A stretch of DNA of 64,000 nt from Meridianimarinicoccus zhengii (GTDB lineage Bacteria; Pseudomonadota; Alphaproteobacteria; Rhodobacterales; Rhodobacteraceae), in NCBI RefSeq assembly GCF_003254465.1, contig NZ_QDFI01000001.1:1-64000 (forward strand), given 5' to 3'. The translations under genes and the position numbers were made by a program. This document shows, in pieces, positions 1 through 64,000 of the stretch. Within the stretch, counting starts at the first letter, position 1. Each line of letters opens with the position of its first letter. Under the pieces are notes generated by a model. That model was not told the DNA's origin. It saw only the letters and a list, made by a program, of their open reading frames with translations, and ran no database searches.

Positions 1-323
1 CGCGCGTCGGCCAGCGCGCGGGCGCGGTCGTCGGGCACCGGTTGCAACCGCCCGTGCCGGGCGTAGCCCGGATCGCCGCCGCCCGCCTCCGCCACGCCGG
101 CCCACCAGTCTGCGGCCATCAGCAGGCTGTCGAGTTGGAACTGCTTCTTGGGATTCCATCCGCCCGGGGCGTGGGGCGCGAGCGCGCCCACGATCCCGCC
201 CGACGCACCCGCCCCCACGCCATGGGGGTCGACCACCGCCACCCGCGCACCGCGCCGCGCGCAGGCCCATGCGCAGGCCAGCCCGAACACCCCCGCACCG
301 CGCAGGATCACGTCAGGCCGCAT
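1..323 (-). CDS. FAD-dependent oxidoreductase, MnmC C-terminal-domain-like (N-terminal part only)
   Basis: Only the first about 107 codons are present; the gene runs off the left edge. The ATG at 321-323 (minus) opens a protein starting MRPDVILRGAGVFGLACAWA, which carries a GxGxxG dinucleotide-binding turn (GAGVFG) followed by an acidic end of the second strand (VAVVDPHG), as in D-amino-acid-oxidase-type FAD enzymes. A GASGG motif and a Pro/Trp-rich stretch resemble the oxidoreductase half of MnmC, which removes the carboxymethyl group from cmnm5s2U34 in tRNA. The divergent neighbour is the matching methyltransferase (456-1127), so the two halves of the enterobacterial fusion are probably separate genes here. 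The family call is firm; the MnmC-specific role is inferred from the neighbour. Confidence 0.75.
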   Translation of the reverse strand, partial: MRPDVILRGAGVFGLACAWACARRGARVAVVDPHGVGAGASGGIVGALAPHAPGGWNPKKQFQLDSLLMAADWWAGVAEAGGGDPGYARHGRLQPVPDDRARALADA

Positions 324-379
324 CGCGGTTCCCCCCTGTCCGGCCGCGACGACAGATTTCGCCGCAGTGCAACATCACG

Positions 380-409
380 TTGACTTTTCCGGGTTTGTCG
401 CAATTTTAC
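380..409 (+). promoter_or_regulatory. possible promoter of mnmD
   Basis: TTGACT at 380-385 is a near-perfect -35 hexamer in the gap between two divergent genes. The -10 is poor: TTTTAC at 404-409 (18-bp spacing). The strong -35 and a clear AGGAG ribosome site ahead of 456 support transcription to the right from here. Confidence 0.3.
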
Positions 410-455
410 GCAACAGGGGAGCATCGGTTCACCGCGAGGTCAGGAGATACCCGTC

Positions 456-1127
456 ATGACAGCCGATCCGGTCGAAATCCAGTGGGGCGACACCGGTGTG
501 CCGGTATCGGAGCGGTTCGACGACCCGTATTATTCGCTGGAGGACGGGCTGGCCGAAACGCGCCACGTGTTTCTGTCGGGCAACGGGCTGCCGGAACGCT
601 TCCGCCCCGGGTTTCACATCGCGGAGCTGGGATTCGGCACCGGGCTGAACCTGTTCGCCGCCTTGCAGGCGTGGCGCACGGCGGGCGTGCCGGGGGCGCT
701 GCGCTATACCGGGTTCGAAGCCTACCCCCTTCCCGCCGAGGATATCGCGCTGGCGCTGCGCGCCTTTCCCGAGATCGCCGCGCTGGCGCAACCGTTCCTG
801 GACGCCTGGGACCGTGGCGAGACCCGGTTGCGCGCCCCGGATCTCGAGGCCGAGATCGTGCTGGGCGATGCGCGCGAGACCCTGTCGCGCTGGGACGGCG
901 TGGCCGATGCGTGGTTTCTTGACGGTTTCGCCCCGGCGCGAAACCCGGAATTGTGGGAAGCGCCGCTTCTGACGGACGTGGCGCTGCATACCGCGCCGGG
1001 GGGGACGCTTGCGACCTATACGGCGGCGGGTGTCGTGCGGCGGGGGCTGGAAGCCGCGGGTTTCACCGTGGCCAAGGTGCCGGGCTTCGGGCGCAAGCGG
1101 CACATGACGCTCGGCCATCTCGCCTGA
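456..1127 (+). CDS. mnmD: tRNA (5-methylaminomethyl-2-thiouridine)(34)-methyltransferase MnmD
   Basis: This is the S-adenosylmethionine-dependent methyltransferase that converts nm5(s2)U34 to mnm5(s2)U34 at the tRNA wobble position. The 223-residue protein has the family start (ET/IQWGDTGVPVSERFDDPYYS), a SAM-binding turn ELGFGTGLN near residue 55, and the DUF752 signature DAWFLDGFAPARNPELW near residue 150. Length fits the stand-alone N-terminal half of E. coli MnmC. AGGAG lies 9 bases before the ATG. It is divergent from an FAD oxidoreductase that resembles the other MnmC half, and its stop codon is one base from the stop of the convergent transglycosylase gene. Confidence 0.9.
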   Translation: MTADPVEIQWGDTGVPVSERFDDPYYSLEDGLAETRHVFLSGNGLPERFRPGFHIAELGFGTGLNLFAALQAWRTAGVPGALRYTGFEAYPLPAEDIALALRAFPEIAALAQPFLDAWDRGETRLRAPDLEAEIVLGDARETLSRWDGVADAWFLDGFAPARNPELWEAPLLTDVALHTAPGGTLATYTAAGVVRRGLEAAGFTVAKVPGFGRKRHMTLGHLA

Positions 1128-1128
1128 G

Positions 1129-3054
1129 TCAGCGCGCCGCGAGATCCGCCGACAGGGTCACGGGCCCGGTCTGCCCGGTCAGGCGCGCGCGGTAGGGGGC
1201 GAGGCTTTCGGTCACGCGCATCACGTAGTTGCGGGTTTCGCGGTAGGGGATCGCTTCGATCCAGTCCACGATATCGACGCCCGGTGCGCGCGGATCGCCC
1301 AATTCGCGGATCCACTGACGCGCGCGAGCGGGACCGGCGTTGTAGCCTGCGGCCACCAGCACCGGGTTCGGACCGAATTCGTCGATGAGCTGCGCAAGAT
1401 ACGCCGTGCCCAGCCGCGCGTTGTAGTCGGGGTCGGTGCTGAGCCGCGAGAGCGACCACGCCACGCCGAGATCGCGGGCCACGTCCTCGCCCGTGCCGGG
1501 CATGACCTGCATCAGGCCGCGCGCGCCCGCGGGGCTTTGGACCACCGGGTTGAATTCGCTTTCGCGCCGGGCGATGGCGAGGGCCAGTTCCTCGGTCACG
1601 CCGGGGCGGCCCTGCACGTCGATCCGCGCCGCCGGGAAATAGTCGCGGTGGAAGACATGGCCGCGATCCGCCGCGCGCTTGGCGATGGTGAGCTGGATAT
1701 AGGGTTCGCCCAGTTGTTCCGTCAGGGACAGGAGCCGCCCGATATCGCCACGGTCGAGGCTTTCGGCCATATGCGCGAAGAACCGCGCCGCGAGCGTGAG
1801 GTCGCCTGCGGCGTGGAGCGCGACACCGGCCCGGTAGACGCTGCTGGCGGCCACGGCGCTGTCGCGGGCGACCGGGAAGGTTTCGTGCCCGTCGAGCCGG
1901 GGGTCGAGCGGCAGGCCCGCGCGTTCGGCGGCAAGCTGGCCGTAGAAGCTGGTCTGGTATTCCGCCCCGAAGGCATAGGCGGCCTGTGCATCGGCGGCCT
2001 GGCCGAGGGCGTCGTGGGCGCGGCCTTCCCAGTATCCGGCGCGGCCGAGGCTGATCGGGCTGGACACGCCCGAGCCGAGGCGGCGGAAATGGGCCAGCGC
2101 CGCGGCGGGGCTGTCGAGATTGCGCAGGGCGAGATAGCCCGCCAGCCATTCGAGATCGGCGAAATCGGCGCCCGTGGTCAGGTGGTTGCCGGACGCGATC
2201 AGATACGCCTCGCGCGTGCGACCATCGCCGAAAAGCGTGCGCGCGACGAGGCGCCGGCGCGGGGCCCAGGCCTCGGGGCGGCCGAGGCGTTCGGGGCTGG
2301 TGGACCGGTCGAGCAGGATCTCGATCACGCCGTCGTCGCGGCCCCGGCGGGCGCGCCATTCCATCCGTTCGAAGGCGAGGCCGGGATCGTCGGCCAGGCT
2401 GTCGGGCACGGCGGCGATCAGCGCGTCCACGCCGGGGCGGTCGTCGCGCAGGGCGGCGCGGGCGTCGTGCAGGCGCCGCCAGTCTTCGGGCACGCGGGTG
2501 CGTTGCCGTTCGGCGGCTTCCAGCCGTCCGCGCCACAGAAGGTCGTCCATGCGGGCGGTGTGGTGGGCGGCGAGCGCTTCGCCATGGGCGGCGAGCAGCA
2601 CGCTTTCGGCCTGGGCGCCCAGGTCCATGCTGCGCCAGGCGAGAACGGCGAGCGCCCCGGCATCCGCGGTCCGGTCGGTGGCGTCGAGCGCGCGGACCAG
2701 CCGCAGCACGCCGTCGGTGGTCTGCGGCAGGTGGTGGGAGAAGTATTCGATCACGTCGCGCGGCGGGGCGGCGGGGTCGATCACGGCCTCGCCCCGGCGC
2801 AGCAGGAGCGGCAGGCCCGGCCAGTCGGGATAGTCCCGCAGGAAGGCGAGGTAGTCGTCGAGCGACCCGTCCCCCGCGCGCAGGCGGTGCCATGCGACGA
2901 TGGCGCGGGCGATCTCGCCCTCCGCCCGCGCGGCGCGGTCGGCGGCGGCCCAGTCCCGCGCGCGGACATGATCGAGCGCCCCCGCGAGGTCGGCCTGCGC
3001 GGGCAGCGCCGCCGCCGCCGCGAACGCCGCCCCGAGGAGTATCCGCCTGCCCAT
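1129..3054 (-). CDS. soluble lytic murein transglycosylase (Slt70-type)
   Basis: A 641-residue periplasmic enzyme that cleaves the MurNAc-GlcNAc bond of peptidoglycan with formation of 1,6-anhydro-MurNAc. The N-terminus MGRRILLGAAFAAAAALPAQA is a clear Sec signal peptide. A long alpha-helical repeat region (about residues 30-470) precedes the SLT domain, where ARRESEFNPVVQSPAGARGL contains the catalytic Glu and QVMPGTG and AAGYNAGPARA follow. Length and order match Slt70. Its 1,6-anhydro-muropeptide products are what the amgK-murU recycling genes at 16.6-18.3 kb would ultimately use. The stop abuts the stop of mnmD. Confidence 0.92.
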   Translation of the reverse strand: MGRRILLGAAFAAAAALPAQADLAGALDHVRARDWAAADRAARAEGEIARAIVAWHRLRAGDGSLDDYLAFLRDYPDWPGLPLLLRRGEAVIDPAAPPRDVIEYFSHHLPQTTDGVLRLVRALDATDRTADAGALAVLAWRSMDLGAQAESVLLAAHGEALAAHHTARMDDLLWRGRLEAAERQRTRVPEDWRRLHDARAALRDDRPGVDALIAAVPDSLADDPGLAFERMEWRARRGRDDGVIEILLDRSTSPERLGRPEAWAPRRRLVARTLFGDGRTREAYLIASGNHLTTGADFADLEWLAGYLALRNLDSPAAALAHFRRLGSGVSSPISLGRAGYWEGRAHDALGQAADAQAAYAFGAEYQTSFYGQLAAERAGLPLDPRLDGHETFPVARDSAVAASSVYRAGVALHAAGDLTLAARFFAHMAESLDRGDIGRLLSLTEQLGEPYIQLTIAKRAADRGHVFHRDYFPAARIDVQGRPGVTEELALAIARRESEFNPVVQSPAGARGLMQVMPGTGEDVARDLGVAWSLSRLSTDPDYNARLGTAYLAQLIDEFGPNPVLVAAGYNAGPARARQWIRELGDPRAPGVDIVDWIEAIPYRETRNYVMRVTESLAPYRARLTGQTGPVTLSADLAAR

Positions 3055-3097
3055 GATGCCCCGCCCCTGTTCCCGTGCCCGAACCCGTGCTGGGGCA

Positions 3098-3125
3098 GAC
3101 CTAGCAACCCGCGCGGGCGGCGCAA
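3098..3125 (-). promoter_or_regulatory. possible promoter of the slt gene
   Basis: Reading leftwards, TTGCGC (3125-3120) and TAGGTC (3103-3098) are separated by 16 bp and stand about 45 bp before the start codon at 3054. It would lie back to back with the dapA promoter. Confidence 0.35.
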
Positions 3126-3134
3126 CTCAAATTC

Positions 3135-3163
3135 TTGGCAATCCCGGCGGCGGCCTGTATGAG
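3135..3163 (+). promoter_or_regulatory. promoter of dapA
   Basis: TTGGCA at 3135-3140 and TATGAG at 3158-3163 are separated by exactly 17 bp, a good sigma-70-type promoter. Start of transcription would be near 3170, giving a leader of about 50 bases before the dapA ATG at 3220. Confidence 0.5.
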
Positions 3164-3219
3164 CCACGCGGATGGCCGGGGGGCGCCCGGCCTGCACCGC
3201 GCATACGCAGGAGACCGTC

Positions 3220-4092
3220 ATGTTCAAGGGATCGCTTCCCGCCCTCGTCACCCCCTTCACGAACGGCGCGGTGGACCATGACAAACTGCGCAAGCTGGTG
3301 GACTGGCATGTCGATCAGGGCAGCCACGGGCTGGTGCCGGTGGGCACCACGGGCGAGAGCCCGACCCTGAGCCATGCCGAGCACGAGGCGGTGATCGAAA
3401 CCGTGGTGAAGGCCGCCGCGGGGCGCATCCCCGTGATCGCGGGTGCCGGGTCGAACAACACCGCCGAGGGCATCGGGCTGATGCGGCACGCCGCCGCCGT
3501 GGGCGCGGATGCCGCACTGGTGGTCACCCCCTATTACAACAAGCCGACGCAGGCGGGCATGATCGCCCATTTCACGGCCCTGCACGATTGCTGCGAGCTG
3601 CCGATCATCATTTACAACATTCCCGGCCGGTCGGTTGTGGACATGACGCCCGCCACCATGGGCACGCTGGCGAAGCTGCCGCGGATCATCGGGGTGAAGG
3701 ATGCGACCGGCGATCTGGCCCGCGTCAGCGAACAGCGCATGGCCTGCGGGCCGGACTTCGTGCAATTGTCGGGTGAGGACGCGACGGCGCTGGGGTTCAA
3801 TGCCCATGGCGGCGTGGGTTGCATTTCCGTCACCGCGAACGTCGCGCCCAAACTGTGCGCGGAGTTTCAGGCCGCGCTGCTGGCCGGGGATTATGCCACG
3901 GCGCTGGCGTATCAGGACCGGCTGATGCCCCTTCACGAAGCGATCTTCCTGGAACCCGGCGTCGCGGGCGCGAAATACGCCATGTCGCGGCTGGACCTGT
4001 GCGCGCCGGATGTGCGCCTGCCGCTGGTCGAACTGACCGACCCGGTGAAGGCGCGGATCGATGCGGCGCTGGCCCATGCCGGGCTGACCTGA
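3220..4092 (+). CDS. dapA: 4-hydroxy-tetrahydrodipicolinate synthase
   Basis: DapA condenses pyruvate with aspartate semialdehyde, the first committed step of the DAP/lysine pathway. The 290-residue protein shows the expected order: GTTGESPTL (pyruvate-binding loop), [11 protein letters not shown] with the proton-relay Tyr, IYNIPGRSV, and GVKDATGD with the Schiff-base Lys near 161. The ATG at 3220 was chosen because AGGAG sits just before it and the protein begins [13 protein letters not shown] as in the family; an in-frame ATG 16 codons upstream gives a non-conserved extension. The stop shares its A with the start of trmO (TGATG), so the two genes are translationally coupled. dapD and dapE are near 56 kb. 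Confidence 0.95.
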
Positions 4093-4592
4093 TGGGCGAC
4101 GACCTGCGCGACGGCGAGGCGGTCCTGCCCTTCGATCCCGCCGCGCGCGCGGATGCCACGGTCTGTTTCATCGGGCACGTCCGATCCGGTTGGGGCCCGG
4201 ACACCGACACACCACGCAACATCGGCCCCGCGCGGACGACCGGGCAGGGCGCTCGGATCGAACTGTTCGAGGGGATGGCAGCGGGGTTGACCGGGCTTCG
4301 GGTCGGCCAGCCGATCATCGTGATGACCTGGATGCACCAGGGCCGCCGCGACCTGATCGTGCAGGCGCCGCGCCATGCCGACGGGCCGCGGGGCACCTTC
4401 GCCATACGTTCGCCGCGCAGGCCCAACCCGGTCGCGCTTTCGACCGTGGTCATCGCGTCGCTCGACATCGACGCCGGCGTGATCGGCATCGACGCGACCG
4501 ACGCCTTCGACGGCACGCCGGTCGTGGATATCAAACCATGGCTGCCGACGGTGGACATGCCCCCGGAGACCGACGGTGGCCCGGCGGGCTGA
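4092..4592 (+). CDS. trmO: tRNA (N6-threonylcarbamoyladenosine(37)-N6)-methyltransferase, TrmO/TsaA family
   Basis: A 166-residue UPF0066-family protein. Known members methylate t6A37 of some tRNAs using SAM. Visible family features are [10 protein letters not shown] near residue 26, the region around [22 protein letters not shown], and the diagnostic [12 protein letters not shown] motif near residue 107, then a [10 protein letters not shown]-type motif at the end. It starts in the stop codon of dapA, so it is coupled to it although there is no obvious functional link. Members of the family in alphaproteobacteria are little tested, so the exact substrate is inferred. Confidence 0.82.
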
Positions 4593-4619
4593 CCCGCCCC
4601 GGGCCTGACCCGGGGCCCC

Positions 4620-4648
4620 TTGGCCTTGCCCGCGGGAATGGATATGTC
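4620..4648 (+). promoter_or_regulatory. promoter of smpB, nearly leaderless
   Basis: TTGGCC at 4620-4625, 17-bp spacer, TATGTC at 4643-4648. Transcription would start about 4655, only about three bases before the smpB ATG at 4658. No Shine-Dalgarno sequence is present between them. Confidence 0.45.
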
Positions 4649-4657
4649 ACGGCGATC

Positions 4658-5134
4658 ATGGCCAAGGACAAGCAGAACCCGAACTACAAGGTCGTCGCCG
4701 AGAACCGTCGCGCGCGCTACGACTATGCCATCGAATCCGACATCGAATGCGGAATCATGCTGCAAGGGTCGGAAGTGAAGTCCCTGCGCGTGGGCGGGTC
4801 GAACATCGCCGACAGCTATGCCGCGGTCGAGAACGGCGAGCTTTGGCTCGTGAACGGCTATATCGCGCCCTACAAGCAGGCCAAGACCTGGGGCCACGAG
4901 GAACGCCGCCGCCGCAAGCTGCTGGTGAACCGCAAGGAACTGACGAAGCTCTGGGCCGCGACCCAGAAGGAAGGGATGACGCTCGTCCCGCTTGTGCTGT
5001 ATTTCAACCACAAGGGCATCGCCAAGATCAAGCTGGGCATCGCCAAGGGCAAGAAGAACCACGACAAGCGCGCGACCGAGGCGAAGCGCGACTGGCAGCG
5101 CCAGAAGGCGCGGCTGTTGCGGCAGGGCGGCTGA
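4658..5134 (+). CDS. smpB: SsrA-binding protein SmpB
   Basis: SmpB binds tmRNA and delivers it to stalled ribosomes for trans-translation. The 158-residue protein has the usual beta-barrel sequence ([48 protein letters not shown]) and the basic C-terminal tail ([24 protein letters not shown]) that enters the decoding centre. The ATG at 4658 gives the conserved N-terminus [17 protein letters not shown]. The gene seems to have its own promoter that leaves almost no 5' leader. Confidence 0.95.
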
Positions 5135-5213
5135 AGCTTCGCGGATTCGCCATCTGGCCGTGCTACGCTTTCGGTGTGCGGTCGCGGGTACCGCCTGAAC
5201 GGGGAACACGGAC

Positions 5214-5498
5214 ATGGAACTTCTCATCAGCCTGATCGCAGGGGCGGCCGGCGGCAATCTCGCCGGTGCTCTCGTGAAGTCTCTGAACCAGGGAACGCTG
5301 GTCAATTCGGTCGCCGGAATCGTCGGCGGCGGGCTTGGCGGGCAGATCCTGGCGATGCTCGGCGCCGGCGCGGTGGCCGCCGAAGGCGCGGGCGGGCTCG
5401 GGCTCGGCACGATCATCGGGCAGGTCGCATCGGGCGGCGTCGGCGGCGGGGTGCTGCTGGCCGTCCTGGCCCTTGTGCGGAACGCCATGGGCAAGTGA
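5214..5498 (+). CDS. small Gly/Ala-rich hydrophobic protein of unknown function
   Basis: A 94-residue protein of about one third Gly plus many Ala, Leu and Val. It begins MELLISLIAGAAGGNLAGAL, then has three glycine-rich hydrophobic stretches (GIVGGGLGGQILAMLGAGA, GLGLGTIIGQVASGGVGGGV, LLAVLALVRNAMGK). Charged residues are few, and the Gly-zipper-like spacing suggests membrane insertion or self-association. A GGGGAA-type ribosome site precedes the ATG and a rho-independent terminator follows directly, so it is a monocistronic gene. I recognise no characterised family; similar unnamed proteins are, from memory, common in alphaproteobacteria. Confidence 0.7.
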   Translation: MELLISLIAGAAGGNLAGALVKSLNQGTLVNSVAGIVGGGLGGQILAMLGAGAVAAEGAGGLGLGTIIGQVASGGVGGGVLLAVLALVRNAMGK

Positions 5499-5504
5499 TC
5501 CCGA

Positions 5505-5543
5505 GATCGCGCCTTCACACGTGCGTGTCAGGGCGCGATCTTT
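5505..5543 (+). terminator. rho-independent terminator after the Gly-rich gene
   Basis: GATCGCGCC at 5505-5513 pairs with GGCGCGATC at 5532-5540, with an inner ACACG/CGTGT stem in the loop, followed by TTT. Confidence 0.7.
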
Positions 5544-5567
5544 CATGCGGGCCCGGTGCACGCGGGC

Positions 5568-5596
5568 TTGCGCAGGGGTCACGCGGCGTCTAGCAA
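5568..5596 (+). promoter_or_regulatory. promoter of sseA
   Basis: TTGCGC at 5568-5573, 17-bp spacer, TAGCAA at 5591-5596. Just downstream is a small inverted repeat ATTGT-N7-ACAAT (about 5597-5613) lying on the predicted transcript start, which could be an operator. Confidence 0.4.
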
Positions 5597-5626
5597 TATT
5601 GTTGCGCAGACAATAACGAGGCCGCG

Positions 5627-6475
5627 ATGTCCGACGACCCCAAGACCCTCGTGTCCACCGGCTGGCTGGCGGATCACATCCGCGACCCGGACCTGCGGAT
5701 ACTCGACGCGTCCTACTACTTGCCGGACATGGGACGCGACGCCCGGGCCGAATACGACGCGGGGCACATCCCCGGCGCGCGGTTCTTCGACATCGACGAC
5801 ATCTCGGACCACCGGTCGGACCTGCCGCACATGGCGCCGCCGCCCGAAAAGTTCATGTCGCGCCTGCGCAAGCTGGGCGTGGGCGACGGGCACCAGGTGG
5901 TGGTCTATGACGGGGCGGGACTGTTTTCTGCCGCGCGGGTGTGGTGGCTGTTCCGGCTGATGGGCAAGACGGAGGTCGCGGTGCTGGACGGCGGGATGCC
6001 GAAATGGCGCGCCGAGGGCCGCGAGATCGAGGATCTGCCGCCCGTGATCCGCGACCGGCACATGACCGTGCAGCGGCAGGCGGCGCTGGTGCGCGACGTG
6101 ACACAGGTGGCGCGCGCGGCCAAGCTGGGCGACCACGTGATCGTCGATGCGCGGTCGCCGGAACGGTTCCGGGGCGCGGCGCCCGAACCGCGGGCGGGGT
6201 TGCGGGCGGGGCACATTCCCGGTTCCGTCAACCTGCATTACGCCACACTGCTGAACGCGGATGGCACGATGAAGGACGCGGATGCGCTGCGCGCGGCCTT
6301 CGACGCGGCCGGGGTGGACCTGGGCAGGCCGGTCATCACGAGCTGCGGGTCGGGGGTGACGGCGGCCATCCTGAACCTCGCGCTGGCGCGGCTCGGCAAG
6401 AGCGATCACGCGCTCTATGACGGGTCGTGGGCGGAATGGGGCATGTATGGCGACCTGGAGGTGGCCACGGGCTGA
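5627..6475 (+). CDS. sseA: 3-mercaptopyruvate/thiosulfate sulfurtransferase (two-domain rhodanese)
   Basis: A 282-residue protein with two rhodanese domains. The first (about residues 8-130) has AEYDAGHIPGARFFDID and an Asp in place of the catalytic Cys (YDGAGLFSAARVWW). The second (about 150-280) has the active loop CGSGVTA. That loop is typical of 3-mercaptopyruvate sulfurtransferase; true thiosulfate rhodaneses usually have a basic residue in the loop. The enzyme moves sulfur from mercaptopyruvate to cyanide or thiols. Single-gene unit with its own promoter, convergent with idi. Confidence 0.88.
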   Translation: MSDDPKTLVSTGWLADHIRDPDLRILDASYYLPDMGRDARAEYDAGHIPGARFFDIDDISDHRSDLPHMAPPPEKFMSRLRKLGVGDGHQVVVYDGAGLFSAARVWWLFRLMGKTEVAVLDGGMPKWRAEGREIEDLPPVIRDRHMTVQRQAALVRDVTQVARAAKLGDHVIVDARSPERFRGAAPEPRAGLRAGHIPGSVNLHYATLLNADGTMKDADALRAAFDAAGVDLGRPVITSCGSGVTAAILNLALARLGKSDHALYDGSWAEWGMYGDLEVATG

Positions 6476-6572
6476 CCTGCCCACGGGCACCGGGGCCAGC
6501 CATGCGGCCACGGGCGGGCGGCCCGACGCGCCGCCCCCTGCCGTCGGGTCGCGGCACGGGCGCAGGCGCGGT

Positions 6573-7103
6573 TCAGACCCGCACGAGACTGCCGAAGATC
6601 ATGTCCTTGTGGTCCTGGAGATAGATGCGCAGCCAGGGCGTGAACCGTTCGGGCCGTCGCGCGACCTCGGCCGCGAGATCGTAGAGCCCGACCCATTCCA
6701 CCTGCATCACCTCGGCGGGGTTCGGCGTGACCTTCAAGCTCTTGGGCGCGGAGGCGAGGAAGATGTCCACCAGTTCGTGCTCGATCATGCCCCCGCCCAC
6801 ATCGGCACGGTATTCCACCGTGTCGCGCTTGGCCGGATAGACCCCGCCGATCCCCAGTTCCTCGCGCAGGCGCCGCACCGCGCAATCCGCCGGGCTTTCG
6901 CCCCAGGCAGGATGGGTGCAGCAGGTATTCGCCCACAGGCCGGGCGTGTGATACTTGGACATGGCGCGGCGCTGGATCAGCACGTTCTGCCCGTCCATGA
7001 TGAACACGGACACGGCAAGGTGCCGCAACCCCTGGCGATGCACGGCAATCTTGTCCACCGGCATGAGTTCGTCATCTACCCAGGCAGGGATAAGTTCGGT
7101 CAT
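6573..7103 (-). CDS. idi: isopentenyl-diphosphate delta-isomerase, type 1
   Basis: Idi interconverts IPP and DMAPP for isoprenoid (quinone, carotenoid) synthesis. The 176-residue Nudix-fold protein shows the type-1 signatures: HLAVSVFIMDGQNVLIQRR, the catalytic Cys in NTCCTHPAWGE (near residue 61), the Nudix-like AVRRLREELGI, and the metal-binding EHELVDIF. Start at 7103 follows a purine-rich GAGGCCGCAG. It is divergent from the cytochrome c2 gene across a 350-bp gap. Confidence 0.93.
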   Translation of the reverse strand: MTELIPAWVDDELMPVDKIAVHRQGLRHLAVSVFIMDGQNVLIQRRAMSKYHTPGLWANTCCTHPAWGESPADCAVRRLREELGIGGVYPAKRDTVEYRADVGGGMIEHELVDIFLASAPKSLKVTPNPAEVMQVEWVGLYDLAAEVARRPERFTPWLRIYLQDHKDMIFGSLVRV

Positions 7104-7453
7104 TCTGCGGCCTCGATCGGCGGCGGGCCTTGAGCATACGTCACATCACAGCATCCCACCGCTGCTGCTTCGGCCAGCCTAAACCCGGCTGCCCCGGACT
7201 TGCACGCCGACATCGTGACACAGGGACACCGCGTCCCGCCCCATGGTCGTCCGGCCGGGCGCGCGCGGGGCGGCGCGTCACATAGAATGTTTCGCATGAG
7301 TGCTTGCATCGCATGCCGATGTGCGCGACGACTGCACCGTGCGCGGTCCCGCACGGCAACGCCGTTGCACCAGGGCTTGCGCAACGACATCTTGGCCATG
7401 ACCGGGGAACGGACTACGATCTTCTGGTCAGACGACTGAACAGGGAGAGATTC
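7104..7453. other. 350-bp divergent intergenic region between idi and cytochrome c2
   Basis: No coding potential with conserved character is seen. The right end holds the cytochrome promoter (7392-7420). The middle has an AT-richer patch around 7281-7300 (CATAGAATGTTTCGCATGAG) that could bind a regulator, but I recognise no specific operator. Confidence 0.5.
7392..7420 (+). promoter_or_regulatory. promoter of the cytochrome c2 gene
   Basis: TTGGCC at 7392-7397, exactly 17-bp spacer, TACGAT at 7415-7420. It leaves a leader of about 27 bases with a purine-rich AGGGAGAGA ribosome site before the ATG at 7454. Confidence 0.45.
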
Positions 7454-7882
7454 ATGACACGACTTCTTGCAGCCCTTGCGGCAACGGCACTCACCGCGAT
7501 TCCGATGGCGGCCACCGCCCAGTCCGGGGACGCGGCGGCCGGTGAGCGCGCGTTCCGTGGCTGCCAGGCCTGCCACGTGGTTGTCAACGATGCCGGCGAC
7601 ACGCTTGCCGGACGCAACGCGAAGACCGGGCCGAACCTGTACCAGGTGTCGGGCCGCACCGCGGGCAGCGTCGACGGCTTCCGCTATTCCGGTTCCATGA
7701 CCGAGGCGGGCGAAGCGGGGCTTGAGTGGACCGAAGAGAATTTCGTGGCCTACGTGCAGGATCCGACCGGGTTCCTGCAGGAATATCTCGACGATGGCAG
7801 CGCGCGCGGCAGCATGTCCTACAAGGTCCGCAGCGAAGAGGACGCCGCCGACCTTTATGCCTACCTGTCCAGTCTCGAATAA
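7454..7882 (+). CDS. cycA: cytochrome c2
   Basis: Periplasmic class I c-type cytochrome carrying electrons between the bc1 complex and a terminal oxidase or reaction centre. The 142-residue precursor has a signal peptide (MTRLLAALAATALTAIPMAATA) and one heme site CQACH (Cys37, Cys40, His41); the Met ligand is probably Met121 in GSMSYKV. GRNAKTGPNLY, VGRTAG-like and FVAYVQDPTGFLQEY strongly resemble Rhodobacter cytochrome c2, including its insertions. ATG 7454 was chosen over upstream in-frame starts because it gives the signal peptide and follows AGGGAGAGA. An isocytochrome c2 paralogue cannot be excluded. Confidence 0.82.
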   Translation: MTRLLAALAATALTAIPMAATAQSGDAAAGERAFRGCQACHVVVNDAGDTLAGRNAKTGPNLYQVSGRTAGSVDGFRYSGSMTEAGEAGLEWTEENFVAYVQDPTGFLQEYLDDGSARGSMSYKVRSEEDAADLYAYLSSLE

Positions 7883-7909
7883 CCGGACATTGCAGCCACA
7901 CGGCCGACG

Positions 7910-7934
7910 CGCCCCGCCATCGGCGGGGCGTTTC
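7910..7934. terminator. terminator between cytochrome c2 and the anti-sigma gene
   Basis: CGCCCCGCC (7910-7918), loop ATC, GGCGGGGCG (7922-7930), then TTT. It serves the plus-strand cytochrome gene and may also act on the convergent minus-strand operon. Confidence 0.75.
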
Positions 7935-7955
7935 GCGTTCGGGTTCAGCGGTGCA

Positions 7956-8681
7956 TCAGGGTTCGAGATCGGCAAGTCCGCCCAGTGCCAGCACATTGCC
8001 CGTCGGCTGACCCGTCGGTGACCCGCCGGGCGGTTCGTCGCTGATCGCCAGCGTCAGGTCGTCCGCGGCATCCCGCAATCGCGGCGGGATCGTCACGACC
8101 CCTTGGCCGGTTTCATCCAGCAGTCCCAGCGATACCGCGGGCGCATCCGGCGCCGTCAGCGCCCACAATTCCAGCACGCGGCCCGCAGGCGCCACACCGT
8201 CGGTGCGGGTCAGCCGCAAGGACCCGTCCGCGCCGTCATAGAGCACCAGAAGCCGCAGGCTGTCGTCGCCCGCGGCGATCTCGCCCACCAGCAATGGCGC
8301 GGGGCCATCGGGACGCTGCAGGACCATGAACCCCAGCCCGACTGCCGCCGCCAGCGCCGCGACGGTCGTGGCCTGCCACAGGAAGGCGCGCTGCCACCAG
8401 GGCGGGCGGAGCTGCGGTGATTCGCCGAACAGCCCGCGCATCAGCGCCGTCTTCGCCGTGGGCCGCGGCGCGATCTCTGCCACTTCCGCATCGGCCATGG
8501 CGGAAAACTGCGTTTCCCATGCCGCGACCTCGGTCCGCAGGGCCCGCGAAAAGGCCAGCCGGGATTCGAAATCGGCACGCGCATCGGGCCCGAGGAGCCG
8601 CAGGACGTATTCCGCGGCGAGCGCCCGATCCTCGGGCGTCAGCGGCGGTTCACCGCCGGGGGGATCGCCATACTCGGTCAT
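7956..8681 (-). CDS. anti-sigma factor, RskA-like, membrane-anchored
   Basis: A 241-residue protein. The N-terminal about 85 residues (LTPEDRALAAEYVLRLLGPDARADFESRL) form the ZAS/RskA-type sigma-binding segment without an HxxxCxxC zinc motif. One membrane helix follows near residues 100-125 (LWQATTVAALAAAVGLGFMVL), then a C-terminal RskA domain (ELWALTAPDAPAVSLGLLDETG). This layout implies that the sigma factor is held at the inner membrane and that the C-terminal domain is periplasmic. The ATG overlaps the sigma stop codon (ATGA), so the pair is translationally coupled. The inducing signal cannot be read from the sequence. Confidence 0.82.
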   Translation of the reverse strand: MTEYGDPPGGEPPLTPEDRALAAEYVLRLLGPDARADFESRLAFSRALRTEVAAWETQFSAMADAEVAEIAPRPTAKTALMRGLFGESPQLRPPWWQRAFLWQATTVAALAAAVGLGFMVLQRPDGPAPLLVGEIAAGDDSLRLLVLYDGADGSLRLTRTDGVAPAGRVLELWALTAPDAPAVSLGLLDETGQGVVTIPPRLRDAADDLTLAISDEPPGGSPTGQPTGNVLALGGLADLEP

Positions 8682-9217
8682 CGGCTCATGCACTCTCTCA
8701 GGCGCAGAAGGCTGCGCCGCAGCCAAGTGCGCATGGTATTCAGCGGCACGTCGTGTTGCGCAGCCAGATCGGCATAGCTGCGCCCTTCCAGATATGCTCC
8801 GCGTACGGAGTCCCGCCGGGCGGGTTCCAGTTCGTCGAGACAGGCCATGATCCGCGCCGCCTCCGACCGGGCCACCGCCGCGGCCTCGCCGCAGGCGCCG
8901 ACATCCGCGAGGGTTTCGGCCATCGCGTCGATATCCTCGACCGGGCGCTGCCGGCGCAGCCGGTCGATCGCCGTATTCCGGGCGATCGTGATGAGCCAGG
9001 TCATCGGGCTGTGCCCGGTCACCCCGTAGCGGTCGGCGTGGCGCCAGATTTTCACGAAGGCTTCCTGCATCGCATCCTCCGCGCTGGCCCGGTCACCAAG
9101 AACACGCAAGGCCACGCCCAGAAGTTTCGGCGCCACGGCGTCATACAACCGGGAGAAGGACTCCCGATCGCCCATCGCGACCCGCGCGATCAGGTGTTCG
9201 ATTTCGACATGTGACAC
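8678..9217 (-). CDS. ECF-type RNA polymerase sigma factor
   Basis: A 179-residue two-domain sigma factor. Region 2 is SFSRLYDAVAPKLLGVALRVLG and AEDAMQEAFVKIWRHADRYG, ending with WLITIARNTAIDRLRRQR; region 4 is LDELEPARRDSVRGAYLEGRSYADLAAQHDVPLNTMRTWLRRSLLRLRE. The order matches SigK/RpoE-like ECF factors. The start is uncertain: GTG 9217 gives MSHVEIEHLIARVA and fits family length; ATG 9247 would add ten residues and would lie on the predicted transcript start. It forms an operon with the downstream RskA-like anti-sigma gene. The regulon is unknown. Confidence 0.88.
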   Translation of the reverse strand: MSHVEIEHLIARVAMGDRESFSRLYDAVAPKLLGVALRVLGDRASAEDAMQEAFVKIWRHADRYGVTGHSPMTWLITIARNTAIDRLRRQRPVEDIDAMAETLADVGACGEAAAVARSEAARIMACLDELEPARRDSVRGAYLEGRSYADLAAQHDVPLNTMRTWLRRSLLRLRECMSR

Positions 9218-9251
9218 GTTCCGGACCGCGCTAACCACCCACGACATACGT

Positions 9252-9280
9252 GGTCTAGCGCGGCGACAACGCGCTGTCAT
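9252..9280 (-). promoter_or_regulatory. possible housekeeping promoter of the sigma/anti-sigma operon
   Basis: Reading leftwards, ATGACA (9280-9275), 17-bp spacer, TAGACC (9257-9252). It is of ordinary sigma-70 type; I do not see a duplicate GGAAC/CGT-type ECF promoter, so autoregulation is not evident. Confidence 0.35.
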
Positions 9281-9359
9281 GCGGGAATGTCCGGAAATGC
9301 CATACGGCGCGAACTATCCGGCCGCGTTTCATGCACGTTTTATCAAGGCACTACACCAT

Positions 9360-9467
9360 TAAGTGGAGTTCTCGCCAAAAAGTACGATAATATCTCACTT
9401 GAAATGGGGCGCCCGAAAAAAGAAATTGTCTTGATCGGTACAACGCAGTACGAGAAATCACTCTGAA
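9360..9467. promoter_or_regulatory. AT-rich upstream region of the H-NS-like gene
   Basis: This stretch is much richer in A and T than its surroundings (AAAAAGTACGATAATATCTC near 9377-9396, CCCGAAAAAAGAAATTGTC near 9413). TTGTCT at 9426-9431 with TACGAG 17 bp later (about 9449) is one promoter candidate; GATAAT near 9384 is another -10. AT-rich curved DNA is also the preferred target of H-NS-type proteins, so autoregulation is possible. Confidence 0.4.
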
Positions 9468-9479
9468 ATGGGGAAGAGA

Positions 9480-9803
9480 ATGACTGAAGTCGACCTGACG
9501 AGCATGAGTCTCGAAGACCTGAAATCTTTGCGCACCAAGGTTAACCGCGCCATTGACACTTTCGAGGACCGGCGCCGGAAAGAGGCACTCGCCGCAGCGG
9601 ACGCGAAGGCCCGTGAATTCGGGTTTTCCATTTCCGAACTTCTGGACAGCGGCAAGAAAGGCGCGCCGCCACCGCGCCCGCCGAAATACCGCCATCCCGA
9701 GAATCCGGATCTCACCTGGACCGGCCGCGGACGTCAGCCGCAATGGTTCAAGGACGCCGTCGAAGCGGGGACCGATCCCGACGAGTTGCTGATTTCCGCC
9801 TGA
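9480..9803 (+). CDS. H-NS histone family protein (HvrA/Spb-like)
   Basis: A 107-residue nucleoid-associated protein. The N-terminal half (MSLEDLKSLRTKVNRAIDTFEDRRRKEALAAADAKA) is a coiled-coil oligomerisation region. The C-terminal half holds the H-NS DNA-binding motif: KYRHPENPDLTWTGRGRQPQW, with the TWTGRGRxPxW core. Rhodobacter HvrA/Spb, of the same size and motif, regulate photosynthesis genes; whether this one does is not shown. The ATG at 9480 is preferred over 9468 because GGGGAAGAG between them is a good ribosome site. Single gene behind an AT-rich region. Confidence 0.88.
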   Translation: MTEVDLTSMSLEDLKSLRTKVNRAIDTFEDRRRKEALAAADAKAREFGFSISELLDSGKKGAPPPRPPKYRHPENPDLTWTGRGRQPQWFKDAVEAGTDPDELLISA

Positions 9804-9827
9804 CCCCGGCCCGCGCGGCCAAACGGG

Positions 9828-11117
9828 TCACACGATGACGCGCTGGGGTTCCTGCGGGCCGACGCCGAAGACGCGCTTGTAGCGCCCCACCTCGGCGGCG
9901 GGTCCCATCGCCTTGTTGGGATTGTCGCTCAGCTTGACCGTGGGCCGGCCGTCGGCGCTCACGGCCTTGCAGACCAGCGAGAACGGCGCCAGCGCGTCAT
10001 CGGCCACGAGCCCGCGGAAATCGTTGGTCAGCAGCGTGCCCCAGCCGAAGGACACGCGCACCCGCCCGCGGAATTGCGCCTGAAGTTCCAGCATCTTGTC
10101 GACGTCGAGCCCGTCCGAGAAGATCACCAGCTTGGTGCGCGGGTCCTCGCCCCGCTTCTTCCACCAGGCGATGGCCGTTTCCGCCCCCGCGGCCGGATCG
10201 CCGCTGTCGATGCGGATGCCGGTCCATCCCGCAAGCCAGTCCGGCGCGCGTTCGAGGAAGCTGCTGGTGCCGAAGGTGTCGGGCAGGATCACGCGCAGGT
10301 TGCCGTCGTGTTCCTCGTGCCAGTCGGCCAGCACCCGGTAGGGCGCATCGCGCAGCTCGGCGTCGGTTTCGGCCAGCGCGGAATAGACCATCGGCAATTC
10401 ATGGGCATTGGTGCCGATCGCTTCCACCTCGCGGCGCATGGCGATGAGGCAATTGGACGTGCCCACGAAACTCGACCCCATCCCTTCCAGCATCGCCTGC
10501 ACGCACCAGTCCTGCCACAGGAAGGAATGGCGGCGCCGCGTGCCGAAATCGGCGATCCGCAGATCGGGCACGCCGCGGAGACGCTCCACCTTTTCCCACA
10601 GTTTCGTCATGGCGCGCGCGTAAAGCACCTGAAGCTCGAACCGCCCCATGTGTTTCAGAACGGCCCGCCCGCGCAATTCCATCAGCACAGCCAGCGCGGG
10701 AATTTCCCACAGCATGACCTCGGGCCACGGCCCTTCGAAAGTCAGTTCATACTGCCCGTCGCGCTTTTCCAGGTGATAGGGCGGCAGTTGGAAAGCTTCG
10801 AACCACTCCATGAAATCGGGGCGGAACATCTGCCGTTTACCATAGAAGGTGTTGCCGCGCAGGAAGGTCGATTCTCCCCGGCTCAGCCGCAGCGACCGGA
10901 TGTGGTCCAGTTGCTCGCGCAGTTCGCCCTCGTCGATCAGGTCGGCCAGACGGATCGACCGCGTCCGGTTGATGAGCGAAAATGTGACATGGGTGTCCGG
11001 CCGATTGCGATGCACCGACTGGCACATCAGCAGCTTGTAGAAATCCGTGTCGATCAGCGACCGCACGATCGGATCGATCTTCCACTTGTGATTATAGACG
11101 CGTTGCGCGATGTCCAC
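9828..11117 (-). CDS. pncB: nicotinate phosphoribosyltransferase
   Basis: PncB makes nicotinate mononucleotide from nicotinate and PRPP for NAD salvage. The 429-residue protein has [14 protein letters not shown] near the start, FGTRRRHSF with the catalytic His region, GTSNCLIA, and GIRIDSGDP plus [10 protein letters not shown] in the barrel, matching the family. The start is a GTG at 11117 ([18 protein letters not shown]) with AAAAGGGGG upstream; no ATG is available nearby. It lies 20 bp after pncA on the same strand, so nicotinamide to nicotinate to NaMN is one transcription unit. Confidence 0.93.
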
Positions 11118-11137
11118 CGCTGCCCCCTTTTCGCAGG

Positions 11138-11740
11138 TCAGCCGGTCAGGCGGACACCCGCCCCTGCCATGGCAGCGCGGGCCGCGGCGTCCGATCCGTC
11201 CAGATCGATGGCCCGGCACAGATCCGTGCGCACCTCGACCGCGAAGCCCAGGCGGGCGGCATCCAGCGCCGAGTAGTTCACGCAGAAATCCAGCGCGAGC
11301 CCGACGAGCACCAGACGGTCGATCCCGCGGGTGCGCAAATAGCCCTCCAGCCCCGTGGGGGTGACGTGATCGTTCTCGAAAAAGGCCGAGTAGCTGTCGA
11401 TCGCGCGCCGGAACCCCTTGCGGACGATCAGATCGGCGCGGTCCGTGTCGAGCCCCGGGCAGAATTCGGCGCCCGCGCTGCCCTGAACGCAATGGTCGGG
11501 CCACAGGACCTGCGGCCCATAGGGCATGTCGATCATCTCCAACGGGGCGCGTCCGGGGTGCTGCGACGCGAAGGACGAATGGCCGACCGGATGCCAGTCC
11601 TGGGTCAGGATCACCGTCTCTGCCTGTGCCATGGCCGCGTTGACCGGCGCGACCAGACCGGCGCCGCCCGGCACGGCCAGCGCGCCGCCCTCGCAGAAGT
11701 CGTTCTGCATGTCGATGACCAGCAGGGCCTCGCGTGCCAT
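11138..11740 (-). CDS. pncA: nicotinamidase
   Basis: PncA hydrolyses nicotinamide to nicotinate and ammonia. The 200-residue isochorismatase-fold protein shows the catalytic Asp in [16 protein letters not shown], metal ligands in [20 protein letters not shown], the catalytic Lys region RKGF, and the catalytic Cys in [21 protein letters not shown] precedes the ATG. First gene of the pncA-pncB operon, with its own promoter. Confidence 0.95.
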
Positions 11741-11769
11741 GGGCGTTCCCTCCGCAACATGTTGGTTGA

Positions 11770-11798
11770 CGGCTACGCAACGGCGCCGCTCAGGTCAA
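11770..11798 (-). promoter_or_regulatory. promoter of pncA-pncB
   Basis: Reading leftwards, TTGACC (11798-11793), exactly 17-bp spacer, TAGCCG (11775-11770), about 30 bp before the pncA start. Confidence 0.5.
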
Positions 11799-11816
11799 CC
11801 GCGACGCCGACGCCCC

Positions 11817-11845
11817 TTGATGCCGCCCCGCCCGCTGGCTAGGCA
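11817..11845 (+). promoter_or_regulatory. promoter of trhO, nearly leaderless
   Basis: TTGATG at 11817-11822, 17-bp spacer, TAGGCA at 11840-11845. Transcription should start near 11852, at or one base before the trhO ATG (11853). There is no Shine-Dalgarno sequence. Confidence 0.45.
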
Positions 11846-11852
11846 CGCGCCC

Positions 11853-12770
11853 ATGTTCATCATTGCGGCGCTCTATCATTTCACGCCCTTTCCGGACCCT
11901 GCCGCGATCCGCGGTCCGCTGGTGCGGCTGTGTTGTGCGCAGGGCGTCACCGGCACGCTGCTGCTGGCACCCGAAGGCATCAACGGCACGATCGCCGGGT
12001 CGCGCGCGGCCATCGACGCGGTGCTGGCGCATATCCGCGCCCTGCCCGGCTGTGCCGATCTCGACTGGAAGGAAAGCACCACGGACACCCAGCCCTTCGG
12101 GCGGATGAAGGTCCGGCTCAAGCGCGAGATCGTCACCATGGGTCAGCCCGGCGTGGACCCGCGCGCGCGCACCGGCCATTATGTCGATCCCGCCGACTGG
12201 AACGCGCTGATTTCCGCGCCGGATGTCGCCGTGATCGACACCCGCAACGATTACGAAGTCGCCATCGGCACCTTCGAGGGCGCGGTGGACCCGCAAACCG
12301 AGAGCTTCCGCGATTTCCCCGCGTGGTGGGCGGCGAACAGGGACCGCTTTCACAACAAGCGCATCGCGATGTTCTGCACCGGCGGCATCCGCTGCGAAAA
12401 ATCCACCAACTGGCTGCTGGGCCAGGGCGTGGAGGACGTCTTTCACCTGAAGGGCGGCATCCTGAAATACCTTGAAGAGGTGCCCGCCGAGGACAGTCTT
12501 TGGCGCGGCGACTGTTTCGTGTTCGACGGGCGCGTGTCGGTCGGCCACGGGCTTGCCGAAGGGCCGCACATCCTGTGCCATGCCTGCCGCCGCCCCATCC
12601 TGCCCGACGACCGCGCCCGGCCCGAATACGAACAGGGCGTGTCCTGCCACCTGTGCCACGCCGACACGACGCCCGAGGACAAGGAACGTTTCCGCGAACG
12701 CCAGCGGCAGATCGCGCTGGCCCGCGCCCGCGGCGAACGCCACCTGGGGCGTGCGGATACCGACGTCTGA
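11853..12770 (+). CDS. trhO: tRNA uridine(34) hydroxylase (rhodanese-related, YceA/TrhO family)
   Basis: A 305-residue rhodanese-like protein. Known TrhO enzymes use O2 to make 5-hydroxyuridine at tRNA position 34. The N-terminal acylphosphatase-like part includes [14 protein letters not shown]; the rhodanese domain has [21 protein letters not shown] and the active-site loop [12 protein letters not shown] with its Cys. A Cys-rich C-terminal segment has CHAC and CHLC pairs (about residues 250-275), typical of the family and suggestive of metal binding. ATG 11853 gives the conserved start [10 protein letters not shown]. Transcript is probably leaderless. Confidence 0.9.
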
Positions 12771-12845
12771 AGGCGCCGCCCCGGCTTTTACGCCGGGATA
12801 TCCCCGCCGAAGGCCCGCGCGCGCAGCGCGCGTAAGCATCGCGCA

Positions 12846-12862
12846 AGCCCGCAAGGGCTTTC
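12846..12862 (+). terminator. weak terminator-like hairpin after trhO
   Basis: AGCCC (12846-12850), loop GCAA, GGGCT (12855-12859), TT(T). It is short, but placed in the 170-bp gap before gpmI. The preceding 60 bases are very GC-rich with GCGCGC self-complementary runs. Confidence 0.3.
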
Positions 12863-12942
12863 CGCATGGCTGAAGGTTCCCACCCCTCGCCCCGCGCGCA
12901 TCCATCGGCTATGAGACGGCAACACCAGACCCGGAGGCCCCC

Positions 12943-14463
12943 ATGACCGCACCGAAACCCGTTGTCCTGTGCATCCTCGACGGCTGGGGCGCGCGTAGCG
13001 ATGCCACGGCCAACGCGCCGGCTCTGGCCCACACGCCGACCTTCGACCGGATCATGGCCACCTGCCCCCATGCCACGCTGATCACCCACGGCCCCGATGT
13101 CGGCCTGCCCAGCGGCCAGATGGGCAATTCCGAGGTCGGGCACACCAATATCGGCGCGGGCCGCGTGGTGGCCATGGATCTCGGCGCCATCGACCTTGCG
13201 ATCGAAGACGGCAGCTTCGACCGGAACGACGCCATCCGCGCCTTCATCGACACGCTCAAGTCCACCGGCGGCACGGCGCACCTGATGGGGGTCGCATCCG
13301 ACGGCGGGGTGCATGGGCACATCACCCATATCCTCGCCGCGTGCCGGCTGATCGCGGGCGCGGGCGTGCCTGTCGCACTCCATACCGTGACCGACGGGCG
13401 GGACGTTGCCCCGTCCTCCGCGCCGGGCTTCATCGACCGGCTGCAGGCCGAGTTGCCGGACGGCGCGCGCATCGCGACGGTCACGGGGCGCTATTTCGCC
13501 ATGGACCGCGACAACCGCTGGGACAGGGTGCAGACCGCCTATGCCGCCATGGTGCAGGGCGCCGGCAACACGGCCCCCAGCGCCGCAGCAGCAGTCGCGC
13601 AGGCGCACGAAGCGGGCAAGACCGACGAATTCATCCCTGCCACGGTGATCGGCGACTATGCGGGCGCGCGGGACGGCGACGGGTTCTTCTGCCTGAACTT
13701 CCGGGCCGACCGCGCGCGCGAGATCCTGCGCGCCATCGCCCAGCCCGATTTCGACGCCTTCGACCGGGGCAAGGCCCCCGACTGGGCCGCGATCCTCGGG
13801 ATGGTGGATTATTCCACCGACCACGACGCCTGGATGACCGCGGCCTTCCCCAAGAAACCTGTCGTGAACACACTCGGCGCGTGGGTCGCCCGCCACGGGC
13901 TGCGCCAGTTCCGGCTGGCCGAGACGGAAAAGTACCCCCATGTCACCTTTTTCCTGAACGGCGGCAAGGAAACGCCCGAGGACGGGGAGGACCGCAAGAT
14001 GCCGCAATCCCCCAAGGTCGCCACCTACGATCTTGCCCCGGAAATGGCCTCGGCCGAGGTCACGGACGCTTTCGTGCAGGCGATCCGCGACGGCTATGAC
14101 CTGATCGTGACCAATTACGCGAACCCCGACATGGTCGGGCATACCGGCGACCTGGATGCCGCCATCAAGGCCTGCGAGGCGGTGGATCGGGGCCTTGCCG
14201 CCGTCACTGAGGCGCTCGGACAGGCAGGGGGCGCGATGCTCCTGACTGCGGACCACGGCAACTGCGAAACCATGGTGGACCCGGAAACCGGCGGCGCGCA
14301 CACGGCGCACACGCTCAACCCCGTGCCGGTGGCGCTGGTGGGCGGGCCCGCGGGGGCCACGCTCGCCGACGGGCGGCTCGCGGATCTCGCGCCGACGGTG
14401 CTGGCGCTGATGGGCATCGACCCGCCGCCCGAGATGACGGGCCAAAGCCTGCTGCGCACCTGA
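12943..14463 (+). CDS. gpmI: 2,3-bisphosphoglycerate-independent phosphoglycerate mutase
   Basis: Interconverts 3- and 2-phosphoglycerate in glycolysis/gluconeogenesis with two Mn ions. The 506-residue alkaline-phosphatase-superfamily protein begins KPVVLCILDGWG with a metal Asp. The phospho-acceptor Ser lies in LPSGQMGNSEVGHTNIGAGR, HTVTDGRDVAP and FCLNFRADRAREI bind substrate, and LTADHGNCETM plus GGAHTAHTLNPVP supply the second metal site. GGAGG is 5 bases upstream of the ATG. Confidence 0.97.
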   Translation: MTAPKPVVLCILDGWGARSDATANAPALAHTPTFDRIMATCPHATLITHGPDVGLPSGQMGNSEVGHTNIGAGRVVAMDLGAIDLAIEDGSFDRNDAIRAFIDTLKSTGGTAHLMGVASDGGVHGHITHILAACRLIAGAGVPVALHTVTDGRDVAPSSAPGFIDRLQAELPDGARIATVTGRYFAMDRDNRWDRVQTAYAAMVQGAGNTAPSAAAAVAQAHEAGKTDEFIPATVIGDYAGARDGDGFFCLNFRADRAREILRAIAQPDFDAFDRGKAPDWAAILGMVDYSTDHDAWMTAAFPKKPVVNTLGAWVARHGLRQFRLAETEKYPHVTFFLNGGKETPEDGEDRKMPQSPKVATYDLAPEMASAEVTDAFVQAIRDGYDLIVTNYANPDMVGHTGDLDAAIKACEAVDRGLAAVTEALGQAGGAMLLTADHGNCETMVDPETGGAHTAHTLNPVPVALVGGPAGATLADGRLADLAPTVLALMGIDPPPEMTGQSLLRT

Positions 14464-14469
14464 CCGCCG

Positions 14470-14498
14470 CTGGACCGCGCCCGTGCGCCTGCTAGCTT
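14470..14498 (+). promoter_or_regulatory. possible promoter of ctpA
   Basis: CTGGAC at 14470-14475, 17-bp spacer, TAGCTT at 14493-14498. It would give a leader of about 120 bases; no ORF of note lies between it and ctpA. Confidence 0.3.
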
Positions 14499-14625
14499 GC
14501 GCGACAGGCGGGGGGCGGTCACATTGACGCCACCGGCGCGGTGCGGGTCTGGTATCCGCCGCGGTGCCGCGGTTACTGTGCCCCGAAGCCGCTGAGGGTC
14601 ACGCGGGCGAAAGGACGGATCTGAG

Positions 14626-15960
14626 ATGAAATCAATCATGTGGGCGACGGTCGGTGGCGCGCTGGCCGGAGCGATTCTGAGCACGCAACTTGCCGGGCCG
14701 CTTCTGGCACAGGAGAGCGAGGGCGAAAGTTCGGTCTATGAACAGCTCGACCTGTTCGGCGACATTTTCGAACGCATCCGCGCCCAGTATGTCGAGGAAG
14801 TGGAGGCCGGCGACCTGATCGAGGCGGCCATCAACGGGATGCTGACCTCGCTCGACCCCCATTCGAGCTATCTCTCGCCCGAAGACGCGAGCGACATGCA
14901 GGTACAGACCCGCGGCGAATTCGGCGGGCTGGGGATCGAGGTGACGCAGGAAAACGGCTTCGTGAAGGTCGTATCGCCCATCGACGGCACCCCTGCGGAC
15001 GAAGCCGGGATCGAGGCCGGGGACTTCATCACCCATGTGGATGGCGAGCCGGTTCTCGGCATGTCTCTGGACGAGGCGGTGGACCTGATGCGCGGCCCGG
15101 TCGGGTCGGAAATCGTCATCACCGTGGTGCGCGAGGACGAGGCCGACCCGTTCGACGTGACCATCGTGCGCGACACGATCAAGCTGACCGCCGTGCGCAC
15201 CCGCACCGAAGGCGATGCGGTGATCCTGCGGGTGACTACCTTCAACGACCAGACCTTCGACAATCTCGAAAGCGGCCTGCGCGAGTCGGTGGAAGAACTC
15301 GGCGGGATCGAGAATGTCAGCGGCTTCGTTCTGGATCTGCGCAACAATCCCGGCGGGCTGCTGACACAGGCGATCCGCGTGTCCGATGCCTTCCTCGAGG
15401 CGGGCGAGATCGTGTCCACCCGCGGACGGGACATCGTCGACAGCGACCGCTACAACGCGACCGAAGGCGACCTGGCCGAAGGGCGGCCCATCGTCGTGCT
15501 CATCAACGGCGGCTCGGCGTCGGCGTCGGAAATCGTGGCGGGTGCGTTGCAGGATCATCGCCGCGCCATCGTCGTGGGCACCAAGAGCTTCGGCAAGGGA
15601 TCGGTGCAGACGGTCATGCCCCTGCGCGGCGACGGCGCGATGCGTCTGACCACGGCGCGCTACTACACGCCCTCGGGCCGGTCGATCCAGGCGCTTGGCG
15701 TCGCGCCCGACATCATCGTGGAACAGCCCCGCCGCGACCCTGAAGCCGAGGCAGAGGCCGAGGAGGACACCCCCGGCCGGAGCGAGGCCGACCTGCGCGG
15801 CAGCCTGACGAACGAGGACGTGTCCGAGGACGAGATGCAGCAACTGGAGGAAGAAGAAGCCCGCGCCCGCGCCACCGCGGAACTGCGCGAGCAGGATTAC
15901 CAGCTGGCCTATGCCATCGACATCCTGAACGGGCTGTCGGTGTTCTCGGCCGGCGACTGA
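14626..15960 (+). CDS. ctpA: carboxy-terminal processing protease, S41A family
   Basis: A 444-residue periplasmic serine protease. A signal peptide or N-terminal anchor (MKSIMWATVGGALAGAILST) is followed by a PDZ domain (about residues 100-180, GLGIEVTQENGFVKVVSPIDG) and the S41 domain with catalytic Ser in GGSASASEIVAGAL and Lys in GTKSFGKGSVQT. The C-terminal about 70 residues are very acidic (EAEAEAEED, EEEEARARA). CtpA homologues process peptidoglycan hydrolases and envelope proteins. From memory, an envC-like gene commonly stands between gpmI and ctpA in relatives; the 162-bp gap here leaves no room for it. Confidence 0.95.
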   Translation: MKSIMWATVGGALAGAILSTQLAGPLLAQESEGESSVYEQLDLFGDIFERIRAQYVEEVEAGDLIEAAINGMLTSLDPHSSYLSPEDASDMQVQTRGEFGGLGIEVTQENGFVKVVSPIDGTPADEAGIEAGDFITHVDGEPVLGMSLDEAVDLMRGPVGSEIVITVVREDEADPFDVTIVRDTIKLTAVRTRTEGDAVILRVTTFNDQTFDNLESGLRESVEELGGIENVSGFVLDLRNNPGGLLTQAIRVSDAFLEAGEIVSTRGRDIVDSDRYNATEGDLAEGRPIVVLINGGSASASEIVAGALQDHRRAIVVGTKSFGKGSVQTVMPLRGDGAMRLTTARYYTPSGRSIQALGVAPDIIVEQPRRDPEAEAEAEEDTPGRSEADLRGSLTNEDVSEDEMQQLEEEEARARATAELREQDYQLAYAIDILNGLSVFSAGD

Positions 15961-15969
15961 CCTGACCAG

Positions 15970-15996
15970 CCCCGCCGCCCAAGATGCGCGGCGGGG
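15970..15996. terminator. strong GC hairpin between ctpA and tsaE
   Basis: CCCCGCCGC (15970-15978) pairs perfectly with GCGGCGGGG (15988-15996) around a 9-base loop. There is no T-run, so it may be a factor-assisted or partial terminator, or protect the ctpA mRNA end. Confidence 0.45.
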
Positions 15997-16068
15997 CACC
16001 GATCCGGACAGAAGGCGATGGCGCTGCCCCCGCTTGCCCCGCACACGGCGACACACCATAGTCGCGCC

Positions 16069-16575
16069 ATGCCTGCGCCCTTCGATCTTGTTCTGCCGCT
16101 CCATGGCCCCGACGCGACCGCGGCACTGGCCGCGTCGATCGCGCCCCTGTGCCGGGCGGGCGACGTTATCGCGCTGTGGGGCGGCATCGGCGCCGGGAAA
16201 AGCCATTTCGCCCGCGCCCTCATCGCCACAAGGCTGGCCGCCGCGGGCCGGGCCGAGGATATTCCCTCGCCCACATTCACGCTCGTCCAGACCTATGATG
16301 CGGACGAGATCGAGATATGGCACAGCGATCTCTATCGCCTGACCCATGCCGACGAGGTGCTCGAGCTGGGTCTGGAAGACGCGTTCGACTCGGCGCTGTG
16401 CCTGATCGAATGGCCCGACCGGCTGGGGTCCGACCTGCCGGGCCGCGCGCTGCACCTGCGGCTCGATCCGGGCAGCGGACCCGACGACCGGATCGCGCGT
16501 CTGCACGCCATGGGCGGCGGCTGGGCCGACCGGCTGGCCCCGATCCGCGACCGCGCGACCGTTGCCCATGACTGA
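16069..16575 (+). CDS. tsaE: tRNA threonylcarbamoyladenosine biosynthesis ATPase TsaE
   Basis: TsaE is the ATPase partner of TsaB-TsaD in t6A37 formation. The 168-residue protein has the Walker A motif GGIGAGKSHF, PSPTFTLVQTY, HSDLYRLT and IEWPDRLG, all family features. Start is ambiguous: ATG 16069 gives MPAPFDLVLPLHGPDATAAL, close to family N-termini; an in-frame ATG at 16018 adds 17 non-conserved residues but has GAAGG just upstream. It begins a five-gene chain in which each coding region overlaps the next (tsaE-amgK-murU-addB-addA). Confidence 0.88.
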   Translation: MPAPFDLVLPLHGPDATAALAASIAPLCRAGDVIALWGGIGAGKSHFARALIATRLAAAGRAEDIPSPTFTLVQTYDADEIEIWHSDLYRLTHADEVLELGLEDAFDSALCLIEWPDRLGSDLPGRALHLRLDPGSGPDDRIARLHAMGGGWADRLAPIRDRATVAHD

Positions 16576-17566
16576 AGTGGCGCAGCGCGAATTCCTGTCG
16601 GCGGCAGGCTGGGGCGACGCGCAGGCCACGCCGCTGGCGGGCGACGCGTCTGACAGGCGTTACCTGCGGCTGAAACGGGGCGACGGCGCGCGCGCCGTGC
16701 TGATGATCGCCCCGCCTTCGCCTGACGACAGCACCGCGCGGTTCGTGGCAGTGGCGAAGGCCCTGGCCGACCGCGGCATCCGCGTGCCCGCGATCCTTGC
16801 ATCAAGGCCCGACGAAGGGCTGGCGCTGCTCGAAGACCTGGGCGATGCGGTCTTCGCCCGCGTGATCGACGCCGATTCATCCATGGAACCGGTGCTTTAC
16901 GATGCGGCGGTGGACCTGCTGGCCATGCTGCACCGGCACCCAGCCCCGCCCGATCTGTCCGCACCCGATACCGCGACACTGGCGGTGATGACCGCGCCCG
17001 CCGCGGACTGGTACGCTGGAGGCGGCACGCCGCAGCCCGCGCTGGCCCGCACGATATCCGGCGCGTTGGCACCGTTGCTCGCCGGCCTTGCGGACGGCGT
17101 ACCGGTCCTTGTCCACCGCGATTACCATGCCGAGAACCTGATCTGGCTGCCCGATGCCGAAGGGGCTGGCCACGTGGGCGTGCTGGATTTCCAGGACGCC
17201 TTCGCGGGGCACCCGGCCTATGATCTCGTGTCGCTGCTGGAAGACGCCCGCCGCGATCTCGCCCCCGGCCTGCGCGACCGGCTGGTCGACCGGTTCGCGG
17301 ATGAAACGGACACCGACCGCGCCGCGCTGGACCGCTCGCTGGCCGTGCTTGGCGCCCAGCGCAACCTGCGCATCCTCGGCGTGTTCGTGCGGCTGGCCCG
17401 CGCCCATGGCAAGCCGCGGTACCTGTCGCTGCTGCCGCGGGTCTGGGGACACCTGATGGGCGACCTCGCCCATCCCGACCTCGGCGCGCTGCGCCGCATC
17501 GTGACCGACGCCCTGCCGCCGCCCGATACCGCCCTGCAGATGGATATCACCGCCCATGCCCGTTGA
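16568..17566 (+). CDS. amgK: sugar kinase of the aminoglycoside phosphotransferase fold, probably N-acetylmuramate/N-acetylglucosamine kinase AmgK
   Basis: A 332-residue APH-fold kinase. It has GDASDRRYLRL (nucleotide loop region), LLEDLGDAVF, the catalytic loop VLVHRDYHAENLIW and the metal-binding LDFQDAFAGHPAYDL. AmgK phosphorylates the anomeric hydroxyl of MurNAc/GlcNAc in the recycling route that bypasses de novo UDP-MurNAc synthesis. The assignment rests on the family and on the overlapping murU gene (11 bp), which is its known pathway partner. It overlaps tsaE by 8 bp. ATG 16568 was preferred to TTG 16562. Confidence 0.85.
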   Translation: MTEVAQREFLSAAGWGDAQATPLAGDASDRRYLRLKRGDGARAVLMIAPPSPDDSTARFVAVAKALADRGIRVPAILASRPDEGLALLEDLGDAVFARVIDADSSMEPVLYDAAVDLLAMLHRHPAPPDLSAPDTATLAVMTAPAADWYAGGGTPQPALARTISGALAPLLAGLADGVPVLVHRDYHAENLIWLPDAEGAGHVGVLDFQDAFAGHPAYDLVSLLEDARRDLAPGLRDRLVDRFADETDTDRAALDRSLAVLGAQRNLRILGVFVRLARAHGKPRYLSLLPRVWGHLMGDLAHPDLGALRRIVTDALPPPDTALQMDITAHAR

Positions 17567-18269
17567 TCCGCCCCGCGACCCCGTCGCCGTGATGCTGTTC
17601 GCCGCGGGGTTCGGCACCCGGATGGGCGCGCTGACCGCCGACCGGCCCAAGCCATTGATCCCGGTGGGCGGGCGCGCGCTGCTGGACCACGCGCTGGCAT
17701 TGGTGGACGGCGCCGGGGTGACGACACGGGTCGTCAACGCCCATTACAAGGCCGACCAGATCGCGGCGCACCTGGCCGGGACCAACGCGGCGCTGTCGGT
17801 GGAGCGCCCCGACATCCTCGATACCGGGGGCGGCCTGCGGGCAGCGCTGCCGCTGCTGGGGCCGGGGCCTGTCTTCACGCTGAACACCGATGCGGTCTGG
17901 ACGGGGCCGAATCCGTTGATCGCCCTGCGCAAGGCTTGGGCTCCGGCACGCATGGGTTCGCTTCTGCTACTCGTGCCCGCCGACCGGGCGCATGGCCACG
18001 ATGGCGGCGGCGATTTCGCGCTGGCCCCGGACGGACGCATCGAGCGTGGCGGCGATCTTGTCTATACCGGCGCACAGATCGTCGATCCCGCGGGGCTGGG
18101 CAGTATCCGCCAGACCGCGTTTTCGCTCAATCGCCTGTGGGACCGCATTGCCGCCGATGGCCGCCTGTTCGGGGCGGTGCACAAGGGCGGCTGGTGCGAC
18201 GTGGGTCACCCGGAAGGGATACACGCCGCGGAAGCGATGCTGAACCACCCGCCCGCACCCCTGCCATGA
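17556..18269 (+). CDS. murU: N-acetylmuramate alpha-1-phosphate uridylyltransferase MurU
   Basis: A 237-residue sugar-phosphate nucleotidylyltransferase. The N-terminus has LFAAGFGTRMGALTADRPKPLIPVGG with the signature GxGTRMxxLTxxxPKPLxxV; DTGGGLRAALPLL and LNTDAVW carry the metal Asp. A short left-handed C-terminal section is lacking, matching MurU rather than the longer GlmU or RmlA types. It converts MurNAc-1-P to UDP-MurNAc, completing recycling begun by AmgK. Its stop overlaps the addB start (ATGA). Confidence 0.87.
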   Translation: MPVDPPRDPVAVMLFAAGFGTRMGALTADRPKPLIPVGGRALLDHALALVDGAGVTTRVVNAHYKADQIAAHLAGTNAALSVERPDILDTGGGLRAALPLLGPGPVFTLNTDAVWTGPNPLIALRKAWAPARMGSLLLLVPADRAHGHDGGGDFALAPDGRIERGGDLVYTGAQIVDPAGLGSIRQTAFSLNRLWDRIAADGRLFGAVHKGGWCDVGHPEGIHAAEAMLNHPPAPLP

Positions 18270-21226
18270 CGGATGCGCCGCCGCAGATGCGCGGGCTATA
18301 TGCCGTGGCGCCGGGCGTGGATTTTCCCGCGGCCCTCGTGGCCGGCCTGCGCGCGCGTTTCGCGGGGCATCCGCCCGAGTCGCTGGCGCGCGCGACCGTG
18401 TATGTGAACACGCGCCGCATGGCCCGCCGGATCGAGATGCTGTTCGCCGATGGCCCGCCCGTGCTGCTGCCGCGCCTGCGGCTGGTGACGGATATCGGCC
18501 GCGCGGGCGCCGCCGACCTGCCCCCCGCCGTCCCGACCCTGCGCCGCCGCCTCGAACTGGCGCGGCTGGTGGAGGCACTGATCCGGGCCGAACCGGACAT
18601 CGCCCCCCATGACGCGGCGTTCGACCTTGCCACCTCGCTGGCTGCGCTGATGGACGAGATGCAGGGCGAGGGCGTGGGGCTTGATGCCATCGCCACATTG
18701 AATGTGGACGACCAGTCCGGCCACTGGGCGCGCAGTCAGAAATTCCTGTCGCTGGTCGGCACATTCCTGAATACGGATCCGTCCTCCCCCACGGACCCCG
18801 AAGCCCGACAGCGGCGCATGGTGGAGTTGCTCATCGACCGCTGGGCCGATGCCCCGCCCGCGGGCCCGGTGATCGTCGCCGGATCGACCGGGTCGCGGGG
18901 CACCACGGCGCGGCTGATGGCGGCGGTGGCAGGGCTGCCCTGCGGCGCGGTGGTGCTGCCCGGCGTGGATCGCCACATGCCCGCTGCCATCTGGGCGGGG
19001 CTGACCGACCCAGCGCCGCAGGAGGACCATCCGCAATACCGCTTCGCTGCACTGGCACAGGCCCTGGGCACCGATCCCGCGGCGATCCCCGACTGGGTGG
19101 CGATGGCCCCGCCCAACCCTGCGCGCAACGCGCTCGTGTCGCTGGCGCTGCGGCCCGCGCCGGTGACGGATGGCTGGCGGCGCGACGGACCCGGGCTGGG
19201 ATGCCTGCTCAGGGCCACCGGCGGGGTCAGCCTGATCGAGGCGCCCGACCCGCGGATGGAGGCGCTCGCCATCGCGCTGCGCCTGCGTGCTGCATTGGAA
19301 GACGGGCAGCGCGCGGCACTCATCACCCCGGACCGGATGCTGACCCGGCGGGTCGAGGCGCAGCTCGACCGCTGGGGGATCGTGCCCGACGACAGCGCGG
19401 GGGAACCGCTGCGCCAGACCGCGGCCGGGCGGCTCGTCCGCCATGTCGCCGGGCTGATGGGCGAACGGCTGACCGCCGAGGCGCTGGTGACGCTGCTCAA
19501 GCATCCGCTGGTGCACGACGCGGACGGGCGCAACCAGCATCTGCTGTGGCTGCGCGAGCTGGAGGTGTCGCTCCGTCGCTTCGGCCCGCCCTTCCCCGAT
19601 GCTGCATCGCTGAACGCCTGGGCCACGGGGTATCACGCGAAACGGCCACATGTGCCGGACCCGCGACCGTGGGCCGAGTGGGTGGCGGAACACTGCACCG
19701 GGTTGGAGGACGACAGCGCCCGCCCGCTCGCCGACCGGGTCGGTCAGCTGATCGAACGGGTGTCGGGGCTTGCGGTCGGGTCGGATGGCTGTCACGCCAC
19801 GATGCGTGTCTGGACAGACCCGGACGGGCGCAAGGCCCGCCGCGCGCTCGACCAGCTTTTGGACGAAGCGGACGCCGCCGCCGACATGGCACCGCCGGCG
19901 TTCCGCGCCGTGCTCGACAGCGTGCTCGGTGAAGAGGTCCGCGACGCCGTGGTGCCGGACGAACGCGTGATGATCTGGGGCACGCTGGAGGCACGTGTGC
20001 AGGGGGCGGATCTGGTGATCCTCGGGGCGCTGAACGACGGGACATGGCCGGAACTGCCCGCGCCAGACCCGTGGCTGAACCGGCGGATGCGGGCGCAGGC
20101 GGGGCTTCTGATGCCGGAACGGCGGATCGGGCTGGCGGCCCATGATTTTCAGCAGGCCATCGCCGCCCCGCAGGTGGTGCTGTCGCGTGCGCGGCGCGAT
20201 GCGGATGCGCAGACCGTGCCGTCGCGCTGGCTCAACCGGCTTGTGAACCTGATGGACGGCCTGCCGGCGCAGGGCGGGCCCGGCGCATTGTCGGCCATGC
20301 GCGACCGTGGCACGGAATGGGTGCGGCTGGCGCAGGCGATGGATCGGCCCGCCGCCACGGTACCGCCCGCCCGGCGCCCGTCGCCACGTCCGCCCGTGGA
20401 CCATCGCCCGCGCGAACTGCCCGTGACGGACATCGAACGGCTGATCCGCGATCCGTACGAGATTTACGCCAAGCGCATCCTCAAGCTGCGCCCGCTCGAC
20501 CCGCTGCACCGCGACCCGGACCCGCGCGACCGGGGCAGCGTCCTGCATGAGGTCATGGAACGCTTCATCCCCGAATTCGCCGCCCTGCCGCCCGCCGACC
20601 GGGTGGACCGGCTGCTCGACACAGCGCGGGAGGTGCTGGACCGTGACGTGCCCTGGCCCGTGGCGCGGCGGCTGTGGCAGGGACGGCTGACCCGTGTGGC
20701 CGCGATCTTCATGGCCGAGGAGGAGGCGCGCCACGCGCTTGCACATCCGGAAGGATACGAACAGAAGGGCGCGCTGCACCTGTCCGAGGTGGACTTCAGG
20801 CTGACCGGCCGGGCCGATCGGGTGGACGTGACCGAAGATGGCCGCCTGGTGATCTACGACTACAAGACCGGCACCCCGCCCAGCGTGAAGGCACAGGAGC
20901 AGTTCAACGCCCAACTCCTGCTGCTGGCGATGATCGCCGAAGCCGAAGGGTTCGACGACATTCCGCCCGCGCCCGTCCTGCGCGCGGCTTATCTGGGGCT
21001 GGGCAACACACCCGCCACGGTGGAGGCACCCCTGGACAAGCTGCCGCCCGCCGAAGCCCGCGCACGTCTGGCCCGGCTGATCCGCCACTACGACGATCCG
21101 GCGCGGGGCTATACCGCGCAAAAGGCCCTGCAGTTCATGGACACGGCGGGGGATTACGACCATCTCGCGCGGTCCGGCGAATGGGACCTGAGCGTGCCGC
21201 CCACGCGCGAGGACGTGGGGCGATGA
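18266..21226 (+). CDS. addB: double-strand break repair protein AddB, alphaproteobacterial type
   Basis: A 986-residue subunit of the AddAB helicase-nuclease that processes double-strand ends for RecA. The N-terminal helicase-like part lacks a recognisable Walker A (LYAVAPGVDFPAAL), as in alphaproteobacterial AddB. The C-terminal RecB-family nuclease (about residues 720-960) has GSVLHEVMERF, a metal Asp in LTGRADRVD, and the DYKTG motif. No Cys cluster flanks the nuclease (DPYEIYAKRIL where Bacillus AddB has Cys), so an iron-sulfur staple appears absent. Coupled by ATGA overlaps to murU and addA. Confidence 0.93.
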   Translation: MTDAPPQMRGLYAVAPGVDFPAALVAGLRARFAGHPPESLARATVYVNTRRMARRIEMLFADGPPVLLPRLRLVTDIGRAGAADLPPAVPTLRRRLELARLVEALIRAEPDIAPHDAAFDLATSLAALMDEMQGEGVGLDAIATLNVDDQSGHWARSQKFLSLVGTFLNTDPSSPTDPEARQRRMVELLIDRWADAPPAGPVIVAGSTGSRGTTARLMAAVAGLPCGAVVLPGVDRHMPAAIWAGLTDPAPQEDHPQYRFAALAQALGTDPAAIPDWVAMAPPNPARNALVSLALRPAPVTDGWRRDGPGLGCLLRATGGVSLIEAPDPRMEALAIALRLRAALEDGQRAALITPDRMLTRRVEAQLDRWGIVPDDSAGEPLRQTAAGRLVRHVAGLMGERLTAEALVTLLKHPLVHDADGRNQHLLWLRELEVSLRRFGPPFPDAASLNAWATGYHAKRPHVPDPRPWAEWVAEHCTGLEDDSARPLADRVGQLIERVSGLAVGSDGCHATMRVWTDPDGRKARRALDQLLDEADAAADMAPPAFRAVLDSVLGEEVRDAVVPDERVMIWGTLEARVQGADLVILGALNDGTWPELPAPDPWLNRRMRAQAGLLMPERRIGLAAHDFQQAIAAPQVVLSRARRDADAQTVPSRWLNRLVNLMDGLPAQGGPGALSAMRDRGTEWVRLAQAMDRPAATVPPARRPSPRPPVDHRPRELPVTDIERLIRDPYEIYAKRILKLRPLDPLHRDPDPRDRGSVLHEVMERFIPEFAALPPADRVDRLLDTAREVLDRDVPWPVARRLWQGRLTRVAAIFMAEEEARHALAHPEGYEQKGALHLSEVDFRLTGRADRVDVTEDGRLVIYDYKTGTPPSVKAQEQFNAQLLLLAMIAEAEGFDDIPPAPVLRAAYLGLGNTPATVEAPLDKLPPAEARARLARLIRHYDDPARGYTAQKALQFMDTAGDYDHLARSGEWDLSVPPTREDVGR

Positions 21227-24200
21227 CCGTCCGCGACCGCCACCTGCGCCCCGCACGGGACGACGCCACCCTACGCCAGATCGAAGCCGCGGATCCGGCG
21301 CGGTCCACGTGGCTGGGCGCCAATGCGGGGTCCGGCAAGACCCGCGTGCTGACCGACCGGGTGGCGCGGCTTCTGCTGGCGGGCACGCCGCCGCAGAACG
21401 TGCTGTGCCTGACCTATACCAAGGCCGCGGCGTCCGAGATGCAGAACCGGCTGTTCGCGCGGCTGGGCGGCTGGGCCATGACCGACGACAGCGACCTGCG
21501 CGACGCGCTGGCCGATCTGGGCGTGACCGGCTCGCTGGACGGCGCGGCGCTGAACGGCGCGCGGCGGCTTTTCGCGCAGGCGATCGAGACGCCGGGCGGG
21601 CTGAAGATCCAGACGATCCACGCGTTCTGCGCCGCGCTCCTGCGCCAGTTCCCGCTGGAGGCCGGGGTGTCGCCCGGCTTTACGGAACTCGACGACCGGT
21701 CGGGGCAGGCACTGGCCGAGGCGGCGCTGGAACTGCTGGCGGACGGGCCGGACGGCCCGGCGCTGGACGGGGTGGCGCGGTACCTGTCCGACGACAACCT
21801 GGGCGATCTGACGCGCACGATCCTGTCCCGGCGGGCGGATTTCGAGACGCCGCTTGACCTCGATGCCTGCCTTGCCGTGCACGGTCTGCCCGCAGGGTAC
21901 GACGACGCGGCCCTGCTGGCCGAGGTCTTCGCGGGCGGTGAAGAGGCACTGATCGCCGGGATGCTGCCCGCGCTGCTGGCGAAGGGTGGCAACGACGAGA
22001 AGGCGGCGGTCAGACTGCAAGCCATCGTCGGGCGTATCGAGACGGCGGACGGGCTGCGCGTGCTCGAAAGCGTTCTGCTGACCCAGGGCGGCAAGGCCCC
22101 GTTCTCGCCCAAGATCGGCGCGTTCCCGACCAAGCCGACCCGCACCAGGCTGGGCGATGTCGTCACCGATGCACTCGACGACCTGATGCAGCGCGTGGCG
22201 GATGCGCGGCAGTCGCGGCTGGCGCTGGCATCGGCCCGGCGCACTGCGGCGCTGCACCGCTTCGCCGCGGTGCTGCTGCCCGCCGTTGCGGCACAGAAGA
22301 CGGCGCGCGGCGTGCTGGATTTCGACGACCTGATCCTGCGCGCCCGTGCGCTTCTGACCGAGAAGGCTGCAGCGGACTGGGTGCTCTTCAAGCTCGATGG
22401 CAAGATCGACCATATCCTCGTGGACGAGGCGCAAGACACGTCGCCGCCGCAATGGGACGTCATCGGCCATCTGGCGCAGGAACTGGCCGCCGGGACGGGT
22501 GCTCGGGACGGGGTGGCCCGGACGATCTTTGTGGTCGGTGACAAGAAGCAGTCAATCTATTCCTTCCAGGGTGCAGATCCGGCGGGGTTCGACCGGCTGC
22601 GCGACCGGTTCGACGCGGCGCTGGCCGCAGGCGGACCGGGACTGCAGAAGACGACGCTGGAATATTCCTTCCGCTCGTCGCCCGCGATCTTGCGCGCGGT
22701 GGACGCGACCTTCGACGGCCCCGATCTGGCGGCAGCGGTGGGCGACGCGGCGAGGCACAGCGCCTTCAAGGCCGACCTGCCGGGGCGTGTGGACCTGTGG
22801 CCTGCCATCGACCCCGAAGACGACGCCGACGACGACACGCCATGGTCCGACCCGGTGGACAGGCTCAGCCCGCAGGCCCCGCCCGCAAGGCTGGCCGACG
22901 CCATCGCGGGGGAACTGCGCCGCCTGATCGACGCGGGCGAGACGGTGCCGGACGGCGCGGGCAACCGCGTGCCGCTGCACGAAGGCCATGTCCTTATCCT
23001 CGTGCGCAAGCGCGGCGCGATCTACCGGGAGATCATTCGCGCCTGCAAGGCGGCAGGGCTGGATATCGCCGGGGCGGACCGGCTGCGGCTGAGCCGCGAT
23101 CTCGGCGTGCAGGACCTGATGGCGCTGCTGGCTTTCCTTGCGCTGCCCGAAGACGACCTGTCGCTGGCCGCAGCACTCCGGTCGCCGCTGTTCGGGTGGT
23201 CGGAGGATGACCTGTACCGCCTTGCCCAGCCGCGCAACGGCACGCTTTGGGCGGCGCTGCGTGACGGGCACCGGGGCACGCCGACCCATGACATGCTGTC
23301 CGACCTTCTGAACGAGGCGGAGTTCCGGCGCCCCTATGACCTGCTGGAACGCATCCTGATCCGCCACAGGGGCCGGGAGCGGCTGATCGCGCGGCTGGGC
23401 ACGGAATGCGAGGAAGCCGTCGACGCCCTGTTGGCCGAGGCGCTGTCCTTCGAGCGAGGCAACATCCCGAGCCTGACCGGGTTCCTTGAATGGATGCGGA
23501 ACGACACAATCGACATCAAGCGGCAGGTCGAGGGCGCGGGACGGCAGTTGCGCGTGATGACGGTGCATGGCGCCAAGGGGCTAGAGGCGCCGCTGGTGAT
23601 CCTGCCCGACTGCGCGCGCCCCGGTCAGGCCCCGCGTCCTCCGGCCATCCTGACCGATGATGCAGGCCACGCGGTCTGGACCCCCGCCGCCGCGGACACG
23701 CCGGACATCCTGTCCGACGCACGGGATGCGGCCATCGCACGCCAGCGGGACGAAGCGCTTCGGCTGCTCTATGTCGCCATGACGCGGGCGGAAAGCTGGC
23801 TCTGGGTCTGCGCGGCAAACGGGAAACGGCCCGACAAGGCGCCCGGCTGGCATGATCTTGTGTCCGACGGGTTGGCGCGGCTGGGGGCCGGGGCGTTCGA
23901 CACGCCCTGTGGGCCGGGGCTGCGGCTGACCCATGGCGACTGGCACGGGCCGGTGGCACAGCCCGCGGCTGTGGATAGCGTGGCGCAGGTCGCCCTGCCC
24001 GGCTGGATTGGCGATCACCCCGCGCCCGACCCGGCGAGACACGGCCCCATCGCGGCAAGCGCGCTTGGCGGGGCCAAGGCGCTGCCGGGCGACGCGGGGC
24101 TGGACGAAGACACCGCGAAGACCCGCGGCACCCATCTGCACCTGCTGCTGGAACATCTGCCCGCGTGGCCCGCAGCGTCATGGACCGCCATCGCGCCCGA

Positions 24201-24651
24201 CCTGCTGGGCATGGCCGAGGACCCGCCCGACGCGGACACCGCCGCGGATCTGGTGGAGGAGGCCATCGCCGTGCTGACCGATCCGGCGCTGCGGGCGATC
24301 TTTGGACCCGGCAGCCTTGCTGAGGTGGCGCTGTCCTGCCCCCTGCCCGGCCTGCTGCCCACGCCCCATCACCGGCTGACGGGTGTGATCGACCGGCTGG
24401 TCGTCACGACCGACCGAGTGCATGCCGTCGATTTCAAGTCGAACGCCACGATACCGGACCGGCCCGACACGGTGCCCGAGGGATTGCTGCGCCAGATGGG
24501 GGCCTATGCCGCGGCGCTTGAGTATCTCTATCCCGGCCGGTCGGTAGACGTGTCGCTGCTGTGGACCCGGGGCCCACGGCTGATGCCCCTGCCCCGCGAT
24601 CTCGTCATGGCGGCCTTGCGCCGGGCGGCCGCCGGACCGGGCGCTGCTTGA
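21223..24651 (+). CDS. addA: double-strand break repair helicase-nuclease AddA, alphaproteobacterial type
   Basis: A 1142-residue UvrD/Rep-type helicase fused to a RecB-family nuclease. Motifs in order: Walker [16 protein letters not shown] (about residue 30), [13 protein letters not shown] (Ia), [29 protein letters not shown] (II), [15 protein letters not shown] (III), [17 protein letters not shown] (V) and [10 protein letters not shown] (VI). At the C-terminus [11 protein letters not shown] and the nuclease VDFKSN are present. ATG 21223 overlaps the addB stop. The trxA promoter -35 overlaps its stop codon. Confidence 0.95.
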
Positions 24652-24676
24652 CGATACCGGGGCGCGTTCATACCTT
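24648..24676 (+). promoter_or_regulatory. promoter of trxA
   Basis: TTGACG at 24648-24653, exactly 17-bp spacer, TACCTT at 24671-24676. The -35 overlaps the addA stop codon (24649-24651). Confidence 0.55.
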
Positions 24677-24709
24677 GCAACGATCCGCAAAGTCGCCAAG
24701 GAGGACACC

Positions 24710-25030
24710 ATGGCAACGCAGGCCGTCACAGACGACACGTTCGACACCGAAGTGAAGCAATCCGACATCCCGGTCGTGGTGGATTTCTGGGCAGAATGGT
24801 GCGGCCCCTGCCGCCAGATCGGCCCGGCGCTGGAAGAGATCGCCACCGAGATGGAAGGCCGCATCAAGGTCGTGAAGGTCAACGTGGACGAGAACATGAA
24901 GACCGCGCAATCGCTGCATATCCGCGGCATTCCGGCGCTCTTCATCTACAAGGACGGCGAGGTCGTGTCGAACAAGACCGGTGCCGCCCCCAAGGCCGCG
25001 CTGCAAAGCTGGATCGAAGGCGCGATCTGA
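24710..25030 (+). CDS. trxA: thioredoxin
   Basis: Cytoplasmic thiol-disulfide reductase of 106 residues. The active site is [16 protein letters not shown] with Cys31 and Cys34; the cis-Pro loop is [16 protein letters not shown]. Length and the lack of a signal peptide fit TrxA. AAGGAGG is 6-7 bases before the ATG. A strong terminator follows, so it is transcribed on its own, though some read-through from addA is possible. Confidence 0.96.
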
Positions 25031-25056
25031 GCCGGAAAGCCAACGGCGACATCAGG

Positions 25057-25081
25057 CCCCGCGCGCAGCGCGGGGTCTTTT
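25057..25081 (+). terminator. rho-independent terminator of trxA
   Basis: CCCCGCGC (25057-25064), loop GCA, GCGCGGGG (25068-25075), then TCTTTT. Confidence 0.85.
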
Positions 25082-25099
25082 GCGTTGCGGGACGCGGCG

Positions 25100-25128
25100 C
25101 CATACGAAAGTATAGCGTTGGTATGCTT
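25100..25128. promoter_or_regulatory. AT-rich palindromic region upstream of the kinase gene
   Basis: CATACGAAAGTATAGCGTTG followed by GTATG contains two nested inverted repeats: ATAC-GAAA-GTAT and CATAC...GTATG. It is the most AT-rich spot of this gap and lies about 40 bp upstream of the predicted -35, a usual place for an activator site. The binding protein is unknown. Confidence 0.3.
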
Positions 25129-25156
25129 TTTCCGCGCGACCGCACGTCGGTGAACC

Positions 25157-25185
25157 TTGGGTGGCGCGCTGACGGGCGTTAGGCT
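25157..25185 (+). promoter_or_regulatory. promoter of the histidine kinase gene
   Basis: TTGGGT at 25157-25162, exactly 17-bp spacer, TAGGCT at 25180-25185. Transcription from about 25192 would include the 29-codon ORF at 25218. Confidence 0.45.
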
Positions 25186-25217
25186 TCTTCCCGTATCCCG
25201 CGCAACGAGAGTCGCCC

Positions 25218-25307
25218 ATGATCCGTGACACGCCCCGGACCAGTCCGGACCACCATCGGCAATTGGTCGGGACCGCGCAGCCCCATGACGGGGCCACGGC
25301 ACCATGA
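25218..25307 (+). CDS. possible 29-residue leader peptide coupled to the kinase
   Basis: ATG 25218 opens MIRDTPRTSPDHHRQLVGTA..., which ends at a TGA (25305-25307) that overlaps the kinase ATG as ATGA. A weak ACGAGAG lies before it. The kinase itself has no Shine-Dalgarno sequence, so translation could depend on termination of this ORF. It has no resemblance to a known peptide; the coupling geometry is the only evidence and a chance ORF is possible. Confidence 0.35.
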   Translation: MIRDTPRTSPDHHRQLVGTAQPHDGATAP

Positions 25308-27937
25308 ACGGGAGACAGACCGCGCCGGACAGGCCCCGATCCTCGACCGTGCAGTCGCTGGTCGCGCTTGGCATCGCGGCGCTTGTCTTCGGGTTCATCG
25401 CCATCATCATCGACGACATCAACGACAAGCTTGAAACGCTCACCACAGCGACGTCGAACCCGCTCGAACGGCAGTTCACGCAGCTCGAGATCGACCATCT
25501 TGTGTTGTTGCGCACGCTGGATACCGCCGAGACCGGCAGCGACCTCGGCGATCTGCGCGATCGCTTCGACGCGTTCCACAGCAACCTCGCACCGCTGCGC
25601 ACCGGGCGAACCTTTGCAGACCTGCGCGCCGATCCGGCATTTTCCACGCCGCTGGACGCTGTATCGCGGACGATCGACGCGGCCATGCCCGTGATGGACG
25701 GGCCGGACGACACGCTCTTGCGCGCCTTGCCGGACCTGCGCACGGACCTGACCGCCAGCACGGACGACATCCGGCAGATCGTGGCGCGCGGCACGGATCA
25801 CGCCGCGGGCCGCATGGATGGCGGGCGTATAAGTGCGGCGGGCACGTTGCGGCGGCTGGGGCTTCTGACGGTGGCGCTCCTGGGGCTGCTTCTGGCGGTC
25901 GTCACCCATATGTGGACGCTCTACCGGACGGCGCGGCAGAACGCGGTCGCGGCGGAACGGAGTGCGGCACGCATGGCCGCCGTGGTCGAGAACGCGTTCG
26001 ACGCCGTGGTGATCACCGATGCCGCCGGCAGCGTCCAGAATTTCAACCACGCGGCGGAGCGCATGTTCGGCTGCGCGCGGGATGAACAGATCGGCCGGCC
26101 CGTCCGCGACACGCTGCTTCCCCACGGGCTGCCCGCGCCGTCCGGTGCCAATGCACAGACGGGCACATCCCAGACCGAAGGCGACACCTTCGTGACGTTG
26201 ACCGCGACCCGCATGACGGGCGAGAGCTTTCCGCTGGAAGCCGCGGTGACGACTTCCCGCGATGCGGATGGCGCGGACATGACCGTGTACTTCCTGCGTG
26301 ACATCACCACGCGCACCCATGCCGAACGTGAATTGCGCGCGGCCCGCGACGCGGCGCTGGCGGGTGAACGGGCCAAGCAACGCCTGCTGACCGTGATGAG
26401 CCATGAGATGCGCACGCCGCTCAACGGTATCCTCGCCACGGTGGAATTGCTTCAGGACACGGCACTGGACGACAAGCAGGCGCGGTATGTTTCGGTGATC
26501 GAGACATCCGGCAAGGTGCTTCTGGGCCATGTCGATGATGTTCTGGACATCTCGAAGATGGATTCGGACAGCGCGGTGGGCGCGGGCCGGCCCATCGATT
26601 TCGGTACGATCGTAAAGGAGGTGGTGGCCGAGCTTCAGACGCAGGCCGCCGCGAACGGTACGACACTCAGTGTGAGTGTGCCGGACGACGCGCGCGTGAT
26701 CGGCGACCCCATTGCCCTGCGCCGGGTGCTGACGAACCTCGTGGGCAACTCGGTGAAGTTCACGCGCGATGGCAGCGTGGACATTTCCGCGGACCGGCTT
26801 GGTGCGGGCGATGTGGTGGAGTTCTGTATCGCGGATACCGGCATCGGCATCGCCCCAGACGACCAGGCGCGCATCTTCGACGATTTCACCACGCTCGACA
26901 CCGGCTATGATCGCGCGCAGTCTGGGACCGGGCTGGGGCTTGGTGTGGTGCAGCGGCTGGTGCGCCAGATGGGCGGCGATATCGGGCTGGAAAGCGAACC
27001 GGGCGAAGGCAGCCTGTTCTGGATCCGGGTTCCCCTGCCGGCGCATGCGGGGACAGGCATCGGGGCGAGCACGTTGCCTTCGGACGGCGCGGCCCGGAAC
27101 GCTCTCGATGTGCTTGTGGTCGAGGACAACGAGATCAACAGGCTGGTCGTGCGGGAAATGCTGCAGGCCGCAGGCCACATGGTCACCGAGGCGCCGGATG
27201 GCCGCGCGGGTGTCGACGCCGCCGAGACGCGGCGCTTCGACCTGATCCTGATGGATATCAGCATGCCCCGCATGGACGGGGTCGAAGCCACGCGGCGCAT
27301 CCGGACCGGCGGCGGGCCGTGCAGCGACACGCCCATCGTGGCGCTGACGGCGAACGCGCTGCTGCACGAGGTGTCGATCTTCCGCGACGCTGGCATGAAC
27401 GAGACGATCACCAAGCCGATCTCGCGCCGATCACTGGACCGCGCGCTGGTGATCGCCGGCGAAATGCGACCGCCGCCGGAGACGGCGCAGCCCGTACCTA
27501 CGGAGGCGGACGCACAGACACGCCCCACATCTCCGGCAAGCCCCGCCCCGCATGCGCCGGACGACCCGGCACAGGACGAGATGGCGCTGGACCGCGCACA
27601 ACTCGACACGCTGCGATCCGAGATCGGGCGCGCGCGTGCGGACGTGCTTCTTGGCCGCTTCATCGACGAAGCGGACCGGGCCATCGCCGATCTGACCACG
27701 GGCCGCCCCGGGGAAACCGACGAAGCACTGGCCGCCGTGCACAAGCTCGCAGGATCCGCGGCGATGTTCGGGGCAGCCCGGCTTTATGCGCGGCTGCGCG
27801 AGTTCGACGGCATGGGCAAGACCGGACACGGTGCCGAAGTGCCCGTGCGCCTGCACGAACTGGGCACGATCTGGGCGGAAACTCGTCCCGTCCTTCGGGC
27901 AGCCGCCGAAGCCCCGCCCAATTCCGCGGCCCCCTGA
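25304..27937 (+). CDS. hybrid sensor histidine kinase with PAS, receiver and HPt domains
   Basis: An 877-residue membrane kinase. Membrane helices lie at about residues 18-39 and 185-206, bounding a periplasmic, mostly helical sensor of about 145 residues of unknown ligand. Then come a PAS domain (about 225-345, VVENAFDAVVITDAAG), HisKA with His367 in SHEMRTPLNG, and HATPase with NLVGNSVKFT, DTGIGI and GTGLGLG. A receiver follows with Asp651 in LMDISMPRMDG, and an HPt domain with His813 in AVHKLAGSAAMFG. All phosphorelay residues are present. The next gene is a LuxR-type regulator, its probable output. Confidence 0.92.
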   Translation: MNGRQTAPDRPRSSTVQSLVALGIAALVFGFIAIIIDDINDKLETLTTATSNPLERQFTQLEIDHLVLLRTLDTAETGSDLGDLRDRFDAFHSNLAPLRTGRTFADLRADPAFSTPLDAVSRTIDAAMPVMDGPDDTLLRALPDLRTDLTASTDDIRQIVARGTDHAAGRMDGGRISAAGTLRRLGLLTVALLGLLLAVVTHMWTLYRTARQNAVAAERSAARMAAVVENAFDAVVITDAAGSVQNFNHAAERMFGCARDEQIGRPVRDTLLPHGLPAPSGANAQTGTSQTEGDTFVTLTATRMTGESFPLEAAVTTSRDADGADMTVYFLRDITTRTHAERELRAARDAALAGERAKQRLLTVMSHEMRTPLNGILATVELLQDTALDDKQARYVSVIETSGKVLLGHVDDVLDISKMDSDSAVGAGRPIDFGTIVKEVVAELQTQAAANGTTLSVSVPDDARVIGDPIALRRVLTNLVGNSVKFTRDGSVDISADRLGAGDVVEFCIADTGIGIAPDDQARIFDDFTTLDTGYDRAQSGTGLGLGVVQRLVRQMGGDIGLESEPGEGSLFWIRVPLPAHAGTGIGASTLPSDGAARNALDVLVVEDNEINRLVVREMLQAAGHMVTEAPDGRAGVDAAETRRFDLILMDISMPRMDGVEATRRIRTGGGPCSDTPIVALTANALLHEVSIFRDAGMNETITKPISRRSLDRALVIAGEMRPPPETAQPVPTEADAQTRPTSPASPAPHAPDDPAQDEMALDRAQLDTLRSEIGRARADVLLGRFIDEADRAIADLTTGRPGETDEALAAVHKLAGSAAMFGAARLYARLREFDGMGKTGHGAEVPVRLHELGTIWAETRPVLRAAAEAPPNSAAP

Positions 27938-28023
27938 TCCACGGCGGACGCAATATACATGTTGTGGCCGGACCTTCCGGCAAACTACTCTGCCGGAGCG
28001 GGAAAATCTTCCGGAGGCCCAGC

Positions 28024-28638
28024 ATGAAAATTCTCATCGCCGACGACCACGACCTTGTACGCGACACGCTGGCCGCGTTCCTCGAGGCCGAGGGCGGCAT
28101 CAACGTCGAAACCGCCGAGGATCTGGACGAGGCGCTTACCTTGGTGGGCAAGAACGGGGCTTATGACCTCGTGCTGCTCGACTATACCATGCCGGGGATG
28201 AACGGGCTTGACGGTCTGCGTCGCGCGCTGGCGGTCAATGACGGCAAGCCGGTGGCGATCATGTCGGGCACGGCCCCGCGCGCGGTCGCGCAGGAAGCGC
28301 TTGATTCCGGGGCCATCGGGTTCCTGCCCAAGACACTGCCCGCGAAATCGCTGGTGAACGCGATCCGCTTCATGGCGGCGGGCGAGACCTATGTCCCGGT
28401 CAAGTTCCTGACCACCGAAGATGTTTCCGAGGTCAATCCCATCGCCGCGAAGCTGTCCAAGCGCGAGATGGAGGTGCTGGGCGGGCTGTGCCGCGGGCTG
28501 GCAAACAAGGAAATCGCCCGCGAACTGGACCTCCAGGAAGTCACGATCAAGCTGCATGTCAAGACGCTCTGCACCAAGCTGGAAGCCAAGAACCGTACCC
28601 ATGCGGCGATGATCGCCAAGGAAGCCGGGCTGTTCTGA
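28024..28638 (+). CDS. LuxR/NarL-type DNA-binding response regulator
   Basis: A 204-residue regulator. The receiver domain (residues 1-120) has the acidic pair in IADDHD, the phospho-acceptor Asp53 in [11 protein letters not shown], a Thr/Ser switch in IMSGTAPR and Lys in FLPKTL. The C-terminal helix-turn-helix (about 140-200) has [44 protein letters not shown] precedes the ATG. It lies 86 bp after the hybrid kinase and probably receives phosphate from its HPt domain. A TTGTGG-N18-TACTCT candidate promoter (27962-27991) could also drive it alone. Confidence 0.9.
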
Positions 28639-28651
28639 CGCGAAGGGGCGG

Positions 28652-28680
28652 TTGAGCCGCGGCCCGCGGACCGCCATATA
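28652..28680 (+). promoter_or_regulatory. promoter of hslV
   Basis: TTGAGC at 28652-28657, 17-bp spacer, CATATA at 28675-28680. A heat-shock sigma factor could also use it, but the hexamers read as ordinary sigma-70. Confidence 0.4.
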
Positions 28681-28705
28681 TCCGGCAGCACGGAACGGAG
28701 GCTTC

Positions 28706-29266
28706 ATGGCAGACAGTGATTTTCCCGGCTGGCACGGCACGACCATCATCGGCGTGCGCCGCGGCGGGCGCGTGGTGGTGGCGGGCGACGGGCAGGTGAG
28801 CCTTGGTCAGACGGTCATCAAGGGCACGGCCCGCAAGGTGCGCAGGCTCAGCCCCGGCGGATCGGACGTGGTGGCGGGTTTCGCCGGATCGACAGCCGAT
28901 GCCTTTGCGCTGCTGGAAAGGTTGGAAGCCAAGCTCGAGGCGACGCCGGGACAGTTGGCCCGTGCCTGCGTGGAACTGGCAAAGGACTGGCGCACGGACA
29001 AGTATCTTCAGAAGCTCGAGGCGATGCTGATCGTCACCGACGGGACGGACATGTTCGTCATCACCGGCGCGGGCGACGTGCTGGAACCGGAACACGACGT
29101 GACCGCCATCGGATCGGGGGGCAATTTCGCGCTCGCGGCGGCACGGGGGCTCATGGAGAACGCGGAGCTGTCCGCCGAGGATGTCGCGCGCAAGGCCATG
29201 GCCATCGCGGCGGATATCTGCGTCTACACCAACGGCAACCTGACCGTGGAAACCATCGGCGGCTGA
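28706..29266 (+). CDS. hslV: ATP-dependent protease proteolytic subunit HslV (ClpQ)
   Basis: A 186-residue Ntn-hydrolase that forms the peptidase core of HslUV. The short propeptide ends in [10 protein letters not shown], where the first Thr of TTI becomes the nucleophile. [26 protein letters not shown] and [16 protein letters not shown] match the family, as does [19 protein letters not shown] 28706 is preceded by GGAACGGAGG. Unlike the common hslVU operon, its partner hslU is on the opposite strand and convergent, with a miniprotein gene between. Confidence 0.96.
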
Positions 29267-29278
29267 ACGGCCGGACGC

Positions 29279-29307
29279 TTGGCAGATGGTCGGCCAGGAA
29301 CTAGCTT
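29279..29307 (+). promoter_or_regulatory. promoter of the 31-residue miniprotein gene
   Basis: TTGGCA at 29279-29284, exactly 17-bp spacer, TAGCTT at 29302-29307, directly after hslV and about 50 bp before the ATG at 29356. Confidence 0.5.
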
Positions 29308-29355
29308 TGCGGCGGCGGCGCGAAGGACCGCCGCAGCGATACGGGAGGTACCGAC

Positions 29356-29451
29356 ATGGACATGATGGCAGGCGGCGCACTGATCCTTCTGGTGATCATG
29401 ACGGGCGGGGCGATCTTCGCCTTCGTCACCGGGTATCCCGGCAAGGACTGA
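29356..29451 (+). CDS. 31-residue single-pass membrane miniprotein
   Basis: ATG 29356 encodes MDMMAGGALILLVIMTGGAI followed by FAFVTGYPGKD and TGA. Residues 5-24 form one uninterrupted hydrophobic helix with a short polar C-terminal tail. Support for a real gene: an excellent GGGAGG ribosome site 7 bases upstream, its own TTGGCA-N17-TAGCTT promoter, and a codon choice like neighbouring genes. Function unknown; it sits between the convergent hslV and hslU genes, so a role near the membrane or in proteolysis would be speculation. Confidence 0.6.
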   Translation: MDMMAGGALILLVIMTGGAIFAFVTGYPGKD

Positions 29452-29502
29452 CCGCGCTTGGTGCCTGCGGTGCGGAAAGCGCGCCGCAGGCCGGATGCGC
29501 CG

Positions 29503-30807
29503 CTACAGGACGTAGCGGCTGATATCGGCGGATTGAGCCAGCGCGCCCAGATGCGTATCCACGAAGGCGCGATCGACGGTCACCGTGTCGCCGGCGCGAT
29601 CGGGCGCGGTATAGCTGAGTTCCTCGAACACGCGCTCCAACACTGTATAAAGCCGCCGGGCGCCGATGTTCTCGACGCTGCGATTGACCTCCGCGGCGAT
29701 GCTGGCCAGCCCGCGGATACCGTCTTCGGTGAAGGTCACGCTGACGTCTTCCGTCGCCATGAGCGCGGAATACTGCCGCGTCAGCGCGTTGTCGGTTTCG
29801 GTGAGGATGCGGACGAAATCGTCCTCGGTCAGCGCGCGCAACTCCACCCGGATGGGCAGGCGGCCCTGAAGTTCCGGCAGCAGGTCCGACGGTTTCGCGA
29901 TATGGAAAGCGCCGGACGCGATGAACAGGATGTGATCCGTCTTGACCGCGCCGTGTTTCGTGCTGACGGTCGTACCTTCGATCAGTGGCAGAAGGTCGCG
30001 CTGCACCCCTTCACGGCTGACATCGGCGCCGCGGGCATCGGAACGGGCGCAAACCTTGTCGATCTCGTCGATGAAGACGATCCCGTTTTCCTGCACGGCC
30101 TCCAGCGCGGTGCGGGTCACGGTCTCGTCGTCCAGCAGCTTGTCGGCCTCTTCGTCGATCAGGACGTGATAGCTGTCGGCAACGGTCAGACGCTTCTTGA
30201 CCTTGCGCCCGCCGAACGCCTTGCCGAACAGGTCCCCGATATTGAGCATCCCCGCGCCGCCCGGCTGTCCGGGGATGTCCATCATCGGCATCGGGTTGGA
30301 GGTATCCTGAACCTCGATCTCGATCTCGTGACCGTCAAGTTCACCGGCGCGCAGCTTTTCGCGGAACCGTTCCCGCGTGCCTTCGCGGGCGTCTGTCCCG
30401 GCGATGGCGGAAATCACGCGATCCTCCGCATTGGCCTGTGCGCGGGCCTTCACGTCCTCGCGCATCTGGGCGCGGGTGTCGGTGATGGCGACCTCCACCA
30501 GATCACGGATGATCTGTTCAACGTCGCGCCCCACATATCCGACCTCGGTGAACTTGGTGGCTTCGACCTTGACGAACGGCGCACGTGCGAGCCGGGCGAG
30601 CCGGCGGCTGATTTCCGTCTTGCCGACACCGGTGGGGCCGATCATCAGGATGTTCTTGGGATATACCTCGTCGCGCAGGTCGTCCGCCAGTTGTCGCCGC
30701 CGCCAGCGGCTGCGCAGGGCCACCGCCACGGCGCGCTTCGCATCGGCCTGCCCGATGATGAAGCGGTCCAGTTCGGAAACGATCTCGCGCGGGGTGAGGG
30801 TGGTCAT
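29503..30807 (-). CDS. hslU: ATP-dependent protease ATPase subunit HslU (ClpY)
   Basis: A 434-residue AAA+ unfoldase that feeds HslV. Walker A is [14 protein letters not shown] near residue 60, with the substrate-pore sequence VGYVGRD; Walker B is IVFIDEID; the I-domain lies between them. The conserved C-terminus ends in SRYVL (here DISRYVL), which docks into HslV. ATG 30807 gives [20 protein letters not shown] as in the family; an upstream in-frame start is not conserved. It follows smr and tim44 on the same strand. Confidence 0.96.
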
Positions 30808-30869
30808 GGGTTTGCCTTCTGTCCTGTGTCCGCGGAACGTAAGCACCGCCGCACGGGATGCAAGCGCCG

Positions 30870-31496
30870 CTATCGCGCGCGGCGGAGATAGACGTAATAC
30901 GCGCCGTCGCCGCCATGGCGGAAATGCGCGGGCGTGATCTGCAGGACAATCGACCGCAGCGGCGGGGTCTGGAGCCAGTGCGGGACCTGGTGGCGCAGGA
31001 TGCCGCGGCGGACGGGCATGATGCCGCCATCGTCACGATCCTTTCCCTTGCCGGTAATGACCAGCACCAGCCGCTTGCCGCCGTCATGGGCCGCGACCAG
31101 GAACCGGTTCAGGGCAGGGTGCGCCTCGGCAAGTGTCATGCCGTGCAGGTCGATCCGCGCCTCGGGCCGCAGCTTGCCGCGGCGCAGGCGGGCGTGGGTG
31201 CGGCCATCGACGCGCGGCGCTGCCGCTTCGAGCGCGCGGGACGGATCGGGGGCGCGATCCACCACGGGGGGCGGCGCCGGCACGCGGCTGCCGATCCGGA
31301 AACTGTCAACACGCTGGGCTGTCGGCGGTTTGGGTTCGGGCGCGCGGTCGTGATGTTCCTGCCCGCCGTCGCCCGACATCAGCGCGGCTTCTGACACGCC
31401 TGACTCGTGCAGCGGCTTGACCGTTTCGGTCACACGCGCCCATAGCGCACGATCCTCTGGGGTCTGCCCCGGTGTCTTGCGGCGACGGCGCTGCAT
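30870..31496 (-). CDS. Smr (MutS2-type) domain protein
   Basis: A 208-residue protein with a basic, Pro-rich N-terminal half and a C-terminal Smr domain (about residues 115-205): [17 protein letters not shown] with the DLHG motif, [22 protein letters not shown], and [17 protein letters not shown]. Smr domains bind or nick nucleic acids; in small stand-alone proteins the target is usually not known. It lies between the tim44-like gene (21 bp upstream) and hslU (62 bp downstream). From memory, relatives often have an mltA gene between the tim44-like and smr genes; it is absent here. Confidence 0.85.
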
Positions 31497-31517
31497 GGCA
31501 TCGGGGCGCGCAGCGGA

Positions 31518-32186
31518 TCAATCGCCCGTGGCGACGAGTTGCCAGTTCGGGTCGTCCGCGCGCATGTCGCGGGCAAAGGTCCACGTGTCGCGCTGGCGCA
31601 CGATCTCGTTCGGGTTGCCCTCGACGATCTCGCCGGCGGGGTTCTTCACGACCGATGTCAATTCGCCCACGAAGCGCACCGTCATCTCGGCGTCGCCCGA
31701 TGCCTGGTCGAACTTGGCCTCGACGAGCTTCAATTCGCGGATGCCGACGAATGTCGCGTCGATGGTCAGCGCCTGGTGCTCGCGTTCCGCGATCGCCTCG
31801 TTCAGGCTCTCCAGCACATCCGGCGCGATGAAGCCTTCGACCTCGGACAGGTCGCCCGACTTGAAGCCCATGAGGATCATCTCGTAGGCACCACGCGCGC
31901 CTTGCAGGAACTGCGTGACGTTGAATTCGTCATCGACCCGTTTCATCGCGGCCAGCGCGTGCGCGGCATCGCTGCCTTCCGGCACGTTGTCGATGATGTC
32001 GTGGTCCGGCCCGCCTTCGATCACCTCGAATTCGGGGCGGTTCGTGTCGCGCATATCGGACTTGCCCGACAGCGGCACCGGCGGCTTTTCGAAACCTTCC
32101 CGCGTGCCCAGAACGCTCTTGAGCCGCAGGATCAGGAAGATGGCGACACCGGCGAGCACCAGTAGCTGGATCACGGCAGAGCTCAT
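31518..32186 (-). CDS. Tim44/TimA-like membrane-associated protein
   Basis: A 222-residue protein with one N-terminal membrane helix (SAVIQLLVLAGVAIFLILRL) and a C-terminal Tim44 domain (about residues 85-215: FLQGARGAYEMILMGFKSGDLSEVEGFIAPDVLESL, then VRFVGELTSVVKNPAGEIVEG). The mitochondrial relative recruits Hsp70 to the inner-membrane import channel; the bacterial function is not settled. Position next to secB and fxsA, and upstream of hslU, is in keeping with an envelope or protein-quality role. ATG 32186 gives the expected membrane anchor. Confidence 0.85.
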   Translation of the reverse strand: MSSAVIQLLVLAGVAIFLILRLKSVLGTREGFEKPPVPLSGKSDMRDTNRPEFEVIEGGPDHDIIDNVPEGSDAAHALAAMKRVDDEFNVTQFLQGARGAYEMILMGFKSGDLSEVEGFIAPDVLESLNEAIAEREHQALTIDATFVGIRELKLVEAKFDQASGDAEMTVRFVGELTSVVKNPAGEIVEGNPNEIVRQRDTWTFARDMRADDPNWQLVATGD

Positions 32187-32291
32187 TTCGGCCTCTCGGG
32201 GGTTGGGATGGCGGTTTGCACTTGTTCTCCTTATGTAGGAGAGGCGGTCGGCCAAGTCCACCGGACAGAAGAAAGAGGAATGTGAGACATC

Positions 32292-32786
32292 ATGTGGCTT
32301 CTTGCGGCTTTCATCGGTATTCCGCTGATCGAGATCGCGCTTTTCATTCAGGTCGGCGGGCTTCTGGGCCTGTGGCCGACGCTGCTGATCGTGGTTCTGA
32401 CAGCCATCGCAGGCACCGCGCTGGTGCGGTCGCAGGGTATTTCGGCGCTGGGAAACATCCAGCGGTCCATCGATCGGCTGGATAATCCGACGGGTCCACT
32501 GGCCCATGGCGCCATGATCCTCGTCTCGGGGGTCTTGCTGCTGACACCGGGGTTCTTCACCGACGCGATCGGCTTCGCGCTCCTGGTTCCGGCCGTCCGC
32601 GAACGCGTGATTGCCGAAATACTCCGGCGGGTGGAGGTGCACCGCGTGCGCACGGGCGAGGCGGAACCGGAGTTCCGGAACCGGCCGCGCGGCCCTGGCG
32701 TGATCGACGGCGAATTCCACGAAATCGACCCCGACAGCATCCCGCCGCGACGCGGCGATGCGCCATCCGGCTGGACCCGCGACTGA
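32292..32786 (+). CDS. fxsA: FxsA family membrane protein
   Basis: A 164-residue inner-membrane protein. Hydrophobic segments occur at about residues 1-20, 24-45 and 75-100, with the family motifs FIGIPLIEIALFIQVG and LTPGFFTDAIGFALLVPAVR. E. coli FxsA overproduction relieves F-plasmid exclusion of phage T7; its normal role is not known. The last 60 residues are polar and charged. Divergent from the tim44-like gene across 105 bp, and 79 bp upstream of secB. Confidence 0.9.
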   Translation: MWLLAAFIGIPLIEIALFIQVGGLLGLWPTLLIVVLTAIAGTALVRSQGISALGNIQRSIDRLDNPTGPLAHGAMILVSGVLLLTPGFFTDAIGFALLVPAVRERVIAEILRRVEVHRVRTGEAEPEFRNRPRGPGVIDGEFHEIDPDSIPPRRGDAPSGWTRD

Positions 32787-32809
32787 CCCCTGAGCGGTCC
32801 GCCGCAACT

Positions 32810-32838
32810 TGTGAGCCGGGGGGCGATCTGCTAGCACG
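32810..32838 (+). promoter_or_regulatory. promoter of secB
   Basis: TTGTGA (32810-32815) and TAGCAC (32833-32838) with a 17-bp spacer GCCGGGGGGCGATCTGC. Transcription would begin about 25 bases before the secB ATG. Confidence 0.45.
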
Positions 32839-32865
32839 CCGCCAACAGAAACGATGGAGCGACCC

Positions 32866-33375
32866 ATGGCCGACACTCCCAACGGTGCAGCGCAGCCGCA
32901 GCAACCGCAGCAGCCGCAAGTCAAGATGCAGGTACTGGCGCAATACATCCGCGACCTGTCCTTCGAGAACATCCTTGCCCAGAAGGGTTCGGGCGGCGAC
33001 GTGAAACCTGACGTGCAGGTGCAGGTCGGGCTGGACGCGAAGAAGCGCAGCACGGAGAACCAGTACGAGGTTCTGACCAAGTTCACGATCACGTCGAAGA
33101 ACAAGGACAGCGGCGATGTCCTGTTCGCGATGGAACTGGATTATGGCGGCGTCTTCCTGATCGAGGGCGTCCCCGAACAGCAGTTGCATCCGTTCCTGAT
33201 GATCGAATGCCCGCGGATGCTGTTCCCCTTCGTGCGGCGCATCGTGTCGGACTTGACGCGCGATGGCGGGTTCCCCGCGCTCAATCTCGACACAGTCGAT
33301 TTCATGTCGATCTATCGCAACGAGATCGAGCGGCGGCAGCGCGAGTCCGCAGCGCCCCAGCCCACCGCAAGCTGA
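32866..33375 (+). CDS. secB: protein-export chaperone SecB
   Basis: A tetrameric cytoplasmic chaperone that keeps preproteins unfolded for SecA. The 169-residue protein has a Gln/Pro-rich start, then VLAQYIRDLSFEN, VTSKNKDSGDVLFAMELDYGGVFLIEGVPE and CPRMLFPFVRRIVSDLTRDGGFPALNLD, all typical. ATG 32866 follows GGAG; an in-frame ATG at 32854 contains that ribosome site and is unlikely. Convergent with dnaQ. Confidence 0.96.
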   Translation: MADTPNGAAQPQQPQQPQVKMQVLAQYIRDLSFENILAQKGSGGDVKPDVQVQVGLDAKKRSTENQYEVLTKFTITSKNKDSGDVLFAMELDYGGVFLIEGVPEQQLHPFLMIECPRMLFPFVRRIVSDLTRDGGFPALNLDTVDFMSIYRNEIERRQRESAAPQPTAS

Positions 33376-33385
33376 TCGCAGCCGG

Positions 33386-34090
33386 TCAGGCGCCGGGATC
33401 GAACCGGCGCCAGACCGAATCCGGTCCCAGTTCCTCGACAAAGGCCGCATGCGCGGCCTTTTCGCTGTCCGTCACTCTGGAGGGCAACGGCGCGGGGCGC
33501 GGGCGCGGGCGCCAGTCTTCGGCCACCTGACCCGCCGCGGTACTGCGCGGGCTGGTGGATTGCAGCACGAGCCCCGGCTGCCGCCCCCCGATCAGTTCCA
33601 GGTACACCTCGGCCAGGATTTCGCTATCCAGAAGCGCGCCATGCTTGGTGCGTGTACTGTTGTCGATGCCGAACCGCCGGCAGAGCGCATCGAGCGACGC
33701 GGGCGATCCGGGGAAGCGCTGCCGCGCGATGGCCAGCGTGTCGACCGCGCAATCATTGGGCAGAGCCGCGAACCCCGCCCATGACAATTCCGCGTTCAGG
33801 AATTTCATGTCGAACGTGGCATTGTGGATCACCAGCTTCGCATCTTCGCAAAAGGCGATGAAATCGGCGGCGATGTCGCGGAACAGCGGCTTGTCGGCAA
33901 GGAATTCGCTGCTGAGCCCATGCACGTCGAACGCGCCCTGCGGCATGTCGCGCTGGGGATTGATATACTGGTGCCAGGTCCGCCCGGTCGGCATGTGATT
34001 GACCAGTTCCACGGCGCCGATTTCCACGATCCTGTGGCCGTCGAACGGGTCGAGCCCGGTGGTTTCGGTATCGAGGACGAGTTCACGCAT
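33386..34090 (-). CDS. dnaQ: DNA polymerase III epsilon subunit (3'-5' proofreading exonuclease)
   Basis: A 234-residue DEDDh exonuclease. Metal residues are visible in [12 protein letters not shown] (Asp, Glu), [14 protein letters not shown] (Asp) and [19 protein letters not shown] (His, Asp). The C-terminal about 55 residues (after [11 protein letters not shown]) would bind the polymerase alpha subunit. It overlaps coaE by 8 bp and ends the maf-aroE-coaE-dnaQ chain that runs away from the probable origin. Confidence 0.95.
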
Positions 34091-34676
34091 GGTCTGACCC
34101 GATTACTTCTATCACCCGGTCCACATCGCGGCGCGCGGTCTCCGGGGAGGTGGTGTCGATTATATGGTTGGCGCGGGCGCGCTTGTCGGCATCTGGCATC
34201 TGTCGCGCAAGGATACGGTCCAGATCGGTTGCTGTCATGCCCGGACGCGCAAGAACGCGCTGTCGTTGCAGGGCTTCCGGCGCACTGACGACAACGGTTG
34301 CATCCATGTCCGCGTCGGCGCCGGTTTCGAACAGGAGCGGGATGTCGAACACGACGATTTCGGCGTCCTGGCGGGCGGCCCAGTCCGCGCGATCCTGCGC
34401 AACGAGCGGGTGCACGATGGATTCCAGCCGGGACAGCGCGGTCGTGTCGCGGGCGATCCATGCCTTCAGCGCCGCGCGGTCGATACCGTCCGGGCTGGTT
34501 GCATCGGGGCAAAGGGCCGCGATCGGTACCACGGCGGTGCCGCCGGGACCGTAAAGGCGATGCACCGCGGCGTCGGCATCCCACACGGCGCAGCCGCGAT
34601 CCGCGAACATCCGCGCCGTCGTTGATTTACCCATGCCGATGGATCCGGTCAGGCCAAGGCGGAAAGGTCGGCTCAT
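34083..34676 (-). CDS. coaE: dephospho-CoA kinase
   Basis: Last step of coenzyme A synthesis. The 197-residue kinase has Walker [22 protein letters not shown] at the N-terminus, the substrate-binding [28 protein letters not shown], and [22 protein letters not shown] near the end. The ATG overlaps the aroE stop (ATGA). Confidence 0.95.
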
Positions 34677-35506
34677 GCCGCCAGAACACGCGCGCGGGTT
34701 TCGGCATCGACCACCGGCAACTGTCCGAACCAATGGGCGAATCCGGGCGCCGCCTGGTGCAGAAGCATCCCGAGCCCATCGACCGTACCGGCCCCGGCAG
34801 CCCGCGCTGCCTGCAGGAACGGCGTGTCGAGCGGGGCATAGACGACATCGGTCGCCAGCGCGCCCGATGCCATGCCTGCGAGCGGCACATCGAATGGGGG
34901 CTGACCGGACATGCCCAGCGACGTGGTGTTCACCAGCGTCGCGGCGCCGTCGGCAATGGCGCCGGCATCCGCCCAATCCACGACGTGTATCGCCGGGCCG
35001 AACGCGTCGCGCAGGGCGTCGGCGCGCGCCCGCGTCCGGTTGGCGAGCCGGATCTCGGTCGCACCGGCGGCGATCAGGGCATCCAGCACCGCTCGCGCGG
35101 CACCGCCCGCCCCGTAGACGGCCACGGGCCCTGTATCAGCGCGCCAGTCAGGCCGTTCCTGCCGAAGGTTGGCGATGAAGCCTTCACCATCGGTGCAATC
35201 TGCTTCGAACCCGCCATCGGCGCGGAAGGTCAGGGTATTGGCGGCGCCGATCCGTTGCGCCCGTTCCGTTGCGCTGTGAGCGAGGGCCAGCGCCGCCTCC
35301 TTATGGGGGGTGGTGACATTCACGCCAAGGAACCCGGCACGGGGCAGGGCGGCCAGCACCATGGCCAAATCGCCGGGCGCCACATCAAGCGGCACGTAGT
35401 GACCCGGCAACCCGAGCCGCGACAGCCAGAAGCCATGCAGGCGCGGGGACCGGCTGTGGGCGATGGGATGTCCGATGACTCCGGCCAGGGGGATTGGGTG
35501 TGTCAT
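34673..35506 (-). CDS. aroE: shikimate dehydrogenase (NADP+)
   Basis: AroE reduces 3-dehydroshikimate in the aromatic amino acid pathway. The 277-residue protein has the shikimate-binding [11 protein letters not shown], catalytic Lys in [14 protein letters not shown], the nucleotide fold [25 protein letters not shown] and [13 protein letters not shown]. Coupled to maf and coaE by four-base overlaps. Confidence 0.95.
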
Positions 35507-36102
35507 CCGTCGATATCTCCGCGCAACGTGAGGTAGGCCAGCAGTTCGAGAAGCGGCAGCCCGAGGACCGTGAAGTAGTCGCCATCGATCCGAGTGAACA
35601 GGCGCACGCCTTCTTCCTCCACCTTGTAGGCGCCGACGCTGTGGCGGATGCTGTTCCAGTTTCGCGCGACATAACCGTCGAGATAACTGTCAGTCGCATC
35701 GCGCATGGTCAGCCGCACGGTCCCGACATGCCGCCAGAGCGGTTCTCCGTCCCTGTAGATGACAGCCGCCGACAGGAGCCGGTGCTGGCTGCCGCGCAGC
35801 CGTGCCAATTGCGTGCGTGCCTCGTCAGGGCTCTCTGGCTTTGACAGGCATGCGCCATCATGGGCCAGCACCTGATCACAGCCGAGAACGAGCGCGCCAG
35901 GATGACGGGGGCTCACCTTGCGCGCCTTGGCTTCGGCAAGGGTGTCGGCAATGTCGCGCGGCGGAGCGCCCTCGGCCAGCAGTGCCGCCTTGATCGCATC
36001 CTCGTCGATGCGGGCTGGCGACACCTCGACCACAAGTCCGGCATTTTCCAGAAGCTGGCGGCGTATGGCGGACCCAGAGGCAAGGACAAGGTGAGGTGTC
36101 AT
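35503..36102 (-). CDS. maf: Maf-like nucleoside triphosphate pyrophosphatase
   Basis: A 199-residue Maf/YceF-family enzyme, which hydrolyses modified or canonical NTPs to NMP. It starts [19 protein letters not shown], has [10 protein letters not shown] with the metal/catalytic Asp, a Ser/Lys region [25 protein letters not shown] and the late [11 protein letters not shown]. Together these resemble the YceF (m7GTP) type more than YhdE, but I cannot fix the substrate. ATG 36102 gives the usual N-terminus. First gene to the left of the probable origin. Confidence 0.9.
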
Positions 36103-36505
36103 TGGGGAAAACCCTGTGCGCGACTCTGCCGAAAACGATCCCCGACTGTGTGCATGAAATGCCGGGAAACCTCCACACCCGGACCGACGTGGCAACGCCG
36201 CGCTGTCATCCGGGACTCCATCCACAGTGCATGACGGGCCATCGCAGGGTGTGGACGGACCGAAGGCACAACCATCGTCCCCATACTTATCCACAGGCTG
36301 ACATTGAGATATGTGCCGCAAGTACCTGATATTTATTTACTTTAAACCGGCAATGTGTATATGACCACAATCGAAACGGGATAATCCACACTGGGCAAGC
36401 CTGTTGAGAAGGCAATAATTCACACTGTCCAGCGCTCTACTGACTACATCAACTTTTCTTCTCTTTCGTTTTGTTGTTTGAAGATGGCAACCTACCGGAG
36501 CTGCC
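36103..36505. other. probable chromosomal replication origin (oriC)
   Basis: A 403-bp gap without genes, far more AT-rich than the rest of the window. It has one perfect DnaA box, TTATCCACA at 36287-36295, and near-matches TAATCCACA (36382-36390), TAATTCACA (36416-36424), TGTGTATAT (36354-36362), TGTGGACGG (36250-36258) and CCATCCACA (36218-36226). Next to them is an AT-only stretch at 36329-36346 broken by a single C, a candidate unwinding element. Flanking genes (maf-aroE-coaE-dnaQ leftwards; hemJ-rho-mnmE-mnmG-rsmG-parAB rightwards) are those expected beside an alphaproteobacterial origin, and both arms are mostly transcribed away from it. Confidence 0.72.
36287..36295 (+). promoter_or_regulatory. 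consensus DnaA box
   Basis: TTATCCACA, an exact match to the high-affinity DnaA binding sequence, in the middle of the probable origin. Confidence 0.75.
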
Positions 36506-36955
36506 ATGTTCAGTGTCTTGTCTGCTTACTACCCTTGGATCCTGTCGTTTCATGTGATGTCCGTGATTGCGTGGATGGCCGGACTGTTCTACCTGCCTCG
36601 GCTCTTCGTCTACCATACGGAACGGGTGACAGCGGGCAGCGACACGGACGGGCTGTTCCAGACCATGGAACAGAAGTTGTTCCGGTTGATCATGAACCCC
36701 TCTATGATATCGACATATGTGTTTGGCATTCTGCTTGTCCTGATCCCAGGGATCGTGGACTGGGTGTCCGTCTGGCCCTACACGAAGGGCGCGGCGATCG
36801 CCGGGATGACATGGTTCCATCACTGGTGCGGACGGCGGCGAAAGGATTTCGTCGCGCAGAACAACACGCGGACGGGACGCGATTATCGCCTCATGAACGA
36901 GGTACCGACGCTTCTCATGGTCGTCATCGTCATCTCGGTGATCGTAAAGCCTTGA
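36506..36955 (+). CDS. hemJ: protoporphyrinogen IX oxidase HemJ
   Basis: An oxygen-independent membrane enzyme of heme synthesis. The 149-residue protein has about four membrane helices (near 7-27, 65-85, 95-112 and 130-147). The N-terminal His of LSFHVMSVIAWMAGLFYLPRLFVYH, plus HHWCGRRRKDF and FRLMNEVPTLLM-like RLMNEVPTLLM, are family signatures. CCGGAG is 6 bases ahead of the ATG. It is the first gene right of the probable origin, in the place of the Caulobacter first-numbered gene. Confidence 0.9.
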   Translation: MFSVLSAYYPWILSFHVMSVIAWMAGLFYLPRLFVYHTERVTAGSDTDGLFQTMEQKLFRLIMNPSMISTYVFGILLVLIPGIVDWVSVWPYTKGAAIAGMTWFHHWCGRRRKDFVAQNNTRTGRDYRLMNEVPTLLMVVIVISVIVKP

Positions 36956-36974
36956 ACCTGCCGTAGCACCGAGA

Positions 36975-37003
36975 TTGACTTGGGGGCGTAGGGGATGTAT
37001 GCG
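36975..37003 (+). promoter_or_regulatory. promoter of rho
   Basis: TTGACT at 36975-36980, exactly 17-bp spacer, TATGCG at 36998-37003. It implies a 5' leader of about 75 bases before the rho ATG. Confidence 0.5.
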
Positions 37004-37084
37004 CACCCGGCGGGCGTCCGTCCGTGCTTTCCCTGCCAGCCTGACAAGACGCCCCGAATAGCCGGGCGCCCGAGGTCCGTTTCC

Positions 37085-38368
37085 ATGAACATCGCCGTTT
37101 CCCAAGACCGTCTGAACCTGTCCGATCTCAAGGCCAAGAGCCCCAAGGACCTGCTGGCCATGGCCGAGGAGCTTGAGATCGAGAACGCGTCGACGATGCG
37201 CAAGGGCGAGATGATGTTCCAGATCCTGCGCGAGCGCGCGGACGAGGGCTGGGAAATCTCGGGTGATGGCGTGCTCGAGGTGTTGCAGGACGGGTTCGGT
37301 TTCCTGCGGTCGCCCGAAGCGAACTACCTGCCCGGTCCTGACGACATCTATGTGTCGCCCGACATGATCCGCCAATATTCGCTGCGTACTGGTGACACGA
37401 TCGAAGGTGTGATCCAGGCACCGCGGGACAACGAGCGCTATTTTGCCCTCACCAAGGTCACGAAGATCAATTTCGAGGACCCGGAGCGTGCGCGCCACAA
37501 GATCAACTTTGACAACCTGACACCGCTTTATCCCGATGAACGGCTGAAGCTGGAAATCGAAGATCCGACGATCAAGGACAAGACGGCGCGTGTCATCGAC
37601 CTGGTGGCACCGATCGGCAAGGGCCAGCGGTCGCTGATTGTCGCACCGCCCCGCACCGGCAAGACCGTGATCCTGCAAAACGTAGCGGCGTCCATCGAAC
37701 GCAACCATCCGGAATGCTACCTGATCGTGTTGCTGATCGACGAACGCCCCGAAGAAGTGACCGACATGCAGCGGTCGGTGAAGGGGGAGGTGGTATCCTC
37801 TACCTTCGACGAACCGGCCTCGCGCCATGTCGCCGTGGCCGAGATGGTGATCGAAAAGGCCAAGCGGCTGGTGGAGCACAAGCGCGACGTGGTCATCCTG
37901 CTCGACAGCATCACGCGACTGGGGCGGGCCTACAACACGGTGGTGCCATCTTCGGGTAAGGTCCTGACGGGCGGTGTGGATGCCAATGCACTGCAACGGC
38001 CCAAGCGTTTCTTCGGCGCTGCCCGGAATATCGAGGAAGGCGGATCTCTGACCATCATCGCCACGGCCTTGATCGAAACCGGGAGCCGCATGGACGAAGT
38101 TATCTTCGAAGAGTTCAAGGGTACCGGCAACTCGGAACTCGTGCTGGATCGAAAGATCGCGGACAAGCGCGTCTTCCCGGCCATCGATATCATGAAGTCG
38201 GGTACGCGGAAGGAAGACCTGCTGATCGACAGGGCGAACCTGCAAAAGACCTTCATCCTGCGGCGCATCCTGAACCCGATGGGCACGACCGACGCTGTCG
38301 AATTCCTGCTGTCGAAGCTGAAGCAGACCAAGACGAACTCTGAGTTCTTCGAGTCCATGAATACATGA
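37085..38368 (+). CDS. rho: transcription termination factor Rho
   Basis: A 427-residue hexameric RNA helicase. The N-terminal helical bundle has [29 protein letters not shown]; the primary RNA-binding fold has [16 protein letters not shown]; Walker A is [15 protein letters not shown]; Walker B is [16 protein letters not shown]; the Q- and R-loops follow ([35 protein letters not shown]). ATG 37085 gives the conserved start; GAGG is 10 bases upstream. No Asn/Gly-rich insert is present. Followed after 19 bp by mnmE. Confidence 0.97.
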
Positions 38369-38387
38369 TGTTGTTAGGTATCATGTC

Positions 38388-39665
38388 ATGGATACCATAT
38401 ATGCCTTAGCTTCGGCACCTGGCAAGGCAGGCGTTGCCGTTGTTCGTGTGTCGGGGACCTTGGCCCATCGCGCTGCCGCAGCCCTATGTGGCACGGTTCC
38501 ACCGCCGCGCCGCGCTGTTCTTCGGGCATTGCGCGATAGCGACGGGGGCATGCTGGACAAGGCGCTCGTTATCGTCTTCGGCGCAGGCGCCAGCTTCACG
38601 GGCGAAGATGTCGCGGAGTTCCACCTGCATGGAAGCCGGGCCATCGTGGCGGCGGTGTTGCGTCGGCTTGGCGAACAGCCGGGACTTCGGCTTGCCGAGC
38701 CGGGCGAGTTCACACGTCGCGCATTGGAGAACGGCCGACTGGACCTGACGGAGGTCGAAGGGCTCGCAGACCTGATCGCGTCAGAGACCGAAGCGCAGCG
38801 GCAGCTCGCCCTTCGCGTCTTTGACGGGGCGTTGGGCCGGAAGGTCGCGGATTGGCGCACGGCGTTGATACAGGCGCTGTCATTACTGGCGGTCACCATC
38901 GATTTTTCCGACGAGGATGTGCCTGACGATCTGACGGACGAGGTTTCGGAAATCCTCGATGACTTGACTACTGGTCTGCAAGCAGAACTGGATGGACTGT
39001 CAGCAGCGAGTCGCATCCGGGACGGGTTCGAGGTGGCCATTGTCGGTCCACCGAATGTCGGAAAATCAACGCTTTTGAATATGCTTGCGGGTCGTGATGC
39101 GGCCATTACCTCGGATGTGGCGGGCACCACCCGTGACGTGATCGAGGTCCGAATGGATCTTGGCGGCTTGCCTGTCACGCTTCTGGACACAGCGGGCCTG
39201 CGCGACACTGACGATCAGGTGGAATCGCTTGGGATCGCGCGCGCGCGGCAGCGTGCAGCGCAGGCGGACCTGCGCGTGTTCCTGGTCGAGGGCGAGGCGC
39301 CACCGCTTCTTCCGCCATTGACGGAAGATATCGTGGTGCAGGCAAAGGCCGATGTGACCGGAACGGGTGTATCCGGAACGACGGGGCAGGGTGTCCCGGA
39401 GCTGCTTGAGCGGATCACCGAGACGCTTTCAGGTCGTGCCGCCATGGCCGGTCTCGCCACGCAGGAGCGGCACCGCGTCGCGCTGGCGCAGGCGCTCGAT
39501 CACCTCAATCGGGCGCGCACGCAAATTCTTGGTGGGCTTGCGGAACCGGAATTATTGACCGAGGATTTGCGGAGTACCGTCATGGGCCTTGATGTTCTGG
39601 TTGGTAAGGTGGATGTGGAGGATCTTCTCGACTCGATTTTCCTGAATTTTTGCCTCGGCAAGTGA
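38388..39665 (+). CDS. mnmE: tRNA uridine-5-carboxymethylaminomethyl(34) synthesis GTPase MnmE
   Basis: MnmE works with MnmG to add the carboxymethylaminomethyl group to U34. The 425-residue protein begins [21 protein letters not shown], and the G domain has [20 protein letters not shown] and DTAGLRDT. It ends with the invariant catalytic FCLGK. Base composition is slightly lower in GC than the flanking operons. Its stop is 3 bases from the first candidate start of mnmG. Confidence 0.96.
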
Positions 39666-39668
39666 GGA

Positions 39669-41540
39669 GTGTTTCACGTGAAACATGACAACTATGACGT
39701 CCTTGTGGTTGGAGGCGGCCACGCCGGGTGCGAAGCCGCCCATGTTGCGGCCCGCCTTGGGGCTGCGGTTGCGCTTGTTACCCTTGATGTCGACAAGATC
39801 GGGGTGATGTCGTGCAATCCAGCGATCGGGGGGCTTGGCAAAGGCCATCTCGTGCGAGAGATTGATGCGTTCGACGGCGTGATGGGGCGCGTCGCCGACC
39901 GTGCGGGTATTCAGTTTCGCCTATTGAACCGGCGCAAAGGTCCAGCAGTCCAGGGCCCGCGGGCCCAAAGCGACCGCCGCATCTATCGTGAGTCCATGCA
40001 GGCCGAGCTGCGCGCGCGACCAGAGCTCGAGATAATAACCGGCGAAGTTGCTGACGTTTTGATGCAAGACGGCGAGGTTCGCGGCGTCACTCTTGCCGAT
40101 GACCGCAATTTGCGTGCTTGGTCAGTGGTCGTTACGACAGGGACGTTCCTTGGCGGAATAATCCATATCGGGTCAGAGTCCTTCGCTGCCGGTCGTATGG
40201 GTGAAAAGCCGGCCAACGCGCTTGCGGCAAGGCTGCGGTCGATGGGGTTGCCCATGGGCCGGCTCAAAACCGGGACACCGCCGCGACTTGACGGACGCAG
40301 CATCGATTGGGCTGCTTTGGAGCAACAACCCGGCGACCCGGCGCCGACGTTTTTTTCGTTCATGACGCGCGAAGTGCAGGCCCCGCAGATTGCCTGCGGG
40401 ATCACGCACACAAACACTGAAACACACCGGATCATTCAGGAAAATCTCGAGAAGTCAGCAATGTACGGTGGACGTATCGATGGCGTCGGTCCGCGATACT
40501 GTCCGTCGATCGAGGACAAAGTCGTGCGCTTCTCGGACAAGGACAGCCACCAAGTGTTCCTTGAGCCCGAGGGGATCGATGACCACACCGTGTACCCAAA
40601 CGGGATTTCCACGTCGCTGCCGGCCGACGTGCAGTTGCGTTATGTTCGGTCAATGCGAGGGCTCGAGGCCGCAACAATTCTTCAACCTGGCTACGCCATC
40701 GAGTACGATTATGTCGACCCGCGTGCGCTTTCGCTATCGCTGGAGCTCAAGTCCTGTCCCGGGCTTTTCCTCGCGGGGCAGATCAATGGAACAACAGGCT
40801 ATGAGGAGGCCGCTGCCCAAGGGCTCGTCGCCGGGATCAACGCTGTTCGGCGCGCGCGCAGCGAAAGCGCCGTCCATTTCAGCCGTAGCGACAGCTATAT
40901 CGGCGTGATGGTCGACGACCTGACCTCGCGCGGCGTGGCGGAGCCATATAGGATGTTTACCTCGCGCGCCGAGTTCCGGCTTTCGCTTCGCGCAGATAAT
41001 GCCGATCAGCGACTTACCCCGATGGCGATCACGCTTGGATGTGTGGGCGAGCCTCGCCGCGCGCAATTCGAGGAAAAGATCAATCTTCTATCACATAGTA
41101 AGGAGGCTCTTGATCGCGAGACATGGCTGCCGCGCGAGATCCTCGGCGCGGGTATAGCCGTGGCGGCCGATGGCGGGCGGAGAAGCAGTCTCGACATCCT
41201 GTCGTTCCCAAAGGCAAGTTTCGAGCACCTCATCCGATTGAATCCAGCGCATGCGGCGATTCCTGATGAGATCCAGGATCAGCTCTGGCGAGATGCGCTG
41301 TACGCGAAGTATCTCGACCGGCAAGAGCGGGATGTTGCCCTGTTGCGGCGTGAAGAGGCCATGGCGATCCCGGTCGATCTCGATTTTGGCAGGATTTCCG
41401 GGCTATCGAATGAACTCAGACAGAAGCTCGAAACGAGGCGGCCGGAAACGCTGGCGCAAGCCGGGCGGATCGAGGGAATGACGCCGGCGGCGCTTGCGCT
41501 GCTGCTGTCCCATCTGCGTCCGTTGCGAAAGCATGCCTGA
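39669..41540 (+). CDS. mnmG: tRNA uridine-5-carboxymethylaminomethyl(34) synthesis enzyme MnmG
   Basis: FAD enzyme partner of MnmE (about 623 residues). The FAD fold is [22 protein letters not shown]; the signatures [16 protein letters not shown] and SNPAIGG-like [14 protein letters not shown] are present, as is [20 protein letters not shown], and the C-terminal helical domain follows. The 5' end lies in a parS palindrome. GTG 39669 encodes [15 protein letters not shown] 39678 (MKHDNYDVL) is better spaced from GAGGAG at 39664-39669, and may be the true start. Overlaps rsmG by 8 bp. Confidence 0.95.
39670..39685. other. parS centromere site 1
   Basis: TGTTTCACGTGAAACA, a perfect 16-bp ParB-binding palindrome, covering the start of mnmG and encoding FHVKH. 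Confidence 0.92.
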
Positions 41541-42144
41541 GTCGGGCGATCTCGATGTTTCACGTGAAACACTGGAGCGGCTTGAAGTCTATGCGAACCT
41601 GCTGCGAAAATGGACCCGCAAGATCAACCTCATCGCGCCAGGTACAGTCGACGATTTGTGGGGCAGGCATATCCGTGACTCGGCTCAGGTTTTCGTGGTG
41701 GCTCATGCATCCCGCGGTCTCTGGGCCGATATCGGTTCTGGTGGCGGACTTCCGGGCGTTGTTGCCGCAATTATTGCCGCCGAAAGGGCACCCGAGCTCG
41801 AATTTGTCTGTGTCGAAAGCGATCAGCGAAAGGCGGTGTTCCTTGGGATTGTTTCACGTGAAACAGGCGTGCCGTTCCGTGTCGTCGCCGATCGGATAGA
41901 ACGCATTCCGCCCCTGGGCGCGGCTGTTCTAAGCGCGCGGGCGCTGGCGCCTCTGGATATATTGATGGGCTTTGCGGCGCGGCATCTTGCAGCCGACGGT
42001 GTCGGGATGTTCCAGAAAGGGGCGCAACACGAAAAAGAACGGTCAGACGCCGAAAAGAACTGGCAGTTCAGGTGCGAGACCTTTACCAGTTGTACTGATC
42101 CCGATGCCGTCATCTACAAGGTTGGAGCGCCTCGCCGTGTCTGA
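41533..42144 (+). CDS. rsmG: 16S rRNA (guanine(527)-N7)-methyltransferase RsmG
   Basis: A 203-residue SAM-dependent methyltransferase (GidB). It has [36 protein letters not shown], the SAM loop [11 protein letters not shown] and [11 protein letters not shown], then [11 protein letters not shown]. Two parS palindromes lie inside the gene and impose the pentapeptide VSRET twice (near residues 9 and 107). ATG 41533 overlaps the end of mnmG; the parA GTG start overlaps its stop by 8 bp. Confidence 0.94.
41556..41571. other. parS centromere site 2
   Basis: TGTTTCACGTGAAACA, perfect copy inside the 5' part of rsmG. Confidence 0.92.
41850..41865. other. parS centromere site 3
   Basis: TGTTTCACGTGAAACA, perfect copy in the middle of rsmG, 294 bp after site 2 and in the same reading phase. 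Confidence 0.92.
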
Positions 42145-42934
42145 ACTGGCCACCCGAATTATCGCTGTCGCCAACCAGAAGGGCGGCGTGGGTAAAACCA
42201 CGACGGCGATCAATCTCGCCTCTGCTCTCGAAAAGCGCGGCCTGCGATGCCTGATCGTCGACCTGGACCCGCAGGGCAATGCATCGACAGGAATTGGCAT
42301 CAATATCGAAGATCGAATCAACACGACCTATGATCTTCTGATCGATCAGATGCCACTTTCTGAGGTTGTGCGCCCGACCAACGTACCTGGAATCGTCATC
42401 GCACCTGCGACGACCGATCTGAGTTCCGCCGATATCGAGTTGGTGGCCAACGAACGGCGGAGCTTCCTACTGCGCGATATCCTGCGTGGTCCGGACCTTG
42501 TGGCACTAGATGTGGATTACGTACTGATCGATTGTCCGCCGTCGCTGAACCTTCTGACCGTCAACGCAATGGTTGCCGCCGATTCGATCCTGATCCCGCT
42601 GCAAAGCGAGTTCTTCGCGCTTGAAGGGCTGTCGCAACTGATGCTCACGATTCGCGAGGTTCGTCAGACCGCAAACCCGGCCTTGCGCATCGAAGGTGTC
42701 CTTCTGACGATGCACGATGCCCGCAACCGGTTGGCGCAACAGGTGGAGGCGGATGCGCGGGACACGCTCGGGGATCTCGTGTTCCAGACAATCGTTCCGC
42801 GCAACGTGCGTGTCAGCGAAGCTCCGTCTTACGCGGTTCCGGTTATCGATTACGATCCGGCGTCCAAGGGGAGCGCAGCCTACACCGCGCTGGCCGCTGA
42901 AATTCTGGCGCGAAACGCGCCCGCCATGGCCTGA
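42137..42934 (+). CDS. parA: chromosome partitioning ATPase ParA (Soj-like)
   Basis: A 265-residue deviant Walker ATPase that forms the gradient pulling ParB-parS. It begins RIIAVANQKGGVGKTTTAINLA with the signature Lys, then LIVDLDPQGNASTGIGI, VLIDCPPSLNLLTVNA and PLQSEFFALEGLSQL. It has no N-terminal helix-turn-helix, as in chromosomal ParA. The start is a GTG ([11 protein letters not shown]) inside the end of rsmG. parB follows after 18 bp. Confidence 0.95.
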   Translation: MSELATRIIAVANQKGGVGKTTTAINLASALEKRGLRCLIVDLDPQGNASTGIGINIEDRINTTYDLLIDQMPLSEVVRPTNVPGIVIAPATTDLSSADIELVANERRSFLLRDILRGPDLVALDVDYVLIDCPPSLNLLTVNAMVAADSILIPLQSEFFALEGLSQLMLTIREVRQTANPALRIEGVLLTMHDARNRLAQQVEADARDTLGDLVFQTIVPRNVRVSEAPSYAVPVIDYDPASKGSAAYTALAAEILARNAPAMA

Positions 42935-42952
42935 CGGGGGAGGGGCAGCAGC

Positions 42953-43849
42953 ATGACAAAAGAACGGCGCGGACTTGGGCGAGGGCTTTCCGCCCTGATG
43001 GCCGATGTTGCGGTGGCTGAGCCGACACAGGGTGCGCGTCCGCAAGGGGAGCGCCGAATCCCGGTCGAGCAGATCGAACCGAATCCCGACCAGCCGCGCC
43101 GGCATTTCAACGACGCGCAGCTTGCGGACCTTGCCAATTCGATCCGTGAAAAGGGCGTGATCCAGCCATTGATCGTGCGGCCTGCGCCGGGCCAGGTAGA
43201 CCGCTTCCAGATCGTTGCGGGGGAACGCCGGTGGCGGGCGGCGCAGATGGCCCAGCAACATGATCTACCGGTTCTCGTTCGGGATTTAGACGATACCGAG
43301 GTTCTCGAGGTTGCCATCATCGAGAACATCCAGCGCGCGGATCTGAACCCCGTGGAAGAGGCTGCAGGCTATCGGCAATTGATGGACCGTTTCGGTCATA
43401 CGCAGGAGCGACTCGCCGAGGCATTGGGCAAGAGCCGCAGCCACATTGCAAACCTGCTGCGGTTGCTCAGCCTGCCTGCGGAAGTGCAGGCCTATCTTGC
43501 CGATGGCCGTCTCAGCGCGGGGCATGCGCGGGCGTTGATCCCGACGGACGATCCGCTGAAGCTGGCGCGAATCGTTGTCGACAAGGGGCTGTCCGTCCGC
43601 GAGACCGAAAAGCTGGCCAAGGTCGGGGATTCCAAGCCGCGCCCTTCGCGGACCGAACGGTCATCGGAAAAGGATGCCGACACCCGGGCGCTGGAACAGG
43701 ATCTGAGCGCAAACCTGGGCATGAAGGTGGTGGTCAACCACGACGAAAGCAAAGAAAGCGGAACGATTTCAATAAATTACAAGTCGCTCGACCAGCTTGA
43801 CGAACTGTGCCGCATGCTCAGCCTCAGCCCGGCGGGCGCGTCCATATGA
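42953..43849 (+). CDS. parB: chromosome partitioning CTPase/DNA-binding protein ParB
   Basis: A 298-residue centromere-binding protein. It starts RRGLGRGLSALM, then has the CTP-binding N domain with IEPNPDQPRRHFND, GERRWRAAQMA (box with the key Arg residues) and ENIQRADLNPVEEA. The parS-reading helix-turn-helix is about residues 140-165 (TQERLAEALGKSRSHIANLLRLL), and a C-terminal dimer domain follows. Three matching parS sites lie 1.1 to 3.3 kb upstream. Its last 26 bp overlap the convergent DUF454 gene. Confidence 0.96.
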   Translation: MTKERRGLGRGLSALMADVAVAEPTQGARPQGERRIPVEQIEPNPDQPRRHFNDAQLADLANSIREKGVIQPLIVRPAPGQVDRFQIVAGERRWRAAQMAQQHDLPVLVRDLDDTEVLEVAIIENIQRADLNPVEEAAGYRQLMDRFGHTQERLAEALGKSRSHIANLLRLLSLPAEVQAYLADGRLSAGHARALIPTDDPLKLARIVVDKGLSVRETEKLAKVGDSKPRPSRTERSSEKDADTRALEQDLSANLGMKVVVNHDESKESGTISINYKSLDQLDELCRMLSLSPAGASI

Positions 43850-44177
43850 AGATGAGAACGGCCAGAAGAACCAGCGCCTGAATCCCAAGGATCACGGGCC
43901 GCACGCCAAGCAGCACGGATACCCCGAAGGCAAGAGCGATGGATAGCGTCGCAAGCCGTTTGGCGGCGGGACGGATGGCGCCGCGCGCCTGCCAGTCACG
44001 GATATGCGGGCCATGGACCGGATGCTCGATAAGCCAGCGATGCAGTCGGGGCGAGGATTTGCCAAAACAGAATGCCCCGAGGATCATGAGCGGCACTGTC
44101 GGCAGCAGCGGAAGGAAGATCCCCACCAAGCCCGTCGCAACCGACATGAGGCCCGCGGATATCCACAGGGCGCGCAC
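43824..44177 (-). CDS. YbaN family (DUF454) inner-membrane protein
   Basis: A 117-residue protein with two hydrophobic blocks: residues 3-40 (ALWISAGLMSVATGLVGIFLPLLPTVPLMILGAFCFGKSS) and 75-112. The family motif G-FLPLLPTVPLMILGAFCFGKSSPRLHRWL and HPVHGPHIRDW are clear. Function unknown; the E. coli relative is YbaN. The 3' end overlaps parB by 26 bp, and the gene starts 2 bp after the stop of hemW on the same strand, so it is probably in the rph-rdgB-hemW operon. Confidence 0.88.
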   Translation of the reverse strand: MRALWISAGLMSVATGLVGIFLPLLPTVPLMILGAFCFGKSSPRLHRWLIEHPVHGPHIRDWQARGAIRPAAKRLATLSIALAFGVSVLLGVRPVILGIQALVLLAVLIFIWTRPPG

Positions 44178-44179
44178 CC

Positions 44180-45367
44180 TCAGCCCGCCAGCAGATCGCG
44201 GAGGACGGCGTTGAGCACGCGACGCCCCGCCATGGTTGCCGACAGGCTTGTCTCGGTCACACGTAGAAGACCGAGCCCGCTCAGATGCTGCAGGGTCGTC
44301 GCCTCGGGCTCCAGGCCCAGCCGCTTCAGCCGCGCGCGGTCGGTGCCTTCGGACAGGCGCAGGCTCATCATCAGATATTCTGCGGCCTGATCGGCCAAGC
44401 TGAGCGGTTCGGTCAGGCTATCGCCGTTCCCGGCTTCGGATTGTGCGAGCCATTGTCCTGGCATGCGGTGCGTTTCGGTTGCCAGACGACCGTGTGGGCC
44501 GGTGATCCGCCCATGGGCGCCGGGACCGATCCCGACATAATCGCCATACCGCCAATAAATCAGATTGTGCCGGCTTTCCGCACCGGGCGCCGCGTGGTTG
44601 GACACTTCATAGGCTGGCATGCCATGACTTTCGCAGATTTCCTGCGTGGCATCGTACATGTCGGCCGCGATGTCGTCATCGGGCAGGTCCCGCAGGCCGC
44701 CCCGCGCGTGGCGATCACCGAAAGCCGTCCCCGGCTCGATCGTCAACTGGTAGAGCGACAGGTGATCCACGGCCAGCGCCAGCGCGCGGCGCAGCTCCGC
44801 CTGCCAGTCGACTAGGGTCTGTCCCTGACGCGCGTAGATCAGATCGAAGCTCACCCGGTCGAAAATGTTGCGGGCCACGTCAAAGGCGGCCATCGCCTCC
44901 TCCGCGCTGTGCAGCCGACCGAGCCGGCGCAGATCCGCGTCGTTCAGCGCCTGCACACCCATCGACACCCGGTTCACGCCCGCATCGCGAAAGGCGCGGA
45001 ATTTCCCCGCCTCGACGGATGTCGGGTTGGCTTCCAGCGTCACCTCCATGTCGTTGGCGGCGGGCCAAAGGCTGCGGGCTTCCAAAAGGATCGCATCGAC
45101 CGTCGACGGATCCATCAGGCTTGGCGTGCCGCCGCCGAAGAACACGGTGTTCAGCACCCGATCAGGTGTCCGTGCCGCGTTCCGGCGCAATTCGGACACA
45201 AGCGCCCTAGCCCAGCGTCCATGGTCCACATGCGCGGTCACATGGCTGTTGAAATCGCAATAAGGGCATTTGGCCGCGCAGAAGGGCCAGTGCACATACA
45301 GCCCGAAGCCGCCCGCCTGCCAGTCAGCGTCCGTCAAGCAGCCCGGCCTTGAGCTTGGCGAAGGCAT
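44180..45367 (-). CDS. hemW: radical SAM family heme chaperone HemW
   Basis: A 395-residue radical-SAM protein that binds heme and passes it to apoproteins. The cluster motif is [16 protein letters not shown] (CxxxCxxC plus the extra HemW-type Phe/Asn), followed by [10 protein letters not shown] and MGVQALND, and a C-terminal HemN-like domain. Though related to HemN, it lacks features of coproporphyrinogen dehydrogenase. ATG 45367 overlaps rdgB by 44 bp; a TTG ten codons later would reduce this overlap. Confidence 0.92.
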
Positions 45368-45944
45368 TGGCGCGATGGCTCATGGCGTGCTTGCGTGCTG
45401 GGTCCATCTCGCCGAAGGTCTGCGTTTCGCCATCGGGAAGGAAGATCGGGTCGAAACCGAAACCCAGATCGCCACGCATCGGCCACACGAGCCGACCGGG
45501 CACCGTACCTTCGAACAGCATGTCGCGCCCGTCGGGCCACGCGACGCAGAGCGTGCAGCAGAACCGCGCGGTGCGCGGCTCGGGTGCACCCTGGTCCTCC
45601 AGCATGTCCCAGACTTTCTTCATGGCCATGGGGAAGTCGCGTCCCCCCGGGGTCTCGGCCCAGTCGGCGGTATAGACGCCCGGCGCGCCGTCCAGCGCAT
45701 CGACCATGATGCCGCTATCGTCGCTGAGCGCAGGCAGACCGGAAGCACGGGCCGCGGCATGGGCCTTGATCCGGGCATTGCCCGCGAACGTGTCTTCGGT
45801 TTCGTCCGGTTCAGCAAATCCCAGTTCCGCCGCGGACTGCACTGCAATTCCATAAGGAGCCATCAGCGCACCGATTTCACGGATCTTGCCTGAATTGTGC
45901 GATGCAATCACGACGCGGTCGCCCAATGCCCCCGGCACGCTCAT
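45324..45944 (-). CDS. rdgB: XTP/dITP pyrophosphatase RdgB (HAM1 family)
   Basis: House-cleaning enzyme hydrolysing dITP, ITP and XTP. The 206-residue protein has [17 protein letters not shown] at the start, [43 protein letters not shown], and near the end [12 protein letters not shown] and [13 protein letters not shown]. Its start overlaps the rph stop. Confidence 0.95.
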
Positions 45945-46654
45945 CGGCCCACCGCTGCCATCTGCGCGGCCACCAGATCGCGTGTCCCGGCATCGGCCAG
46001 GTCCAGCAACGCGCTCATCTGCTCGCGGGAAAAGGTGGCACCCTCTGCCGACATCTGCACCTCGATCAGCTTGCCGCTGCCCGTCATCACGAAATTGCCG
46101 TCGGTCCCGGCTTCGCTGTCTTCGGGGTAGTCCAGATCGAGAACAGCCTGCCCGGCATAGATCCCGCAGCTTACCGCCGCCACGGGGTCGGTCAGCGGGT
46201 CGGTCACGATCTCGCGCGCTTTCATCAGCTTGTCGACGGCTAGCCGCAGCGCGACCCAGCCGCCGGTGATCGACGCGCAGCGCGTACCACCATCCGCCTG
46301 GATCACGTCGCAGTCGATGGTGATCTGCCGCTCGCCCAGCGACACGCGATCGAGCCCCGCCCGCAGGGCCCGGCCGATCAGCCGCTGGATTTCCTGCGTG
46401 CGCCCGGACTGGCCGCGCTTGGCCTCGCGCTGCATCCGGCTGTGCGTGGCGCGCGGCAGCATCCCGTATTCCGCCGTGACCCAGCCAAGGCCGGAATTCT
46501 TCAGGAAGGGCGGCACACGGTCTTCCAGTGTCGCAGTGCAGAGAACATGGGTGTCGCCCATGCGGATCAGGCAGGATCCTTCGGCATGCCGCGTCACGCC
46601 GGTTTCGATGGTCACGGGGCGCAGTTCGTCAAGCTTTCGGCCGGAGGGGCGCAT
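45941..46654 (-). CDS. rph: ribonuclease PH
   Basis: Phosphorolytic 3'-exoribonuclease that trims tRNA 3' ends. The 237-residue protein begins [19 protein letters not shown], then [55 protein letters not shown] and QMSALLDLA near the C-terminus. Length is full, unlike the E. coli K-12 frameshifted gene. Divergent from hrcA, and first of rph-rdgB-hemW-DUF454. Confidence 0.96.
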
Positions 46655-46663
46655 GATGTGTCC

Positions 46664-46691
46664 TTGCGTTGGGGTTGCGGACCCTTATCTT
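46664..46691 (+). promoter_or_regulatory. promoter of hrcA, overlapping the rph promoter
   Basis: TTGCGT at 46664-46669, 16-bp spacer, TATCTT at 46686-46691. The two divergent promoters share bases, so their use may be mutually exclusive. No CIRCE inverted repeat (TTAGCACTC-N9-GAGTGCTAA) is present. Confidence 0.4.
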
Positions 46692-46711
46692 TGCCCGGTG
46701 GCGCAGTTCAA
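46684..46711 (-). promoter_or_regulatory. promoter of rph
   Basis: Reading leftwards, TTGAAC (46711-46706), 16-bp spacer, GATAAG (46689-46684). Confidence 0.45.
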
Positions 46712-46749
46712 GCCCTGCCGCGCAGCGCCACAGGTTGGGAACAGTCACG

Positions 46750-47814
46750 ATGGCACGAGACAGCAGTTTGATCGACGGACTCAACGACCGCTCGCGCGAG
46801 GTGTTCCGCCGCGTGGTCGAAGGATATCTGAACAGCGGCGATCCGGTGGGGTCGCGCACGCTGAGCCGCGAGATGACGGAAAAGGTCAGTGCCGCCACGA
46901 TCCGCAACGTGATGCAGGATCTGGAATATCTCGGCCTTCTCGGTAGCCCGCATATCTCTGCCGGGCGGATCCCCACGGAAAAGGGCCTGCGCATGTTCGT
47001 GGACGGGTTCCTCGAGGTGGATGACCTGACCGTGCAGGACCGCGAGAAGATCGACGCGACTTTGGGAAACAACGGTGCCGATGTTGGCGCGATGCTCGAC
47101 AATATCGGCTCGGCACTGTCCCACGTGACCCACGGCGCCAGCCTCGTGCTGTCTCCGAAGCACGAGGCGCCGATCCGGCATATCGAGTTCGTCAGCCTGG
47201 CCGCCGACCGGGCGCTGGTCGTGCTCGTGTTCTCGGACGGGCATGTCGAGAACCGGGTTTTCACCCCGCCGCCCGGTCAGACGCCGTCGTCGATGCGGGA
47301 GGCCGCGAATTTCCTCAATGCGCTGGCCGAGGGCACCACGTTGTCGGATCTCCGCCGCCGGATCGACACGGAGATTCGCCGCAGACGGCAGGAAATCGAC
47401 GGGCTGGCCCGCGCGCTGGTGGAATCGGGGCTTGCCGTCTGGGACGGGGTCGCGGGCGAAGGCACCGAGCGGCTGATCGTGCGCGGCCGTTCCAACCTGC
47501 TCGACAGCCAGTCGGAAGAGGACCTTGCCCGAATCCGCAGCCTTTTCGACGATCTCGAACGCAAGCGCGACATCGCCGAGTTCCTCGAGTTGACCGAGGA
47601 AGGCGAAGGTGTGCGCATTTTTATCGGGTCCGAGAACAAGCTTTTCTCACTTTCCGGTTCCTCTCTGGTGGTGAGCCCATATATGAACGCGGATCGTAAG
47701 ATCATCGGTGCGGTGGGTGTCATCGGGCCGACCCGGCTGAACTATGGCCGGATCGTGCCCATCGTGAACTACACTGCCCAACTTGTCGGGAAGATGATTT
47801 CCGACCGAAGTTAG
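46750..47814 (+). CDS. hrcA: heat-inducible transcriptional repressor HrcA
   Basis: A 354-residue repressor of class I heat-shock genes, usually acting at CIRCE elements before groESL. The winged helix lies at about residues 10-75 (REVFRRVVEGYLNSGDPVGSRTLSREM, SAATIRNVMQDLEYLGLLGSPHISAGRIPTEKGLRMFVDGFL). The C-terminal domain has FSDGHVENRVF and GVIGPTRLNYGRIVPIVNYTAQLVGKMI. No CIRCE lies upstream, so its own gene seems not to be autoregulated at that site. grpE follows 11 bp downstream. Confidence 0.95.
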   Translation: MARDSSLIDGLNDRSREVFRRVVEGYLNSGDPVGSRTLSREMTEKVSAATIRNVMQDLEYLGLLGSPHISAGRIPTEKGLRMFVDGFLEVDDLTVQDREKIDATLGNNGADVGAMLDNIGSALSHVTHGASLVLSPKHEAPIRHIEFVSLAADRALVVLVFSDGHVENRVFTPPPGQTPSSMREAANFLNALAEGTTLSDLRRRIDTEIRRRRQEIDGLARALVESGLAVWDGVAGEGTERLIVRGRSNLLDSQSEEDLARIRSLFDDLERKRDIAEFLELTEEGEGVRIFIGSENKLFSLSGSSLVVSPYMNADRKIIGAVGVIGPTRLNYGRIVPIVNYTAQLVGKMISDRS

Positions 47815-47825
47815 AAGGAGTGGAC

Positions 47826-48422
47826 ATGGCGGACCCGAAGAAGAAGGACGTGACCGATCTGCAGGACATCCTGTCCTCGGTGGGTGACGAGCCGCCCGTC
47901 GATATCAACGCGCTGTCGGATCAGGCGGATGACGCGCCGCAGGACGCGGCCCTGCTCGAAGAGATCGAGACGCTGCGCGCCGAACGCGACGACATGCGCG
48001 ACCGCTTCATGCGCGCGCTGGCCGACGCCGAGAACATGCGCAAGCGCGCCGACAAGGACCGGCGCGAGGCCGAGAATTACGGCGGCAGCAAGCTCGCCCG
48101 CGACCTTCTGCCGGTCTATGACAACCTGTCCCGCGCGCTGGCCGCCGCGAGCCCGGAACAGCGCGAAAACGACAAGGCCCTGCTTGAAGGCGTGGAGCTG
48201 ACTCTGCGCGAGCTGACGAACATCTTCAACAAGCACGGGATCACCCAGGTTGCGCCGCAGAAGGGCGACAGGTTCGACCCGCAGCTTCACCAGGCGATGT
48301 TCGAAGCCCCGCTGCCGGATACCAAGCAGGGCGAGATCATCGAGGTGATGGCGATGGGCTTCCTGCTGCACGACCGGCTGCTGCGCCCCGCGCAGGTCGG
48401 TGTGTCGTCCAATCCGGGCTGA
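47826..48422 (+). CDS. grpE: nucleotide exchange factor GrpE
   Basis: A 198-residue DnaK cochaperone. It has a polar N-terminus, a long coiled coil (about residues 38-75, LLEEIETLRAERDDMRDRFMRALADAENMRKRADKDRREAENYG), and the four-helix bundle and beta-wing FNKHGITQVAPQKGDRFDPQLHQAMFEAPLPDT with VMAMGFLLHDRLLRPAQVGVS. AAGGAG stands 6 bases before ATG 47826; a GTG at 47820 is less likely. hrcA-grpE form a heat-shock operon, while dnaKJ lie at the right end of the window. Confidence 0.96.
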   Translation: MADPKKKDVTDLQDILSSVGDEPPVDINALSDQADDAPQDAALLEEIETLRAERDDMRDRFMRALADAENMRKRADKDRREAENYGGSKLARDLLPVYDNLSRALAAASPEQRENDKALLEGVELTLRELTNIFNKHGITQVAPQKGDRFDPQLHQAMFEAPLPDTKQGEIIEVMAMGFLLHDRLLRPAQVGVSSNPG

Positions 48423-48432
48423 CCGGGGTAAT

Positions 48433-48459
48433 CAAAAGGCGCCTGCGCGTCCCGCGCAG
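48433..48459 (-). terminator. probable terminator of mutS
   Basis: Read on the minus strand, CTGCGCG (48459-48453), loop GGA, CGCGCAG (48449-48443), then GCGCC and a TTTTG run ending at 48433. It may also fold in the grpE transcript but has no T-run in that direction. Confidence 0.4.
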
Positions 48460-48536
48460 ACACACGACGCCGGGCACGCGTGCCGCGCGCGATGCGCTTC
48501 GCGCGAGGATGTTTCCGGACAGAAGATGGGTTGGGG

Positions 48537-51155
48537 TCAGTCGCCGCGGCCGGCGAGGGTCTTGAGGTCGTAGACCAGCGCGAGCGCGTCGAGTGGCGTC
48601 AGTGTGTCCGGAGATACGCCAGCCAGTCTGTCGCGAAGCCCGTCGGAACGCGGCTTCGGCGCGGCGGGCGGCGGGGTCGCCGCGAAAAGCGGCAGATCGT
48701 CGATCACCGGTTTCGCGCCGCCCGCGCGGTCCGCGGCTTCAAGCCGTTCGAGCACTGCGCGGGCGCGGCGGACAACAGCCTCGGGCAGGCCGGCCAGCCG
48801 CGCGACCTGCACGCCGTAGCTTCGGTCGGCGGCGCCGGGACGGACCTCGTGCAGGAAGATCACGTCGCCGTCCCATTCCTTGACCGCGACCGTCGCGTTC
48901 GCGGCACCCGGCAGGCGGTCGGCCAGCGCGGTCAGTTCGTGGTAATGGGTCGCGAACAGCGCCCGGCAGCGGTTCACGTCATGCAGGTGCTCCAGCGTGG
49001 CCCAGGCGATGGACAGCCCGTCATAGGTCGCTGTCCCGCGCCCGATCTCGTCGAGGATCACGAGCGCGCGGTCGTCGGCCTGGTTCAGGATTGCGGCGGT
49101 TTCCACCATTTCCACCATGAAGGTCGATCGCCCGCGCGCCAGGTCGTCCGCAGCACCCACACGGCTGAAAAGTTGCGACACGATCCCCAGCCGCGCCGAT
49201 TGCGCGGGCACATAGGCCCCGGCCTGCGCCAGAAGCGCGATTAGGGCGTTCTGGCGCAGCCATGTCGACTTGCCGGCCATGTTGGGACCCGTCAGCAGGC
49301 AGATCGCCGCGCGGTCGGCATCCGCTGTCAGGCGGCAGTCATTGGCGACAAAACTGCCGCCGGTGCGGCGCAGGGCCGCTTCCACGACCGGGTGACGGCC
49401 TGCGGTCACGTCGAAGGCCCGGCTGTCCTCCATCTGCGGGCGGCACCAGTCGGATCCGACCGCGAGATCGGCGAAGGCCGCGGCGAGATCGATCTCGGCC
49501 AGTGCGCGGGCCGCGGCCCCGATGCCCGCGGCGTGTTCGGCGGCGGCAGCGCGCAGCCGGTCGAAATGGCGCCTTTCGATGCCAAGCGCCTCGGATCCCG
49601 CGCTGAGGATGCGGCGTTCGAGATCGGACAGCTCAACCGTGGTGAACCGCACGGCGCTGGCCGTGGTCTGCCGATGGATGAAGGTCTCCGACAGGGGCGG
49701 GGCCATCATCTTCGCGGCATGGGTGGCCGTGGTTTCGATGAAATAGCCCAGAACGTTGTTGTGCTTGATCTTCAGCGACGGCACCCCGGCCTTCGCCGCG
49801 TAATCCGCCTGCATCCCCGCGATGACACCACGACCCTCGTCGCGCAGGCGCCGCGCGGCATCGAGTTCCGGGTCGTGGCCGGGCGCGATGAAACCGCCGT
49901 CGCGGGCAAGATGGGGCGGTTCGGCGACCAGCGCGGCGTCGAGAAGATCGCGCAAGCCGTCATGGCCCGTCAGATCGCTCGCCGCCGTGGTCAGGCGCGC
50001 GGCCATGTCGGTCGAAGCGAGCAGCCGGGCCACCGCTTCCGCCTGGGCCAACCCATCGCGCAGGCTTGACAGGTCCCGTGGCCCCCCACGGTCCAGCGCC
50101 AGCCGTGACAGCGCCCTTTCCATGTCGGGTACCCGGCGCAGCGCGTCGCGCAGATCGTCCCGCAGTCGTGCGTCATCCACCAGCCGGGCGACGGCATCGT
50201 GCCGGTCGTGGATCTCGGACAGGTCGCAGGACGGTGCCGCCAGCCGCCGGTCGATAAGCCGCGCGCCGCTGGCCGTCACGGTCCGGTCGATGGCGGCCAG
50301 CAGCGAACCGTCACGCCCGCCTGACAGGGCCTGTGTCAGCTCGAGGTTGCGCCGGGTGGCCGCATCGATTTGCATCGCGCCGCCGCCGGCCTCCCTTTGC
50401 GGCCGCTGCAACAGCGGCAGATTTCCCTGTTGCGTGAGGTCGAGGTAATCCACGAGCGCGCCGAGCGCCGACACCTCGGGGCGGGTGAACGTCCCGAACG
50501 CATCGAGCGAGGCCACGCCATAGACCTTGCAAACCCGCGCCTCGGCCGAGGCACTGTCGAAGCTGCCCGCGGCCAGCGCGGTGATCGCCGCACCCGTCAG
50601 GTCGCGCAGCATCTCGTCCTGCGGCGGCAGGCACAGCACTTCGGCGGGCGACAGGCGCGCAAGGGTGGGTGCGAGCATGGCCGGGGCGCAGGGCGTCACC
50701 GTCACCTCGCCCGTGGACATATCCGCCCATGCCAGCGCGCCCGCGTCGCGGATCAGCGACCAAGCGGCAAGGTAGTTGTGCCGCCGCGCATCGAGCAGCG
50801 TGTCCTCGGTCAGCGTGCCGGGGGTGACCAGCCGCACCACGCCGCGTTTGACCACCGACTTGCTGCCGCGTTTCTTCGCCTCCGCCGGATCTTCAAGCTG
50901 TTCGCAGATGGCGACCACGAAGCCCTTGCGCGTCAGCGTCAGCAGATAGCTTTCCGCCGCATGGACCGGGACGCCGCACATGGGAATGTCCGCACCGTCA
51001 TGCTGGCCGCGTTTCGTCAGCGCGATGTCGAGCGCCGCGGCGGCGGCAACGGCATCGTCGAAGAACATCTCGTAGAAATCGCCCATTCGGTAGAACAGCA
51101 GCGCGTGGCGGTGCGCGGCCTTGATCTCCAGGTATTGCGCCATCATCGGCGTCAT
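48537..51155 (-). CDS. mutS: DNA mismatch repair protein MutS
   Basis: An 872-residue mismatch sensor. The mismatch-binding domain begins [34 protein letters not shown], where the Phe-x-Glu wedge FYEMF lies. Connector, lever and clamp domains follow. The ATPase has Walker [44 protein letters not shown] and [25 protein letters not shown] 51155 was chosen because AAGGA lies 7 bases upstream and the protein then starts like the family; ATG 51170 (MKDPP...) is an alternative. mutL is not in the window. Confidence 0.95.
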
Positions 51156-51276
51156 GGGCGGGTCCTTCATGCGGCCGGTGTCCATGCGGTGTAGTCCAGC
51201 CCGGGCCCACGCAAAACCCGAAAATCCACACCGCGCCCGTGCGTGCCTGATAACGCTAACCCCGTCACGCCGCGTG

Positions 51277-51305
51277 TTGAGGCACCCGGGCGCGTCGCGT
51301 AAGAC
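51277..51305 (+). promoter_or_regulatory. promoter of maeB
   Basis: TTGAGG at 51277-51282, exactly 17-bp spacer, TAAGAC at 51300-51305, about 30 bp before the ATG; GACGGAGG ribosome site follows. Confidence 0.5.
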
Positions 51306-51334
51306 AGCCCGACCGGGACGGAGGACCAAGGCCC

Positions 51335-53590
51335 ATGTCGAACGCGAAGATCACCCCCGAAGAGGCGCTGGCCTTTCACCTGAACCCGACACCCGGAAAG
51401 CTGGGGGTTCATGCGACGGTCCCCATGAGCACCCAGCGCGACCTCAGCCTCGCCTACAGCCCCGGTGTCGCGGTGCCCTGCGAAGCCATCGCCGCAGATC
51501 CCCAGGCTGCCTATGACTACACAGCCAAGGGTAACATGGTCGCCGTGATCTCCAACGGGACCGCCGTGCTGGGGCTTGGGAACCTTGGCGCGCTGGCGTC
51601 GAAGCCGGTTATGGAAGGCAAGGCGGTGCTGTTCAAGCGCTTCGCCGACATCAACTCCATCGATATCGAACTGGATACCGAGGACGCGGACGAATTCTGC
51701 CGCGCGGTGCGGCTGATGGGGCCGACCTTCGGGGGCATCAACCTCGAAGACATCAAGGCGCCCGAGTGCTTCATCATCGAACAGCGCCTGAAGGAAGAGA
51801 TGGACATCCCTGTCTTCCACGACGACCAGCACGGCACGGCCGTGATCTGCGCGGCGGGGCTGATCAACGCGCTGCACCTGTCGGGCAAGAAGATCGAGGA
51901 TGTGCGCATCGTGCTGAACGGCGCGGGGGCGGCGGGGATCGCGTGCCTCGAACTGCTGAAATCCATGGGTGCCAAACACGACAACTGCATCATGTGCGAC
52001 ACCAAAGGCGTGATCTGGCAGGGCCGCACCGAAGGCATGAACCAGTGGAAATCGGCCCATGCAGCGCGGACCGATCTGCGCACGCTGGAAGAGGCGATGA
52101 ACGGTGCGGATGTGTTCCTGGGCGTGTCGGTGCGCGGCGCCGTGACGTCCGAGATGGTGGCCAGCATGGCCGACAACCCGGTGATCTTCGCCATGGCCAA
52201 CCCCGACCCCGAGATCACCCCGGAAGAGGCGCACGCGGTGCGGCTCGATGCGATCGTGGCCACGGGGCGTTCGGATTACCCCAACCAGGTCAACAACGTG
52301 CTGGGCTTTCCGTACCTGTTTCGCGGGGCGCTGGACGTGAACGCGCGCGCCATCAACGACGAGATGAAGATCGCCTGCGCCGAGGCACTCGCGGCACTGG
52401 CGCGCGAGGACGTGCCTGACGAGGTCGCTGTCGCCTATGGGCGCAAGCTGAGCTTTGGGCGCGACTACATCATCCCCACGCCCTTCGACCCCCGGCTGAT
52501 CTGGCGCATCCCGCCCGCCGTGGCGAAGGCGGGCATGGACACGGGCGTCGCGCGCCGCCCGATCATCGACATGGAAGGCTACACGACCAGCCTGAAGGCG
52601 CGGATGGATCCCACCGCGTCCGTGCTCGAAGGTCTCCACGCCCGCGCGCGGCAGGCGCAGGCGCAGATGATCTTCGCCGAAGGCGACGATATCCGCGTGC
52701 TGCGCGCCGCCGTGTCCTACCAGCGGTCGGGCTTGGGCAAGGCGATCGTCGTGGGGCGCGAGGCCGACGTGAAGGCCAAGCTGGATGCCGCCGGTCTGGC
52801 CGACGCCGTGCGCGAATTGCGGGTCATCAACGCGGCGAACACCCAGCACCTGGAAACCTACAAGACGTTTCTCTACGACCGGCTCCAGCGGCGCGGGTTC
52901 GATGCCGCCGATATCCACCGGCTCGCGGCGCGTGACCGGCACGTGTTCTCGGCGCTGATGCTGGCCCATGGGCATGGCGACGCGATGGTGACGGGTGCGA
53001 CCCGCAAATCCGCCCATGTGATGGAACAGATCAACCACGTCTTCGACGCCGACAGTGCCCACGGCGCGGTCGGGGTGACGGCACTGCTGCACAACGGGCG
53101 GATCGTGATGATCGCGGACACGCTGGTGCATGAATGGCCCGACGAGGAAGACCTTGCCAACATCGCCGAAGGCGCCGCCGCCGTCGCCCGGTCGCTGGGG
53201 CTGGAACCGCGCGTGGCCTTCGTCAGCTTCTCCACCTTCGGTTACCCGGTGTCGGAGCGCGCGAGCAAGATGCACCGTGCGCCGCTGATACTGGAACAGC
53301 GCGGTGTCGATTTCGAGTTCGAGGGCGAGATGACCGTGGACGTGGCCCTGAACGCGGACGCGGCAAAAGCCTATCCATTCTCGCGCCTGACCGGCCCGGC
53401 GAACATCCTTGTCGTGCCCGCGCGCCATTCGGCATCGATCTCGGTCAAGCTGATGCAGGAAATGGCGGGCGCCACGGTGATCGGACCGATTCTGTCCGGT
53501 GTACGCAAGCCCATCCAGTTGTGCAGCACGGGCGCGTCGGAAACCGACATCCTCAACATGGCGGTGCTTGCGGCGGCCAACGCGGGCTGA
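51335..53590 (+). CDS. maeB: NADP-dependent malic enzyme with C-terminal phosphotransacetylase-like domain
   Basis: Oxidative decarboxylation of malate to pyruvate. The 751-residue chimera has a malic-enzyme part (about residues 1-430): [32 protein letters not shown], metal-binding [15 protein letters not shown](P) fold [16 protein letters not shown] and [12 protein letters not shown]. The phosphotransacetylase-like part (about 440-751) has [14 protein letters not shown] and [14 protein letters not shown]; in known MaeB proteins this part does not have PTA activity but binds acetyl-CoA as a regulator. Single-gene unit. Confidence 0.95.
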
Positions 53591-53603
53591 CCGCCCCGGC
53601 CGG

Positions 53604-53607
<4 letters not shown>
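53587..53607. terminator. palindrome carrying both convergent stop codons (maeB and msrA)
   Basis: CTGACCG (53587-53593), seven-base loop, CGGTCAG (53601-53607). The left arm holds the maeB TGA and the right arm the msrA TGA in reverse. No T-run; a bidirectional hairpin terminator is possible. Confidence 0.35.
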
Positions 53608-54275
<668 letters not shown>

Positions 54276-54281
54276 GATGCA

Positions 54282-54294
54282 CCTCCGTTGGAGG
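54282..54294 (-). promoter_or_regulatory. hairpin over the msrA ribosome binding site
   Basis: On the minus transcript, CCUCC, loop AAC, GGAGG; the 3' arm is the Shine-Dalgarno sequence itself. A 5-bp stem is weak, so any effect on translation would be modest or temperature-sensitive. Confidence 0.3.
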
Positions 54295-54380
54295 CAGCAT
54301 GATCCGCTTGCGCGGTCCGGGCAATCGCCCTGCGCATCCCGTCACGCAGCCTTGATCGGGGCGTGACCGCGCGTGCGGGC

Positions 54381-54409
54381 TTGGCAGATGTGTCGAACCG
54401 TGCTGTTCT
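54381..54409 (+). promoter_or_regulatory. possible promoter of the DUF2853 gene
   Basis: TTGGCA at 54381-54386, 17-bp spacer, TGTTCT at 54404-54409; good -35, poor -10. Confidence 0.35.
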
Positions 54410-54446
54410 GACGTCGGGGAACCATGCAGGGCGAGGGGCAGAGACG

Positions 54447-54788
54447 ATGGGCAAGCGGGACGACCTGATCGCGCAATATGCGCAGGACCTTGAACAGAAA
54501 TGCGGCGTGACGCCCGACATGGACCTGCTTACCAAGGTCACCATCGGGCTGGGGCCGGTGATCTACAATGCCGACAGCAACACTGTGGCCAGTTCAGACC
54601 CCGAGGAACTGGCGCGCATCCGGAAGAACTTCCTGATGGGCAAGCTGGGCCTGCCCGACGGTCCGGAACTCGATGCCGGGATCGCGGCCGCCACCGAAAC
54701 CTATGGCGCGTCAGAGCGGCGCAAGCTGCGGGCCGTGTTCTATTACCTGCTGGTCGTGCATTTCGGCCGCGAAAGCGTCTACGCCTGA
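54447..54788 (+). CDS. DUF2853 family protein
   Basis: A 113-residue soluble protein starting MGKRDDLIAQYAQDLEQKCG, with VTPDMDLLTKVTIGLGPVIYNADSNTVASSDPEE, FLMGKLGLPDGPELDAGI and a C-terminal KLRAVFYYLLVVHFGRESVY. The pattern matches a conserved small family of unknown function in proteobacteria. ATG 54447 follows GGGGCAGAGA; an upstream in-frame start adds 28 unrelated residues. Its single Cys (Cys19) is conserved in my recollection of the family. Flanked by the msrA and LOG-family genes on the opposite strand. Confidence 0.8.
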   Translation: MGKRDDLIAQYAQDLEQKCGVTPDMDLLTKVTIGLGPVIYNADSNTVASSDPEELARIRKNFLMGKLGLPDGPELDAGIAAATETYGASERRKLRAVFYYLLVVHFGRESVYA

Positions 54789-54801
54789 CAGGGGTTTCAC
54801 G

Positions 54802-55629
54802 TCAGCCGAACACGCCGCCTTCGTCAAGCGCCGCAAGCGCTGCGTCGGCTGTGTCCACGAAGCGGAACAGGCCAAGGTCCTCGCGGTAGATCGTGCCGCT
54901 GTCGGCCAGCGCGTCCCAGTTGACGATGCGCTGCCAGAATTCCGTGCCGAACAGCAGGATCGGCACCCGCGCCATGCGGCCCGTCTGGATCAGGGTCAGC
55001 GCCTCGAACAGCTCGTCGAGCGTGCCGAAGCCGCCCGGAAACACCGTGATCGCGTTGGCGCGCATCAAGAAGTGCATCTTGCGCACGGCGAAATAGTGGA
55101 AGTTGAAGGACAGCGCGGGCGTCACGTGCAGGTTCGGGGCCTGTTCATGGGGCAGCACGATGTTCAGCCCGATGGATACGCCGTTTGCATCCGCGGCACC
55201 CAGGTTGCCCGCCTCCATCACGCCAGGACCGCCGCCGGTGACGATCACGTTGTCCGTGCCGCCCGCCGCGATGCTGCGTTCCGTCACGCCACGCGAAAAG
55301 GCGCGCGCGGCGTCGTAATAGGGCGACAGCGCGGCAAGCCCCGGATGGGCGCCCGCCGCGTCCTTCGGCGCCGGGATGCGTGCGCCGCCGAACATCACCA
55401 CGGTCGAATTGATCCCGGCCTCGGCCAGCGTCACCTCGGCCTTGAGCAGTTCCAGTTGCAGCCGCACCGGGCGCATGTCCTGCCGCGCCAGGAAATCCGG
55501 ATCGGCAAAGGCAAGCCGGTGGGTCGGCGACAGGGTCTGCGGGGTCTGCGGGACATGACGCGCACGTTCGATATCGTCCCGCGCATCGGGCAGCGGATGG
55601 GCGGCATCGGGCCTGCGCGGCGCTGTCAT
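54802..55629 (-). CDS. TIGR00730-type Rossmann-fold protein (LOG family)
   Basis: A 275-residue protein. The LOG core (about residues 75-245) has [30 protein letters not shown] and the diagnostic [23 protein letters not shown] proteins hydrolyse nucleoside 5'-monophosphates to base and ribose phosphate; plant members release cytokinins, but bacterial ones mostly act on AMP-like substrates. The long N-terminal extension (about 70 residues) places it with the larger bacterial subgroup. GGAGG precedes ATG 55629. Divergent from dapD. Confidence 0.87.
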
Positions 55630-55652
55630 GGGCGGGCCTCCGGTTGGTGGCA

Positions 55653-55681
55653 TTGCGTGGCGGTTCCCTCCGGACTATAGG
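55653..55681 (+). promoter_or_regulatory. promoter of dapD-orf-dapE
   Basis: TTGCGT at 55653-55658, exactly 17-bp spacer, TATAGG at 55676-55681; GAGGAAA ribosome site and ATG follow. Confidence 0.55.
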
Positions 55682-55715
55682 CTCCGGAAGCCGCAAACCA
55701 GAGGAAACCGCCGTC

Positions 55716-56564
55716 ATGACCGCCCCCAGGACCGACACCGACAACGCCGCGCTGGAAACCGCCATCGAAGCCGCGTGGGAGGTCCGCGATACGATCACGC
55801 CCGACACCAAGGGCGACACGCGCGACGCGATCGAGGCGACGTTGGAGGCACTGGACAGCGGTGCGCTGCGCGTGGCCGAACCGCGCGATGACGGGCAGTG
55901 GCACGTCAACCAGTGGGCGAAGAAGGCCGTGCTGCTGGGATTCCGCATCAAGGACATGGAAAAGCACAGCGGCGGCCCGCAGGGCGGCGGCTGGTGGGAC
56001 AAGGTGGACAGCAAGTTCGCCGACTGGAAGAAGAAGGACTGGAAGGAAGCCGGGTTCCGCGCCGTGCCCAACTGTGTCGTGCGCAAGTCCGCCTATATCG
56101 CGCCGGGCGTCGTGCTGATGCCGTCCTTCGTGAACCTCGGCGCCTATGTGGACAGCGGCACCATGGTGGATACATGGGCGACCGTGGGCAGCTGCGCGCA
56201 GATCGGCAAGAACGTGCACCTGTCGGGCGGCGTTGGCATCGGCGGCGTGCTGGAACCCATGCAGGCGGGTCCGACCATCATCGAGGATCACTGCTTCATC
56301 GGGGCCCGGTCCGAAGTGGTCGAAGGCTGCATCGTCCGCGAAGGCTCGGTGCTGGGCATGGGCGTGTTCATCGGCAAGTCGACCAAGATCGTGGACCGCG
56401 AAACCGGCGAAGTGACCTTCGGCGAAGTGCCCTCGGGGTCGGTGGTGGTGTCGGGCTCGATGCCGTCGAAGAACGGCGTGAACCTCTACTGCGCGGTGAT
56501 CGTGAAACGCGTGGACGCCCAGACCCGCGCCAAGACCTCCATCAACGAATTGCTGCGCGACTGA
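55716..56564 (+). CDS. dapD: 2,3,4,5-tetrahydropyridine-2,6-dicarboxylate N-succinyltransferase
   Basis: DapD succinylates tetrahydrodipicolinate in the succinylase branch of DAP/lysine synthesis. The 282-residue protein has an N-terminal helical domain, then hexapeptide repeats forming a left-handed beta-helix: [71 protein letters not shown] and [17 protein letters not shown]. The ATG at 55716 has GAGGAAA upstream; an earlier in-frame start is not conserved. First gene of a three-gene unit with dapE. Confidence 0.96.
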
Positions 56565-56587
56565 CCCAGCGCGAACGGAGTGGCACC

Positions 56588-56935
56588 ATGTCCGGAAAGG
56601 CCGACACATCCGCAGGCGACCCCGTCTACACGTTGCTGGTTCAGGTCGGCCGCAAGGACGGGGACGGGCTGCCAGACGGGGCCACCGGGGCGGCGCTCAT
56701 GTGTTATGCCGCAGGCGAGGACGAAGCCGAGGCCGTGCGCGAAACGGTGGCGGTCCTGAAGCAGGCGGGGCTCGCGCCGCTCGATGTCACGGGCTACGGC
56801 ACACTGGCGGAACGGCTGGCCGAGGGCCACGATATCGACGCCGACGAGCGCGACCTGATGGACCGGGCGCGCGACGAGAACGCGGTGATCGTGGCGCAGA
56901 TGACGCCGTTCTTTACCGATGTGGACCCGAACTGA
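56588..56935 (+). CDS. conserved small protein of unknown function within the dap operon
   Basis: A 115-residue acidic, soluble protein: [95 protein letters not shown]. Predicted pattern is beta-alpha-beta with an amphipathic second half, so a small alpha/beta sandwich is likely. It lies 23 bp after dapD and 7 bp before dapE, which ties it to DAP synthesis, but no motif tells its role. I do not recognise the family with confidence. Confidence 0.8.
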
Positions 56936-56942
56936 GCCTGCC

Positions 56943-58103
56943 ATGACACGTGTGCCTCTCGACCCCGCGGACCTGACCGCCCGGCTGATCCGCTGCCAGT
57001 CGGTCACGCCCGGCGAAGGCGGCGTGCTGGTGCTGCTGGAACGGTTGCTGACCGACGCGGGGTTCGCCTGCACCCGCTGCGACCGGAACGGGATCGCCAA
57101 CCTTTTCGCCCGCTGGGGTGCGAAGTGCCATCCGCACACCTTCGGCTTCAACGGTCATACGGACGTGGTTCCGGTGGGTGACCGCGCCGCATGGTCCTGC
57201 GACCCGTTCGGGGCGGAGATCCGCGATGGCCGGATGTTCGGGCGCGGGGCCTGCGACATGAAATCGGGGGTCGCGGCTTTCGTCGCGGCGGCGGTGGACT
57301 TCGTGCGCGACACGCCGCCCGATGGCGCCGTGATCCTTGCCATCACCGGGGATGAGGAAGGCGATGCCGTGGACGGCACGGCAGCGATCCTCGACTGGAT
57401 GGCGGGCGCGGGGGAGGCGATGTCAGCCTGCCTCGTGGGGGAGCCGACCTGCCCGGACCGTTTCGGCGACATGATGAAGATCGGGCGCCGCGGGTCGATG
57501 ACCGCGTGGATCACGGCGACGGGCGTGCAGGGCCATGCGGCTTATCCCCATCGCGCCCGGAACCCGGTGCCGGCGCTCGCGCGGCTGGTGGACCGGCTCG
57601 CTTCGGCGGAGCTGGACGGCGGGACCGAACATTTTGACGCCTCCACGCTGGCGGTGACGACCTTCGACGTGGGAAACCCCGCGAACAACGTGATTCCGGC
57701 GCAGGCCCGCGCGACGGTGAACATCAGGTTCAACGATGCGCACACGTCCGATAGCGTGTCCGACTGGCTCCGGGCCGAGGCCGCGCGCGTCAGCGCCGAT
57801 TTCGACATCGAGATCGGGCTGGAGATCAAGGTCTCGGGCGAAAGCTTCATCACGCCGCCCGGCCCGCTCAGCGATCTCGTGGCGCGGGCGGTCACGGCCG
57901 AGACGGGCGTGACGCCGGTCCTGTCCACGTCGGGCGGCACGTCGGACGCGCGTTTCGTGCGCACCCATTGCCCGGTGGTGGAATTCGGGCTGGTGGGGTC
58001 GTCCATGCACCAGGTTGACGAACACGTGGATGTCGCGCAAATCCATGCGCTCAAGGCTGTCTACGGCCGGGTGCTGGCGTCATATTTCGCGCAAGAGACA
58101 TAG
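56943..58103 (+). CDS. dapE: succinyl-diaminopimelate desuccinylase
   Basis: DapE hydrolyses N-succinyl-LL-DAP with two zinc ions. The 386-residue M20 peptidase-fold protein has the metal motif [26 protein letters not shown] with the second metal Asp, [12 protein letters not shown] with the catalytic Glu pair, the dimerisation part [33 protein letters not shown] and [15 protein letters not shown] with the last His ligand. ATG 56943 gives the conserved N-terminus. Confidence 0.96.
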
Positions 58104-58203
58104 GCCGGGCGCAAGGCTCCCGCCTGTTGCCGCAAGCCGATAGGGGGCAGCCCCGGGTTGCACATCCCGTGCCGGGACCGGCGCCGCGATGCCGCTTTCG
58201 CGC

Positions 58204-58232
58204 ATGACGCGCCCCGGCACCCGTGCTAGGTC
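58204..58232 (+). promoter_or_regulatory. promoter of rnr, leaderless
   Basis: ATGACG at 58204-58209, 17-bp spacer, TAGGTC at 58227-58232. The usual 6-7-base step to +1 lands on the A of the rnr ATG (58239). There is no Shine-Dalgarno sequence. Confidence 0.45.
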
Positions 58233-58238
58233 CGGGCC

Positions 58239-60503
58239 ATGGCACGTATCCCCACCAGGGACGAGATCCTTGCCTGGATCTCGGACCACCCGACCCAGAC
58301 TTCCAAACGCGACATTGCCCGGGCCTTCGGGATCAAGGGCGCGGACCGCATACCGCTCAAGGCCGTCCTGCGCGGACTGGAGGCGGATGGCCATCTGGAA
58401 AAGCGGCGCAAGACCTATCGCGATCCCGACCGCCTGCCGCCCGTTTCCGTGCTGGAGGTGATCCCGCCCGGCCCCGATGGCGATCTCTATGCCAGGCCCA
58501 TCGAGTGGCACGGCGACGCCGACGCGGCGCCACGCGTGCTGGTGATCCAGCGCCCGGCCGAACCGGCGCTGGGCGGCGGCGACCGCATCCTTGCGCGGCT
58601 GACCCATGTGGGGCTCGACGACTATACCTACGAGGCCCGGCTGATCCGTCGCATCGCCGTCACACCGCGCCGCATCCTCGGTATCTTCCGCGAAGGGTCC
58701 GAAGGCGGGCGGATCGTGCCGATCGACAAGAAGGCCGACAAGGAATGGATCGTTCAGGCAGGCCAGACCGGCCATGCCCGTGACGGCGAACTGGTCGAAG
58801 GGGAGCTCGCGGGGCCGCGGGTGCGCTTCGGTCTGCCCAATGCGCGTGTGGTCGCACGGCTGGGCGACCCGACCGCCCCCCGCGCGGTGTCGCTCATCGC
58901 GATCCACGAACATGGAATCCCCGACGCCTTCCCCGACGACGTTCTGGCCGAGGCCGACCGTGCCCGCCCCGCGGGCCTGTCGGGGCGCGAGGATCTGCGT
59001 GACCTGCCCTTCGTGACCATCGACCCGGCGGACGCGCGGGACCATGACGACGCCGTGCTGGCCCTGCCGGACGACGCGCCCGACAACCCGGGCGGACATG
59101 TCATCTGGGTCGCCATCGCCGATGTCGCCCATTACGTCACTCCGGGATCGCTTCTGGACCGGGAGGCGCGCAAGCGCGGCAATTCCAGTTACTTTCCCGA
59201 CCGCGTGGTGCCGATGCTGCCCGACCGGCTGTCCGGCGACCTCTGCTCGCTGCACGAAGGGGTGCCGCGCCCCTGCCTCGCCGTGCGCATCCGCATCACG
59301 GAGACGGGCGACAAGATCGACCATCGTTTCGTGCGCGGGATCATGCGCTCCGCCGCGTCACTGACCTATGAAGAGGCGCAGGAAGCGATCGACGGCACGC
59401 CCTCGGACCGCGCCGCGCCCCTGCTCGATACCGTGATCCGCCCGCTCTATGCCGCCTATGCCGCGCTCAAATCCGCGCGCGACCGGCGCCAGCCGCTGGA
59501 TCTCGACCTGCCCGAACGGCGTATCGAACTGTCCGAGGATGGCAAGGTCACGTCCGTCGCGTTTCGGCCCCGCTTCGACGCGCACCGGCTGATCGAGGAA
59601 TGCATGGTGCTGGCCAATGTCTGCGCCGCCGAGACGCTGGATGCCAAGCGCAGCCCGCTCCTCTACCGCGTGCACGAGGAACCGAGCCCCGACAAGCTCG
59701 ATGCGCTGCGCGAGGTCGCACAGGCCGCCGGGCTGACGCTGGCCAAGGGGCAGGTGCTCCAGACCCGGCATCTCAACCGCCTGCTGGCGCAGGCCGCCGG
59801 CACCGCCGACGCCGAACTCATCAACATCTCGACCCTGCGATCGATGACGCAGGCCTATTATTCGCACGAGAATTTCAGCCATTTCGGGCTGGCCCTGCGC
59901 CAGTACGCGCATTTCACCTCGCCCATCCGGCGCTATGCGGACCTGCTGGTCCACCGCGCGCTGATTTCGGCCCATGGCTGGGGCAAGGGCGGGCTGTCGG
60001 CAGACGATATCGACCGGCTGGAGGCGACGGCGAAGCACATCTCCGACACCGAGCGCCGCTCGATGCTGGCCGAACGCGACACGACCGACCGTTACCTAGC
60101 CGCATACCTGTCGGAACGGGTGGGCGACGAGATGACAGGCCGCATATCCGGCGTCACCCGCTTCGGGCTGTTCGTGAAGCTCGACGACAGCGGCGCGGAC
60201 GGCCTGGTGCCTGTGCGCACGCTGGGGGCGGAATTCTTCCATTTCGACGCCAAGACACAGACCCTGATGGGGTCCGACAGCGGGCGCACGCTGAGCATGG
60301 GCCAGGTCGTGACGGTGAAACTGGCCGAGGCCGCGCCGGTGACGGGTGGCGTGATCCTCGAATTGCTGGAGGTCGAGGGACAGGCCATGCCGCGCGGTGG
60401 CGGGCGTGGCATGCGCAGGGGGGCCCCGCCCCGGCGCAAACCCGCAAAAGCCAAGGCCAAGGCCGCGAAAGTGAAGCGCAAGGTTCAGCGCAGCCGCAGC
60501 TGA
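58239..60503 (+). CDS. rnr: ribonuclease R
   Basis: A 754-residue 3'-5' exoribonuclease able to degrade structured RNA. N-terminal winged-helix and cold-shock domains are followed by the RNB domain with the catalytic Asp cluster in FVTIDPADARDHDDAVLAL and KRGNSSYFPDRVVPMLP, ending QYAHFTSPIRRYADLLVHR. An S1 domain (MTGRISGVTRFGLFVKLDDSGADGLVP) and a basic Lys/Arg-rich tail (PRRKPAKAKAKAAKVKRKVQRSRS-like) follow. RNase R works with SmpB-tmRNA in stalled-mRNA decay; smpB is at 4.7 kb. Transcript seems leaderless. Confidence 0.95.
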   Translation: MARIPTRDEILAWISDHPTQTSKRDIARAFGIKGADRIPLKAVLRGLEADGHLEKRRKTYRDPDRLPPVSVLEVIPPGPDGDLYARPIEWHGDADAAPRVLVIQRPAEPALGGGDRILARLTHVGLDDYTYEARLIRRIAVTPRRILGIFREGSEGGRIVPIDKKADKEWIVQAGQTGHARDGELVEGELAGPRVRFGLPNARVVARLGDPTAPRAVSLIAIHEHGIPDAFPDDVLAEADRARPAGLSGREDLRDLPFVTIDPADARDHDDAVLALPDDAPDNPGGHVIWVAIADVAHYVTPGSLLDREARKRGNSSYFPDRVVPMLPDRLSGDLCSLHEGVPRPCLAVRIRITETGDKIDHRFVRGIMRSAASLTYEEAQEAIDGTPSDRAAPLLDTVIRPLYAAYAALKSARDRRQPLDLDLPERRIELSEDGKVTSVAFRPRFDAHRLIEECMVLANVCAAETLDAKRSPLLYRVHEEPSPDKLDALREVAQAAGLTLAKGQVLQTRHLNRLLAQAAGTADAELINISTLRSMTQAYYSHENFSHFGLALRQYAHFTSPIRRYADLLVHRALISAHGWGKGGLSADDIDRLEATAKHISDTERRSMLAERDTTDRYLAAYLSERVGDEMTGRISGVTRFGLFVKLDDSGADGLVPVRTLGAEFFHFDAKTQTLMGSDSGRTLSMGQVVTVKLAEAAPVTGGVILELLEVEGQAMPRGGGRGMRRGAPPRRKPAKAKAKAAKVKRKVQRSRS

Positions 60504-60510
60504 CCCCTAG

Positions 60511-60530
60511 GCCGAAGGCCCGGCTTCGGC
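60511..60530 (+). terminator. weak hairpin after rnr
   Basis: GCCGAAG (60511-60517), six-base loop, CTTCGGC (60524-60530), followed by TATCC. No real T-run. Confidence 0.3.
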
Positions 60531-60598
60531 TATCCTGCGCGATAACGAGGGCCGCAAAGGCCCCGGTCAATGCGCCGTCCCCGAGCAGGAGAATCCCG

Positions 60599-61897
60599 AT
60601 GCGCCCCGTTCTGATCGCCCTCAGCCTGACCCTTGCCGCGCCCGCTCTGCCGGCGCTGGCCCAGACCCCGACACCACGGCCCGACGCGCGCGTCGCGGTC
60701 AGCCAGGCCGCGCAGATCTCGCCGCGCCCCGCGCTGCGCCCGGCCACGGCGCCAGAAACCGTGCAGCGCGCGTCCCTCGGCCCTGCCGGGTTCAACGACT
60801 GGGTGCAGGATTTCGCCCGCCGCGCGCAGCGGCAGGGCATCCCGTTCGAGGTCGTCCGCGACGCGCTGACCGGCATCCGCTACGACGACCGGATCGTGGA
60901 TCTCGACCGCAACCAGTCCGAATTCAGCAAGCAGCTTTGGGACTATCTCGACAGCGCGGTGTCGGCGGACCGCATCGGCACGGGCCGGTCCATGGCCGCG
61001 CGCCACGGCGCGACGCTCGACCGGATCGAACGGCGTTACGGCGTGGAAAAGGAAACCGTCGTCGCCATCTGGGGGCTGGAAAGCGCTTATGGCGGCTTCA
61101 AGGGCAACACCGACACGATCGCGGCGCTGGCGACGCTGGCCTATGACGGGCGGCGGGGGGATTTCTTCGAAGCCGAATTAATGGCCGCCCTGCGGATCGT
61201 CGCGGCGGGGGATACCGCGCCGCGCGGGATGCGGGGAAGCTGGGCCGGGGCGATGGGGCACACGCAGTTCATGCCGTCCTCCTACCTCGCCCATGCGGTG
61301 GATTTCACCGGCGACGGGCGACGCGACATCTGGGGGGACGATCCGTCCGACGCGCTTGCCTCCACCGCCGCCTATCTGCGTGACGCGGGCTGGACCAGCG
61401 GACAGCCTTGGGGCGTGGAGGTGCGGCTGCCGCAGGGGTTCGATTATGCGCTGGCGGGCGCGGGTGCGAAATCCGTCGCCGCGTGGTCGCGGCTGGGTGT
61501 GCGCGGCGCGGGCGGCGGCGCGCTGCCGGATCATGGGCAGGCCAGCCTGCTGCTGCCTGCGGGCGCGCGCGGCCCGGCCTTCCTGACCTTCGGAAATTTC
61601 GACGTCATCAAGCGCTACAATTCGTCCACGAGCTACGCGCTCGCGGTCGGGCATCTTGGCGACCGCATCGGCGGCGGGGCCGCGTTCCAACAGTCGTGGC
61701 CACGCGGCGACCGCGCGCTGAGCGCAGAGGAAAAGCGCGACATGCAGCGCCGCCTGACCGCGCGCGGCTTTTCCACGAACGGCATCGACGGCAAGGTCGG
61801 CCCCGACACAATCGCCGCGATCCGCCGCTTTCAGCAGGCCGCAGGGCTGGTGCCGGATGGCTATGCCTCGGCGGCCCTGCTGAACCAGTTGCGCTGA
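60599..61897 (+). CDS. lytic murein transglycosylase, MltB family, with peptidoglycan-binding domain
   Basis: A 432-residue periplasmic GH103-type enzyme. Signal peptide MRPVLIALSLTLAAPALPALA, a short Pro-rich linker, then the catalytic domain (about residues 60-355) with catalytic Glu in AIWGLESAYGGFKGN, GSWAGAMGHTQFMPSSYLAHAVDFTGDG and FGNFDVIKRYNSSTSYALAVGHL. A C-terminal PG_binding_1 domain (about 370-432) has MQRRLTARGFSTNGIDGKVGPDTIAAIRRFQQAAGL. There is no Cys-based lipobox, so it is soluble rather than a lipoprotein. GCAGGAGAA precedes the ATG. Confidence 0.93.
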   Translation: MRPVLIALSLTLAAPALPALAQTPTPRPDARVAVSQAAQISPRPALRPATAPETVQRASLGPAGFNDWVQDFARRAQRQGIPFEVVRDALTGIRYDDRIVDLDRNQSEFSKQLWDYLDSAVSADRIGTGRSMAARHGATLDRIERRYGVEKETVVAIWGLESAYGGFKGNTDTIAALATLAYDGRRGDFFEAELMAALRIVAAGDTAPRGMRGSWAGAMGHTQFMPSSYLAHAVDFTGDGRRDIWGDDPSDALASTAAYLRDAGWTSGQPWGVEVRLPQGFDYALAGAGAKSVAAWSRLGVRGAGGGALPDHGQASLLLPAGARGPAFLTFGNFDVIKRYNSSTSYALAVGHLGDRIGGGAAFQQSWPRGDRALSAEEKRDMQRRLTARGFSTNGIDGKVGPDTIAAIRRFQQAAGLVPDGYASAALLNQLR

Positions 61898-61913
61898 CGG
61901 GGGCGGGCAGGGG

Positions 61914-62684
61914 TCATGCCCCGTCCAGATAGCCCATCGTGCGGAAGCTCAGTTCCCGCGATTTGCCTATGATCAGATGATCGTGCAGGCTGATGCCCAT
62001 GACCGATGCCGCTTGCCGGATCTTCTCGGTCATGGTGATGTCCGCGTCCGATGGCGTCGGGTCGCCCGACGGATGGTTGTGCACGAGGATCAGCGCCGAG
62101 GCGTTCAGTTCCAGCGCGCGCTTGACCACCTCGCGCGGATAGACGGGCACATGGTCCACGGTGCCGCGCGCCTGTTCCTCGTCCGCGATCAGGACGTTCT
62201 TGCGATCGAGATACAGCACCCGGAACTGTTCCAGCTCCAGATGCGCCATGGTCGTGTGGCAATAGTCCAGCACTGCGTCCCAGCTTGAAATCACGGGTTT
62301 CTGCATCACCCGCGCCCGCGCCAGCCTGTGCGACGCGGCTTCCACGATCTTCAGTTCCAGCACGACCGCGTCGCCGACGCCGCGCACCTTCATCAGCCGG
62401 TCACGCGGGGCGGCGCAGACCCGTCCGAAATCGCCGAACGCCTCGATCAGCCGCCGCGCCACCGGCTTCACGTCGCAGCGCGGCAGCGCCCGGAAGAGCA
62501 CCAGTTCCAGCAATTCGTAATCGGGCATCGCCGCCGCACCGCCCGCCAGGAACCGGTCGCGCAGCCTTCTGCGGTGATCCTTGATATAGGACGGCAGCTT
62601 GCGCCCCTTGGGATCGGTCGAGATGAATTCCTGCCCCTCGAACAGGGGCAGCAACGGTTCGCGGAAGGCACCGGGATCGTTCAT
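61914..62684 (-). CDS. radC: RadC family JAB-domain protein
   Basis: A 256-residue protein. An N-terminal helix-hairpin-helix part (DYELLELVLFRALPRCDVKPVARRLIEAFGDF, RLMKVRGVGDAVVLELKIV) precedes a JAB metalloprotease-like domain with the zinc ligands in LILVHNHPSGDPTPSDADI and the upstream Glu in DEEQARGTVDHVPVYPREVV. RadC was named for a DNA-repair phenotype that proved to be due to another gene; its true role is unknown. Start 62684 has GGAGGGTGACGG upstream. Confidence 0.92.
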   Translation of the reverse strand: MNDPGAFREPLLPLFEGQEFISTDPKGRKLPSYIKDHRRRLRDRFLAGGAAAMPDYELLELVLFRALPRCDVKPVARRLIEAFGDFGRVCAAPRDRLMKVRGVGDAVVLELKIVEAASHRLARARVMQKPVISSWDAVLDYCHTTMAHLELEQFRVLYLDRKNVLIADEEQARGTVDHVPVYPREVVKRALELNASALILVHNHPSGDPTPSDADITMTEKIRQAASVMGISLHDHLIIGKSRELSFRTMGYLDGA

Positions 62685-62747
62685 CCCGTCACCCTCCGCA
62701 AACTGTCTAAATTTCGCGTTAACTTGCGCTGACCGAGGCCGCGCAGG

Positions 62748-63896
62748 TCAGCTTTTCATGCTGTCCCAGAAGCCCTTCACCTTGGTGAAGAAACTGTCGC
62801 CCTCGGGATGGTTGTCGCCCGATTCCGCCTCGAACTGGCGCAGCAGTTCCTTCTGCTTGCCGGTCAGGTTCACGGGGGTTTCCACCGCCATCTCGATGAA
62901 CATGTCGCCCGTGCCGCCGCCGCGCAGGGCGGGCATGCCCTTGCCGCGCAGGCGCATCTGGCGGCCCGACTGGCTGCCCGCCGGCACCTTCACCCGCGCG
63001 CGCCCGCCGTCGATGGTCGGCACCTCCACGTCGCCGCCCAGTGCCGCGGTCGTCATCGCGACGGGCACCCGGCAGAACAGGTTGACGCCGTCACGCTGGA
63101 ACAGCGCATGGTCCGCCACGTCGATGAAGATGTACAAGTCCCCTGTCGGCCCGCCGCGCATGCCCGCTTCGCCTTCGCCCGCCAGCCGGATGCGCGTGCC
63201 GGTTTCCACGCCCGCTGGGATGTTCACCGACAGCGCGCGGTCCTTTTCGACCCGGCCCGTGCCGCGGCAGGCGCCGCAGGGGTTCTTGATGATCTGGCCC
63301 AGCCCCGAACAGGTCGGGCAGGTGCGTTCCACCGTGAAGAAACCCTGCTGCGCGCGCACCTTGCCCATACCCGAACAGGTCGGGCAGGTGACGGGTTCCG
63401 ATCCGCCCTCGGCGCCCGTGCCGTTGCACGACCCGCAGGCCACGGCAGAGGGCACGTTGATCGTCTTCTGCAAGCCGCGATAGGCGTCTTCGAGCGAGAT
63501 GCGCAGGTTGTAGCGCAGATCCGATCCGCGCGCCGCGCGCTGCCGGGCACCGCCGCGCCCGTTGCCGCCCATGAAATCGCCGAAGAGATCGTCGAACACG
63601 TCGGAAAAGGCCGAGGCGAAATCCGCCTGCCCCGCGCCGCCGCCGCCGCGCGGGCCGCCCCCCGTGCCGCCTTCGAAGGCCGCATGGCCGAACCGGTCAT
63701 AGGCCGCCTTCTTGTCGGCGTCCTTCAGAACCTCGTAGGCTTCGTTGGCTTCCTTGAACTTCGGCTCCGCATCCGGGTTGTCGGCGTTGCGGTCCGGATG
63801 GAATTCCTTGGCCTTCTGGCGATAGGCCTTCTTGATGTCATCCGGCGATGCGCCGCGCGCCACGCCCAGGATGTCGTAATAGTCACGTTTCGCCAT
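62748..63896 (-). CDS. dnaJ: molecular chaperone DnaJ
   Basis: A 382-residue type I J-protein. J domain (residues 1-70) has [11 protein letters not shown] with the HPD triad; a Gly/Phe-rich stretch ([14 protein letters not shown]) follows; the zinc domain has four repeats [24 protein letters not shown] and CGACRGTG; the substrate-binding C-terminal domains come last. It stimulates DnaK. The gene follows dnaK, whose 3' end lies at the right edge, with a large hairpin between them. Confidence 0.97.
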
Positions 63897-63922
63897 TCGC
63901 GGGTGTCCCCTTGGAAATGCAA

Positions 63923-63959
63923 GGGACCGGCCCCGGCAACGCGCACCGGAACCGGTCCC
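63923..63959 (-). terminator. hairpin between dnaK and dnaJ (attenuator-like)
   Basis: Arms 63923-63936 and 63946-63959 pair over 14 bp in the minus-strand RNA, two of the pairs being G-U wobbles, with a 9-base loop. No long U-run follows, so it is more likely a partial terminator or mRNA-processing/stabilising hairpin that lowers dnaJ relative to dnaK. Confidence 0.55.
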
Positions 63960-63974
63960 CCCATGTCACCGCGC

Positions 63975-64000
63975 TCAGGAGGCGCGCTTGTCCTCGCCGA
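63975..64000 (-). CDS. dnaK: C-terminal codons of DnaK (partial)
   Basis: Only the last eight codons and stop are inside the window, reading GEDKRAS then TGA on the minus strand. The acidic/basic ending and position directly upstream of dnaJ fit DnaK; identity rests on this gene order. Confidence 0.6.

Follow-up and report, generated by a model that had tools for sequence, protein, structure and literature searches.

A predicted chromosome origin between maf and hemJ in a draft Rhodobacteraceae genome, with a candidate unwinding block beside hemJ

Introduction

Does the short gap between maf and hemJ hold the replication origin (oriC) of the main chromosome, and, if so, where in it would the two strands come apart? 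In 101 Rhodobacteraceae strains, oriC was pinpointed by Ori-Finder together with skew, local GC content and the position of parAB; in eight it could not be (PMC6699656). Here the genome is a 4.6-Mb draft in 220 contigs, and the window, the whole stretch of DNA that was analysed, comprises bases 1-64000 of contig C1 (156,190 bp). An earlier note on this DNA had placed a probable chromosome origin between the two genes. We are highly confident that the 403-bp maf/hemJ interval at 36103..36505 (no strand assigned) is the predicted oriC of the main chromosome. The conserved layout, the clustering of DnaA boxes, the position of parS and the skew minima in four relatives all support that placement.

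Results

The gap and its DnaA boxes

As the earlier note described, a 403-bp gap separates the divergent genes maf (35503..36102, minus strand; PF02545 match) and hemJ (UPF0093; 36506..36955, plus strand; PF03653 match); rho follows at 36995..38368 (plus strand). The status of the gap as gene-free hinges on the start codons chosen, as the maf frame extends upstream as far as 36321 and offers a TTG, and hemJ could likewise begin at a TTG, at 36478. We adopted the ATGs at which the proteins of relatives begin. Elsewhere in the window, about 8 kb to the left, 25304-27937 (plus strand) encodes a hybrid sensor kinase whose domains are PAS, HisKA, HATPase, receiver and Hpt.

Eight DnaA boxes with at most two mismatches to TTATCCACA lie in the gap. 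One is exact, at 36287, as had been noted earlier, and seven others, where at least five with one or two mismatches had been claimed, comprise a one-mismatch box at 36382 and six two-mismatch boxes at 36103, 36149, 36218, 36354, 36402 and 36416. The two boxes with at most one mismatch compare with 0.08 in dinucleotide shuffles, a number equalled by 1 of 200 shuffles. The weighted box score of 403-bp windows over the gap, 12-13, is the maximum of the 64 kb (mean 0.56). The 403-bp windows richest in AT overlap the gap and hemJ, and the most AT-rich 18-mer in the 64 kb is indeed the patch at 36329-36346 (17/18 A/T). Across the genome as a whole the single motif shows no enrichment, either as exact boxes (5 in 4.6 Mb vs 19 for a reversed control) or with one mismatch (214 vs 287). 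Thus, the argument for an origin rests on clustering and on conservation in relatives.

Conservation of layout and box clusters

The closest named relatives by HemJ are Rhodobacteraceae. Among the best 80 of 592 confirmed relatives, which are the closest by HemJ, the order maf(-), gap, hemJ(+) occurs in all 77 assessable loci; the other three start too near a contig end. Gap length is 364-455 bp in 76 of the 77 and 1211 bp in the last (L047), which is seemingly the same locus as one in G021 with DUF299 inside the interval. A second set of 41 genomes, the source genome included, was searched as well; 36 have a HemJ match and 30 yielded loci. Same-family genomes with an absent or weak HemJ match (G004, G008, G015 and G017) were left out. 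In 18 of 21 same-family loci maf is divergent from hemJ, with a space of 1.2 kb containing DUF299 in two of these (L008 and L019). The loci that depart from this layout are G014 and two with hemE before hemJ, G010 and G023. No maf was found within 1.5 kb of hemJ in any of nine loci from other families.

For counts we used gaps of 340-470 bp (92, or 88 after removal of four near-duplicates), which excludes the longer intervals L008, L019 and L047. Boxes with at most one mismatch number 239 across 87 of the 88 gaps, compared with 10.5 in shuffles, and exact boxes number 43 in 37 gaps, compared with 0.1. GANTC (158 vs 160.0 in shuffles) and GATC (147 vs 160.1) are not enriched in the 88 gaps.

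GC skew and parS

In two contigs from the same genus, the cumulative GC-skew minimum falls almost at the gap: at 176720 in G003:C26 (217 kb), 54 bp from the gap start at 176774, and at 44734 in G002:C9 (115 kb), about 210 bp from the gap start near 44945. For whole-chromosome skew, three closed chromosomes (G009, G019 and G041) were each represented by twenty samples of 20 kb. The best split of the sampled skew into two halves takes in the gap in G009 and G019; in G041 it lies at 0.03-0.07 of the chromosome and the gap at 0.015 (contrast 0.0296 vs 0.0258). In G009 the skew is still slightly negative in the first three samples to the right of the gap. Twenty samples per chromosome are unable to separate the gap from dnaA, so a contiguous 400 kb was analysed in two of these genomes. 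In G009 the skew minimum is 1.8 kb from the gap but 83 kb from dnaA; for G019 the two distances are 18 and 234 kb. In both stretches the gap is the top box cluster, with 6 (G009) and 5 (G019) sites per 400 bp where about 0.09 are expected.

The suggestion that the skew minimum should mark the origin holds in four relatives, at 54 bp to 18 kb from the gap, and roughly in a fifth (G041), but not on the contig of the source genome itself, which has no skew step at the gap (left arm +0.012, right arm +0.013). That contig is C-rich from 60000 to 90000 and G-rich from 90 kb, a change that could stem from rearrangement in this region, perhaps an inversion close to the origin.

Three mismatch-free parS sites (TGTTTCACGTGAAACA; no strand assigned) lie at 39670..39685, 41556..41571 and 41850..41865. 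They are the only such sites in the source genome, all 3-5 kb from the gap (reversed control, 0), and a single one-mismatch site occurs elsewhere, on contig C164. Beside them, and near the gap, are parA (41972..42934, plus strand; coordinates of the ORF, inside which the true start may lie) and parB (42953..43849, plus strand). In seven other genomes parS lies within about 17 kb of the gap, apart from two one-mismatch sites, at 27 kb in G009 and 218 kb in G019.

Internal organization of the gap

A family alignment was built with MAFFT, a program prone to placing similar stretches over one another. Read from maf to hemJ, it shows a box in reverse orientation next to maf, two boxes forming an inverted pair, a central TTATCCACA, an IHF-like site and an A/T stretch; these are followed by more reversed boxes, a tandem TAATCCACA and TATCCAC, and then CTAC-AAC-ATC-ATC-ATC-TTTTCTTT. 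In the source genome, the site beside maf is a two-mismatch box at 36103..36111 (minus strand; family consensus GTGGATAAC), and the inverted pair of the consensus (TTnTCCACnGTGGAnAA) is represented by a two-mismatch site at 36218..36226 (plus strand). The exact box occupies 36287..36295 (plus strand), and in all 6 gaps from the genus it precedes hemJ by 219-224 bp. Nearer hemJ are a one-mismatch TAATCCACA at 36382..36390 (plus strand) and a two-mismatch site at a family-conserved position, 36402..36410 (minus strand). The tandem pair consists of TAATTCACA at 36416..36424 (plus strand; two mismatches from the box, family consensus TAATCCACA) and a second, weaker box at 36426..36434 (plus strand; family consensus TATCCACnG). 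Both members of the pair are degenerate in the source genome.

Consensus strings were used for IHF and CtrA sites; that for CtrA is printed in PMC1914354. An IHF-like site (YAAN4TTGATW, one mismatch) lies at 36319..36331 on the minus strand, and its column and orientation are conserved in the alignment. The exact motif occurs 15 times in the 88 gaps, compared with 2.7 in shuffles; 14 of the 15 share an orientation and start at the 36319 column, and the remaining one lies at 36331 on the opposite strand. Of the other gaps, 25 differ from the motif at the 36319 column by one mismatch and 49 by two or more. CtrA sites (TTAAN7TTAA) are absent from the source gap even at one mismatch. The 88 gaps hold 9 exact CtrA sites (1.4 in shuffles) and 53 with one mismatch (25.1 in shuffles), spread over six places, with three of them at 36318. 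Given these varied positions in relatives and the lack of sites in the source gap, CtrA was rejected as a fixed feature.

The AT-rich patch at 36329..36346 (no strand assigned), a possible second melting point, is as extreme in composition as had been claimed, but it adjoins the conserved IHF-like site and begins inside it. The least stable 36-mer of the source gap is 36329-36364. In the family set of 88, the centre of the least stable 36-mer falls in 36440-36480 in 49 gaps and in 36320-36360 in 39, and family mean stability is lowest in 36440-36480. That region includes a T-rich stretch at 36456..36480 (no strand assigned), a candidate unwinding element according to the alignment and the stability profile. 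From the sequence evidence, the repeat/T-rich block near hemJ (36416-36480) is the best-conserved candidate for the site of unwinding.

Trio-like repeats beside hemJ

Besides being given as 3'-[G/A]AT-5', the DnaA trio has a wider form with A in the third place. The commonest form of the canonical trio is 3'-GAT-5', and the published search accepted 3'-NAN-5' (PMC8287927). In the family consensus, the first of the tandem boxes ends 13 bp before the first repeat, placing a DnaA box within 16 bp. Top-strand C then recurs at every third base, at 36438, 36441, 36444, 36447, 36450 and 36453, in 74, 72, 47, 83, 81 and 73 of the 88 gaps, respectively, and the third place of the triplets is mostly A or T. 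The source genome carries CTA-CAT-CAA-CTT at 36444..36455 (top strand), a DnaA-trio-like repeat in which the middle base is not restricted to T.

Four tandem C[AT][AT] units occur in 33 of 88 gap tails, compared with 0.4 in shuffles, and CA[AT]x3 occurs in 29 of 88, compared with 0.7. Runs of C[ACT][AT], defined as four or more units whose final base may be A, C or T, are present in 45 of the 88 gaps, where shuffles give 4.8, and in 7 of 10 other loci, where they give 0.55; the other strand has such runs in 6 and 2, respectively; these repeat-count enrichments overstate the surprise, because the patterns were picked after the alignment had been viewed. The other loci are 10 of 12, with G028 and G034 excluded for lack of a simple layout. 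In the best runs, a middle T on the top strand, which is an adenine on the other, is found in 68 of 217 triplets in the gaps and in 8 of 38 elsewhere. Strict canonical trios, CT[AT]x3, are not enriched (2 of 88 vs 0.7 in shuffles). A looser canonical form, [CT]T[AT]x3, is found in 44 of 88 gap tails (13.2 in shuffles), starting at 36436-36453 in 6 and further on in the T-rich stretch in 43; the source gap has none. A frame shift of one base puts the middle A back in many triplets. The repeats beside the boxes thus appear to fit the first and third places of the trio while mostly lacking its canonical middle adenine, and the block looks slightly unlike the textbook form.

DnaA residues

In B. 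subtilis DnaA, Asn187 contacts the middle adenine of the trio, and Arg202 and Glu228 contact the guanine (PMC10721633). When aligned to that protein (8btg), DnaA of the source genome has Tyr187, Lys202 and Glu228. Among alphaproteobacterial DnaA sequences, which share ancestry (18 of 20 sampled, with G012 and G036 left out), residue 187 is Tyr in 16 and Phe in 2, and Lys202 and Glu228 are kept by position in all 18. As all 18 have Tyr or Phe, we claim no link between trio form and residue 187 inside the Rhodobacteraceae. We also observed that dnaA occurs twice in G006 (contigs C56 and C87) with equal score, perhaps an assembly duplicate. Contig C1 of G019 has 14 further, weaker Bac_DnaA-domain matches above the cut-off, scattered round the chromosome (E 1.6e-9 to 5.9e-9), which we would guess to be ATP-binding helpers of an insertion sequence.

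One reading of these paired differences, which we put forward tentatively and consider rather doubtful, is that alphaproteobacterial origins may use a relaxed trio, 3'-GN[A/T]-5', in which the guanine is kept and the middle adenine is not, matching Tyr/Phe187 and Lys202/Glu228. In the Rhodobacteraceae its form is mostly 3'-GT[A/T]-5'. The enrichment of loose canonical trios lowered our confidence in this reading somewhat further. If true, the relaxed trio would be the deviant form, lacking the middle adenine, whose existence is suspected in PMC8287927. In the parts of the literature consulted there is nothing on trio-like repeats in Rhodobacteraceae, and the supplementary tables of PMC8287927 (2070 species) may list them. 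The combination of trio-like repeats without the middle adenine and a DnaA with Tyr/Phe187 is possibly new; we regard it as a lead, not a finding. A paired difference in DNA and protein at the unwinding step is testable by a strand-separation assay.

History of the flanks

Seven outgroups (G025, G031, G033, G036, G038, G039 and G040) show DUF299(-), the gap and hemE(+) in that order, and then hemJ where it was found. Three others (G029, G032 and G037) have hemE by hemJ and no DUF299 match, and the genes recovered from G030 and G034 sit on separate contigs. Within the family, G010 has both hemE and DUF299, G007 and G021 have DUF299 without hemE, and G023 has hemE with no DUF299 match. DUF299 matches are absent from 22 of 25 same-family genomes, some of them incomplete. 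The source genome has hemE on contig C159 and no DUF299 match.

The earlier note was right that hemE is gone from the origin, but the place it left is on the right (hemJ) side, not the left; similarly, the left border was correctly described as rearranged, in that DUF299 is missing from the maf side, but both borders have changed. The simplest reading is that in the source lineage hemE departed first, DUF299 was lost later and the origin stayed. Outside the family, G028 has DUF299 and hemJ about 1.4 kb apart (C15:140283-142834) but carries hemE on a different contig, so hemE may have left a second time, independently. In G015 (C3:2394977-2395992) the hemE match is in two adjacent pieces, indicating a frameshift or sequence error.

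Discussion

Proposed mechanism and alternatives

Initiation in the gap might proceed as follows. DnaA would bind the box cluster, and IHF, by analogy with E. coli oriC, would bend the middle of the gap at 36319-36331, so that the central box comes close to those on the right. DnaA would spread from the tandem boxes at 36416-36434 onto one strand of the repeat/T-rich block at 36438-36480, which would melt and allow the helicase to be loaded, much as in the Bacillus basal unwinding system. ParB bound to the three parS sites, which lie 3-5 kb further right, would then separate the new origins.

A quite different view is that replication starts at dnaA, as in many bacteria, and that the maf-hemJ gap is only a divergent promoter regulated by DnaA. 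The gap does part divergent genes and must hold their promoters, and dnaA of the source genome is on a different contig (C204). Such a promoter is nevertheless very improbable as the whole explanation: the skew minimum is near the gap but 83 kb (G009) and 234 kb (G019) from dnaA, no box cluster ranks above the gap in the 400-kb stretches, which include dnaA, and the outgroups have box-rich DNA and a similar repeat block before hemE instead of hemJ. The repeat block alone might be a leader or promoter of hemJ rather than an origin element, as an unbroken run, in the 45 of 88 gaps having one, starts a median of 66 bp before that gene. However, a like run precedes hemE in 7 of the 8 loci in which that gene still adjoins the gap, so the block follows the origin and not the gene, and the early-branching hemJ loci G007 and G021 have no unbroken run; we consider this explanation improbable.

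Less easily set aside, although we still judge it unlikely, is an origin in this gap at which melting begins at the AT patch, 36329-36364, and not in the block near hemJ. This segment is the least stable 36-mer of the source gap, and the corresponding position is the least stable in 39 of the 88 gaps. Yet the position near hemJ is the least stable in 49 and has the lowest family mean, the repeat/T-rich block there adjoins the tandem boxes and carries a conserved three-base period, and the AT patch starts inside the IHF-like site. We therefore retain the repeat/T-rich block as the preferred candidate for unwinding.

Comparison with known systems

A position beside maf is described as conserved for oriC in Rhodobacteraceae on the basis of DoriC, and the gap lies next to maf just as the predicted oriC of Ketogulonicigenium vulgare Hbe602 does (PMC4793288). 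As an oriC beside maf had already been predicted for the family, the location here is not new. What the analysis adds is a 403-bp fragment to which the origin of a draft genome is narrowed, and an account of flanks unlike those of Caulobacter: hemE moved, DUF299 was lost and the origin stayed.

The genes neighbouring Cori in Caulobacter include maf, rho and parAB, as do those beside the source gap. Like Cori of Caulobacter crescentus, the gap combines DnaA boxes with an IHF-like site and an AT-rich region, but Cori lies between hemE and COG1806 (DUF299), both of which are gone from the source gap, and it has five CtrA sites where the source gap has none (PMC1914354). The IHF site of Cori is matched in the source gap by sequence only, with one mismatch.

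The block near hemJ resembles the basal unwinding system of Bacillus subtilis in having a box pair, a short spacer, three-base repeats and an A/T-rich stretch on one strand (PMC8287927, PMC10721633). Compared with the B. subtilis trios, the first G and the third A/T are kept, whereas the middle base on the bottom strand is mostly T, not A; at residue 187, B. subtilis DnaA has Asn and the DnaA of the source genome has Tyr.
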